From: a virus
DNA: 31,645 bases
Virus record (IMG/VR): IMGVR_UViG_3300013285_000565
Coordinates: 1 to 31,645 of that record
Reading direction: 5' to 3' (one strand)
Shown: positions 1 through 31,645 of the stretch, in pieces
Position numbering within the stretch: the first letter of the stretch is position 1
Layout: every line of letters begins with the position of its first letter
Notes under the pieces: model-generated
The model's database searches: none
Told to the model about the DNA's origin: nothing
Seen by the model: the letters and a program-made list of their open reading frames with translations, nothing else
Made by a program: the position numbers and the translations under genes

Positions 1-95
1 ATGCCTTTAATTAAGTTAGCACGGGCTGTTTCTTCTTTTTCTTTTTGCCTACGCTTTTGTGCTTCAACATAACTAGAATTTGTTTGTCTTATCAT
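1..95 (-). CDS. Start of a gene running off the left edge (function unknown)
   Basis: An ATG on the minus strand overlaps the TGA stop of the FecR-domain gene (ATGA arrangement), and the frame stays open for the 31 codons left in the window. The visible N-terminus begins MIRQTNSSYVEAQKRRQ and is very rich in Lys, Arg, Glu and Gln, so it looks soluble or coiled-coil at first. No signal peptide is seen. The overlap suggests translational coupling and membership of the curli-like operon. FecR-domain genes often have membrane-sensor partners, but nothing visible here supports that. The gene is cut by the window edge, so nothing can be said about function. Confidence 0.6.
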   Translation of the reverse strand, partial: MIRQTNSSYVEAQKRRQKEKEETARANLIKG

Positions 96-1216
96 CTCTG
101 TATCAACGTTATAACTGTTGATCCTCCACTGTTAACACGATTCTTGATGGTATCCATTGCGCCTTGTGTAAAATACATTGTTGTATTTTGAGTAGTAGGC
201 ACAGTTACACTCATCACATTACTGCCGTCATCCCTAACTAGTGTTATCTTTGGTTCTTGTATATCTACAGTTATGCCTGTCAGTGCATTATAATCTGGCA
301 ATAGTTTATTACTAGTTGTATTTAATAAATTTAATTGTGCTTTCATCATACTATCTATAATATCTAATATGTTAGCAAGAAAATTTTGATCAAGAAAATT
401 ACGTGCTAATTTATCTTGGAATACTTCTTTTTGCTGTTCGTCAAGGGCATTAGCAAGTCCTTGTTCTTTTAGAAAGTCCATATCTAATGCATTTTTCATT
501 TCAAGACGAGTATTAGTTTTCTCAGCTTGCTGATTCATTTCTTTAGGAGGAGCAACAATTAACATGTTATTAATAGCACCTTCGCTAAGTTTTAATACAA
601 CAGGCGGACTAGGCGGAGAACTTCTGCTGTCTACTCTGGTTGCTTGGAACGCTTGGTTTAGTATAACTTGCCCAGCATCACTTTCAACAACAATTTCTCC
701 AGTCTTACAATTTGTTTCAATATCGCTAACAGTTCTAGTCATGCGATCACTAGGACAACTAGGCAATAATATAAATGTACTGCGACCTAATTCGTCTACA
801 GTAGCAGTAAAGTCTGTACCACGTACACTAACAGTGGCGCTGGGAGTATTAATACCTACACTTTGCGGATTATTCTTGGCTATCTGTCCACTAGCATATC
901 GTACAGTTCCTAAAGCCATGTTGAGTGCTATCTTGCCAGATCCTTTCTTTGGATCGTATACAAAGTCGTCAATAACTAACTTTGAATTTTCGTTTACTTG
1001 TACTTTGGTTTGATCTTCAAACGTAATGCCAACCTTGCCCTGTGTAGTTCGAATAGAGTCGTTCATTTCCATGCCCGTGCCCTTAGCTCCAGTTAACGTT
1101 TGACTTTTACGTTGTATACTTGGAGCCGCGTTCATCTGTTCAGTTATAGTTCCAATAGCGGCGTAGCCCTGAGACATTGTCAACAGAGCTACGACACATA
1201 TTAAAAACTTAAACAT
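92..1216 (-). CDS. Secreted FecR-domain protein of the curli-like cassette
   Basis: 374 residues. Residues 1-19 form a signal peptide (hydrophobic LICVVALLTMS, then a YA-A cleavage-like site), so the protein is probably periplasmic or exported. Residues about 45-140 match the FecR fold: VGITFEDQTKVQV, then a SGKIALNMALGTVRY core and NTPSATVSVRGTDF. The rest is an alpha-helical region (about 225-300) and a beta-rich C-terminus, neither assigned. In classical systems FecR is an anti-sigma or iron-citrate signalling protein, but stand-alone secreted FecR domains also occur in surface and polysaccharide systems. No ECF sigma factor or TonB receptor is nearby, so an iron-sensing role is not supported. 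It starts two bases past the curlin-like stop without a clear Shine-Dalgarno, which suggests coupling. A co-secreted, anchoring or assembly factor for the curlin-like protein is a plausible inference. Confidence 0.75.
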   Translation of the reverse strand: MFKFLICVVALLTMSQGYAAIGTITEQMNAAPSIQRKSQTLTGAKGTGMEMNDSIRTTQGKVGITFEDQTKVQVNENSKLVIDDFVYDPKKGSGKIALNMALGTVRYASGQIAKNNPQSVGINTPSATVSVRGTDFTATVDELGRSTFILLPSCPSDRMTRTVSDIETNCKTGEIVVESDAGQVILNQAFQATRVDSRSSPPSPPVVLKLSEGAINNMLIVAPPKEMNQQAEKTNTRLEMKNALDMDFLKEQGLANALDEQQKEVFQDKLARNFLDQNFLANILDIIDSMMKAQLNLLNTTSNKLLPDYNALTGITVDIQEPKITLVRDDGSNVMSVTVPTTQNTTMYFTQGAMDTIKNRVNSGGSTVITLIQR

Positions 1217-1217
1217 G

Positions 1218-2156
1218 TTAACGCAATGCTGGTAACATTACACCACTAGCACCCTGTGTGATGCTAATAGTGTTGCTTGCTCCACTAATTTTTACATTAG
1301 CATCTTGAGCAGTACCGTTCTGGTTAATATTAACATTGTTACTAGCACCAGTGATACCCAGATTAGCCATGTTGCTTGTACCAGTTTGATTTACTTGTAC
1401 AGTATTGTTATCGCCAGATAACGAACTACCGCTAGAATATCCGCCAACTGTAACAGTATTCAAACTACCAGTTTGAGTTATACCAAATAAGTTTCCAGTA
1501 CTACTTACATCTATTCCAATGGCATTGCTACCAGTACCTGACTGATCAAGTATTGCTTGGTTTGATCCTCCAGTTCCGCTAAAACTAATATTAGCTGTAT
1601 TGCTACTTCCACGCATCTTTGAATAAACATCATCACTTGGGCCTGCTGTAGTAGCACTTATACTATTGCCGGTACCTGTGACATTAGCTTCAAACTTAGA
1701 ACTGTTGCCAGTTTGTAATACATTAATACTTGTCTTACTTGCATCTGCTTGTGATCCACCTGCATTAACATTGAATATAGCCGACGATCCTGTTACACCA
1801 TTTGTGCCAGTAGAATATGTAATATCAGTAGATATACCACTAGTCACCGATGCCGATATGCCTAGAGATACTGTATTACCAGATCCTACCTGTGTTATAG
1901 CAATGTTAGCACCGTCTGCATTAATTATAGCCGCATCAGTACGATTGCTTGTTAATGCCTTGACGGTATTGCCTGCGCCGTCTTGGGTAATGTTAATTAC
2001 AGCATTACTACCTGTTTGATCAATATAGATACTATTGTCTACAGCATAGCCCAATGTTGGCATTACAGCCAGCATCAGAATTGTGAGTACTTTTCTCGAC
2101 AACTCACCACCGCCTTTTAGACTTTTGTTCATACTTCCAAGACTCGGGTTGAACAT
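1218..2156 (-). CDS. Curlin-repeat (CsgA/CsgB-like) secreted protein
   Basis: 312 residues. An N-terminal basic segment is followed by a hydrophobic signal (VLTILMLAVMPTLGYA) with predicted cleavage before VDNS. The mature part is Asn/Gly/Ser/Thr-rich and built of imperfect curlin repeats of the form (I/V)xQxGxxNxAxI. Examples are YIDQTGSNAVINITQ, ITQVGSGNTVSL, ITQTGSLNTVTV, VNQTGTSNMANL and INQNGTAQDANV. Such repeats form the beta-solenoid of curli amyloid, with stacked Gln and Asn. There are about ten degenerate repeats, against five in E. coli CsgA, so this is a longer variant. It lies directly downstream of CsgG-like and CsgF-like genes and is their likely substrate. Start choice is uncertain: the first ATG has no good Shine-Dalgarno and sits three bases from a hairpin, while the second ATG (2132) also gives a complete signal peptide. 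A tail or capsid-decoration protein with similar repeats is the main alternative. Confidence 0.78.
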   Translation of the reverse strand: MFNPSLGSMNKSLKGGGELSRKVLTILMLAVMPTLGYAVDNSIYIDQTGSNAVINITQDGAGNTVKALTSNRTDAAIINADGANIAITQVGSGNTVSLGISASVTSGISTDITYSTGTNGVTGSSAIFNVNAGGSQADASKTSINVLQTGNSSKFEANVTGTGNSISATTAGPSDDVYSKMRGSSNTANISFSGTGGSNQAILDQSGTGSNAIGIDVSSTGNLFGITQTGSLNTVTVGGYSSGSSLSGDNNTVQVNQTGTSNMANLGITGASNNVNINQNGTAQDANVKISGASNTISITQGASGVMLPALR

Positions 2157-2159
2157 CTT

Positions 2160-2179
2160 GTTTGTAATTGTTTACAAAC
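2160..2179 (-). promoter_or_regulatory. Hairpin abutting the curlin-like start codon
   Basis: Perfect 8-bp inverted repeat GTTTGTAA/TTACAAAC with a 4-base loop, ending three bases before the ATG. It occupies the place where a Shine-Dalgarno should be. A TATAAACT box (2184-2191), 6/8 like the late promoter, lies just upstream, so the hairpin would sit at the very 5' end of such a transcript. It may restrict initiation or protect the mRNA. Confidence 0.55.
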
Positions 2180-2297
2180 GCTTAGTTTATACCCCTCGTC
2201 GCTCCTTGGCCAGTGGCCGTTATTGTTATCACCTCTTACTATTTAAATACATCTACTGCTTAATAATACTCCACTGTTATTTTTTCGTTACTCTCAG

Positions 2298-2331
2298 GTG
2301 TAAAAAAATTTACACTGTTGAAAAATCAACA
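2298..2331 (-). repeat. Two tandem hairpins after csgG
   Basis: Between the CsgG-like stop and the curlin-like gene lie two adjacent perfect inverted repeats. GTGTAAA/TTTACAC (2298-2304 and 2309-2315) and TGTTGA/TCAACA (2316-2321 and 2326-2331) each have a 4-base A/T loop. Read on the minus strand, the loops are U-rich but no T-tract follows, so a simple intrinsic terminator is not clear. An attenuator or mRNA-processing site that sets the csgG:curlin ratio is possible. The rest of the 185-base gap holds a GGCC-act-GGCC motif and a purine-rich stretch, and no convincing gene. Confidence 0.5.
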
Positions 2332-2341
2332 CCTAGTATCA

Positions 2342-3538
2342 CTACTGTTGTTTGTCAAAAATTGTATCCTTCTTGACAAAACCTTTACGCTTTTCAGCAT
2401 CTCTTACTTCTATCCAATCGCCTTCACTCCCGACGATGAATACAGTTGTACCCTTTTTAAACTGCCAGATCTTTGTGCTTTTTTCATCCATTTCTTTATA
2501 AATGAACTGTGCTTCTTTTAATACAACCTCCATTGGCATTTTTAAACCTTGCCCGATAACTGCTGGGTTTAAATTTACTTCTGCGGCGGTACTGGATATG
2601 TTTTCTGTTTTGGTTTCGGGCACGGCTTGCGGTTGAACCACGACATCTTTCTTATCCTCCACTTTTACTTCTTGTTTAATCTCACTACTAATTACAGGAA
2701 CAGGTTTTTGAACTACTGGAGCTTGTAAAACTACTGGAGTTTCTTGTTTGTATTCCCATATACCTTTTTTAGCACCTTCTTTAATTAACTCAACAACTGC
2801 CATTTCCGTGGCGGCTTTAACTGCATACGTTCCTGGTTCGTTAATAGTCAATCCTGCCTCTGCTTCAAATGCCTGTGTGCCTTGATCAAAGAATTTTAAT
2901 GCTGTAGCCGAGTCTGCTGTACTTAGTATTGTTTTCTGTACTGTAACTACTGCTAGTACTTTACCTGTGTTTACGCTAACTGCTCTTAAACTTATTGTAA
3001 CAGTGTCAGTTGACCACTGTGTTTGTTTACCAATACCAAATATACGCATACCAGCACCTCCGCTGGTAGTCGTAGCATCATATCCTACGATGCCTCCTTC
3101 CATAATAATACCTGCAAACTGCATGGGCATTAATGGTTTGGCATTTGCACCTTCATAAGCCTCACGCATTTGTCTTATGATAGTACGTTCCTTTGTGAGA
3201 TTATCAATCCCTACACGCTCAACTACCTCAAACCAGCGGCCTTGGCCAACACCTTGCAATGCTTGTATTAGAAATGTTTCTGCGCCCTGTGTAACTGCTG
3301 TTGATAAGCTGGCTACGTTTGCTTGTGGACGTCTTTGTCCTGTCTTATCTGTAAATCCGTAGACTGCTACGCTGACTGGTTTACCATTCGCTGGTGATGG
3401 AATGTTATCAAATTCTTTTTTGACATTTTCTCTTTGTGTAGTTATAGTTGGATCAGTTTCAGTCAATCCTGTGCTTTGAATGACTGCACACCCGGATAAC
3501 AATGAGACCACTGCAAAAATTAAAATAATCTTTTTCAT
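2342..3538 (-). CDS. csgG: CsgG-like outer-membrane secretion channel with C-terminal SH3-like domain
   Basis: 398 residues. Residues 1-17 form a lipoprotein signal with lipobox LLSGC (Cys17). Residues about 55-260 match CsgG, the nonameric outer-membrane pore that exports curli subunits: PVSVAVYGFTDKTGQ, STAVTQGAETFLIQAL, RWFEVVERVGIDNL, ERTIIRQ, IIMEGGIVGYDATT, GIGKQTQWSTDTVTISLR and VLAVVTVQKTIL. E. coli CsgG ends soon after this domain. Here a Pro/Val/Lys-rich linker (about 270-325) leads to a C-terminal SH3b-like domain (FKKGTTVFIVGSEGDWIEV), which suggests contact with peptidoglycan or a partner. The loop that forms the E. coli constriction (Tyr51, Asn55, Phe56 in mature numbering) reads PQANVASLSTAV, so both aromatics appear lost. 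The gene starts three bases after the CsgF-like stop. Strong family match; the role in a phage is inference. Confidence 0.88.
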   Translation of the reverse strand: MKKIILIFAVVSLLSGCAVIQSTGLTETDPTITTQRENVKKEFDNIPSPANGKPVSVAVYGFTDKTGQRRPQANVASLSTAVTQGAETFLIQALQGVGQGRWFEVVERVGIDNLTKERTIIRQMREAYEGANAKPLMPMQFAGIIMEGGIVGYDATTTSGGAGMRIFGIGKQTQWSTDTVTISLRAVSVNTGKVLAVVTVQKTILSTADSATALKFFDQGTQAFEAEAGLTINEPGTYAVKAATEMAVVELIKEGAKKGIWEYKQETPVVLQAPVVQKPVPVISSEIKQEVKVEDKKDVVVQPQAVPETKTENISSTAAEVNLNPAVIGQGLKMPMEVVLKEAQFIYKEMDEKSTKIWQFKKGTTVFIVGSEGDWIEVRDAEKRKGFVKKDTIFDKQQ

Positions 3539-3541
3539 GAT

Positions 3542-3988
3542 TTATTGGAATTGGAATTGACTCAAAGGAATCACCACCGTTGTTTGATTCCCAGTGACAT
3601 CAGTAACTTGCATAGTAACACTGGTTCCATCTTTTGTCCAGAATATAGTATTACCTTCAAATGATAATGTACCACTATTTGTGCCGCCATTAGCAAACAT
3701 AGCAGTTGCTAAATTTTGGCTAATTTGTGCATAGATACGACTTTCTAAGTTGTTTAAAAATTTAGCAATATTAGTATTGGCCTTGTCTGCTTTAGCTTTA
3801 TCTAATGCGGCTTGTATGTCTTTTTGTACTTGTACTTTGCGTGTGAATTCTTGATTTTCAATCGTTAGGACGTGACTACTGTAACCTACGCCATTAAAGC
3901 TAGGACTTTTAAACTGGTAGTCGCCTATTGGTGCCGCAAGACTATTCAAAGACACCAATAGTAGTAAAACTACTACGATTTTAGACAT
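3542..3988 (-). CDS. csgF: CsgF-like curli nucleation/secretion accessory protein
   Basis: 148 residues. Residues 1-18 are a signal peptide (VVVLLLLVSLNSLAA, cleaved before PIGDY). The mature N-terminus YQFKSPSFNGVGYSS resembles the E. coli CsgF segment FQFRNPNFGG, which inserts into the CsgG pore and forms a second constriction. Residues about 50-95 are helical (QKDIQAALDKAKADKAN, then LESRIYAQISQNL). The C-terminus is beta-rich (GNTIFWTKDGTSVTMQVTDVTGNQTTVVIPLS), as in CsgF. Length fits the family (E. coli 138). It is the first gene behind a perfect TATAAATA late promoter and sits immediately before csgG. CsgE and CsgB-type genes are not visible in the window. Confidence 0.82.
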   Translation of the reverse strand: MSKIVVVLLLLVSLNSLAAPIGDYQFKSPSFNGVGYSSHVLTIENQEFTRKVQVQKDIQAALDKAKADKANTNIAKFLNNLESRIYAQISQNLATAMFANGGTNSGTLSFEGNTIFWTKDGTSVTMQVTDVTGNQTTVVIPLSQFQFQ

Positions 3989-4015
3989 GGATTCGCCCCC
4001 ACTAATTCTTATTAG

Positions 4016-4023
4016 TATTTATA
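4016..4023 (-). promoter_or_regulatory. Late promoter of the curli-like operon
   Basis: Exact T4-type late promoter box TATAAATA on the minus strand, 28 bases before the csgF start. A small CTAAT/ATTAG hairpin and a G-rich stretch (GGGGGCG) precede the ATG. It implies expression with virion genes late in infection. Confidence 0.65.
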
Positions 4024-4050
4024 GGCGAAATTAAAGATTAAAGCTAGTGT

Positions 4051-5661
4051 TTATTCCCTATGATGTTCAGGAGTTTCAGGACCACTAACATTCATATTAG
4101 GATCTCCGATTTCTAAACTAGGGCGTTGTAGATCATCAGGTTCATGACGACTGGGCTTATGTTGGTGATGACCTTTAAAGGTCTTTTGTGGGCTAAATGT
4201 AGATGTTGTTTGATCTTGTACAGTAGGCTGAGTATTTTGTATAGGACTAGCAGTTGTATTATTGGCAGTAGCATCAGCATCTGGAACCGGACCTTTATCT
4301 TTGACAATTTGTGTTAGGCTATGTAGTAACGGACCTTTTTCAAAATAATTACTAGCTTTGTCTTCGCCCTGGAAGTATCTAATAGCTGTTAATACTTCGT
4401 GAGGAGCATTCGCATTACGAATTATAATACTAGGTTTACCGCTACGTGGGCCTAATGTTAGTTCTGCTTCTAAACTTATATTATTTCTAATCAATCGATT
4501 TTCTAACAATGCAAAGCTGTGTTGTGTATAGCCACCGTTTTTAAAACTAATTAATTTTAATGTACGATTTGAAGTTTTATCTTGATTTAAACCTGAACCA
4601 TGACGCATGATTAAATCAGCTAGATGTTCGATGAAAAGTGTAGTTTTTGTAGCACTAGCATTGGCAATTTCAGCATTAATTTTAGAGACAGCTTGTTTAT
4701 AGATAGTGATCCAGAATTTTAAAATATCAGTTTTGCCACGAGTCGGCATATCAAATGTAATGCCTAGTTCTTTAAATAGGCCGTTAGCACTGGCTAACCA
4801 TTTATCAGGGCCGCCTTGCAATCCGCCTGCACCGTGTTGTCCGTAAATGTCGCTATCGGCTTTGAGACTAATATCTACGTTCTTTAATGGACGCCAACCG
4901 CCTGGAGCACTAGCATCTTTGATACGTGCATTAACGTCAGTCTTGCGGCCTTTTTGATCGCTTACTCCATCACTGGTAATTCTAATTTCATCCACTTTGC
5001 CGTTTTTATAAAAATGGTTACTGTATTTTTCTATGTCAGCATCGTTAACATACATGATAGCAGAATGAAACAAATCTTCAACACGTGGCCAGTTTTTTGG
5101 GTTTTTAATAAACATCATACTGCCGCTTGGCAAACGTAAACTAAATTCAATATTATCAGCGATCATGCTGTTTTGATCATGTACCGGATAATGTACTTCT
5201 GTATTGCTTTTAGTAATACAATTCTTTAAAACTTGCTGTACTTCATCAATGCCGATTTTTTCAATTCTATCACTACCACGTTTAATTAGTTTAGCAGTGA
5301 GACTCGCACCTAACACGGCTTCTGCAATGTCACCGCGATTAAATTTGTCTGCGTGTAATAATCCAGTTTCAATGCCGCTTGGACTACCTTCTAAGCCGAA
5401 TACACTTTGATCTGCTTCTATACGTTTAAAGTATAGTACAGTATCTCCGTTACCTACTTTAATAACAGGACTTTTGGCAGGTGCAGTCTTAACCCATTCT
5501 AATTTTTCATCTGGGTTAAAAGTCTTAATCTCTTTTTGTATCTTAGTGACTAAGTCTTTACCCTTGGCAGATCCGTTAGAAACACGAACATGATGCCCGT
5601 ATGTGTATTTGGTATCTCTGGAGAAGATGCTGGCTTCGTTGATAATGTCTAAAATTTGCAT
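4051..5661 (-). CDS. Large protein of unknown function, possible internal head protein
   Basis: 536 residues, no recognised enzymatic domain. The N-terminus MQILDIINEASIF resembles the capsid-targeting sequence of T4 internal proteins (MKTYQEFIAEA). It has an I-x-E prohead-protease-like site at residues 7-9, with the same spacing as two other proteins in this window. Body: mixed alpha/beta with several Asp/Lys-rich stretches. Residues about 455-536 are a low-complexity Thr/Gln/His/Pro tail that looks disordered. Translation would start about two bases after the +1 predicted from the CATAAATA late box, with no Shine-Dalgarno. Late expression and the N-terminus suggest a protein packaged with the DNA, perhaps an enzyme. 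Confidence is high that it is a gene and low for function. Confidence 0.7.
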   Translation of the reverse strand: MQILDIINEASIFSRDTKYTYGHHVRVSNGSAKGKDLVTKIQKEIKTFNPDEKLEWVKTAPAKSPVIKVGNGDTVLYFKRIEADQSVFGLEGSPSGIETGLLHADKFNRGDIAEAVLGASLTAKLIKRGSDRIEKIGIDEVQQVLKNCITKSNTEVHYPVHDQNSMIADNIEFSLRLPSGSMMFIKNPKNWPRVEDLFHSAIMYVNDADIEKYSNHFYKNGKVDEIRITSDGVSDQKGRKTDVNARIKDASAPGGWRPLKNVDISLKADSDIYGQHGAGGLQGGPDKWLASANGLFKELGITFDMPTRGKTDILKFWITIYKQAVSKINAEIANASATKTTLFIEHLADLIMRHGSGLNQDKTSNRTLKLISFKNGGYTQHSFALLENRLIRNNISLEAELTLGPRSGKPSIIIRNANAPHEVLTAIRYFQGEDKASNYFEKGPLLHSLTQIVKDKGPVPDADATANNTTASPIQNTQPTVQDQTTSTFSPQKTFKGHHQHKPSRHEPDDLQRPSLEIGDPNMNVSGPETPEHHRE

Positions 5662-5668
5662 AGTACAA

Positions 5669-5676
5669 TATTTATG
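5669..5676 (-). promoter_or_regulatory. Late promoter box before the 536-residue gene
   Basis: CATAAATA on the minus strand, 8 bases upstream of the ATG and overlapping the end of the bilin reductase gene. With T4-like geometry +1 would fall about two bases before the ATG, giving an almost leaderless mRNA. Confidence 0.5.
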
Positions 5677-6352
5677 CTATATTAGGGAACAGACAATCTT
5701 GTATAAACGTTGTCACATCATCCTCGTTTAAGCCCAAACTAGCCATTACACGCGGTGTATGGGGGTTTTGCTTTTGATTATCGCAGTAGTAATTTTGATT
5801 ATCTGTAGTATTTACTGCGGTATTATTAGTTTCACCCACAGCTTCTAAATAATGCGCTAGTGTATCGCTAGCCATCTGTATAATTTGCTCTAATTCTGTT
5901 TCGTCTTGTACATTACCTGCGGCAACCATGCTAGAACTGAATATATTGGTAGCCCACTCGGGTAATGCCCGTTCCCTACGCCATTCGAGTCTTTTAACGT
6001 AATCGGAGAACCACTCCATCATAGGATGATCAGGATCGCCTGCTTTTGAATAATCATGGAAACAGCCGGTAATTTTATTCTTACCTGCTACAACATCGAA
6101 ACCGTAAATAGGTGCTGGATTGTGTATATGTGGAAAGATGCAACAATGCATCATCCATAGCCCTTTAGTTTCTCGAGCGTCTACAACATCCACATGAGCG
6201 CGGCGGTAACTATCAGAAGTCCATACGCGATTGATCCACCCAGGTTGATTAAAGCGATCCATACCTGGTTCAAATATTTCTGTACCTGTTTCATTGAAAC
6301 TGTCTTCCAGTAGATGTTGTATGGTTATTAATGTATCCCATACTTTACTCAT
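5672..6352 (-). CDS. pcyX: Ferredoxin-dependent bilin reductase, PcyA/PcyX type
   Basis: 226 residues from ATG 6352; a TTG four codons earlier is less likely. The FDBR family reduces biliverdin IXalpha to phycobilins using ferredoxin. The PcyA-type core is clear: MMHCCIFPHIHNPAPIYGFDVVAGKNK. His69 and Asp86 are spaced 17 apart, exactly like PcyA His88 and Asp105. The PcyA catalytic Glu76 position appears as Asp55 (AHVDV). Since that Glu serves 18-vinyl reduction in PcyA, its change fits the viral PcyX subgroup, which I recall makes phycoerythrobilin from biliverdin. The 8-base overlap with the heme oxygenase stop indicates co-translation. No ferredoxin gene is in the window, so host ferredoxin is presumably used. 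Family call strong; PcyX subtype likely but not proven. Confidence 0.83.
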   Translation of the reverse strand: MSKVWDTLITIQHLLEDSFNETGTEIFEPGMDRFNQPGWINRVWTSDSYRRAHVDVVDARETKGLWMMHCCIFPHIHNPAPIYGFDVVAGKNKITGCFHDYSKAGDPDHPMMEWFSDYVKRLEWRRERALPEWATNIFSSSMVAAGNVQDETELEQIIQMASDTLAHYLEAVGETNNTAVNTTDNQNYYCDNQKQNPHTPRVMASLGLNEDDVTTFIQDCLFPNIA

Positions 6353-6899
6353 CTTTGTACTCAACTAGATCTAACATTTCTTTAAAAGTCTGCGTAGCAA
6401 ATTCAAAACATACCACTGCTTCATCGGCCATGTCATCGCTAATGCGTTCACGAATAGCTGTCTTAAGGGTAATAGCATCTTCAAATTGATACATTCGGCC
6501 TGCGCCAGGAACTTTTTTAGAAATCATTTGTCCACCGGCTAAATCACCCATATGACGAACATAGATATGCGCCATAAGTTTTTTAGGATCGTCTTTAATA
6601 CTTAAAATATATTTGATATACTTTTCAGTATTTGTTAGTATATGTGGCTTGCCGTCAGCATCATCATCCCACAGTTCTTCAAAGTCTGCATGTATAGCGG
6701 GTGCTCTGCGAATGTCAGGCAACCCGTGTAATAATAAATGCGGCATTGCACATACTTCTAGTATCTCATAGCAAGGGTGCTGATTTTTCAAAAATGTCGC
6801 ATATAATTTAGGATTAATATCACCCGAGAATAAAATCTTTACGAACTCCTGTCTTTCGGCATTTTTATGTGCCTCGTGTGTTAAGTCACGTAAGCTCAT
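6345..6899 (-). CDS. ho1: Heme oxygenase (biliverdin-forming)
   Basis: 184 residues, the normal size of bacterial HO-1-type enzymes. It splits heme to biliverdin, CO and Fe2+ with ferredoxin or another reductant in the cytoplasm. N-terminal LTHEAHKNAERQEFV matches the proximal-heme helix, with His11 as the heme ligand. MGDLAGGQMI (residues 117-126) matches the distal-helix GDLSGGQ motif that allows heme to bend. The gene is coupled to clpS upstream (ATGA overlap) and to the bilin reductase downstream, so product hand-over of biliverdin is likely. Iron release may also matter for the phage-encoded iron enzymes. Confidence is high. Confidence 0.93.
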   Translation of the reverse strand: MSLRDLTHEAHKNAERQEFVKILFSGDINPKLYATFLKNQHPCYEILEVCAMPHLLLHGLPDIRRAPAIHADFEELWDDDADGKPHILTNTEKYIKYILSIKDDPKKLMAHIYVRHMGDLAGGQMISKKVPGAGRMYQFEDAITLKTAIRERISDDMADEAVVCFEFATQTFKEMLDLVEYKDE

Positions 6900-7198
6900 T
6901 CTTCCTCCAACCGTATTTGTAATGGAAATCCATTTGCACGGGCTACTGTTGTCGCTTCTACTGCTTTAGCTTCGGCGATTTCAAAACTGTATACACCTGC
7001 GATACCGCTTCCAGTTTCGTGAACAGTAATCATAATGTCTCGAGCTGTAACATCTGTGTGATGGAAAATTTCAATTAGTATACCTACAACAAAATCCATC
7101 GGCGTGGCTTCGTCATTCAAAAGAATAACTTTCCATCGTTTGGGCTCTGTCACAGTTACGTTGATCTTTTCATCTAATTGGATATCTGTTCCTGCCAT
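6896..7198 (-). CDS. clpS: ClpS, N-degron adaptor of ClpAP
   Basis: 100 residues, typical length. ClpS binds N-terminal Leu/Phe/Tyr/Trp residues of substrates and hands them to ClpA. The conserved core is present: WKVILLNDEATPMDFVVGIL and IMITVHETGSGIAGVYSFEIAE. Asn28, Asp29 and His60 correspond to the E. coli Asn34, Asp35 and His66 that grip the alpha-amino group. The N-terminal 20 residues needed to regulate ClpA are present. The stop overlaps the heme oxygenase start. A phage ClpS may redirect host ClpAP toward or away from N-degron substrates; that effect is inference. Confidence 0.92.
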   Translation of the reverse strand: MAGTDIQLDEKINVTVTEPKRWKVILLNDEATPMDFVVGILIEIFHHTDVTARDIMITVHETGSGIAGVYSFEIAEAKAVEATTVARANGFPLQIRLEEE

Positions 7199-7218
7199 CT
7201 TATACTCTCTTTCAAAGT

Positions 7219-7238
7219 TGGGGAAGTTTCCTTCCCCA
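7219..7238 (-). promoter_or_regulatory. Hairpin with GAAA loop between hsp20 and clpS
   Basis: Perfect 8-bp inverted repeat TGGGGAAG/CTTCCCCA. On the minus strand the loop is the GNRA tetraloop GAAA. No T-tract follows (ACTTTGAAAG), so read-through is expected. It may be an mRNA-stabilising or processing hairpin in the chaperone/bilin transcript. Confidence 0.55.
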
Positions 7239-7248
7239 TTGTATTTAA

Positions 7249-7671
7249 TTATTTAATTGTGATTTGACGTGGTTTTAAGGCCTCTGGAACAATACGTTGG
7301 ATTTTGATGATCAACATACCGTCATTGACTTCAGCACCAGTAACTTCCATATATTCAGCAAGAGTATATGCTTGTTCAAAATCACGGCTTGCAAGCCCGC
7401 GATGCAGATATTCTTTACCTTCTGCATCTACAGATTTTTGTATACCGCGAACAACTAATTGATCTTGGTCTACTTCTACTGTGATTTCATCTTTGCTAAA
7501 TCCAGCTACTGCTACTTCGATAGCATAATCCTTGTCACTATATTTTACAATATTGTGTGGAGGATAGTTGCTGTTATTCAATCGTGCATTAAAAATGTGA
7601 TCGAAACCTACTAGTGCTCTACTTAGATTGGCAAGAGCTGCCGCGTCTATAGTTCTTAGTTGCATTGTCAT
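7249..7671 (-). CDS. hsp20: Small heat-shock protein (Hsp20/IbpA family)
   Basis: 140 residues. The alpha-crystallin domain spans about 40-130: DKDYAIEVAVAGFSKDEITVEVDQDQLVVRG, then LHRGLASRDFEQAYTLAEYM and the strand pair DGMLIIKIQR. The C-terminal ITI is the I-x-I anchor used in oligomer assembly. Class A bacterial (IbpA-like) features predominate. It is an ATP-independent holdase that passes clients to DnaK, which is encoded just upstream. The start is secure: AAGGAG lies 7 bases before the ATG. It has its own consensus sigma70-like promoter (7734-7762) at the end of dnaK, and the leader shares a 12-base block with dnaK. Hsp20 genes are known from marine T4-like phages. Confidence 0.92.
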   Translation of the reverse strand: MTMQLRTIDAAALANLSRALVGFDHIFNARLNNSNYPPHNIVKYSDKDYAIEVAVAGFSKDEITVEVDQDQLVVRGIQKSVDAEGKEYLHRGLASRDFEQAYTLAEYMEVTGAEVNDGMLIIKIQRIVPEALKPRQITIK

Positions 7672-7703
7672 AATTTTCTCCTTATATTAAGCAAGAACTT
7701 AGT

Positions 7704-7729
7704 AGGGCCCAATGATTGGCGCCCTACAT
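7704..7729 (-). promoter_or_regulatory. 5' terminal stem-loop of the hsp20 transcript
   Basis: Outer arms GTAGGGC/GCCCTAC plus inner CCAA/TTGG, with one bulged G and a 3-base loop. The first base of the stem (7728) falls where +1 is expected, 7 bases past the TATAAT box at 7734-7739. No T-tract follows, so a terminator for dnaK is unlikely. A 5' stem-loop of this kind would protect the mRNA from 5'-end-dependent decay. Confidence 0.6.
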
Positions 7730-7733
7730 GTTT

Positions 7734-7762
7734 ATTATATTACTTGTCTGTCTGTGTGTCAA
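7734..7762 (-). promoter_or_regulatory. Consensus sigma70-like promoter for hsp20-clpS-ho-pcyX
   Basis: Minus strand TTGACA (7757-7762), 17-base spacer, TATAAT (7734-7739): 12 of 12 consensus bases. It overlaps the dnaK stop codon. It suggests host-RNA-polymerase transcription of the hsp20, clpS, heme oxygenase and bilin reductase genes separately from dnaK. Confidence 0.75.
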
Positions 7763-9641
7763 CTTCTGCGAAGCTCGCATCAACTGTTTCGCCTTTCTTT
7801 TCGACTTCTTCAGCTTTTGCTTTCTCAGCTTTTTGTTTGGCAGTAAACACGGGTTGAGATTTTTCAAACAATGTTTGTGTTGCCTTTTGGATAGCTTCTA
7901 GATCTTCGCCTGCGACGGCTGTGTTTACTTCTGTTAATGCAGTTTCAAAAGCAGTCTTATCTTCTTCTGATAGTTTGTCTTTGAATTCTTCAAAGTCTTT
8001 CTTAACAGAGTGTGTTGCGCCTTCTGCATTGTTACGTGCTTCGATTAATTCCTTAGCCTTTTTATCAGCTTCGGCATTTTCTTCAGCTTCTTGTACCATG
8101 CGTTGGATTTCAGCTTCTGTCAAACCACTATCAGACTTGATAGTGATCTTGTTTTCTTTTCCAGTGTTTTTATCTTTGGCACTTACATTAAGAATACCGT
8201 TGGCATCCAAATCTAGTGTAACTTCAATTTGTGGTGTTCCACGCATCGCTGGAGCAATACCTTCCAAATTAAACTCACCTAGCATCTTGTTAAATTTAAA
8301 CAAGTCGCGCTCGCCTTGTCCAACTTTAATAGTTACAGCTGGTTGGTTATCTTCAGCAGTGCTGAATGTTTGGCTGTGCTTAGTTGGGATAGTTGTGTTC
8401 TTGGCAATTAGCTTGGTAAACACCCCGCCCATTGTTTCAATACCCAATGTTAATGGAGTAACGTCCAATAGCAATACGTCTGTCTTGTCGCCTGCCAACA
8501 CAGCACCCTGTACTGCGGCACCTGCGGCTACAGCTTCGTCTGGGTTAACATCTTTACGTGGAGCCTTGCCAAACAGTTTCTCAACTGCTTCTTGTACTTT
8601 AGGCATACGTGTTTGTCCACCAACTAGAATAACTTCGTCAATGTCTGCGGCAGTAACTTTGGCATCAGCCATAGCAATCTTACATGGTTCAATTGAACGC
8701 TTAATCAAGTCTTCAACCATTTGTTCAAACTTAGCCCGGCTTAGTTTGACGTTCAAATGCTTAGGGCCTGTTGCATCTGCTGTGATGTATGGCAAGTTAA
8801 CATCAGTGCTTGCGGCACTAGATAATTCAATCTTGGCCTTTTCAGCAGAGTCTTTCAAACGTTGTAAGGCCAGCATGTCTTTCTTAAGATCGATGCCAGA
8901 ATCTTTCTTGAATTCATCAACTAAGAAATCCATAATAGCTTGGTCAAAGTCTTCACCGCCAAGGAATGTATCTCCGTTTGTTGACAACACTTCAATTTGT
9001 TTATCGCCATCGATGTTAGCAATTTCGATAATTGAAATATCAAATGTACCACCACCTAGGTCGTATACAGCGATCTTGCGATCTTTCTTATCTTCTTTAT
9101 CAACGCCATAGGCCAGTGCAGCCGCAGTTGGTTCGTTGATAATACGTAGAACTTCCAAACCAGCGATGCGTCCAGCATCTTTAGTTGCTTGACGTTGGCT
9201 ATCGTTAAAGTAAGCAGGAACAGTAATGACCGCTTGTGTTACTGTTGTACCTAGATAGTCTTCAGCAGTCTTTTTCATTTTACGAAGTACTTCAGCTGAC
9301 ACTTGTTGTGGAGCAAGTTTCTCGCCGTTGGCTTCAATCCAAGCATCTCCATTATCAGCCTTGATAATAGTGTATGGCATTAAGTCAATGTCTTTTTGCA
9401 CTTCTTTCTCGTCAAACTTACGTCCGATTAGGCGCTTGCTTGCGTAGATAGTATTCTTTGGGTTAGTGACTGCTTGTCGTTTCGCTGTTGCACCTACTAG
9501 GATTTCATCCTTTGTATATGCAATGATTGATGGTGTTGTTCTAGCACCTTCGCTGTTTTCAATTACTTTAGCTTTTCCGTTTTCTAGGATTGCTACACAG
9601 CTATTTGTTGTACCTAAATCGATACCGATGATTTTGCTCAT
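7740..9641 (-). CDS. dnaK: DnaK (Hsp70) molecular chaperone, full length
   Basis: 633 residues, the size of cellular DnaK. The nucleotide-binding domain (1 to about 385) has all signature motifs: [35 protein letters not shown] and [13 protein letters not shown]. The hydrophobic linker [13 protein letters not shown] and the substrate-binding beta domain ([17 protein letters not shown]) follow, then a helical lid to about 600. The tail ends DTQTDK rather than the usual EEVKDKK-type end. The sequence looks betaproteobacterial (for example [22 protein letters not shown]), which suggests capture from such a host. Strong AAAGGAG lies before the ATG. DnaJ and GrpE are not in the window, so host co-chaperones may be used. 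It probably supports folding of late virion proteins; that role is inference. Confidence 0.96.
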
Positions 9642-9670
9642 AATAATCTCCTTTAATTAAGCAAGAAAAA

Positions 9671-9693
9671 TGTAAACCCTTACGGCGTTTACA
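9671..9693 (-). promoter_or_regulatory. Hairpin in the dnaK leader (5' stem-loop or terminator)
   Basis: TGTAAAC/GTTTACA arms plus an inner CC/GG pair give a stem capped by a GTAA (GNRA) loop. On the minus strand TTTTTCTT follows, which looks like an intrinsic terminator for mazG. However, a late box at 9698-9705 would put +1 at the first bases of this stem, and the sequence after it (TTCTTGCTTAAT) is shared with the hsp20 leader. That makes a 5' stem-loop of the dnaK mRNA at least as likely. Confidence 0.5.
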
Positions 9694-9697
9694 AATT

Positions 9698-9705
9698 TAT
9701 TTATC
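9698..9705 (-). promoter_or_regulatory. Late promoter box upstream of dnaK
   Basis: GATAAATA on the minus strand, 57 bases before the dnaK ATG. T4-like geometry places +1 at about 9692, the first base or two of the leader hairpin. The box differs from TATAAATA only at the variable first base. Confidence 0.45.
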
Positions 9706-10038
9706 TCAGATATTCTCTGTTTTAAAGATATTGGACCAAATTTTAAGTTTTTCACGTTTAGCTTCAGCCGCACGTTCAATATTACTAAAACTAACAATAT
9801 CAAGCTCTTGTAGAATATCTACCATAGCTTGTAAATCGCCCAGTTCTTCTTCCAAGTGTTCCCTGTTGGTTTTAGATTTTCCTGGCTTAAGATTATCCAG
9901 TCCGAAACGACTAATCTTACTTACCGCTTGTATAACTTCAGCACATTCTTCTTGGAGGATATCCATCACTTCTTTAGTTTGTGCGTTCATAGGGGCTGTT
10001 GGGAAATCGATTGGGTTATCTGTATTTGTATAATGCAT
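9706..10038 (-). CDS. mazG: MazG-like nucleoside triphosphate pyrophosphohydrolase
   Basis: 110 residues from ATG 10038, which has AAAGG nine bases upstream; a TTG ten codons earlier is unlikely. The all-alpha NTP pyrophosphatase motif is present: EECAEVIQAVSK (Glu30, Glu31, Glu34) and EEELGDLQAMVD (Glu65, Asp68), giving EExxE...ExxD metal ligands. The family hydrolyses (d)NTPs or related alarmone nucleotides to monophosphates. Phage MazG has been proposed to adjust nucleotide pools. Translation starts just inside the intergenic junction after the exonuclease gene, whose end carries its Shine-Dalgarno, so the two are co-expressed. Confidence 0.82.
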   Translation of the reverse strand: MHYTNTDNPIDFPTAPMNAQTKEVMDILQEECAEVIQAVSKISRFGLDNLKPGKSKTNREHLEEELGDLQAMVDILQELDIVSFSNIERAAEAKREKLKIWSNIFKTENI

Positions 10039-10042
10039 GTTA

Positions 10043-10624
10043 TTACCTTTGGTTTGCAAATGGCGCAATATAATGGCCGTCTTTTGTAGTGCTGGTTCTC
10101 AATGTGTTGTAAACATTTTGAATACCGACTGCTTGATTCCAAGCATCTTCTAATGCGTGATGAGCTGTTACTGGGGGACGCTGTGGATTGATACCCAAAT
10201 CAAATGCAGTACGCACATCACGTACTTCCCAGAATTGCCAAGGAATAGCACGGCCTATCTTACGGAATACATGTTCGCAGATAATAATATCGAAACACGA
10301 TCCATTAGACCAAACACGTTTTGCACCCCAGCAGAATTTATACAGCCGAGCAAATGCTTCCTCTATATCAAGTCTATCTTTGGGATCAAAGGCCGCGGCT
10401 TGCGCTTCCTTACTTTGACTAGCCCACCAGGCAATGGTTGCATCGCTAGTGTTTAGTCCAATTCTATCGCAACTGTCTAAATCAACTCTGCAATAAAAAC
10501 TATCCATCGCTGGTTCTTTAACTTCCGATCCAAACGGATCAAACTTTACAGCACCAATTGTAAGAATAGTTGCGTCAGGAGTTGTATTTAGAGTCTCCAA
10601 ATCTATCATAATGTCAGTATTCAT
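10043..10624 (-). CDS. DEDD-family 3'-5' exonuclease
   Basis: 193 residues. RNase H-fold DEDD motifs are in order: Asp8 and Glu10 (IMIDLET), Asp112 (SNGSCFDIIICEHVF), His155 and Asp160 (HHALEDAWNQA), the DEDDh arrangement. Similar proteins are phage DexA-like and Rv2179c-type exonucleases acting on DNA or RNA 3' ends. A perfect TTGACA-N17-TATAAT promoter ends 6 bases before the ATG, and no Shine-Dalgarno exists, so the mRNA appears leaderless. It shares its transcript with MazG. The exact substrate cannot be told from sequence. Confidence 0.86.
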   Translation of the reverse strand: MNTDIMIDLETLNTTPDATILTIGAVKFDPFGSEVKEPAMDSFYCRVDLDSCDRIGLNTSDATIAWWASQSKEAQAAAFDPKDRLDIEEAFARLYKFCWGAKRVWSNGSCFDIIICEHVFRKIGRAIPWQFWEVRDVRTAFDLGINPQRPPVTAHHALEDAWNQAVGIQNVYNTLRTSTTKDGHYIAPFANQR

Positions 10625-10630
10625 ATGACT

Positions 10631-10659
10631 ATTATAACAGGCTTGGAGTAGTATGTCAA
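10631..10659 (-). promoter_or_regulatory. Consensus sigma70-like promoter giving a leaderless exonuclease mRNA
   Basis: Minus strand TTGACA (10654-10659), 17-base spacer, TATAAT (10631-10636): 12 of 12 consensus bases. Six bases (10625-10630) separate the -10 box from the ATG, so the expected +1 is the A of the start codon. The -35 box overlaps the bS21 stop. Confidence 0.8.
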
Positions 10660-10895
10660 TACATTTTTTTAGGTAGTTGCTCTTTTTCGAGCTTTTTCTT
10701 ATAACGGTTTTTGGCCGCTGATTTTTTACGTTTGCGTTCGGTAGTCGGCTTCTCGTAAAATTCTCGACTACGTAATTCTTCTAATAAACCACTATCTTCG
10801 ATTTTGCGTTTGAATCGGCGCAATGCTTGTGTAATGTTTTCACCGTCCTTAACAATTACTCGATTCCCGTCGTATCGTTTGTTACTGTGATTCAT
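10656..10895 (-). CDS. rpsU: Viral ribosomal protein bS21
   Basis: 79 residues from ATG 10895, preceded by GAGG at good spacing. The sequence matches bS21 closely: [20 protein letters not shown], then [20 protein letters not shown] and the basic tail [12 protein letters not shown]. bS21 sits at the 30S platform next to the anti-Shine-Dalgarno region and affects initiation. The start lies 14 bases inside the preceding gene, so translation is coupled. I recall viral bS21 genes being reported, including in pelagiphages; they are thought to replace the host protein. The last residues (PKKMY) differ from cellular tails. Confidence 0.93.
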
Positions 10896-11304
10896 CGGTT
10901 CCCTCATCTTCTTCATCATCCTCTTGGCCGGTAACTTGCGCTACTATCCAATCTAAGTTATAAATTCTGTTTTTACTAATCAACCCGTAAGGAGTAATCT
11001 CGTCGTTGGTTATGTAGTGTGTATTCGGTTGTGCCAGCAAATATGTTATAAACAATTTAGTTGTTGGATCACAGTTATCCACGTCGATAATTGTAACATC
11101 GCATTGATTGGATACACTTAGTAACCAGTCAATATCGTGTTCAGCATCGTCATACATGAATACATTAATCTCTTCTATATTGTGACTTAATATAGTTTGA
11201 AATTGCTGTTTAACATGCAATGACGGTTTTATCAGCAGATAACCTAAGTTCATATTGAACAGTTTATCTGGTGGTGTTATTAAGTTGATTTTTCCTAAGT
11301 TCAT
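10882..11304 (-). CDS. Unknown protein coupled to bS21
   Basis: 140 residues from ATG 11304, which has AAGAG upstream; the earlier TTG is not convincing. It opens [20 protein letters not shown], has alternating beta/alpha segments ([45 protein letters not shown]) and ends in a strongly acidic tail [13 protein letters not shown]. The pattern resembles a small Rossmann-like or receiver-like fold, but no family is recognised. The acidic tail could mimic nucleic acid or bind the very basic bS21 encoded next. That link is only inference from the 14-base overlap. Confidence 0.65.
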
Positions 11305-11611
11305 ATATCTCTTCAATAAATCTTTCTAATTGCTCATCTGAGTATTTGCTAAATTGTAATCCGGTCCCTTTGGCACGATTTACAAATTCATACAATTCTG
11401 GATCTTTGTATTTACTTACTTCAAAGGAAGCGAACTCATTTTTGGCATATTCTAAGTACAATTTATCTCTTACATCTAAATCAAGACTTTTACGGTCTTG
11501 TATTCTAGCCCAAAGTGTGCCACCAGTTGATTGTTCTTCGTTTTGTACATACCCGGTTAAGAACGGCTCTTTACTTCGATCTCGCCCAGTGGGTTTTTTA
11601 TCATGTAAGTC
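11264..11611 (-). CDS. -1 frame extension of the membrane protein at 11557-12798
   Basis: From the slippery site the -1 frame is open for 115 codons to the TAA at 11264. The first 50 codons contain no ATG, GTG or TTG. The first usable start is TTG 11461, with AAGAG upstream. The translation looks like real protein throughout ([47 protein letters not shown]). It would extend the upstream product to 511 residues. Alternatives are a short gene from TTG 11461, or a single-base sequencing or assembly error near 11560-11620 that has split one gene. The end overlaps the next gene by 41 bases. Confidence 0.55.
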   Translation of the reverse strand, partial: DLHDKKPTGRDRSKEPFLTGYVQNEEQSTGGTLWARIQDRKSLDLDVRDKLYLEYAKNEFASFEVSKYKDPELYEFVNRAKGTGLQFSKYSDEQLERFIEEIYELRKNQLNNTTR

Positions 11612-12798
11612 TTTTTTTTTGAATCAGTTTCTTCCAAGTTAACTTCGGTGCCCTGTGTATCGATGTAGGAATCGCCACGGGCAACACGTTCTTCAACTGT
11701 GGATTCGTCGATATGCTTTTGTAATTCTGGAAGTATTTGATATTTTTTTGATTCAGCTTCCTTCACTGCTTCAGCCTCAGCTTCCTCGATCATAGCATTC
11801 CATTGCTCGATAGGCATTGGAAACTCAGGTTCTATGTCTGTGGTGGTAATTGTAGTATCAGCAGTTGGGTAATCAGGCTCATGTTCCTCTTCAACAAATT
11901 TATAATCAACTGTCGGTTCACTAACAGTTTCGACTGCTTCAGGTATTACTGCTTCAACTTCTTGGGCAATAAATCCGTGATTATTAACTGCTTCTGTTAA
12001 ATCTTCTGCTTGGTCATCTAACCATGTTTTTTCTTTTTCTTCTTTAGCCCAAACAAATGTCATTTGTGCGGCCAGTAACATGATAACTGCCAGTGGATCG
12101 AATACAATAACAATAAGGATAATAATCCAAGTTACTGCTTGCTCTAACATGTTTTCATCTGCGCCATGGTCTCCGTATAGAAACTTGGCAATATATTTGA
12201 TAGGGCCTACTTCTGCTTCAACCTTTCGGACTTCAGCCGCGATTGGCGCACGTTCTTCGCTAAGGGAGGCAATAGCTTTCTGTTCGGATGTAATTTCAGA
12301 TTGAAGGCGGGCTCTTTCTTTTTGCTGGCCTCTTCTAATAGCAACTGCTTTCTCGGCACCTTTTTCATCACTGCTTCGACCCATAACTTGGTCCACAGCC
12401 TCATCCATCTGTTTAAGCGCCTTCCGGTTCGCATCGATATTATCCTTTGCTGTTTTAATCTTTTCGTCGTAGATGGCGATCTTACTAGTAACATCGCCCG
12501 ACACTAAGTTTTGATCGTTATGTGCTTTGGAGAGGAATCCAAAGATACCCATTGAAGTAATCAGCATTAGTACTGTTACTGCAACACACATGTAGACTTT
12601 CATCAACATGGGAACACGTTCCCAATTGGCTTTAATCCAGCTTGCACATACTAGTTTAGCAACTTCTAACGAAGCTCCCATAACTATGATTGGAATTACC
12701 GCCGCAGAAAATATAGCGGTCAAACCTACTACAGAGTAGTAAATTGCGACCGCCGATATTGTTAAACCTGTTAGTAGTAATAGATACGCTAATATCAT
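11557..12798 (-). CDS. Phage membrane protein with coiled coil, probable frameshift donor
   Basis: 413 residues in frame 0. Residues about 1-45 and 65-95 are hydrophobic (LAYLLLLTGLTISAVAIYY, IFSAAVIPIIVMGASLEVA, VYMCVAVTVLMLITSMGIF). Residues 110-205 form a charged coiled coil. A further membrane pair lies near 225-255 (VTWIIILIVIVFDPLAVIMLL). An acidic, disordered Glu-rich stretch follows to about 390. I recall similar proteins as conserved hypotheticals in marine T4-like phages; the function is not known. Near the end the codons TCA AAA AAA AAG occur, after which frame 0 continues for only 18 codons while frame -1 stays open for 115. The start ATG has an AGG-containing Shine-Dalgarno close by. 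Confidence 0.72.
   Translation of the reverse strand: MILAYLLLLTGLTISAVAIYYSVVGLTAIFSAAVIPIIVMGASLEVAKLVCASWIKANWERVPMLMKVYMCVAVTVLMLITSMGIFGFLSKAHNDQNLVSGDVTSKIAIYDEKIKTAKDNIDANRKALKQMDEAVDQVMGRSSDEKGAEKAVAIRRGQQKERARLQSEITSEQKAIASLSEERAPIAAEVRKVEAEVGPIKYIAKFLYGDHGADENMLEQAVTWIIILIVIVFDPLAVIMLLAAQMTFVWAKEEKEKTWLDDQAEDLTEAVNNHGFIAQEVEAVIPEAVETVSEPTVDYKFVEEEHEPDYPTADTTITTTDIEPEFPMPIEQWNAMIEEAEAEAVKEAESKKYQILPELQKHIDESTVEERVARGDSYIDTQGTEVNLEETDSKKKTYMIKNPLGEIEVKSRS
11611..11622 (-). other. Slippery sequence TCA AAA AAA AAG (site 1)
   Basis: A9 run followed by G, containing the A AAA AAG heptamer known from E. coli dnaX -1 frameshifting. A GGAAGA element about 12 bases upstream may act like an internal Shine-Dalgarno. 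A run of nine A can also cause RNA-polymerase slippage. The downstream structure is weak: ACCC could pair with a GGGT about 40 bases later. Confidence 0.55.
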
Positions 12799-12811
12799 CC
12801 TATTCCATTTC

Positions 12812-13510
12812 TTATACTGGACTACCTGCTAATGGTGCTAATGAAGCAGACACACTTACAGTTCCGTATATGTTTGAGTTAGTTGCGTTTGGTTGAGTAA
12901 TTGTTACTTTAACTTGTGAATCATCCAAATTAACTGGATTGTATACACGCCATTGACGTGAATATCCTGTTGATGCGCCTGCTTGGATTGCTCCAGTAAC
13001 AATATCTTTAATTGCTAGTAGCGTTGTATTAACTGCTACGCTACCAGATGCATATAAACTATTGTATGCTGTTTGTGTCGATCCGTCAACCGCAGTCCAA
13101 GTTCCATTAGCTGTTTGTCCAGCCGCTTTTAAAATTGAGCTATAATTGCCTAATAGAAAGCTATCACGGCCTGCATCAATCGTAAATGCCAAGCTAGTTG
13201 GTTGTGCAGTGGCACTGGTATTTGGGCTAGCAGTAACGTTTACAGCAACAATACGCATGTCTGTCACGCTAGCCAATGCTTCAACTACGCGATTAAAACG
13301 GACGTTACCTTGGGCTAGTACAAGAGCTTGTGCCGCTGACATAGTGCTTGCATTAGTGTATACTTGATTATCCCAATTGTATGGCCATAATCCGCCACTA
13401 GCTGTATTTGCAGTTGCAGTTGGGTAATATGTTGAACTAGATATGTCCACGGTAACTGTGTACAATCCGTCTGTTAATTGATTTTTATCTAAACTAAATC
13501 CTGATGGCAT
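12812..13510 (-). CDS. Probable virion structural protein
   Basis: 232 residues, Ala/Ser/Thr/Asn-rich and almost free of Cys, mostly beta-strand in character. It begins MPSGFSLDKNQLTDGLYTVTVDISSS and ends NIYGTVSVSASLAPLAGSPV, composition typical of tail-tube or baseplate-associated proteins. No named family is recognised. A late box GATAAATA lies 23 bases upstream, and AAGGAG precedes the ATG, which supports late expression. It sits between two membrane-protein genes next to the lysin, so an association with the lysis or tail modules cannot be decided. Confidence 0.62.
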   Translation of the reverse strand: MPSGFSLDKNQLTDGLYTVTVDISSSTYYPTATANTASGGLWPYNWDNQVYTNASTMSAAQALVLAQGNVRFNRVVEALASVTDMRIVAVNVTASPNTSATAQPTSLAFTIDAGRDSFLLGNYSSILKAAGQTANGTWTAVDGSTQTAYNSLYASGSVAVNTTLLAIKDIVTGAIQAGASTGYSRQWRVYNPVNLDDSQVKVTITQPNATNSNIYGTVSVSASLAPLAGSPV

Positions 13511-13532
13511 TTTTATGCTCCTTAATATCTAA

Positions 13533-13540
13533 TATTTATC
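13533..13540 (-). promoter_or_regulatory. Late promoter box
   Basis: GATAAATA on the minus strand followed 12 bases later by AAGGAG and the ATG at 13510. Geometry fits a T4-like late promoter with a short leader. Confidence 0.55.
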
Positions 13541-13542
13541 GC

Positions 13543-13890
13543 TTACTTGAAGATAATCATGCTCATCAGGGCCGCTTGAATGAAAAATCCAAAGCCAATT
13601 GTAACAATGTTTAGTACATCTTTTTGTATAGTTGCCTTGACAAACAGACAGAAAAGCCCAGACCAAGCAAATAATACAAGGTCCACTGGGGGCATTTTTT
13701 CAGTTAGGCCTGTTAGAACGGCCAATAATGTTGGAATTGTGGCCAAATGCATTAGTATCACAGCGACCCAGCCCATTGTTTCTGCACTCACATGGGGAGC
13801 ATGTTCTTTGATACCTTTGACCCAATTGTCTAAGTTAAAAAATCCAACAAAATTATCTTTAAATTTAGTTAAAACATCTGCGCTTGTCAT
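13543..13890 (-). CDS. Small membrane protein, possible holin-like
   Basis: 115 residues with three hydrophobic segments: about 42-60 (WVAVILMHLATIPTLLAVL), 70-88 (LVLFAWSGLFCLFVKATI) and 94-115 (IVTIGFGFFIQAALMSMIIF). A soluble N-terminal stretch begins MTSADVLTKFKDNFVGFF. The gene lies immediately downstream of the SleB-type hydrolase (10-base gap). Size, topology and neighbourhood are compatible with a holin, but no holin family is recognised. I recall similar proteins in marine myophages as conserved hypotheticals. Confidence in the gene is good, function is low. Confidence 0.62.
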   Translation of the reverse strand: MTSADVLTKFKDNFVGFFNLDNWVKGIKEHAPHVSAETMGWVAVILMHLATIPTLLAVLTGLTEKMPPVDLVLFAWSGLFCLFVKATIQKDVLNIVTIGFGFFIQAALMSMIIFK

Positions 13891-13899
13891 ATTATTTCC

Positions 13900-14430
13900 T
13901 TAGTTATAAAAAATGTGTCGGCCGATTTTAGCCACTGGTTTCTTGCCCCAGCCGGGTTTTACGTAGTCCCCGTGAAAGTATAGGGCGTTTTTCAAATCTG
14001 GAAGTCTAAATCCTTCCAGCAATACTTTTTTAGCCACTTCCATACTTTCTGTATAGACAGGACCGTTCATTGGTTTAAGAGCACTTGGGCCTTGGCAGTA
14101 CCAGCTGAATTGGCAAAGTACTTTTTCATAGACTACATTCTTTTGGTAAACTACTTTACAGATGTCAGATGGAAATTGTCCACTTTCTGCTCTGTTGATT
14201 GTAACTTGTGCTACGGCTACTTTACCTTCAAAAGGTTCGTAACCAGCTTCGTGGTATATATTACGAGCCAGACAATCTAATTGAGTTTGTCTCATTTGGG
14301 CTGTAATAGGGCTTGCGGTTTCGCGAGCTTCTTTAAGTTTGCTAAACTTATATGTTACGGCATGTTGTGCCGCTAAAACTACTGCCGCTAAAATTAGGCA
14401 GTTTAAAACTATTTTGATAATGCGTATCAT
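13900..14430 (-). CDS. SleB-type cell-wall hydrolase (endolysin-like)
   Basis: 176 residues from ATG 14430, chosen because AAAGGAG lies 6-7 bases upstream. The frame is open 55 codons further to ATG 14595, but that codon has no Shine-Dalgarno. Residues about 4-24 are an N-terminal membrane anchor or signal-arrest sequence (IIKIVLNCLILAAVVLAA). The Hydrolase_2/SleB domain follows: CLARNIYHEAGYEPFEGKVAV, with Glu61 in the YHEA motif as probable catalytic acid, then QVTINRAESGQFP, LCQFSWYC and the C-terminal LYFHGDYVKPGW. The family cleaves peptidoglycan as lytic transglycosylase or amidase. A signal-anchor release endolysin that lyses the host is the likely role. Confidence 0.85.
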   Translation of the reverse strand: MIRIIKIVLNCLILAAVVLAAQHAVTYKFSKLKEARETASPITAQMRQTQLDCLARNIYHEAGYEPFEGKVAVAQVTINRAESGQFPSDICKVVYQKNVVYEKVLCQFSWYCQGPSALKPMNGPVYTESMEVAKKVLLEGFRLPDLKNALYFHGDYVKPGWGKKPVAKIGRHIFYN

Positions 14431-14594
14431 TTTTTTCTCCTTTACGCTGGATGAGGTATCGCTAGTACCATCATAATTTATATTTTGGCTGTTTATATTT
14501 CTCCTTGAGTTAGCCTTAGCAACCGAACCTTTCGGGGCTAATATATAGTTATCGTCTGTGTGTCGTGGTAAAATACTATTATTTAGAATGGGCA
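14431..14594 (-). promoter_or_regulatory. Long structured leader of the lysin gene
   Basis: Stretch between the late box at 14595 and the lysin start. Read on the minus strand it holds nested repeats TTAGCC/GGCTAA around CCGAA-AGG-TTCGG. After that come AAGGAG without a following start, and ATGATG opening a 10-codon ORF that ends at the TAA fused to the lysin Shine-Dalgarno (TAAAGGAG). It may delay lysin translation. The same bases are also open in the lysin frame. Confidence 0.35.
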
Positions 14595-14602
14595 TATTTA
14601 TC
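14595..14602 (-). promoter_or_regulatory. Late promoter box upstream of the lysin
   Basis: GATAAATA on the minus strand overlapping the stop of the preceding gene and about 165 bases before the lysin ATG. Confidence 0.45.
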
Positions 14603-14990
14603 GTCTCATTCTGCTGATATCTACTGCTTGTTCATCACTAAAAACCGGTACAGCGTTGCTTTTATGCATGGTTGCAATACCTTTTACCATAGTTCCGGTA
14701 TAGACTTTTGCAGGTGGCAATGTTGCCACACCTAGTCCACTGTTCAAACTCTTAATATGGGCAGTAGTGTTACGGCCTTCTGGAATCGCTAGACTGTAAC
14801 TGCTACTCAAGGTACCGCTAGACATGGCACGATTTCTGCGCTTTTCTTCTAGCTCAATTCCTTGACGTTTGAGAAGTTCTTTCCAACTGGCTTCTTGCTC
14901 ACGTGCTTTACGGGCATGTTCTGCTGATGCGAATTTCTGTTTGCCTTTCTTCTTGCCGGTGGTACTGAGCCACGGACCTTCTAAATGCAT
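14598..14990 (-). CDS. Conserved phage protein of unknown function
   Basis: 130 residues from ATG 14990 (MHLEGPWLSTTGKKKGKQKF). A TTG two codons upstream (14996) sits exactly where dnaK has its ATG relative to GGAGATTATT, so a TTG start is possible. The N-terminal part is a charged helix (AEHARKAREQEASWKELLKRQ). The C-terminal part holds a motif I recall from marine myophages: PPAKVYTGTMVKGIATMHKSN and VDISRMRR. No function is known to me. A sigma70-like promoter lies directly upstream, which indicates early or middle expression. Confidence 0.72.
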   Translation of the reverse strand: MHLEGPWLSTTGKKKGKQKFASAEHARKAREQEASWKELLKRQGIELEEKRRNRAMSSGTLSSSYSLAIPEGRNTTAHIKSLNSGLGVATLPPAKVYTGTMVKGIATMHKSNAVPVFSDEQAVDISRMRR

Positions 14991-15028
14991 ACTCAAAATA
15001 ATCTCCAAAAGTTATAACATTAGCTAGT

Positions 15029-15057
15029 ATTATACAGCTATCGTCAGTTAAAGTCAA
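15029..15057 (-). promoter_or_regulatory. Sigma70-like promoter
   Basis: Minus strand TTGACT (15052-15057), 17-base spacer, TATAAT (15029-15034): 11 of 12 consensus bases. Leader of about 30 bases with GGAG before the 130-residue gene. Confidence 0.75.
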
Positions 15058-15068
15058 GTATTTTTGGT

Positions 15069-15395
15069 TTAAACTCGAAATGATTCGCCGCATCCACAGC
15101 GATCACGTTCATTTGGATTGATGAAATCAAATCCTTCATTAAGTCCATTGCGGACCCAATCTACTGTCAATCCATCTAAGTAGGCTAGGCTTTTAGCATC
15201 CACTAGTACAACAAAATCCTGTTGTGCAAAATTGGTTACTCCTACTTCAGCTTCGTAGTCATCCACATATTCTATGGTATAGGCCAAGCCGCTACAGCCG
15301 GTAGTTCTCACACCAAGTCTGATACCAACACCTTTACCTCTTTGGGCTAGAGATTTTTTAATTCTTTGAGTGGCGGTATCAGTTATGGTGATCAT
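15069..15395 (-). CDS. iscA: IscA-type iron-sulfur assembly protein
   Basis: 108 residues, standard length for A-type carriers. The three conserved cysteines are Cys34 (GCSGLAY) and Cys100/Cys102 (CGCGESF), which bind iron or a [2Fe-2S]/[4Fe-4S] cluster for transfer to apo-proteins. The core RLGVRTTGCSGLAYTIEYVDDY and C-terminus resemble IscA of beta/gammaproteobacteria rather than SufA-only lineages. It lies 1.6 kb from the nrd operon and 3.6 kb from a phage IscU, so the phage carries two Isc components but no cysteine desulfurase in this window. It is followed by the conserved 130-residue gene and preceded by the histone-like gene, three bases away. Confidence 0.92.
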   Translation of the reverse strand: MITITDTATQRIKKSLAQRGKGVGIRLGVRTTGCSGLAYTIEYVDDYEAEVGVTNFAQQDFVVLVDAKSLAYLDGLTVDWVRNGLNEGFDFINPNERDRCGCGESFRV

Positions 15396-15398
15396 TCA

Positions 15399-15587
15399 TT
15401 ACTTGGCTTCTTTACGAGCGTTCTTAACGGCTGTTACATCGTTGCGTGTTTCTTTGCACAGTTTAGCCAATTCTTGTAAGTGTTTGCGTACACGGGTACC
15501 TGCGGCATTTACGCCCTTGTCGTAAAACTTTTCGAAGTCTGATTCCATTGATTCGACTAGGGTTGTGAACTCTTGATATTTTGACAT
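15399..15587 (-). CDS. Histone H1-like (Hc1-type) DNA-binding protein
   Basis: 62 residues: MSKYQEFTTLVESMESDFEK, then FYDKGVNAAGTRVRKHLQEL and a basic end. The AGTRVRKHLQELAKLCKETR motif is the one I recall from Hc1-like proteins of bacteria and marine phages. It probably binds and compacts or coats DNA, either host nucleoid or phage genome. The start is good: AAGGAG eight bases before the ATG. Upstream bases contain a GCTA-rich palindromic stretch and no clear promoter. Confidence 0.8.
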   Translation of the reverse strand: MSKYQEFTTLVESMESDFEKFYDKGVNAAGTRVRKHLQELAKLCKETRNDVTAVKNARKEAK

Positions 15588-15633
15588 TTGATTCTCCTTG
15601 AAATGTGCTATAATAATTTAGCATAACTAAACA

Positions 15634-15650
15634 AGGATGCTAACGATCCT
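15634..15650 (-). terminator. Weak terminator-like hairpin after the PAAR gene
   Basis: AGGAT/ATCCT arms with a 7-base loop, followed on the minus strand by TTGTTTAG. The stem is short and the T-tract poor, so termination would be partial. Confidence 0.35.
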
Positions 15651-15655
15651 GGCTT

Positions 15656-15901
15656 TTAAGGGCCTGCAAACACGGTTGTGCTTGAGCTGGATATCAAAGA
15701 GCCATCACTTGCAGGATCTGCTAATCTGGCAACATTTTTATTTTCGGCAAACACCGTAGCACATCCAGATGCAATAACTGACCCTTTAGCTGTTCCTGAA
15801 GTTTGGAACGCAGTATGAGAGTCATTGGTGATAACTGTAGTAGCGCCAGAAATTATCAGTGATCCGGCGACATCCTTATTAGCCCTAGCAACTCCGCCCA
15901 T
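15656..15901 (-). CDS. PAAR-like tail-spike tip protein
   Basis: 81 residues, Gly/Ala/Ser/Val-rich, with short beta repeats: GGVARANKDVAGSLIISG, TTVITNDSHTAFQTSG, KGSVIASGCATVFAENKNVARL. This pattern fits PAAR-domain proteins such as T4 gp5.4, which sharpen the central spike of contractile tails. His and Cys residues in the middle could bind the tip metal ion. Its ATG overlaps the stop of the preceding gene (TAATG), so the two are made together. Confidence 0.68.
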   Translation of the reverse strand: MGGVARANKDVAGSLIISGATTVITNDSHTAFQTSGTAKGSVIASGCATVFAENKNVARLADPASDGSLISSSSTTVFAGP

Positions 15902-16671
15902 TATGGAGCGCCGCCTTGTTGTGCTTTTAATTTTAGAGCTTTTGCTTCTGCTTCTTTTTTCTTTAATTGAGCAACTGCTTCAATATCGGCAACTTGAGTA
16001 TTAACCCATGCTTTCATTTTAGTACCCGAAGAAATTAGATTTTGTCCAATGTCTGTGCTTGCTACTAAATTTTTAGCAATATTTGTACCTGCTGACAACG
16101 CATCAGTAGCTATACCCTGAGCGACTCCTGAAGCAGTGCTTATAGCAGAAATATTAGCAATACCTAAACTTGAAGTTTTTACTTTCTCTACGAAAGCTTC
16201 TTGCTTAACAGCAACTGGAAGTTTTCCATCTTCGGTTCTTGCAGTGTTTGTAGTTTGCTCAACAAATTGTTGATGATTCATCTGTGCGGACATCGACATC
16301 TGTTGCATGGCAATCATAGTTGTTAACAAACCAGCAATCGTAGATAACGAACTTTGCACAGAATTTGCACCACTTAGTTGGGCACCTACTTGTTTATTAT
16401 TGCCGAGTACTAACGTTTGTAATGCCGAATCGATATTGGCTAACGAATGGGCGCTATTTAATAATGAATTAAGCATACTGCCAGGTTCTGTTGCCGCAAT
16501 GCCGCCAGGGCCGCCGCTTAGATAATATTGTATTTGCTGTAGTTGTACTCCGAGAGCACCTAGAGTGTTTGTATAATCTAATTCAGTCTGTGCGCCGCCG
16601 CCGGAAATTGCTCCAAAAGTACCCGATGGTGTTGGTATAGCAGGTACTGGTGTAAAAACGATAAATGGCAT
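15901..16671 (-). CDS. Probable baseplate/tail-associated protein
   Basis: 256 residues. It opens with a Pro-rich segment (MPFIVFTPVPAIPTPSGTFG), has long Ala/Ser/Gln-rich helices (residues about 60-145 and 160-215) and ends in a Lys/Glu/Ala-rich coiled coil (VAQLKKKEAEAKALKLKAQQ). No family is recognised. Coupling to the PAAR-like gene and the CATAAATA late box point to a structural role near the tail spike. A chaperone or connector for the spike tip is possible. Confidence 0.6.
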   Translation of the reverse strand: MPFIVFTPVPAIPTPSGTFGAISGGGAQTELDYTNTLGALGVQLQQIQYYLSGGPGGIAATEPGSMLNSLLNSAHSLANIDSALQTLVLGNNKQVGAQLSGANSVQSSLSTIAGLLTTMIAMQQMSMSAQMNHQQFVEQTTNTARTEDGKLPVAVKQEAFVEKVKTSSLGIANISAISTASGVAQGIATDALSAGTNIAKNLVASTDIGQNLISSGTKMKAWVNTQVADIEAVAQLKKKEAEAKALKLKAQQGGAP

Positions 16672-16693
16672 GACTATTTCCTTTGCTGAGTAA

Positions 16694-16701
16694 TATTTAT
16701 G
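16694..16701 (-). promoter_or_regulatory. Late promoter box for the 256-residue/PAAR pair
   Basis: CATAAATA on the minus strand, 23 bases before the ATG at 16671, with AAAGGA in the short leader. It overlaps the end of the preceding nrd-operon gene. Confidence 0.55.
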
Positions 16702-16987
16702 CTAGTTTAATACCAGTGGTATTCTGAATGTACGTGTCCGAAGCATCTTTATCAGTAGGAGCCAGCACCATTACTGTGGCTCTGCTAATAGTGATATTTG
16801 CATCTGGACTTGTAGTAAACAAAAAGGGAACCAAAGCTATGCCTTTTGCACTTGCGGTTAGTACCAATGGTTTAGCGACTGTAATACTCATTGGATTTTC
16901 TTCAACTAGTTTAGCGACAATTTCTTCGCCCGCAGTTGTTTTAATTGTTACTACTTCACCTATCGCAATACCTTTGTTAATTATCAT
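16697..16987 (-). CDS. Small beta-rich protein, LSm/Hfq-like in appearance
   Basis: 96 residues. It reads as a chain of beta strands: MIINKGIAIGEVVTIKTTAG, EEIVAKLVEENPMSITVAKP, then LVLTASAKGIALVPFLFTT and NITISRATVMVLAPTD. The pattern G-x-V-x-x-x-T-x-x-G-x-x-x-x-x-K-L resembles the Sm1 motif of small RNA-binding beta-barrels. I recall related marine phage proteins without known function. AAAGGA lies before the ATG. It starts three bases after glutaredoxin and is the last gene of the nrd operon. Confidence 0.6.
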   Translation of the reverse strand: MIINKGIAIGEVVTIKTTAGEEIVAKLVEENPMSITVAKPLVLTASAKGIALVPFLFTTSPDANITISRATVMVLAPTDKDASDTYIQNTTGIKLA

Positions 16988-16989
16988 TT

Positions 16990-17232
16990 TTATCCTTTGA
17001 GTGTGTTAAAAAATTCTTCGTCTTTGCCGGCAAGACCTTGAAAACCGCCAGGAAGGAGTACTCCGTCCTTGAAAATCTGTGGAACTGATCGTAATCCTTG
17101 ATCCATTAAGAACTCACGTGCGTCTGGATCGTCTTCCATTTTAATTACTCGAAACGTAATGTCTTTGCTTTCTAGTAATGCTTTTGCCCTGTCACAAAAT
17201 GGACAGTTATTTTTACTGTATACTGTAATCAT
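16990..17232 (-). CDS. grx: Glutaredoxin
   Basis: 80 residues. The thioredoxin fold starts MITVYSKNNCPFCDRAKALL with active-site Cys10-Pro-Phe-Cys13, followed by the cis-Pro segment RSVPQIFKDG and the GG glutathione-binding turn (LLPGGFQGL). It reduces the disulfide formed in NrdA on each turnover, using glutathione. Position directly after nrdB (9-base gap) is the classical phage arrangement and supports that role. Confidence 0.94.
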   Translation of the reverse strand: MITVYSKNNCPFCDRAKALLESKDITFRVIKMEDDPDAREFLMDQGLRSVPQIFKDGVLLPGGFQGLAGKDEEFFNTLKG

Positions 17233-17241
17233 ATTTCTCTC

Positions 17242-18342
17242 TTATAATGCTGGAAGCTCATCGTAATCAATGCTATCGCTCATGATGCCAATTACATAAT
17301 TGGTCGATTCACTTTCTTGTAATGCTGTTTGTTTATTGCTTGTATTAACATGTTTGTTAAACCAAGGAATAGGTGTAGACTTAGGAGCAGGGTTATTGTA
17401 CTTAATACCAATGTCTTTAAGTGCGCTAACGGCTGTATAGTCTACAAAGTCTTTTAAAATGTTAGCATTTAAACCAATCACAGGGCCTTTGTTAAACAAA
17501 TAGTCAGCCCATTGTTTTTCTTCACGGATAACATCCATATATAAACTATATACTTCTTGTTCGCATTCTGCTTTGATTTCGGCAAAGCGACTGTCTTCCT
17601 TAACAACTTGATTGATCAAATAGGCAGTCCAACCTTTGTGCAGGATCTCGTCCTGTAGGATCAATTGAATAATGTTACCATTACCCATAAAGATCTTGTT
17701 TTCAACCATGGCCAAACTTGTGGCAAAGCTAACCATAAAGCGGAAAGCTTCTAGTGCATAACTAGCATGTAAGGCCATGTAGATTGCTTTAATGTGTGTA
17801 CGTTCATTAACTTTCTCACCTAACTGCTTACGGCAATTGATCTGATGCAAGTCTTCATAGTAGTTACCTACACTTGAAGCCATGTCGATAATTTCTTGTG
17901 TATCATGAATTGTGTTGAACACATCTTTTGGCACGTTGTAGATATTACGTATGATATGACTGTATGACTTGCTGTGGATGTTGGTTTCAAAGAATGTCCA
18001 ATTATACACAAGTGCTTCTAGTTCTGGCAAGCTAACAACAGGCATAAAGATTTGGCTCGGGCCGCGTCCTTGCAAACTGTCTAACGCTGTTTGACGTAGC
18101 AAGTTACTGGTAAAGATATGTTTGACAGCATCACTGGCATCTTTAAAGTCATTTGAGTCTTTGGTAAGACTAATCTCTTCTGGTTGCCAAAAGAAGCCAC
18201 GTGCAGTTGCTTCAAAGTCTGCAATCTTTTTATATTTGACTTCTTCGAATCGTTGAATAGTAACTGGACCTGCTGGGTCTAGGAACATCTTACGATTGAG
18301 ATAGTCTGTTTTAGTTTTTAAATTATATTGTTCTTGGCTCAT
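17242..18342 (-). CDS. nrdB: Class Ia ribonucleotide reductase small subunit
   Basis: 366 residues from ATG 18342 (AGGA upstream; the ATG overlaps the preceding stop as TAATG). NrdB carries the di-iron/tyrosyl radical that starts catalysis in NrdA. Motifs match E. coli: LDSLQGRGP (Asp84 equivalent), FFETNIHSKSY (Glu115, His118, radical Tyr122), LEAFRF (Glu204) and QDEILHKGW (Glu238, His241). The C-terminal tail DSIDYDELPAL binds NrdA. Odd feature: one extra residue lies between the Glu115 and His118 equivalents (E-T-N-I-H instead of E-T-I-H) inside the metal-binding helix. I checked this at base level. All other ligands are kept, so the enzyme is probably active. Confidence 0.95.
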   Translation of the reverse strand: MSQEQYNLKTKTDYLNRKMFLDPAGPVTIQRFEEVKYKKIADFEATARGFFWQPEEISLTKDSNDFKDASDAVKHIFTSNLLRQTALDSLQGRGPSQIFMPVVSLPELEALVYNWTFFETNIHSKSYSHIIRNIYNVPKDVFNTIHDTQEIIDMASSVGNYYEDLHQINCRKQLGEKVNERTHIKAIYMALHASYALEAFRFMVSFATSLAMVENKIFMGNGNIIQLILQDEILHKGWTAYLINQVVKEDSRFAEIKAECEQEVYSLYMDVIREEKQWADYLFNKGPVIGLNANILKDFVDYTAVSALKDIGIKYNNPAPKSTPIPWFNKHVNTSNKQTALQESESTNYVIGIMSDSIDYDELPAL

Positions 18343-18998
18343 TAATATTTTCCTGATGCAAGTACTATCTTGCAAATATGTTCTAATCTTTCTATGTGTT
18401 CGTAGGCACGCCACGGGGTATTACCAATCGCCACTACACCATGCCCTTTGATTCCCACTATATCAAACTTAATATTACCATCGCGATCCAATCCTAAATT
18501 GCGATGACATTCATCGCCTAACTCTTGGCTGATAGGAGGTACATCGCCTACATTAGGCGCTACCTTAGTATAACGATTAAGTTCCGGAAATGAATCACTA
18601 ATAGTGCCTAAATCAATACCGGCATGCATGGCCGCGATGCAATATGTTGGATGTACATGGACTACTACCCGGACATCATCTTTGTGTTGTCCTAATTCTT
18701 TTTGTAGTCCAAAATGCAAAGGCATTTCACCTGTAGGTTCTAAGTTACCAGATAAATCAGTTTGTTCGATTACATGCCAATGATAGTTAAAAATTCCTGT
18801 ACCATGACCGCTATTGATAGTTCGTTCTATAGCTATTTTTTTGAACATCTCTGGTTGCATGTTCTGTTTACGTACACCGCTGGGCGTTACATAAAAATGA
18901 TCACGGTCGTGATGTCGTATAGAGATGTTGCCATCTCTACTGGTTATCCAATTGCGCTTGTAAGCGTCTACTAAAATATCACAACAGGTTTCTAACAT
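18342..18998 (-). CDS. Class II aldolase/adducin-family enzyme
   Basis: 218 residues. Family motifs are in order: RDGNISIRH (phosphate-binding Gly-Asn), TPSGV, EMPLHFGL (catalytic Glu), VVVHVHPTYC (zinc His pair HxH) and KGHGVVAIG with AYEHIERLEHICKI (third zinc His region). Members include fuculose-1-phosphate and rhamnulose-1-phosphate aldolases, ribulose-5-phosphate epimerase and the methionine-salvage dehydratase MtnB; sequence alone does not separate these. It lies between iscU and nrdB with single-base overlaps on both sides (TAATG), so it is made at the same time as the reductase. A role in sugar-phosphate or deoxynucleotide precursor supply is inference. Confidence 0.84.
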   Translation of the reverse strand: MLETCCDILVDAYKRNWITSRDGNISIRHHDRDHFYVTPSGVRKQNMQPEMFKKIAIERTINSGHGTGIFNYHWHVIEQTDLSGNLEPTGEMPLHFGLQKELGQHKDDVRVVVHVHPTYCIAAMHAGIDLGTISDSFPELNRYTKVAPNVGDVPPISQELGDECHRNLGLDRDGNIKFDIVGIKGHGVVAIGNTPWRAYEHIERLEHICKIVLASGKY

Positions 18999-19375
18999 TA
19001 GTGTCTCTTTTTATAATCTTCTACTGCGGCTTTGATAGCATCCTCGGCAAGTATACTACAATGTATCTTAACCGGAGGCAGTGCTAGTTCTTCGGCGATT
19101 TGTGCGTTTTTAAGGTTAAGAGCATCGTTAATATGCATACCCTTAACCCACTCTGTAACCAGCGAGCTACTGGCGATTGCTGATCCGCAACCATATGTCT
19201 TGAAACGAGCATCTCTAATAATACCATCTTCATCTACCTTTATTTGTAGTTTCATCACATCGCCGCAAGCAGGAGCACCTACCATTCCAGTACCCACACT
19301 AGGATCATCTTTTGCAAAGGACCCAACGTTCCTAGGATTCTCATAATGGTCAATTACCTTATCTGAATAACTCAT
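18998..19375 (-). CDS. iscU: IscU iron-sulfur cluster scaffold
   Basis: 125 residues, very close to proteobacterial IscU: VIDHYENPRNVGSF, GMVGAPACGDVMKLQIKV, ARFKTYGCGSAIASSSLVTE and ALPPVKIHCSILAEDAI. Cluster ligands Cys37, Cys63 and Cys106 with Asp39 and His105 are all present. The LPPVK motif (99-103) that is bound by the Hsp70 chaperone HscA is intact, so the protein can probably join the host Isc machinery. IscS, HscA, HscB and ferredoxin are not encoded here. It sits inside the nrd operon, overlapping nrdA (ATGA) and the aldolase gene (TAATG). Similarity to gamma/beta IscU argues for a host that uses Isc rather than Suf. Confidence 0.95.
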   Translation of the reverse strand: MSYSDKVIDHYENPRNVGSFAKDDPSVGTGMVGAPACGDVMKLQIKVDEDGIIRDARFKTYGCGSAIASSSLVTEWVKGMHINDALNLKNAQIAEELALPPVKIHCSILAEDAIKAAVEDYKKRH

Positions 19376-21690
19376 AGTTTACACGACTCACAATCTTCTT
19401 CATCATCGAAATTGATAGCCTTTAACATTGTAGGCGCAATTTCGTCTTCTGCTTTACTGCCTGCTTTATTAATCAAACTGTAGTAGAATGTTTTTAATCC
19501 CCACATGTGAGCTTGCATTAAATTCTTAGCAATCAATGTTGTTGGTACTTTACGATCCGCAAAGTGTGCTGGATTGTAAAATGTGTTTGTACTAATTGAT
19601 TGATCAACATAAGCCGCAAGAACTGCCGCAGTTTTTAAATAACCTTGACAATCCTTCTGGGCCCACATGAGTTGATATTTGTTTTTAAGTTTAGCATATT
19701 CAGGAACTACTTGCGTAAATGATCCTGCTTTTGATTCTTTAACACTAATTAAACTCATTGGCATTTCTATTCCATTAGTACTATTAATAACAACACTACT
19801 AGACTCCACTGGAGCAATAGCCATAAGTGTAGCATTTCGTACTCCATGTAGTTTCATTTGTTCACGCAATGGTTCCCAGTCAAGTTCGGGAGTAAAGTCT
19901 GCTAGTTCGTTAGCACCTTTGGCACGTAGTTCCCAAGGGAATGTGCCTTGTCCATAACGTGTTCGTGCGCTGTGTGTGCATGGGCCACGCTCACGTGCTA
20001 GTTCCACTGTAGCTTCTGTTAGATAAAAGGCTTGATGTTCCATCCAACTTTTAACATCTTGTAGTGCATCTTTATCGCCATACTTAAGGCCACGCTTGGC
20101 ATGCCAGTAGGCTAGATTAGTAACACCAATGCCTAATGGTTGAATCTCATCGTTACTTAGTTTGCTTTGGATACTTAGGAAGTCTTGGTAATCAAGTATG
20201 TTGCATAGACTACGCTGTAGAATACGGCAAGCACGGCGCATGTCTTCTGGATTACGGAACGCTCCCCAATTGATCGAGCCGAGTGTGCAAAGAGCAATGC
20301 GGCCATCAGCATCATCAAGCCGCTTGAAAGATTTAGTAGGTAATAGTATTTCACAGCAAAGGTTACTCTGATAAATTGTATGGTACTCAGGATCGAATGG
20401 TCCTTGGTTCATCACGTTGTCGATAAACACTAGATAGATACGTCCTGTATCAGTACGCTCTTTCAGTATGCCCGACTTGAATACTTCTTCAGCACTCATA
20501 GTCTTAGTACGTAAGTCTTTGCGCTTTTCATACTTAACATATAACTGTTCAAACAATGCAGTGTCTTTATAAAACGCTTCGTACAAGTCCGGTACTTCGT
20601 TTGGATCAAAGAAAGTTATAGCTTCCTTATTTCGAAATCGTCTCCAGAAGAAGGCAGACAATACCACTCCATAGTCCATATGTCGAACCCTAGTTTCTTC
20701 TGTTCCCTGGTTATTCTTAAGAACAATAAGATCATCAAACTGATGATGCCAAATGGGATAAAATACAGTAGCACTTGCATTACGGATACCTCCTTGACTA
20801 CAACTACGTAGATCGCCAAACCATTTCTTTAAGAAAGGTATCATACCAGTATGCATGATTTCGCCACCGCGAATTGGGGAGCCCAATGGGCGTAATCGAC
20901 CGATTTCCAATCCAATCCCCGCACGTTTACTGGCATACTTGGCCATCATTTCTCCGGACGCGAAAATACTGTCCAAATCATCATCCGACCTAATAAGTAC
21001 ACAACTACTAAACTGTTTAGTAGGAGTACCGAGCCCTGCCAACACTGGCGTGGCCAACGTGAATAATCCATCACTTGCGGCATTGTAGTATTCCTTTATG
21101 TAACGCATCCTTGCGCTATTTGGTTCTTCTTTATGGAAGACTGTGGCCGCGGCAATCATATATCTGATTTGCGGAGTTTCATAAGTTTGTTTAGTTGCAC
21201 GATTCTTAACTAGGTATTTTTCGATTAGTTGTTCAATCGCCGCATAGCCATACTGTTCATCTTTTTCATGATCTAGCATGTCATCCATTTTGTTCCAGTC
21301 TTCTTCACTATACCATTCTAATAATTCTTTAGCATACAAGCCAGTGGCAACATTCTTTTGCACAATAGAGAAAAGGCTCGGAGGGATATAAGAACCGTAC
21401 ACATCTTTACGTAGCATACTTAAACGTTGCTTGCCAGCCACATACTGATAGTTTACGTGTCCTACATCTGGATTTGATTCTACGTCGATTAGGTCTACTA
21501 TTGCTCGTAGTGTGATGCCGTCGATTTCTTTAGTTGTGATGCCGTCATAAAAATGCAACTGAGCTTTGATTTCAATCATTGACTGGCTAACATCTGCAAT
21601 ACCTTGGCAAACTTTCGCCACTTGGGCTTGCCATTTATCAATTGTCAACGGCTCTTTTTGTCCGTTTCTTTTAATTACTGTAGTGTTCAT
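19372..21690 (-). CDS. nrdA: Class Ia ribonucleotide reductase large subunit
   Basis: 772 residues. The N-terminal ATP-cone (VIKRNGQKEPLTIDKWQAQV) suggests dATP feedback control. The catalytic barrel has the redox Cys in FSSCVLIRSDD, the active-site NLCCEILLP (Asn, thiyl Cys, Glu), the second redox Cys in ALCTLGSINWG, and radical-transfer tyrosines near the C-terminus (TFYYSL). The tail DCESCKL carries the shuttle cysteine pair. It converts NDPs to dNDPs with NrdB, using the neighbouring glutaredoxin. It is the first gene of the operon, with a weak Shine-Dalgarno (GCGGAA), a leader of about 150 bases, and both a sigma70-like promoter (21844-21872) and a late-type box (21725-21732). Confidence 0.97.
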   Translation of the reverse strand: MNTTVIKRNGQKEPLTIDKWQAQVAKVCQGIADVSQSMIEIKAQLHFYDGITTKEIDGITLRAIVDLIDVESNPDVGHVNYQYVAGKQRLSMLRKDVYGSYIPPSLFSIVQKNVATGLYAKELLEWYSEEDWNKMDDMLDHEKDEQYGYAAIEQLIEKYLVKNRATKQTYETPQIRYMIAAATVFHKEEPNSARMRYIKEYYNAASDGLFTLATPVLAGLGTPTKQFSSCVLIRSDDDLDSIFASGEMMAKYASKRAGIGLEIGRLRPLGSPIRGGEIMHTGMIPFLKKWFGDLRSCSQGGIRNASATVFYPIWHHQFDDLIVLKNNQGTEETRVRHMDYGVVLSAFFWRRFRNKEAITFFDPNEVPDLYEAFYKDTALFEQLYVKYEKRKDLRTKTMSAEEVFKSGILKERTDTGRIYLVFIDNVMNQGPFDPEYHTIYQSNLCCEILLPTKSFKRLDDADGRIALCTLGSINWGAFRNPEDMRRACRILQRSLCNILDYQDFLSIQSKLSNDEIQPLGIGVTNLAYWHAKRGLKYGDKDALQDVKSWMEHQAFYLTEATVELARERGPCTHSARTRYGQGTFPWELRAKGANELADFTPELDWEPLREQMKLHGVRNATLMAIAPVESSSVVINSTNGIEMPMSLISVKESKAGSFTQVVPEYAKLKNKYQLMWAQKDCQGYLKTAAVLAAYVDQSISTNTFYNPAHFADRKVPTTLIAKNLMQAHMWGLKTFYYSLINKAGSKAEDEIAPTMLKAINFDDEEDCESCKL

Positions 21691-21724
21691 TTATTCCGCT
21701 TTAGAAGTTAGTGTGATTAGGAAG

Positions 21725-21732
21725 TATTTATT
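21725..21732 (-). promoter_or_regulatory. Late-type promoter box before nrdA
   Basis: AATAAATA on the minus strand, 35 bases before the nrdA ATG, inside the loop of an 8-bp inverted repeat. It could keep the operon on late in infection. Confidence 0.4.
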
Positions 21733-21843
21733 GGATCACTTCTAACTTGCCAAACTTCTTTGGCAACCGTATTTTCTTAATCAAATTGCGGAGATACAGC
21801 AGGTTTTTTCAAACCTAATCTCTATATCTCGGATTTAATTTAA

Positions 21844-21872
21844 ATTATATACGCATTTATTCACTGTGTCTA
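21844..21872 (-). promoter_or_regulatory. Sigma70-like promoter of the nrd operon
   Basis: Minus strand TAGACA (21867-21872), 17-base spacer, TATAAT (21844-21849): 11 of 12 consensus bases. It lies just past the tail-spike stop and gives a leader of roughly 147 bases. Confidence 0.75.
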
Positions 21873-21881
21873 GTAGTTCGA

Positions 21882-23966
21882 TTATAAAACTGCTGAATAA
21901 GAATACATCAATAATCCGGCATCGCTTGCGCTGGGATTAACATAATCTACTTCCAAACTGTTGGTAACAATTCGAGCTGTAAATGCTAAATTTACATCGT
22001 AAGTTCCATCATTACGTCCAGTATAATCATATTCATCGCTTAGTTGGACAGAGTTATTAACTACATCGCACATGATTGTTATGGTTCCACGACGGCTGAT
22101 TGTAAGAACTGTACTACGATACACATAGTTGATTACATAATTTACACCGTCCGATGGCAACGGTAAACGAAATGCAAATGTTGAATTTGATGGATTAGTA
22201 ATATTAACTTGTCTCACACTATGAGAATCGTAACTAACCAGTCCACTAATTTCTGGATAATACGGCACACTGAATGTTAATATACCACTAGGAGTTCCGT
22301 TTGGGGCTGAACTTAATAATACTTGTACGCTACTGGTGATAGATTGTACAGTCCATGCATAAGGTGCTAGTGTTGAATTGAATCCAGTACCTGTCACAGA
22401 CATACCAACGTTTATACCTGTAGTGCTTGTAACATTTAAAACAACTCCACTACTTCCTGATACAGTGTAAGAAGTGTTCACGCTAGGAGTAACAGTTGCC
22501 AAATCATCTCCGCGATCGCTTTGGTCATATTGACTACTGTTACCACCGACTGCAAAATAAATTTGCGGATACTGTGCGCTGGTAACGTTCGATCCGCCAT
22601 TATTACCAACATTGATTAATCTAGTATTTCTAGTTGTATTACCTGAACCTAAATAAATGTAAATGGCATGCTGTTTAATCTGTTCAAAAACACTGTCAGT
22701 GAATGTAGTATTACAAGGACCATATTGTTGTCCAACACTAGTTCGGTTACTTGTTTTACCTAATGCAACTCCTTGCAATGTATCAGTAACATATAGATCA
22801 GTAAATGCATTATTATAGATATCGTTATTAGACAAAATTCCATATCTAAAGCTACTAAGCTGTATATTTTTAAACAAGTTACGTTGACATGTAACTAATC
22901 GACTAAATGCCGTTAAATAAATTCCACGACTATATTCGTTACTTAATGCCGACCAAGCACCTATAATTTGTAAATTTTCAAAACGACTATCTCGCACAGC
23001 ATCTAACTGTAAACCTGCCTGGTCGGAAGTTTTAGTATACAAAGTCATATTTGAAATCTGTATATTTTTAGGTTGGCTGATATAAGTTGGTGCAGGTGCT
23101 TGTGTAGCTGTAAATGTTAAAACGCCAGCTGGTGTACCATTGGGCGCTGTATTAATAGTCACTGTTTGGCTATCAATAACGGCCGTCACTGTTTGTCCGC
23201 TAGCGAATCCGGTTCCTGTGATAACCATACCTACACTAATTCCTGTAGTTCCTGCCAATGCATCAGTGCGTGTTAATTTAAGAGTAGTACCAGTTGATCC
23301 GATCGGGTTATATGTAGGACGTTCTACTAGCGGCATACTAAAGATATTTGGAACTCCAGGTGTCGCTGTGTCGTTTACAAATTGCATTACAGGGCCAGGA
23401 GTTCCTGCGGTGTTACTGTATTGTATTATAGTTTTACCGATTCCATATCCAACGATTGTAGCGTAACTAGGAATGTATAATGTTGTAGTAGTTAAGTAGG
23501 TACCGGATGGAATTACTAGTGTTTTTCTACTTGAAGGATTTGTTATATTAATTGGATTTAAAAAAAGTTGATTAATAGCCAACTGTAAAGCGGCTGTATC
23601 GTCAACAACACCGTTACCCGTTGCGCCAAAATCTATTACATTAACTTGATCATCTAATTTAGCCTGCATGCCTCGAATAGTTGGATAGTTAACACCAAGG
23701 CTACTAGTAACAATAGAATAATCATTTTTCTTGTACTGGAAAGTGATTAGATCTAAAATATTACCGTTGGCTCCTAAATCGTTAGCCGTTAATATCTTAG
23801 TGTTGCCGACAGTAGGCGCACCTTCGGCAACACTACCGTTACCAATGTATAAATTTTGTGAGTCAACGCTCCAGGCCATTTCACCCGAAGCTAATTGCGG
23901 TAAACCACTACCTGAATTCTCTTTACCGCGTCTTACTTGGATTCTTGAGATTTGCACTACAGCCAT
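21882..23966 (-). CDS. Tail-spike/tail-fibre protein with pectate-lyase-type beta-helix
   Basis: 694 residues. Residues 1-60 resemble the N-terminal domain of the major tropism determinant (RIQVRRGKENSG, GEMAWSVDSQNLYIGNGS), a tail-attachment module. From about 107 the start of a right-handed beta-helix is seen (VIDFGATGNGVVDDTAALQLAINQ, then IPSGTYLTTTTLYIPS), as in pectate-lyase/GH28-type spikes that bind or cut surface polysaccharide. Two copies of a beta-sandwich-like insert with GTGF and APNGTP(A/S)G(V/I)LTF motifs lie at about 226-288 and 508-568. The C-terminus is a beta-rich head (receptor or trimerisation domain). A late box is directly upstream, with AGAGG before the ATG. It probably determines host recognition. 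Confidence 0.82.
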   Translation of the reverse strand: MAVVQISRIQVRRGKENSGSGLPQLASGEMAWSVDSQNLYIGNGSVAEGAPTVGNTKILTANDLGANGNILDLITFQYKKNDYSIVTSSLGVNYPTIRGMQAKLDDQVNVIDFGATGNGVVDDTAALQLAINQLFLNPINITNPSSRKTLVIPSGTYLTTTTLYIPSYATIVGYGIGKTIIQYSNTAGTPGPVMQFVNDTATPGVPNIFSMPLVERPTYNPIGSTGTTLKLTRTDALAGTTGISVGMVITGTGFASGQTVTAVIDSQTVTINTAPNGTPAGVLTFTATQAPAPTYISQPKNIQISNMTLYTKTSDQAGLQLDAVRDSRFENLQIIGAWSALSNEYSRGIYLTAFSRLVTCQRNLFKNIQLSSFRYGILSNNDIYNNAFTDLYVTDTLQGVALGKTSNRTSVGQQYGPCNTTFTDSVFEQIKQHAIYIYLGSGNTTRNTRLINVGNNGGSNVTSAQYPQIYFAVGGNSSQYDQSDRGDDLATVTPSVNTSYTVSGSSGVVLNVTSTTGINVGMSVTGTGFNSTLAPYAWTVQSITSSVQVLLSSAPNGTPSGILTFSVPYYPEISGLVSYDSHSVRQVNITNPSNSTFAFRLPLPSDGVNYVINYVYRSTVLTISRRGTITIMCDVVNNSVQLSDEYDYTGRNDGTYDVNLAFTARIVTNSLEVDYVNPSASDAGLLMYSYSAVL

Positions 23967-23987
23967 AATAATATCCTCTATATAGGA

Positions 23988-23995
23988 TATTTATC
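23988..23995 (-). promoter_or_regulatory. Late promoter box of the tail-spike gene
   Basis: GATAAATA on the minus strand, 22 bases before the ATG. A 7-bp repeat ATATCCT/AGGATAT (23971-23990) overlaps its downstream end and covers the Shine-Dalgarno region. Confidence 0.55.
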
Positions 23996-24710
23996 AGTTT
24001 TGATTGTAGTATTGTTCCACCCTGTTCCACCATTGCTTTTCCCAGTGTTCAAACATATCCGGGGTTAAAATAAACTCCTGGTAAGCTGGTTCGCCCCATG
24101 TCATAGGACTAATTTCGGGAGGTTTAACACACATAAACACTACACCTTTACGAATATCGGTGCCATGTACTTTATTATGGGCTAATGCATAGGCAACCAT
24201 TTGCAAGTAATAGTCTTCGATCCATTCTGCTTTCTTAGGTTTATTAGTTTGTTTATGATCCATGATTGCAGGATCATTTAAGTGTAACCCTACACAATCT
24301 GTTGTGCCCGCATATAATCCTGGATAGTATAGACCAACTTCCACACCCCATACTTCATTAACGTTTTTAAGTCCGTGTTCAATGATATGATTAGCCATCT
24401 TGTGACTTTGCACACTATATGGATTAGTTCCTGGAGGATTAATAACACCCTGTGTAATATAATCTTCTAGAAACTTGTGCATACGTGTTCCACGCCCAGC
24501 GGCTTCGGTTACAATTTCTTGTGCTTTCGTTTCGCCAACACGTTTTTTCCAGTCCAATAGAGCTTGGACTTTTTCCCACGGTTTGGTTTTATCTAGGATT
24601 GTTGTGACGGACGGCAGTTTGCCTCCGTCTGGTGTAGCGTATAAACGCTTGCCTTCTATGCTTTCTCTGTTTAGAGGAGTATAGTCATATCGTTCTTTGA
24701 GTAAGGTCAT
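23994..24710 (-). CDS. PD-(D/E)XK exonuclease (RecB/Cas4-like)
   Basis: 238 residues. Nuclease motifs: GRGTRMHKFLEDY (His78, Glu82), VWGVEVGLYYPGLYAGTTDCVG (Asp138), IMDHKQTNK (Asp151, Lys153) and YYLQMVAYALAHN (motif IV Gln/Tyr). This is the RecB-family exonuclease arrangement common in marine T4-like phages, likely for recombination, replication or host DNA breakdown. The TTGACT-N17-TATAAT promoter ends 6 bases before the ATG and no Shine-Dalgarno is present, so the mRNA looks leaderless, as for the DEDD exonuclease at 10624. The next residues after the start are MTLLKERYDYTPLNRE. Confidence 0.85.
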   Translation of the reverse strand: MTLLKERYDYTPLNRESIEGKRLYATPDGGKLPSVTTILDKTKPWEKVQALLDWKKRVGETKAQEIVTEAAGRGTRMHKFLEDYITQGVINPPGTNPYSVQSHKMANHIIEHGLKNVNEVWGVEVGLYYPGLYAGTTDCVGLHLNDPAIMDHKQTNKPKKAEWIEDYYLQMVAYALAHNKVHGTDIRKGVVFMCVKPPEISPMTWGEPAYQEFILTPDMFEHWEKQWWNRVEQYYNQN

Positions 24711-24711
24711 A

Positions 24712-24758
24712 GCATAATTATACTATTAATTATGCACCGAGTCAACGATTAATTATGC
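24712..24758 (-). repeat. Repeated TTAATTATGC element around the nuclease promoter
   Basis: GCATAATTA (24712-24720) is an inverted copy of TAATTATGC at 24727-24735, and a direct copy follows at 24750-24758. The -10 box lies in the first copy and the spacer covers the second, so the repeats could be operator half-sites. Confidence 0.5.
24717..24745 (-). promoter_or_regulatory. Sigma70-like promoter giving a leaderless nuclease mRNA
   Basis: Minus strand TTGACT (24740-24745), 17-base spacer, TATAAT (24717-24722): 11 of 12 consensus bases. The -10 box is 6 bases from the ATG, so +1 is expected on its A. Confidence 0.75.
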
Positions 24759-25109
24759 CAAATCTGTATTTTTAGCACCGCGGTCAGCTGTGGTATCTAA
24801 TGTACTTTTGCCTGCGTTTGCATTTTGAACTTTTGGTTGATCGCCATGTACTTTAATTACAAGCCCATTCTCATCAAAGTCTTTGATAAGATTGTGTAGT
24901 ATTTTCTTTTTTGGATCTTGTATTTGATCTTCTGCTTCCCAACGTGCGGCAAACATATCATAATCCATTTGGCCACCATCGCCCATCTCTTGGCTTATAG
25001 TATCCCAGTTGGCATCTACGCTTGGACTGTGGGGGTTACCTGATTTTATCGATAAGATAGATTGAATCAAAGGATCGGAAACTGTCTCAGCTTCCGATTC
25101 CCATATTAC
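24753..25109 (-). CDS. -1 frame extension of the protein at 25106-26167
   Basis: The -1 frame is open for 118 codons from the slippery site to the TAA at 24753. The first possible start is TTG 25070 without a Shine-Dalgarno, and the first in-frame ATG is deep inside, in QEMGDGG. Translation starts VIWESEAETVSDPLIQ and goes on NWDTISQEMGDGGQMDYD, FAARWEAEDQIQDPKKKI and IKDFDENGLVIKVHG: clearly protein-like. A fused product would have 471 residues. Alternatives: a TTG-started separate gene, or one missing base in the A9 run. Confidence 0.6.
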   Translation of the reverse strand, partial: VIWESEAETVSDPLIQSILSIKSGNPHSPSVDANWDTISQEMGDGGQMDYDMFAARWEAEDQIQDPKKKILHNLIKDFDENGLVIKVHGDQPKVQNANAGKSTLDTTADRGAKNTDLA

Positions 25110-26167
25110 TTTTTTTTTGAAGCTAACATCTGTCCTAAACGACGGCTATAAGCCGCTGTCTCGCGAACTTCGCGACCCATCGGAGGTGTTGTTTCTTCTG
25201 GAGCTTCTTCGCCTGGCATTCCGCCTTGTTCAGCGCCTGGTTGTGGCATACCTGCACCCATATCAGCACCTGGTTGTTCTGCGCCCATCATTTCGCCTTG
25301 GTCGCCGCCTGACACTACTGACAATGCTGAATGTAAGTGACTACGTGTTTGCTCTAAATGTTGATATAATTCATCTAATGCTGGACGAACTGCTTGTGTA
25401 TATTGTTCGGCTGTTTGTGCGCCTAACTCTGCTCTTATAGAGTCTAATAATTGTAATAGCTGTTCGGCTCGCATTTCGGAGACATCGTCTAACCAACCTG
25501 TGACACGATCAACCATGTCTTTTGTAGACATAATGATTTTGGCTTTATCTTCTTCGCCTTCTTTAAGGTATACAATGTCATATGCAACGCTTTCACGCAA
25601 GTCATAACGAGTAACTAGTTCGCTTGCTAATTCTTCCTGATCGCTTTCGCCTAATTCAATTCTTTTGATTGCACTAGCAATCCAGTTGTTTGGTACTGAG
25701 TGCTCTTTAGCCTTAACAGCTAATTTAGCAAGATAAATGTCGTTACCGTGTTCCATGCTTTCGTCCGCCTTCTTATTTTTGTTGTTTAGCATACCGCGTT
25801 TATTAGCAGTTGCCCATGCAATATCTTCTGATTCTTTGTCGCTGTGGCCCAGCTTCTTTTCGCTAGACTTAACATGTTTTACCATACGGTCTACGTTGGC
25901 GCCTTCTTCTACTGAATCGCGATCTAAAATTTCTTGTGTAATAACATCATGCAACATACGAGTTTTTTGGTATGTTGGGCTTGTATTAACACTATCGAAA
26001 CTTTCACTAACTTCAAACTGGCTCATTTCTGTGCGTAGCTTGTTTTGTGCATCATGTAGTTGCTGATCAGTAAACTGATCAAGGTTTAATTTATAGCCAA
26101 TGGTCTTTGCCATATTTTCATTAAGTTTATGGCTTGTAACTGGTTGAGAAAGATCTCTAATTTGCAT
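25106..26167 (-). CDS. Phage protein of unknown function, frameshift donor
   Basis: 353 residues in frame 0. Largely helical and charged. It carries a segment I recall from marine myophages: VDRMVKHVKSSEKKLGHSDK followed by ESEDIAWATANKRGML. Residues about 280-335 are a Gly/Met/Pro/Glu-rich disordered stretch (GAGMPQPGAEQGGMPGEEAP). Frame 0 ends LASKKK at the TAA directly behind the A9 slippery run. A perfect TATAAATA late promoter lies upstream, with AGGA before the ATG, so it is expressed late. It is probably a virion or head-core protein. The longer form made by frameshifting would carry a new C-terminal domain. Confidence 0.7.
   Translation of the reverse strand: MQIRDLSQPVTSHKLNENMAKTIGYKLNLDQFTDQQLHDAQNKLRTEMSQFEVSESFDSVNTSPTYQKTRMLHDVITQEILDRDSVEEGANVDRMVKHVKSSEKKLGHSDKESEDIAWATANKRGMLNNKNKKADESMEHGNDIYLAKLAVKAKEHSVPNNWIASAIKRIELGESDQEELASELVTRYDLRESVAYDIVYLKEGEEDKAKIIMSTKDMVDRVTGWLDDVSEMRAEQLLQLLDSIRAELGAQTAEQYTQAVRPALDELYQHLEQTRSHLHSALSVVSGGDQGEMMGAEQPGADMGAGMPQPGAEQGGMPGEEAPEETTPPMGREVRETAAYSRRLGQMLASKKK
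25109..25120 (-). other. Slippery sequence TCA AAA AAA AAG (site 2)
   Basis: Same 12 bases as site 1, with nine A then G, followed at once by the frame-0 stop TAA. A AAA AAG followed by a stop favours -1 slippage because the ribosome pauses at the stop. These are the only two A9 runs I found in coding sequence in the window. Confidence 0.6.
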
Positions 26168-26192
26168 GGTATTATCCTAAGCTTCTATTGAG

Positions 26193-26200
26193 TATTTATA
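26193..26200 (-). promoter_or_regulatory. Late promoter box
   Basis: Exact TATAAATA on the minus strand, 26 bases before the ATG at 26167; leader contains AGGA. Confidence 0.6.
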
Positions 26201-26684
26201 CAAAACTCCAACGAAACCTCTTGGAAATTTCGGCCTTGCAGTTGTCCGCTAGCCATGTATTGTGTTCTAGTTTATTTAACATGATCATATAATGATCAAA
26301 GTCTTTAATTCCTGCTATGATTTTGCGGCATACTTGGACTGTATTATAGCTGTTCCAGTATCTAGTGTCTAGCATTTTGATTTCATTATACTGATCAAGC
26401 TGTACCCTATGTAATGACTTGGCAGCAATTAAAGCAGAGCTTCTTAAGTTGAACTCACCTTGTGTACCTATAGCAGTTTTTCTTGTTATTACCCAGCGAC
26501 CCTGTTTATTTTCCTTGACAACATAGTCCTTGTAAACAATACTGCCGTCGGGTAATGGAACCAGTTGCATAGTCTTATTAAACTCTAGTTCAAACGATTC
26601 TGCTATCTTTTGAACGTTAGGCTTGTGTGCCGGTTTTGCAACGGGTTTATTGGGTTTTTTAAATTGTCGTTTTTTTTGTGTCAT
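26196..26684 (-). CDS. Unknown basic phage protein
   Basis: 162 residues from ATG 26684. It begins with a very basic, Pro/Lys-rich stretch (MTQKKRQFKKPNKPVAKPAH) and continues with a compact mixed region (FELEFNKTMQLVPLPDGSI, ENKQGRWVITRKTAIG, WNSYNTVQVCRKIIAGI). The basic end could bind nucleic acid. It overlaps the preceding gene by 26 bases and has only a weak Shine-Dalgarno, so it depends on coupling. No family is recognised. Confidence 0.62.
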   Translation of the reverse strand: MTQKKRQFKKPNKPVAKPAHKPNVQKIAESFELEFNKTMQLVPLPDGSIVYKDYVVKENKQGRWVITRKTAIGTQGEFNLRSSALIAAKSLHRVQLDQYNEIKMLDTRYWNSYNTVQVCRKIIAGIKDFDHYMIMLNKLEHNTWLADNCKAEISKRFRWSFV

Positions 26685-26874
26685 TTGCAACTACTTTAGG
26701 ATCATCGTGTCCAATCTTAGTTACCAAACTTTTACGGATGAGGCCCTCGATCCTGAAACGTTCTGTTTCAGTTAAACTATGTAAGGACACTGGTGTTTTT
26801 AACTTAGCAAGTATTGCGGCTTCTTCATTTGTAGTAAAGATACCAAACTCGCCAAGTAGTTCATTTACTCTCAT
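26659..26874 (-). CDS. Small protein with capsid-targeting-like N-terminus
   Basis: 71 residues beginning MRVNELLGEFGIFTTNEEAA. L7-G8-E9 fits the (L/I)xE cleavage rule of T4-type prohead protease at the same position as in two neighbours. The rest is helical (ILAKLKTPVSLHSLTETERF, IEGLIRKSL). The start overlaps the preceding stop (ATGA). Packaging into the head is inferred; no enzymatic motif. Confidence 0.6.
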   Translation of the reverse strand: MRVNELLGEFGIFTTNEEAAILAKLKTPVSLHSLTETERFRIEGLIRKSLVTKIGHDDPKVVANDTKKTTI

Positions 26875-27629
26875 CGAATACCTGCTAAATGTGCAATGCG
26901 GCTCAGTGGGCTTTCTTCGCCTTGTTCTTCTTGTTGTAGCGGTTGGTTCGTTTGTGGTGCTTGTTTAGAACTTTTAATTGTTTGATAGTCTTTAGGACTA
27001 ACATCAATTCTTGAACCTAATTTTTGATCCCCGCCCATTACTGCTGGAATCTTTGTACCATTAACATTTAGATAGATAGTACTGAAACCTTGTTGATTTG
27101 CTTTTGCGGCTACATCAGGTGTTAGTTCCCACCATAGCTTACTAGGCATAACCTTAACATATTTGTTTCCTACCTTTGCGGCCATTTGATCGTAGTTGAC
27201 ATAGTATGTGTTTGTATTATTAGCCGGATCTAATACATTAGGTTGTTGATTAGCCGACTGCGCAGTATTTGGTTGTAATAAATCTTCGTTAGGTTCTTCA
27301 CCAAGTCCCATAGTAACTGTCTTGCCATTCAATGCGCCAGCTTGTTGATTAGGAGTTTGCGCTTGTGGATTAAGTGCTTGTGGATTAAGTTTAGGATTAG
27401 CTGGATCAGTCATGTCAATTTGGTCAGCACTGACTGTAACAGTTCCTTGTGGATCTTGTCCGGGTGTGCCCTGTGGTGCACCAGCAGGTACTAATTTAAC
27501 CATTTGGGATTGGCCGGGTGCCGCAGGTGCAGAGTTCGGAGAAACTTTATACTGTTGTTTGCCGTTCTGTATTGGTGCAAGTGATCCATTCGATGGACCA
27601 AGTTCACTAATAATTTGTTTTACTTTCAT
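26871..27629 (-). CDS. Probable internal/structural protein with capsid-targeting-like N-terminus
   Basis: 252 residues. N-terminus MKVKQIISELGPSNG has I7-S8-E9 matching the prohead-protease site. Residues about 15-125 are a Pro/Gln/Asn/Ala-rich disordered segment (GTPGQDPQGTVTVSAD, LNPQALNPQAQTPNQQAG). A small folded part at about 145-225 follows (YYVNYDQMAAKVGNKYVKVM, PSKLWWELTPDVAAKA). The C-terminus ends ESPLSRIAHLAGIR. Overlaps on both sides (ATGA and TAATG) tie it to the nucleotidyltransferase-like gene and the 71-residue gene. Confidence 0.62.
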   Translation of the reverse strand: MKVKQIISELGPSNGSLAPIQNGKQQYKVSPNSAPAAPGQSQMVKLVPAGAPQGTPGQDPQGTVTVSADQIDMTDPANPKLNPQALNPQAQTPNQQAGALNGKTVTMGLGEEPNEDLLQPNTAQSANQQPNVLDPANNTNTYYVNYDQMAAKVGNKYVKVMPSKLWWELTPDVAAKANQQGFSTIYLNVNGTKIPAVMGGDQKLGSRIDVSPKDYQTIKSSKQAPQTNQPLQQEEQGEESPLSRIAHLAGIR

Positions 27630-28321
27630 TATCTATTCTCCAAGCTCAATTGAGCATCTTTTAATTTTTGTAAATGTCTATGTAATTTATCTATTTGTCC
27701 GCGGGTGCGTAGTAATTTGTATGCTAGGTTTTCAACGCTGAACTCTCCGCCTACGTCCAATCCTGTTTTACGTAAACGTTTTAGATCATCCATTACACTT
27801 CGTACTGTATTTAAGTCATCTGCCTTTAATGCTTTATTAACCATACTGCTATAACCTCGGGCTTTTAAACGTACTTCCCTATCGCTTATCTTAGGAACTT
27901 TATGAGTAGGCTTGCTTAACCACATGTTATCCAGTACGCTGTATATGCCAGCACTATGATGCGGCTGTGCTTCATCTTGCACATATACTTCAACATCGAT
28001 GCCTTGTATCTTTATCTTGTGATTGTAGTTGTAGTTATTCTTTTTGGCATCAAACAGTTCTCGTATATGCGGAGTATCTGGCATGGTAACAACTAAATGC
28101 AAGTCTAAGTCGCTGTGTTCGCCGTAGCCATAGCTAGCATTACTACCGCTGACAGTAACGTCTTTTAAATTAATATTTGGGAGTGCTATGAATTTAACAA
28201 AGTCTTGTGCAATGTTAAGTAGCTTGGTGCGTACTTCTCTACGGAGTATGTTGTTACTCCACAGCTTAGGGTTGAGCTCTTTGTTGTAGTGTACGGCTTG
28301 GATGAATTCTGTTATCAGCAT
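27629..28321 (-). CDS. Pol-beta-fold nucleotidyltransferase-like protein
   Basis: 230 residues. The signature is clear: VSGSNASYGYGEHSDLDLHL with Gly-Ser at 59-60 and metal-binding Asp71 and Asp73, then the third acid in GIDVEVYVQ (Asp109). This is the minimal nucleotidyltransferase arrangement found in CCA-adding, antibiotic-modifying and toxin enzymes. A helical C-terminal half follows (RLKARGYSSMVNKALKADDL, LAYKLLRTRGQIDKLHRHLQ). I recall such proteins from marine myophages; the target is unknown. It is coupled to the 252-residue gene (TAATG). All three acids are kept, so it is probably active. Confidence 0.75.
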   Translation of the reverse strand: MLITEFIQAVHYNKELNPKLWSNNILRREVRTKLLNIAQDFVKFIALPNINLKDVTVSGSNASYGYGEHSDLDLHLVVTMPDTPHIRELFDAKKNNYNYNHKIKIQGIDVEVYVQDEAQPHHSAGIYSVLDNMWLSKPTHKVPKISDREVRLKARGYSSMVNKALKADDLNTVRSVMDDLKRLRKTGLDVGGEFSVENLAYKLLRTRGQIDKLHRHLQKLKDAQLSLENR

Positions 28322-28337
28322 TCAGTATTTAACTGAA

Positions 28338-28637
28338 TTATAGGCCTAATAGTTTTATTACTGCTGGAACGTTTGTGGTTTGTAGCCAACCTGCACCTGC
28401 GGCAAATGCCAGTGCTATCATTCCATATTTCATCCACTTATCTTTGATTTGTTGTAGGTCTTTGACTTTGCCAGCTAACTCGCCATGTTGCTTGGTAGAT
28501 TCGTCGCGCATTTCTTTAAGGGTATCTATTAACGATGAATGATTATCAGTGATGTCTTTTTTGACATCATCTAACTTTTCGTTAAAATTATCAACTTTTG
28601 TCTCTAGTACGCTTACTCGCTCTGCAACTGTAGCCAT
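28338..28637 (-). CDS. Coiled-coil protein with C-terminal membrane segment
   Basis: 99 residues. Residues 1-65 are a coiled coil (VAERVSVLETKVDNFNEKLD, LKEMRDESTKQHGELAGKVK), and residues about 71-86 a membrane helix (YGMIALAFAAGAGWL). The topology resembles haemolysin-XhlA-like or spanin/holin accessory proteins, but no family is certain. AGAGG precedes the ATG. A late box (28721-28728) and a CTAAGG/CCTTAG hairpin (28661-28679) lie in its leader. Confidence 0.62.
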   Translation of the reverse strand: MATVAERVSVLETKVDNFNEKLDDVKKDITDNHSSLIDTLKEMRDESTKQHGELAGKVKDLQQIKDKWMKYGMIALAFAAGAGWLQTTNVPAVIKLLGL

Positions 28638-28660
28638 TGGGGCATCCTCTATTAATGTGT

Positions 28661-28679
28661 CTAAGGAACGGTACCTTAG
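28661..28679 (-). promoter_or_regulatory. Leader hairpin before the 99-residue gene
   Basis: CTAAGG/CCTTAG arms with a 7-base loop, 24 bases from the ATG. No T-tract follows. Confidence 0.4.
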
Positions 28680-28720
28680 TGTATGATTAATTGCCTATTA
28701 GTGTTTGAGCCTTCTACGAG

Positions 28721-28728
28721 TATTTATT
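28721..28728 (-). promoter_or_regulatory. Late-type promoter box
   Basis: AATAAATA on the minus strand at the end of the preceding gene, 84 bases before the ATG at 28637. Confidence 0.4.
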
Positions 28729-29128
28729 CTTTTGCGTGAAAAACTATATTACTGCCTGGCTCTTCGGTTGTAAACACTGCGTATCGTTGAGCCATATGTT
28801 CATCAAGTCCGTTAATATATGGCACTAACATGAAATCATCTTTAAGAAGTCCCACTGGATCGTCATCTTTTTCATAAACATAATCAAGTTCTGTATAAAA
28901 GTCAAAGCGCCAAACACGTATAATTTCGTCAGTGTTGAATCCCACTACTCTTCCTTTAATTTCTAAAGAAGTTGGGTTAATCTTATAGCTTACGTTGCTA
29001 CGAATACCTAATGTTTGTAGTACAGTGTTAAAGTTTTGTTCTTGCCAGCGTTCTTTTTGTCTGCCTGGTTCGTTACGATACTGATTAGTATGTGTAATAT
29101 CAACTAGAGTATATAACTTGTATTCCAT
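28724..29128 (-). CDS. Conserved marine-myophage protein of unknown function
   Basis: 134 residues from ATG 29128 (MEYKLYTLVDITHTNQYRNE); a TTG 12 codons earlier is unlikely. Mixed alpha/beta: NFNTVLQTLGIRSNVSYKIN, IIRVWRFDFYTELDYVYEKD, LLKDDFMLVPYINGLDEHMA. I recall the pattern LVDIT-TNQYR-EPG-QNF-TV-QTLG-R-NV from cyanophage and pelagiphage proteins without known role. There is no clear Shine-Dalgarno; two TTAAATAC elements occur just upstream. Confidence 0.68.
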   Translation of the reverse strand: MEYKLYTLVDITHTNQYRNEPGRQKERWQEQNFNTVLQTLGIRSNVSYKINPTSLEIKGRVVGFNTDEIIRVWRFDFYTELDYVYEKDDDPVGLLKDDFMLVPYINGLDEHMAQRYAVFTTEEPGSNIVFHAKE

Positions 29129-29162
29129 TGTGTATTTAACTGCGTATTTAATGCAGGCCAAC

Positions 29163-29186
29163 AAAAAAGGACCCGAAGGTCCTTAA
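29163..29186 (-). terminator. Intrinsic terminator with UUCG tetraloop
   Basis: Minus strand AAGGACC-TTCG-GGTCCTT followed by TTTTG: a 7-bp GC-rich stem, the very stable UUCG loop and a T-run. It ends the transcript of the virion protein gene at 29218-29685. Confidence 0.9.
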
Positions 29187-29217
29187 TTGCTTCCCATCCC
29201 TGAGAATAAACTTACTA

Positions 29218-29685
29218 TTAAGCGAATGTACCTAAGCCAGCACCAACGAAGAAGTTACGGTTTGTAGCATCTCCACTTGCTGTTACAGTAGCCGTGGCAC
29301 CTGCGTTCATTGAGGCAGCGATATCAGCTTCTAGGTCACCAAAGCCGCCGTTTTGTACGTTGCTTGATGTGTCTGAATTGTTCATTGTGTCAGATGAAAT
29401 CAATGCTAAGAATGTTGTTGCACTTGGCTGACCAACTACATAAATTTCATTGTTGTTTTGAATTGCACGAACACAACGACTAAACACGCTGTTTGCATCT
29501 GTGTATACACCAGTTGAGCCGTCTGTACCTTTAGTTAGGTCGTTTGTGCCGCCTGATGTAACAACCTTGATCAATGTTAGTTGACGTGTACCAAAGTTAC
29601 TGTAATACGCACCGTCTGCGTATGTGTTTTGTGGACCACTTTTTAAGTAGTTGGCTGCTACTGTTTGACCGATTAATGATGGCAT
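29218..29685 (-). CDS. Abundant virion-type structural protein
   Basis: 155 residues, beta-rich, low in charge, with many Gly, Asn, Thr and Ser. It runs from MPSLIGQTVAANYLKSGPQN through TRQLTLIKVVTSGGTNDLTK and NSVFSRCVRAIQNNNEIYVV to a Gly/Ala/Thr-rich end (GATATVTASGDATNRNFFVG). Similar small proteins are virion-associated in marine T4-like phages. Expression looks strong and independent: GAGGAG before the ATG, its own UUCG terminator, and CTCAC/GTGAG (29717-29732) and TTTACC/GGTAAA (29747-29764) hairpins upstream. A capsid-decoration or fibre role is possible. Confidence 0.7.
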   Translation of the reverse strand: MPSLIGQTVAANYLKSGPQNTYADGAYYSNFGTRQLTLIKVVTSGGTNDLTKGTDGSTGVYTDANSVFSRCVRAIQNNNEIYVVGQPSATTFLALISSDTMNNSDTSSNVQNGGFGDLEADIAASMNAGATATVTASGDATNRNFFVGAGLGTFA

Positions 29686-29772
29686 AATAATCTCCTCTGA
29701 ATATGCTTATCAAATACTCACTACTCTGTGAGCCTTTGTACTTTTATTTACCACTTTTGGTAAAAATGTGCT

Positions 29773-30696
29773 TTATATGGTTAAATTTTGGGAGATGATG
29801 CGGAACCAGTCGCTGGAACCTTCTTTAACACTTTTCTTAGAAATTTCAGCTTTCTTACGTTCAAGATCTGCTTTTAACTGCGCTAAACGTGGGTGTTCAA
29901 TGCCGCCTTCTTTTTCAAACCATTTGATTATGTCTTCGACACTGGATATATTGCGCCAGGTTGCGCCTGGGCCCAGTGCAAGTTCTGCAGAATGAATGAT
30001 ATCAGTATAACGTTGTTTGTTATCTGGACTTAGCACTTGTTTACTAGCACGATGTTTGACCGCACCTCCAAAGCCGTGATACTGTAGTTCTTTAGGCTCA
30101 TAACTAGGATGACTGTTAATTAAACTGCTCATAGCCAACTGTTGGTCAACACCCTTGTATGGACTGTTCTTATGACGATAGCTGTGCATATGATGCTCAC
30201 CAATACCGTGTGCATCTTGCATGATCATCAAGTCTATTTGATAGTAGTTAGGCATGCCCTTTGTCTTGCCGGGAGCAGGCCATGCTAGGTGTATACCATT
30301 GCCGCCTTTGACGCTAGGATAGTGTTTTTGTGCATGTGCTAACACTTCAGACTTTACATCAACATCTGACAATTTAGGATCTAGGCCTAGCTTTTTCTTA
30401 ATCAAATCACTGTCCATGAACACATCAATATCGCCACTGACTTCTTTAGTAGTGCCGTAAGGTTTACCTGTATCAGGATCGAGTTCTACTTGATCAGGAT
30501 GCTCTGGATCAAAGCTGCCGCCGCCGCCTGCTTTCCAAAAACCTGTATCTCCTAGGCTATGTAAATAGGCTTGTACTTGTTTTTTAAGTTCTGGATAAGC
30601 ATCTTTAGGTATATCAATAATAATACCCTTGGTTGGAGTAAACTTGGAATCTTCAAAAGTTCCTATGCCCAGAGATTTTAAAGCATTTTTACTCAT
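29773..30696 (-). CDS. Nucleotidyltransferase-like protein
   Basis: 307 residues from ATG 30696 (AAGG upstream). Residues 85-95 hold EVSGDIDVFMD with Asp89 and Asp91, and NYYQIDLMIM supplies a third acid, Asp155. That is the D-x-D...D pattern of pol-beta-type nucleotidyltransferases. A Gly-rich loop GGGGSFDPEHP comes before it and a conserved HMHSYRHKNSPYKG segment after. The C-terminus has a coiled coil (RLAQLKADLERKKAEISKK) and ends SSDWFRIISQNLTI. It overlaps the 84-residue gene by 8 bases. The window thus has two different members of this fold. Function is unknown. Confidence 0.7.
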   Translation of the reverse strand: MSKNALKSLGIGTFEDSKFTPTKGIIIDIPKDAYPELKKQVQAYLHSLGDTGFWKAGGGGSFDPEHPDQVELDPDTGKPYGTTKEVSGDIDVFMDSDLIKKKLGLDPKLSDVDVKSEVLAHAQKHYPSVKGGNGIHLAWPAPGKTKGMPNYYQIDLMIMQDAHGIGEHHMHSYRHKNSPYKGVDQQLAMSSLINSHPSYEPKELQYHGFGGAVKHRASKQVLSPDNKQRYTDIIHSAELALGPGATWRNISSVEDIIKWFEKEGGIEHPRLAQLKADLERKKAEISKKSVKEGSSDWFRIISQNLTI

Positions 30697-30943
30697 CTTT
30701 ACCTTCTTGGATACGTTTAATACCACGCTTAAATTTGGTATTGTCAGCACTGCGTATGCTGTTGATAAAACGGCGTTCTAGTTCCGAAGCAGTTTCTACA
30801 TCATAGTTTTCACGTATAAGTTTTAATAGGTTGATTGCACTGTCGATGATATTGGACCCTCGACTTTCGATTACCAAGTCCGCATCTCTGCTGACTCCTA
30901 AATCGCTCAATTCTTGTAAAATACTCCGGGTGCTCTTACGCAT
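30689..30943 (-). CDS. Small unknown protein
   Basis: 84 residues: MRKSTRSILQELSDLGVSRD, then VIESRGSNIIDSAINLLKLI and a basic end (KFKRGIKRIQEGKDE). Mainly helical. SILQELSD contains an LxE site at residues 9-11 that could be a prohead-protease cleavage point, but the spacing differs from the other candidates. GAGAG before the ATG, with a promoter and late box upstream. It is the first minus-strand gene at the strand switch. Confidence 0.62.
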   Translation of the reverse strand: MRKSTRSILQELSDLGVSRDADLVIESRGSNIIDSAINLLKLIRENYDVETASELERRFINSIRSADNTKFKRGIKRIQEGKDE

Positions 30944-30962
30944 AATATAATCTCTCTTACTC

Positions 30963-30970
30963 TATTTATT
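30963..30970 (-). promoter_or_regulatory. Late-type promoter box
   Basis: AATAAATA on the minus strand, 20 bases before the ATG at 30943. Confidence 0.4.
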
Positions 30971-30972
30971 TG

Positions 30973-31001
30973 ATTGTAACATAAGTTTTTAAGTAAATCA
31001 A
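30973..31001 (-). promoter_or_regulatory. Sigma70-like promoter at the strand switch
   Basis: Minus strand TTGATT (30996-31001), 17-base spacer, TACAAT (30973-30978): 9 of 12 consensus bases. It would drive the minus-strand block. Confidence 0.5.
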
Positions 31002-31019
31002 ACGGGTTGGATTTAATAT

Positions 31020-31065
31020 TAGTGTAACACTAGGCGGACTAAATACTCAGTAGAAACCATGAGTA
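31020..31065 (+). promoter_or_regulatory. Palindromes in the divergent intergenic region
   Basis: The region 30944-31096 holds no gene. TAGTGT-A-ACACTA (31020-31032) is a 13-base palindrome, fit for an operator. TACTCA/TGAGTA (31044-31049 and 31060-31065) forms a hairpin before the plus-strand genes. CTAAATAC lies just ahead of it and may be a promoter element. No clear -10/-35 pair was found on the plus strand. Confidence 0.45.
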
Positions 31066-31096
31066 TCTACACACATTTTACACAGAGGATCACAAA

Positions 31097-31282
31097 ATGA
31101 CAACTTTATCAAACAAAATGCTAGCTCTTATGGAGAGACTAGCAGAAATGTTCCCTAAGGCAGGTTACCAAAGCCGTTTAGAACAATATATCAACAGCAA
31201 AAACCCAACCAATGCGGCAGAAGTAGATTACTGGCAACGTCAGTATGATTCAGAAGCACAATACTGGGGACGTGGACTATGA
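31097..31282 (+). CDS. Small phage protein (DUF3563-like in appearance)
   Basis: 61 residues: MTTLSNKMLALMERLAEMFP, then KAGYQSRLEQYINSKNPTNA and AEVDYWQRQYDSEAQYWGRG. The FP-x-x-x-YQSRLEQYI...P-x-x-AEV-x-x-W pattern resembles short DUF3563-type proteins, though I am not certain. It is soluble and helical, with no known function. GAGG lies before the ATG. First gene on the plus strand after the strand switch, its stop overlapping the next start (ATGA). Confidence 0.72.
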   Translation: MTTLSNKMLALMERLAEMFPKAGYQSRLEQYINSKNPTNAAEVDYWQRQYDSEAQYWGRGL

Positions 31283-31398
31283 AACCTATTCTAAGCGCAG
31301 TATGGCAAGTATTAGTATCAGTAGGCGAAGCTAGACATGCGGCTTGGCTCGCTCGTCAAGGGCGTATTGCAGAAGCTAAAGCTATATACGGAGCATAA
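31279..31398 (+). CDS. 39-residue protein of unknown function
   Basis: ATG overlaps the preceding TGA (ATGA). The 39 residues read MKPILSAVWQVLVSVGEARH and AAWLARQGRIAEAKAIYGA: one amphipathic helix followed by a basic helix. No signal or full membrane segment. Short, but coupling on both sides (the next ATG starts one base past the TAA) supports a real gene. Confidence 0.6.
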   Translation: MKPILSAVWQVLVSVGEARHAAWLARQGRIAEAKAIYGA

Positions 31399-31399
31399 T

Positions 31400-31498
31400 A
31401 TGGCAGAAGCTATTGCAAAGTTTGAAGCCAAGTACGGCGAGAAATGTGCGGCGTGGGCTATTGTAGCCATAGTCACATATTTGTTTATAGCAAGATAG
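31400..31498 (+). CDS. 32-residue single-pass membrane peptide
   Basis: ATG begins one base after the previous stop. The N-terminal half MAEAIAKFEAKYGEKCAA is charged; the C-terminal half WAIVAIVTYLFIAR is a membrane helix. Such tiny membrane proteins are common in early gene clusters of large phages, where they often affect host membranes or superinfection. Function is unknown here. Confidence 0.55.
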   Translation: MAEAIAKFEAKYGEKCAAWAIVAIVTYLFIAR

Positions 31499-31593
31499 CC
31501 ATTACAGTATGTTTTTTAACAAAAGGCATATATAATAACTGTAACAGCACAATGTTGTTACAACACACAAACATTACACACAGGAGATTTAAA

Positions 31594-31645
31594 ATGTTTA
31601 ATCAAGCAATCGACGCCGTTCAAAGCGGCAAGAAATCAATCGTTA
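31594..31645 (+). CDS. Start of a gene cut by the right edge (phasin-like beginning)
   Basis: AGGAG lies before the ATG, and 17 codons are visible (MFNQAIDAVQSGKKSIV). The start resembles phasin-like helical proteins I recall from bacteria and marine phages, but 17 residues are too few to be sure. The 95 bases upstream carry a GTAACA/TGTTAC inverted repeat and a TATAAT box (31531-31536) without a good -35. Confidence 0.5.
   Translation, partial: MFNQAIDAVQSGKKSIV

What the first reader, a model, noticed from the sequence alone, without database searches (positions are those of the whole stretch)
92..4023. A curli-like (type VIII) secretion cassette in a phage genome
Seen: CsgF-like and CsgG-like genes, a curlin-repeat protein and a FecR-domain protein form one minus-strand unit, all with signal peptides, embedded among phage genes. 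Known: CsgG is the outer-membrane pore and CsgF its partner in curli amyloid export. Inference: the phage makes its own pore and amyloid-like substrate late in infection, possibly for envelope permeabilisation, surface remodelling, superinfection exclusion, or trapping progeny and neighbouring cells. I recall csgG/csgF-type genes being mentioned in pelagimyophage genomes, so the genes may not be new. The linked substrate, FecR partner and mechanism appear unexplained.
Basis: partly seen in the sequence, partly recalled or inferred. Interest (0 to 1): 0.85.

Follow-up and report, generated by a model that had tools for sequence, protein, structure and literature searches.

The report
Phage curli-type amyloid export cassette
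A large T4-like phage carries a full set of genes for exporting a curli-like sticky amyloid from its host, an arrangement already reported in ocean phages, but here the pore has an extra tail, the genes sit beside the phage's own chaperones, and they appear to be switched on late by the same kind of RNA hairpin and late promoter that T4 uses for its lysis enzyme.

Summary
Minus-strand csgF, csgG, a curlin-repeat gene and a FecR-domain gene form one unit in a phage contig. The core idea is not new: PMC7029224 (2020) and PMC9599517 (2022) describe CsgF-CsgG-CsgA/B-FecR-CsgA/B-adenylate cyclase cassettes in pelagiphages, and cultured phages Melnitz and HTVC008M have the same order. The window's cassette is cut by the contig end: all 49 relatives with enough sequence go on to a CHASE2 adenylate cyclase, usually after a second curlin.

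New here: (1) csgG carries a C-terminal SH3b tail in about two thirds of this clade's variants. (2) The cassette lies next to phage dnaK-hsp20-clpS-hemO-bilin reductase. (3) The csgF leader combines a late-type promoter with a hairpin hiding the ribosome-binding site, the T4 gene e/I-TevI layout; its arms covary (0 of 20,000 arm swaps as good, three control leader sets null). (4) The 'FecR' is a secreted periplasmic protein paired with CHASE2 cyclases, not an anti-sigma FecR.

Most likely it is a working, late-expressed amyloid exporter. What the fibre does is undecided. New variant of a known kind, medium interest.

The parts
92..1216 (-). FecR-domain secreted protein (374 aa): signal peptide, FecR domain (about residues 50-220), helical linker, C-terminal six-strand domain ending ITLIQR
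   Evidence: PF04773 1.1e-10; AF2 pLDDT 77; VIA Z 15.6 to PupR 6ovk; dN/dS 0.05-0.07
1218..2156 (-). curlin-repeat protein Cur1 (312 aa as called; start at 2126 equally likely), proposed exported amyloid subunit
   Evidence: PF07012 x3; CsgB NCBIfam 5e-10; phmmer to 8c50 curlin 2.8e-6; AF2 pLDDT 79, regular short strands
2342..3538 (-). CsgG outer-membrane pore lipoprotein (398 aa)
   Evidence: PF03783 5.6e-47; phmmer to solved CsgG chains 1e-45; lipobox LSGC; alignment
2360..2512 (-). C-terminal SH3b domain of CsgG (residues 343-393), inferred periplasmic
   Evidence: PF06347 3.6e-7 above cut-off; long tails in 46 of 70 phage CsgG variants; no SH3 hit in 5 long CsgGs of bacterial genomes
3542..3988 (-). 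CsgF (148 aa), partner at the mouth of the CsgG pore
   Evidence: PF10614 1.4e-13
3992..4029 (-). hairpin that pairs the Shine-Dalgarno region of csgF (GGGGGCG) with an upstream arm (CGCC)
   Evidence: fold z -2.55, -12.5 kcal/mol; arm covariation over 39-41 leaders, 0 of 20,000 swaps as good
4016..4023 (-). T4-type late promoter -10 motif TATAAATA, between the hairpin arms, 28 nt before csgF
   Evidence: 9 of 11 ATAAATA on the minus strand lie in the 60 nt before a start; TAAATA in 59 of 68 csgF leaders against 3% of random windows
4051..5661 (-). 536-aa protein of unknown function between the two blocks; poorly conserved in sequence
   Evidence: PHROGs 33928 and 3560 only
5672..6364 (-). ferredoxin-dependent bilin reductase (PcyA/PcyX type); neighbouring block
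   Evidence: PF05996 3.4e-15
6345..6899 (-). heme oxygenase; neighbouring block
   Evidence: PF01126 1.8e-22
6896..7198 (-). ClpS-like adaptor; neighbouring block
   Evidence: read from sequence; syntenic homologues
7249..7671 (-). Hsp20-like small heat-shock protein; neighbouring block
   Evidence: read from sequence; ROSE_3 leader
7740..9641 (-). full-length DnaK; neighbouring block
   Evidence: PF00012 4.1e-258

Best explanation
This is a phage-borne curli-type (type VIII) export cassette, switched on late in infection. CsgG inserts as a lipoprotein pore in the outer membrane of the infected cell, CsgF docks at its mouth, and the curlin-repeat protein (plus a second one beyond the contig end) is exported to form amyloid on the cell surface. 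Long early transcripts reading into csgF are blocked by a hairpin hiding its ribosome-binding site. Transcripts from the late promoter placed between the hairpin arms lack the 5' arm and are translated, as in T4 gene e. The SH3b tail of CsgG probably ties the pore to peptidoglycan. The FecR protein probably sits in the periplasm as partner or sensor for the inner-membrane CHASE2 cyclase encoded next to it. The adjacent phage DnaK and Hsp20 may keep the amyloid precursors soluble. Shown: the genes, order, conservation, domain content, late motif and hairpin covariation. Inferred: export, amyloid formation, timing of protein synthesis, partnerships. Most likely benefit (inference, weak): amyloid around lysing cells that gathers hosts or blocks competing phages.
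For: Family hits for all parts. Beta-solenoid-like model of Cur1 (Z 15-16 to beta-helix proteins). Same gene order in Melnitz and HTVC008M and complete in 49 of 49 long relatives. Purifying selection, dN/dS 0.05-0.17. Late motif enriched upstream of starts (P 7.5e-9) and present before csgF in 59 of 68 relatives. Arms of the csgF hairpin match their own partner better than swapped partners (z -6.4), while dnaK, hsp20 and clpS leaders show no such effect. T4 precedent PMC3014915, PMC2988022. CHASE2-cyclase neighbours for 13 of 20 bacterial FecR relatives, about 0.1 expected from 27 CHASE2 genes in 16 genomes. DnaK binds CsgA/CsgB signal peptides in E. coli (PMC6123696).
Against: No protein was tested. 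Clumping was not seen in Melnitz infections (PMC9004378). No csgE, csgC or csgD found. About a third of the csgF leaders show no convincing hairpin, and the window's own outer stem is only of middling strength. The SH3 tail is missing in about a third of the variants. In most phage cyclases the transition-state Asn is Ser, so activity is uncertain. The chaperone block occurs without curli genes in 9 of 41 contigs, so the link is proximity, not dependence.
Confidence: 0.6

Rival explanations
1. The CsgG/CsgF pore is a lysis or permeabilisation device (pinholin-like or depolarising pore) and the curlin and FecR genes plug or gate it.
For: Proposed for Melnitz from structure models (PMC9004378). 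The csgF leader has the same early-block layout as T4 lysozyme. The window encodes a cell-wall hydrolase but I saw no obvious holin. No CsgE gate gene was seen.
Against: CsgG sits in the outer membrane, whereas lysis timing normally needs an inner-membrane holin. A pore alone would not need two curlins, a FecR protein and a cyclase, with the window's genes under purifying selection. The same leader layout also serves T4 soc and homing endonucleases.
Confidence: 0.15
2. The pore is an uptake channel that feeds the infected cell with large nutrients or siderophores.
For: Suggested in PMC7029224 and PMC9599517. Heme oxygenase lies nearby.
Against: Late timing fits feeding poorly. It leaves the curlins and CsgF unexplained. 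The FecR is not of the iron-signalling anti-sigma build.
Confidence: 0.07
3. The cassette mainly makes an envelope cAMP-signalling unit (FecR protein plus CHASE2 cyclase) that reprogrammes the host, with curli as one output.
For: A CHASE2 cyclase is present in 49 of 49 long relatives. FecR and CHASE2 genes are linked in bacteria and in the Burkholderia BiofilmReg operon.
Against: The transition-state Asn is replaced by Ser in most phage cyclases. Late expression leaves little time for reprogramming. The cyclase lies outside this contig and was not seen here.
Confidence: 0.1
4. Bacterial contig or chance assembly.
For: Curli genes are typical of bacteria.
Against: Virion genes on the contig, T4-type capsid on contigs with the same cassette, late promoters, CsgG within a phage clade.
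Confidence: 0.01

Closest known systems
Pelagiphage T8SS cassettes (HTVC008M, Melnitz, HTVC023P-type podophages; PMC7029224, PMC9599517, PMC9004378)
   Same: csgF-csgG-curlin-fecR-(second curlin)-CHASE2 cyclase in the same order and strand; CsgG 43-44% and FecR 37-47% identical
   Different: Separate CsgG clade (100/98 support); SH3b tail on CsgG; chaperone and bilin block alongside; hairpin/late-promoter leader; larger phages (contigs up to 357 kb)
E. coli curli system csgBAC-csgDEFG
   Same: CsgG, CsgF and curlin-repeat substrate
   Different: No CsgD, CsgE or CsgC seen; FecR and CHASE2 cyclase added; aromatic constriction residues Y51/F56 (numbering from memory) not kept in the alignment
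Operon of Hyphomonas sp. TMED17 (L108, 705-kb contig)
   Same: csgF-csgG-curlin-fecR-CHASE2 cyclase in one bacterial operon, against the statement that FecR and cyclase are not part of bacterial curli operons
   Different: CsgG on a long branch (2.05); one curlin; FecR C-terminus lacks the final Ile-x-x-Gln; CsgG of 273 aa, too short for an SH3 tail
T4 gene e, soc, 49 and I-TevI leaders (PMC3014915, PMC2988022)
   Same: Ribosome-binding site hidden in a hairpin on long transcripts; late promoter placed so that late transcripts lack the 5' strand
   Different: Controls csgF; not tested by experiment; hairpin not convincing in about a third of relatives
FecR-CHASE2 pairs such as Burkholderia BiofilmReg (PMC5192318)
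   Same: Secreted FecR-domain protein encoded next to a CHASE2 sensor
   Different: There LysM-FecR plus a histidine kinase; here FecR plus a cyclase inside a curli cassette

Membership tests
Type VIII (curli) secretion system | CsgG-family pore lipoprotein | tested here: met
   PF03783 5.6e-47, 1e-45 to solved CsgG, lipobox Cys
Type VIII (curli) secretion system | CsgF partner | tested here: met
   PF10614 1.4e-13, in 48 of 49 long loci
Type VIII (curli) secretion system | curlin-repeat substrate | tested here: met
   PF07012 three stretches, CsgB model 5e-10, phmmer to 8c50, solenoid-like model
Type VIII (curli) secretion system | CsgE gate / CsgD regulator / CsgC | tested here: inconclusive
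   Not among the named genes of the two annotated cassettes and no such family among the window proteins scanned; not all window proteins were scanned and the contig ends at the cassette; PMC9599517 reports their absence in pelagiphages
Type VIII (curli) secretion system | secretion of an amyloid fibre through the pore | not testable with these tools
   Needs expression, Congo red or thioflavin and microscopy
FecR anti-sigma regulators | cytoplasmic anti-sigma domain plus one transmembrane helix before the FecR domain | tested here: not met
   The only N-terminal element is the signal peptide; the FecR domain begins near residue 50; no other Pfam hit
FecR anti-sigma regulators | FecR (cell-surface-signalling) fold | tested here: met
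   VIA Z 15.6, rmsd 2.8, 136 aligned to PupR 6ovk; Z 14.4 to 4m0n
[quoted passage not shown]
   TATAAATA 4016-4023; TAAATA in 59 of 68 leaders
T4 gene e-type early/late translation switch | hairpin pairing the ribosome-binding site with sequence 5' of the late start | tested here: met
   z -2.55, arm-swap test z -6.4, 0 of 20,000; not in every relative
T4 gene e-type early/late translation switch | early block and late translation | not testable with these tools
   Needs infection time course or reporter
ROSE RNA thermometer (neighbouring hsp20 and dnaK) | Rfam ROSE model above gathering score | tested here: not met
   ROSE_3 30.2 bits, E 0.0027, gathering 43; so it looks like a ROSE element but is not filed as a member
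ROSE RNA thermometer (neighbouring hsp20 and dnaK) | upstream stem plus UUGCU strand facing the AGGAG | tested here: met
   55 distinct hsp20 leaders, 8 of 10 stem pairs with changes on both sides; single-sequence fold pairs the UUCUUGCUU strand with AAGGAGAA

The most novel reading that the evidence does not exclude
A phage lineage uses a T4 lysozyme-type RNA switch to release, only late in infection, a complete amyloid-secretion machine with a probably peptidoglycan-anchored pore, supported by phage chaperones that are themselves under RNA-thermometer-like leaders. The FecR protein would be a periplasmic retention and signalling piece coupled to a phage CHASE2 cyclase.
Probability: 0.4. Interest if true: 0.72.

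Novelty: new variant of a known kind. Interest (0 to 1): 0.55.

Why it matters
Phage-encoded curli has been known since 2020 with its role and timing unsettled. A conserved late-promoter and hairpin layout places it with late genes such as lysozyme, which narrows the options to events around lysis and release and makes timing directly testable. The FecR-CHASE2 pairing, also found in a bacterial curli operon, replaces the iron-regulator reading of the 'FecR' gene with a testable envelope-signalling one. The cassette also extends from marine pelagiphages to a second, deep CsgG clade in larger T4-like phages.

Tried and rejected
Bacterial contig: rejected. Anti-sigma FecR: rejected on architecture. 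Curlin-like C-terminal tail of FecR: the last strand (ITLIQR) resembles curlin ends, and 60 of 64 FecR variants keep the motif, but profile comparison with Cur1 and Cur2 is no better than the best shuffled columns, and the domain's weak structural matches are to unrelated beta-rich proteins; left as unproven. FecR as a retention plug: Foldseek and VIA matched residues 18-113 to 5ix9 'cell surface anchoring domain' (Z 7.1), only a lead. Exact TATAAATA conservation before csgF: only the window has the full octamer (1 of 66); the conserved core is TAAATA. A first genome-contig scan with the single CsgG protein found nothing; the alignment query worked. Profile of FecR against PDB sequences found nothing credible. 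No curlin structure was listed among the fold matches of Cur1, which gave only general beta-helix proteins; this is not evidence against curlin. Rfam at gathering threshold gave nothing on the window.
Full report
Observation. The four minus-strand genes exist as described and pass curated Pfam thresholds: FecR 92-1216, curlin repeats 1218-2156, CsgG 2342-3538, CsgF 3542-3988. CsgG matches solved E. coli CsgG and has a lipobox cysteine; the other three begin with signal-peptide-like segments. The window is a whole viral record of 31,645 bases. It carries a tail spike, a virion protein, a phage exonuclease and a PAAR protein, and three large contigs with the same cassette encode a T4-type Gp23 capsid.

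Extent. The contig ends 91 bases after fecR. Among 80 related viral contigs the order dnaK-hsp20-clpS-hemO-bilin reductase-csgF-csgG-curlin-fecR-(curlin)-CHASE2 cyclase recurs. Of 49 contigs with at least 9 kb after csgG, all have the first curlin, FecR and the cyclase, and 48 have CsgF. In the nearest relatives, L004 and L007, a second small curlin follows fecR. So the window holds the first four genes of a longer cassette. All four are under purifying selection (dN/dS 0.05-0.17).

What is already known. CsgF and CsgG in pelagimyophages were reported in 2020, with an unidentified operon partner set and the 'sibling capture' idea (PMC7029224). In 2022 the full set including CsgA/B, FecR, histidine kinase and adenylate cyclase was reported in podo- and myo-pelagiphages (PMC9599517), and the OM43 phage Melnitz was described with a lysis-pore proposal and no observed clumping (PMC9004378). 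The annotated Melnitz and HTVC008M cassettes have the same order, and their cyclases carry CHASE2 domains. The finding itself is therefore not new.

What differs here. A CsgG tree puts the window in a clade of viral contigs (100/98) apart from the marine phage clade; both group with Hyphomonas sp. TMED17 (98/93), whose branch is long. CsgG has a C-terminal SH3b domain (PF06347). Lengths show that about two thirds of the variants have such a tail (46 of 70); Melnitz and HTVC008M are too short for it, and five long CsgGs from bacterial genomes that I scanned have no SH3 hit. Because the CsgG C-terminus is periplasmic (established knowledge), a peptidoglycan tether is the natural guess, not shown. 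The short CsgG-like contigs in MAGs labelled Rhodobacteraceae, Pirellulales, Flavobacteriaceae and Pelagibacter (L101-L105, L107) fall beside the marine phages and are probably phage contigs in bacterial bins.

Timing. ATAAATA occurs 11 times on the minus strand of the window; 9 lie within 60 nt upstream of a start, 0.9 expected (P 7.5e-9), and none occurs on the plus strand. They precede the tail spike, a virion protein, the cell-wall hydrolase and csgF among others, which fits the T4 late promoter. In relatives, TAAATA lies within 75 nt upstream of csgF in 59 of 68 distinct leaders against 3% of random windows. The csgF Shine-Dalgarno region lies in a hairpin whose other arm is upstream of this motif (3992-4029, fold z -2.55). 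Across 39-41 distinct leaders the arms change but stay complementary: own pairs average -12.2 kcal/mol, swapped pairs -9.8, and none of 20,000 permutations is as good. The same test on dnaK, hsp20 and clpS leaders is null. About a third of the leaders have no good pairing. T4 gene e, soc, 49 and I-TevI hide the ribosome-binding site in an RNA helix; for gene e and I-TevI the late transcript lacks the 5' strand and is translated (PMC3014915, PMC2988022). I infer that the cassette is silenced early and made late. Early/late behaviour itself is untested.

The FecR gene. Earlier work calls it an iron-dependent regulator. The protein has a signal peptide, no transmembrane or anti-sigma segment, a domain with the fold of the PupR cell-surface-signalling domain (Z 15.6), a helical linker and a six-strand C-terminal domain. 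In 20 bacterial loci with FecR relatives from one order, 13 have a CHASE2-type cyclase gene within about 7 kb. With 27 CHASE2 genes in 16 genomes I expect about 0.1 by chance. A LysM-FecR/CHASE2 kinase pair lies in a Burkholderia biofilm operon (PMC5192318). Hyphomonas sp. TMED17 carries csgF-csgG-curlin-fecR-CHASE2 cyclase together on a 705-kb contig amid bacterial genes, which qualifies the published statement that FecR and cyclase are not part of bacterial curli operons. I conclude that the FecR protein is most likely the periplasmic partner of the CHASE2 cyclase, and possibly of the pore. Most phage cyclases keep both metal aspartates, the adenine-selecting lysine and aspartate and the arginine, but have Ser for the transition-state Asn, so activity is uncertain.

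The substrate. Cur1 is predicted with fair confidence (pLDDT 79) as a run of short strands that aligns with beta-helix proteins at Z 15-16. Sequence profiles match CsgB and a solved curlin. Amyloid formation is not shown.

Neighbouring genes. Most contigs with this DnaK and enough downstream sequence carry curli genes (32 of 41), as do those with the bilin reductase (51 of 58), so the chaperone/bilin block and the curli block are neighbours that can exist apart. In E. coli, DnaK keeps CsgA and CsgB export-competent by binding their signal peptides (PMC6123696), which would give the proximity a function (inference). The hsp20 and dnaK leaders carry a ROSE-like element, described under noticed in passing.

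Verdict. It is a real, conserved phage T8SS cassette, of a kind already described, in a second phage clade and with new features: the pore tail, the late switch and the chaperone context. Best-supported mechanism: late-made amyloid exporter (0.6). Main rival: lysis or permeabilisation pore (0.15). The habitat and host of this clade were not determined with the tools.

Noticed in passing
window 7666-7728 (-), upstream of hsp20; 9641-9706 (-), upstream of dnaK: ROSE-like RNA thermometer leaders in a phage: a GC stem followed by UUGCUUAA facing AAGGAG. Rfam ROSE_3 E 0.0027 (below gathering) at hsp20; 69 hsp20 and 59 dnaK leader variants share the element; 8 of 10 stem pairs in hsp20 leaders show double changes.
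   Followed up: partly
window 5672-6899 (-): Heme oxygenase and ferredoxin-dependent bilin reductase pair of the PcyA/PcyX kind known from aquatic phages (PMC11480375). Some relatives carry two bilin reductases in tandem (L030, L051, L053, L058).
   Followed up: partly
window 7740-9641 (-): Full-length DnaK (633 aa, PF00012 4e-258) with Hsp20 and a ClpS-like protein; at least 580 related viral stretches.
   Followed up: partly
L007 13669-14256; L004 13445-14152: Second curlin with a fixed C-terminal tail MNIQCNPCGSGWSYTKF in the window's closest relatives.
   Followed up: no
window 4051-5661 (-): 536-aa protein between the bilin reductase and csgF with no Pfam hit and low conservation (23-44% identity in relatives).
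   Followed up: no
L101-L105, L107 (genome contigs): Short contigs binned as Rhodobacteraceae, Pirellulales, Flavobacteriaceae and Pelagibacter carry phage-type curli genes and group with marine phages; likely phage contamination of MAGs.
   Followed up: partly
OR851715.1 (L191): A 1,499-base unverified 'Salmonella phage' wastewater contig encodes a CsgG 39% identical to this one; its label is doubtful.
   Followed up: no
window 11557-12798 (-): Membrane protein with a weak Peptidase_S74 (tail-fibre chaperone) match near residue 260; odd combination.
   Followed up: no
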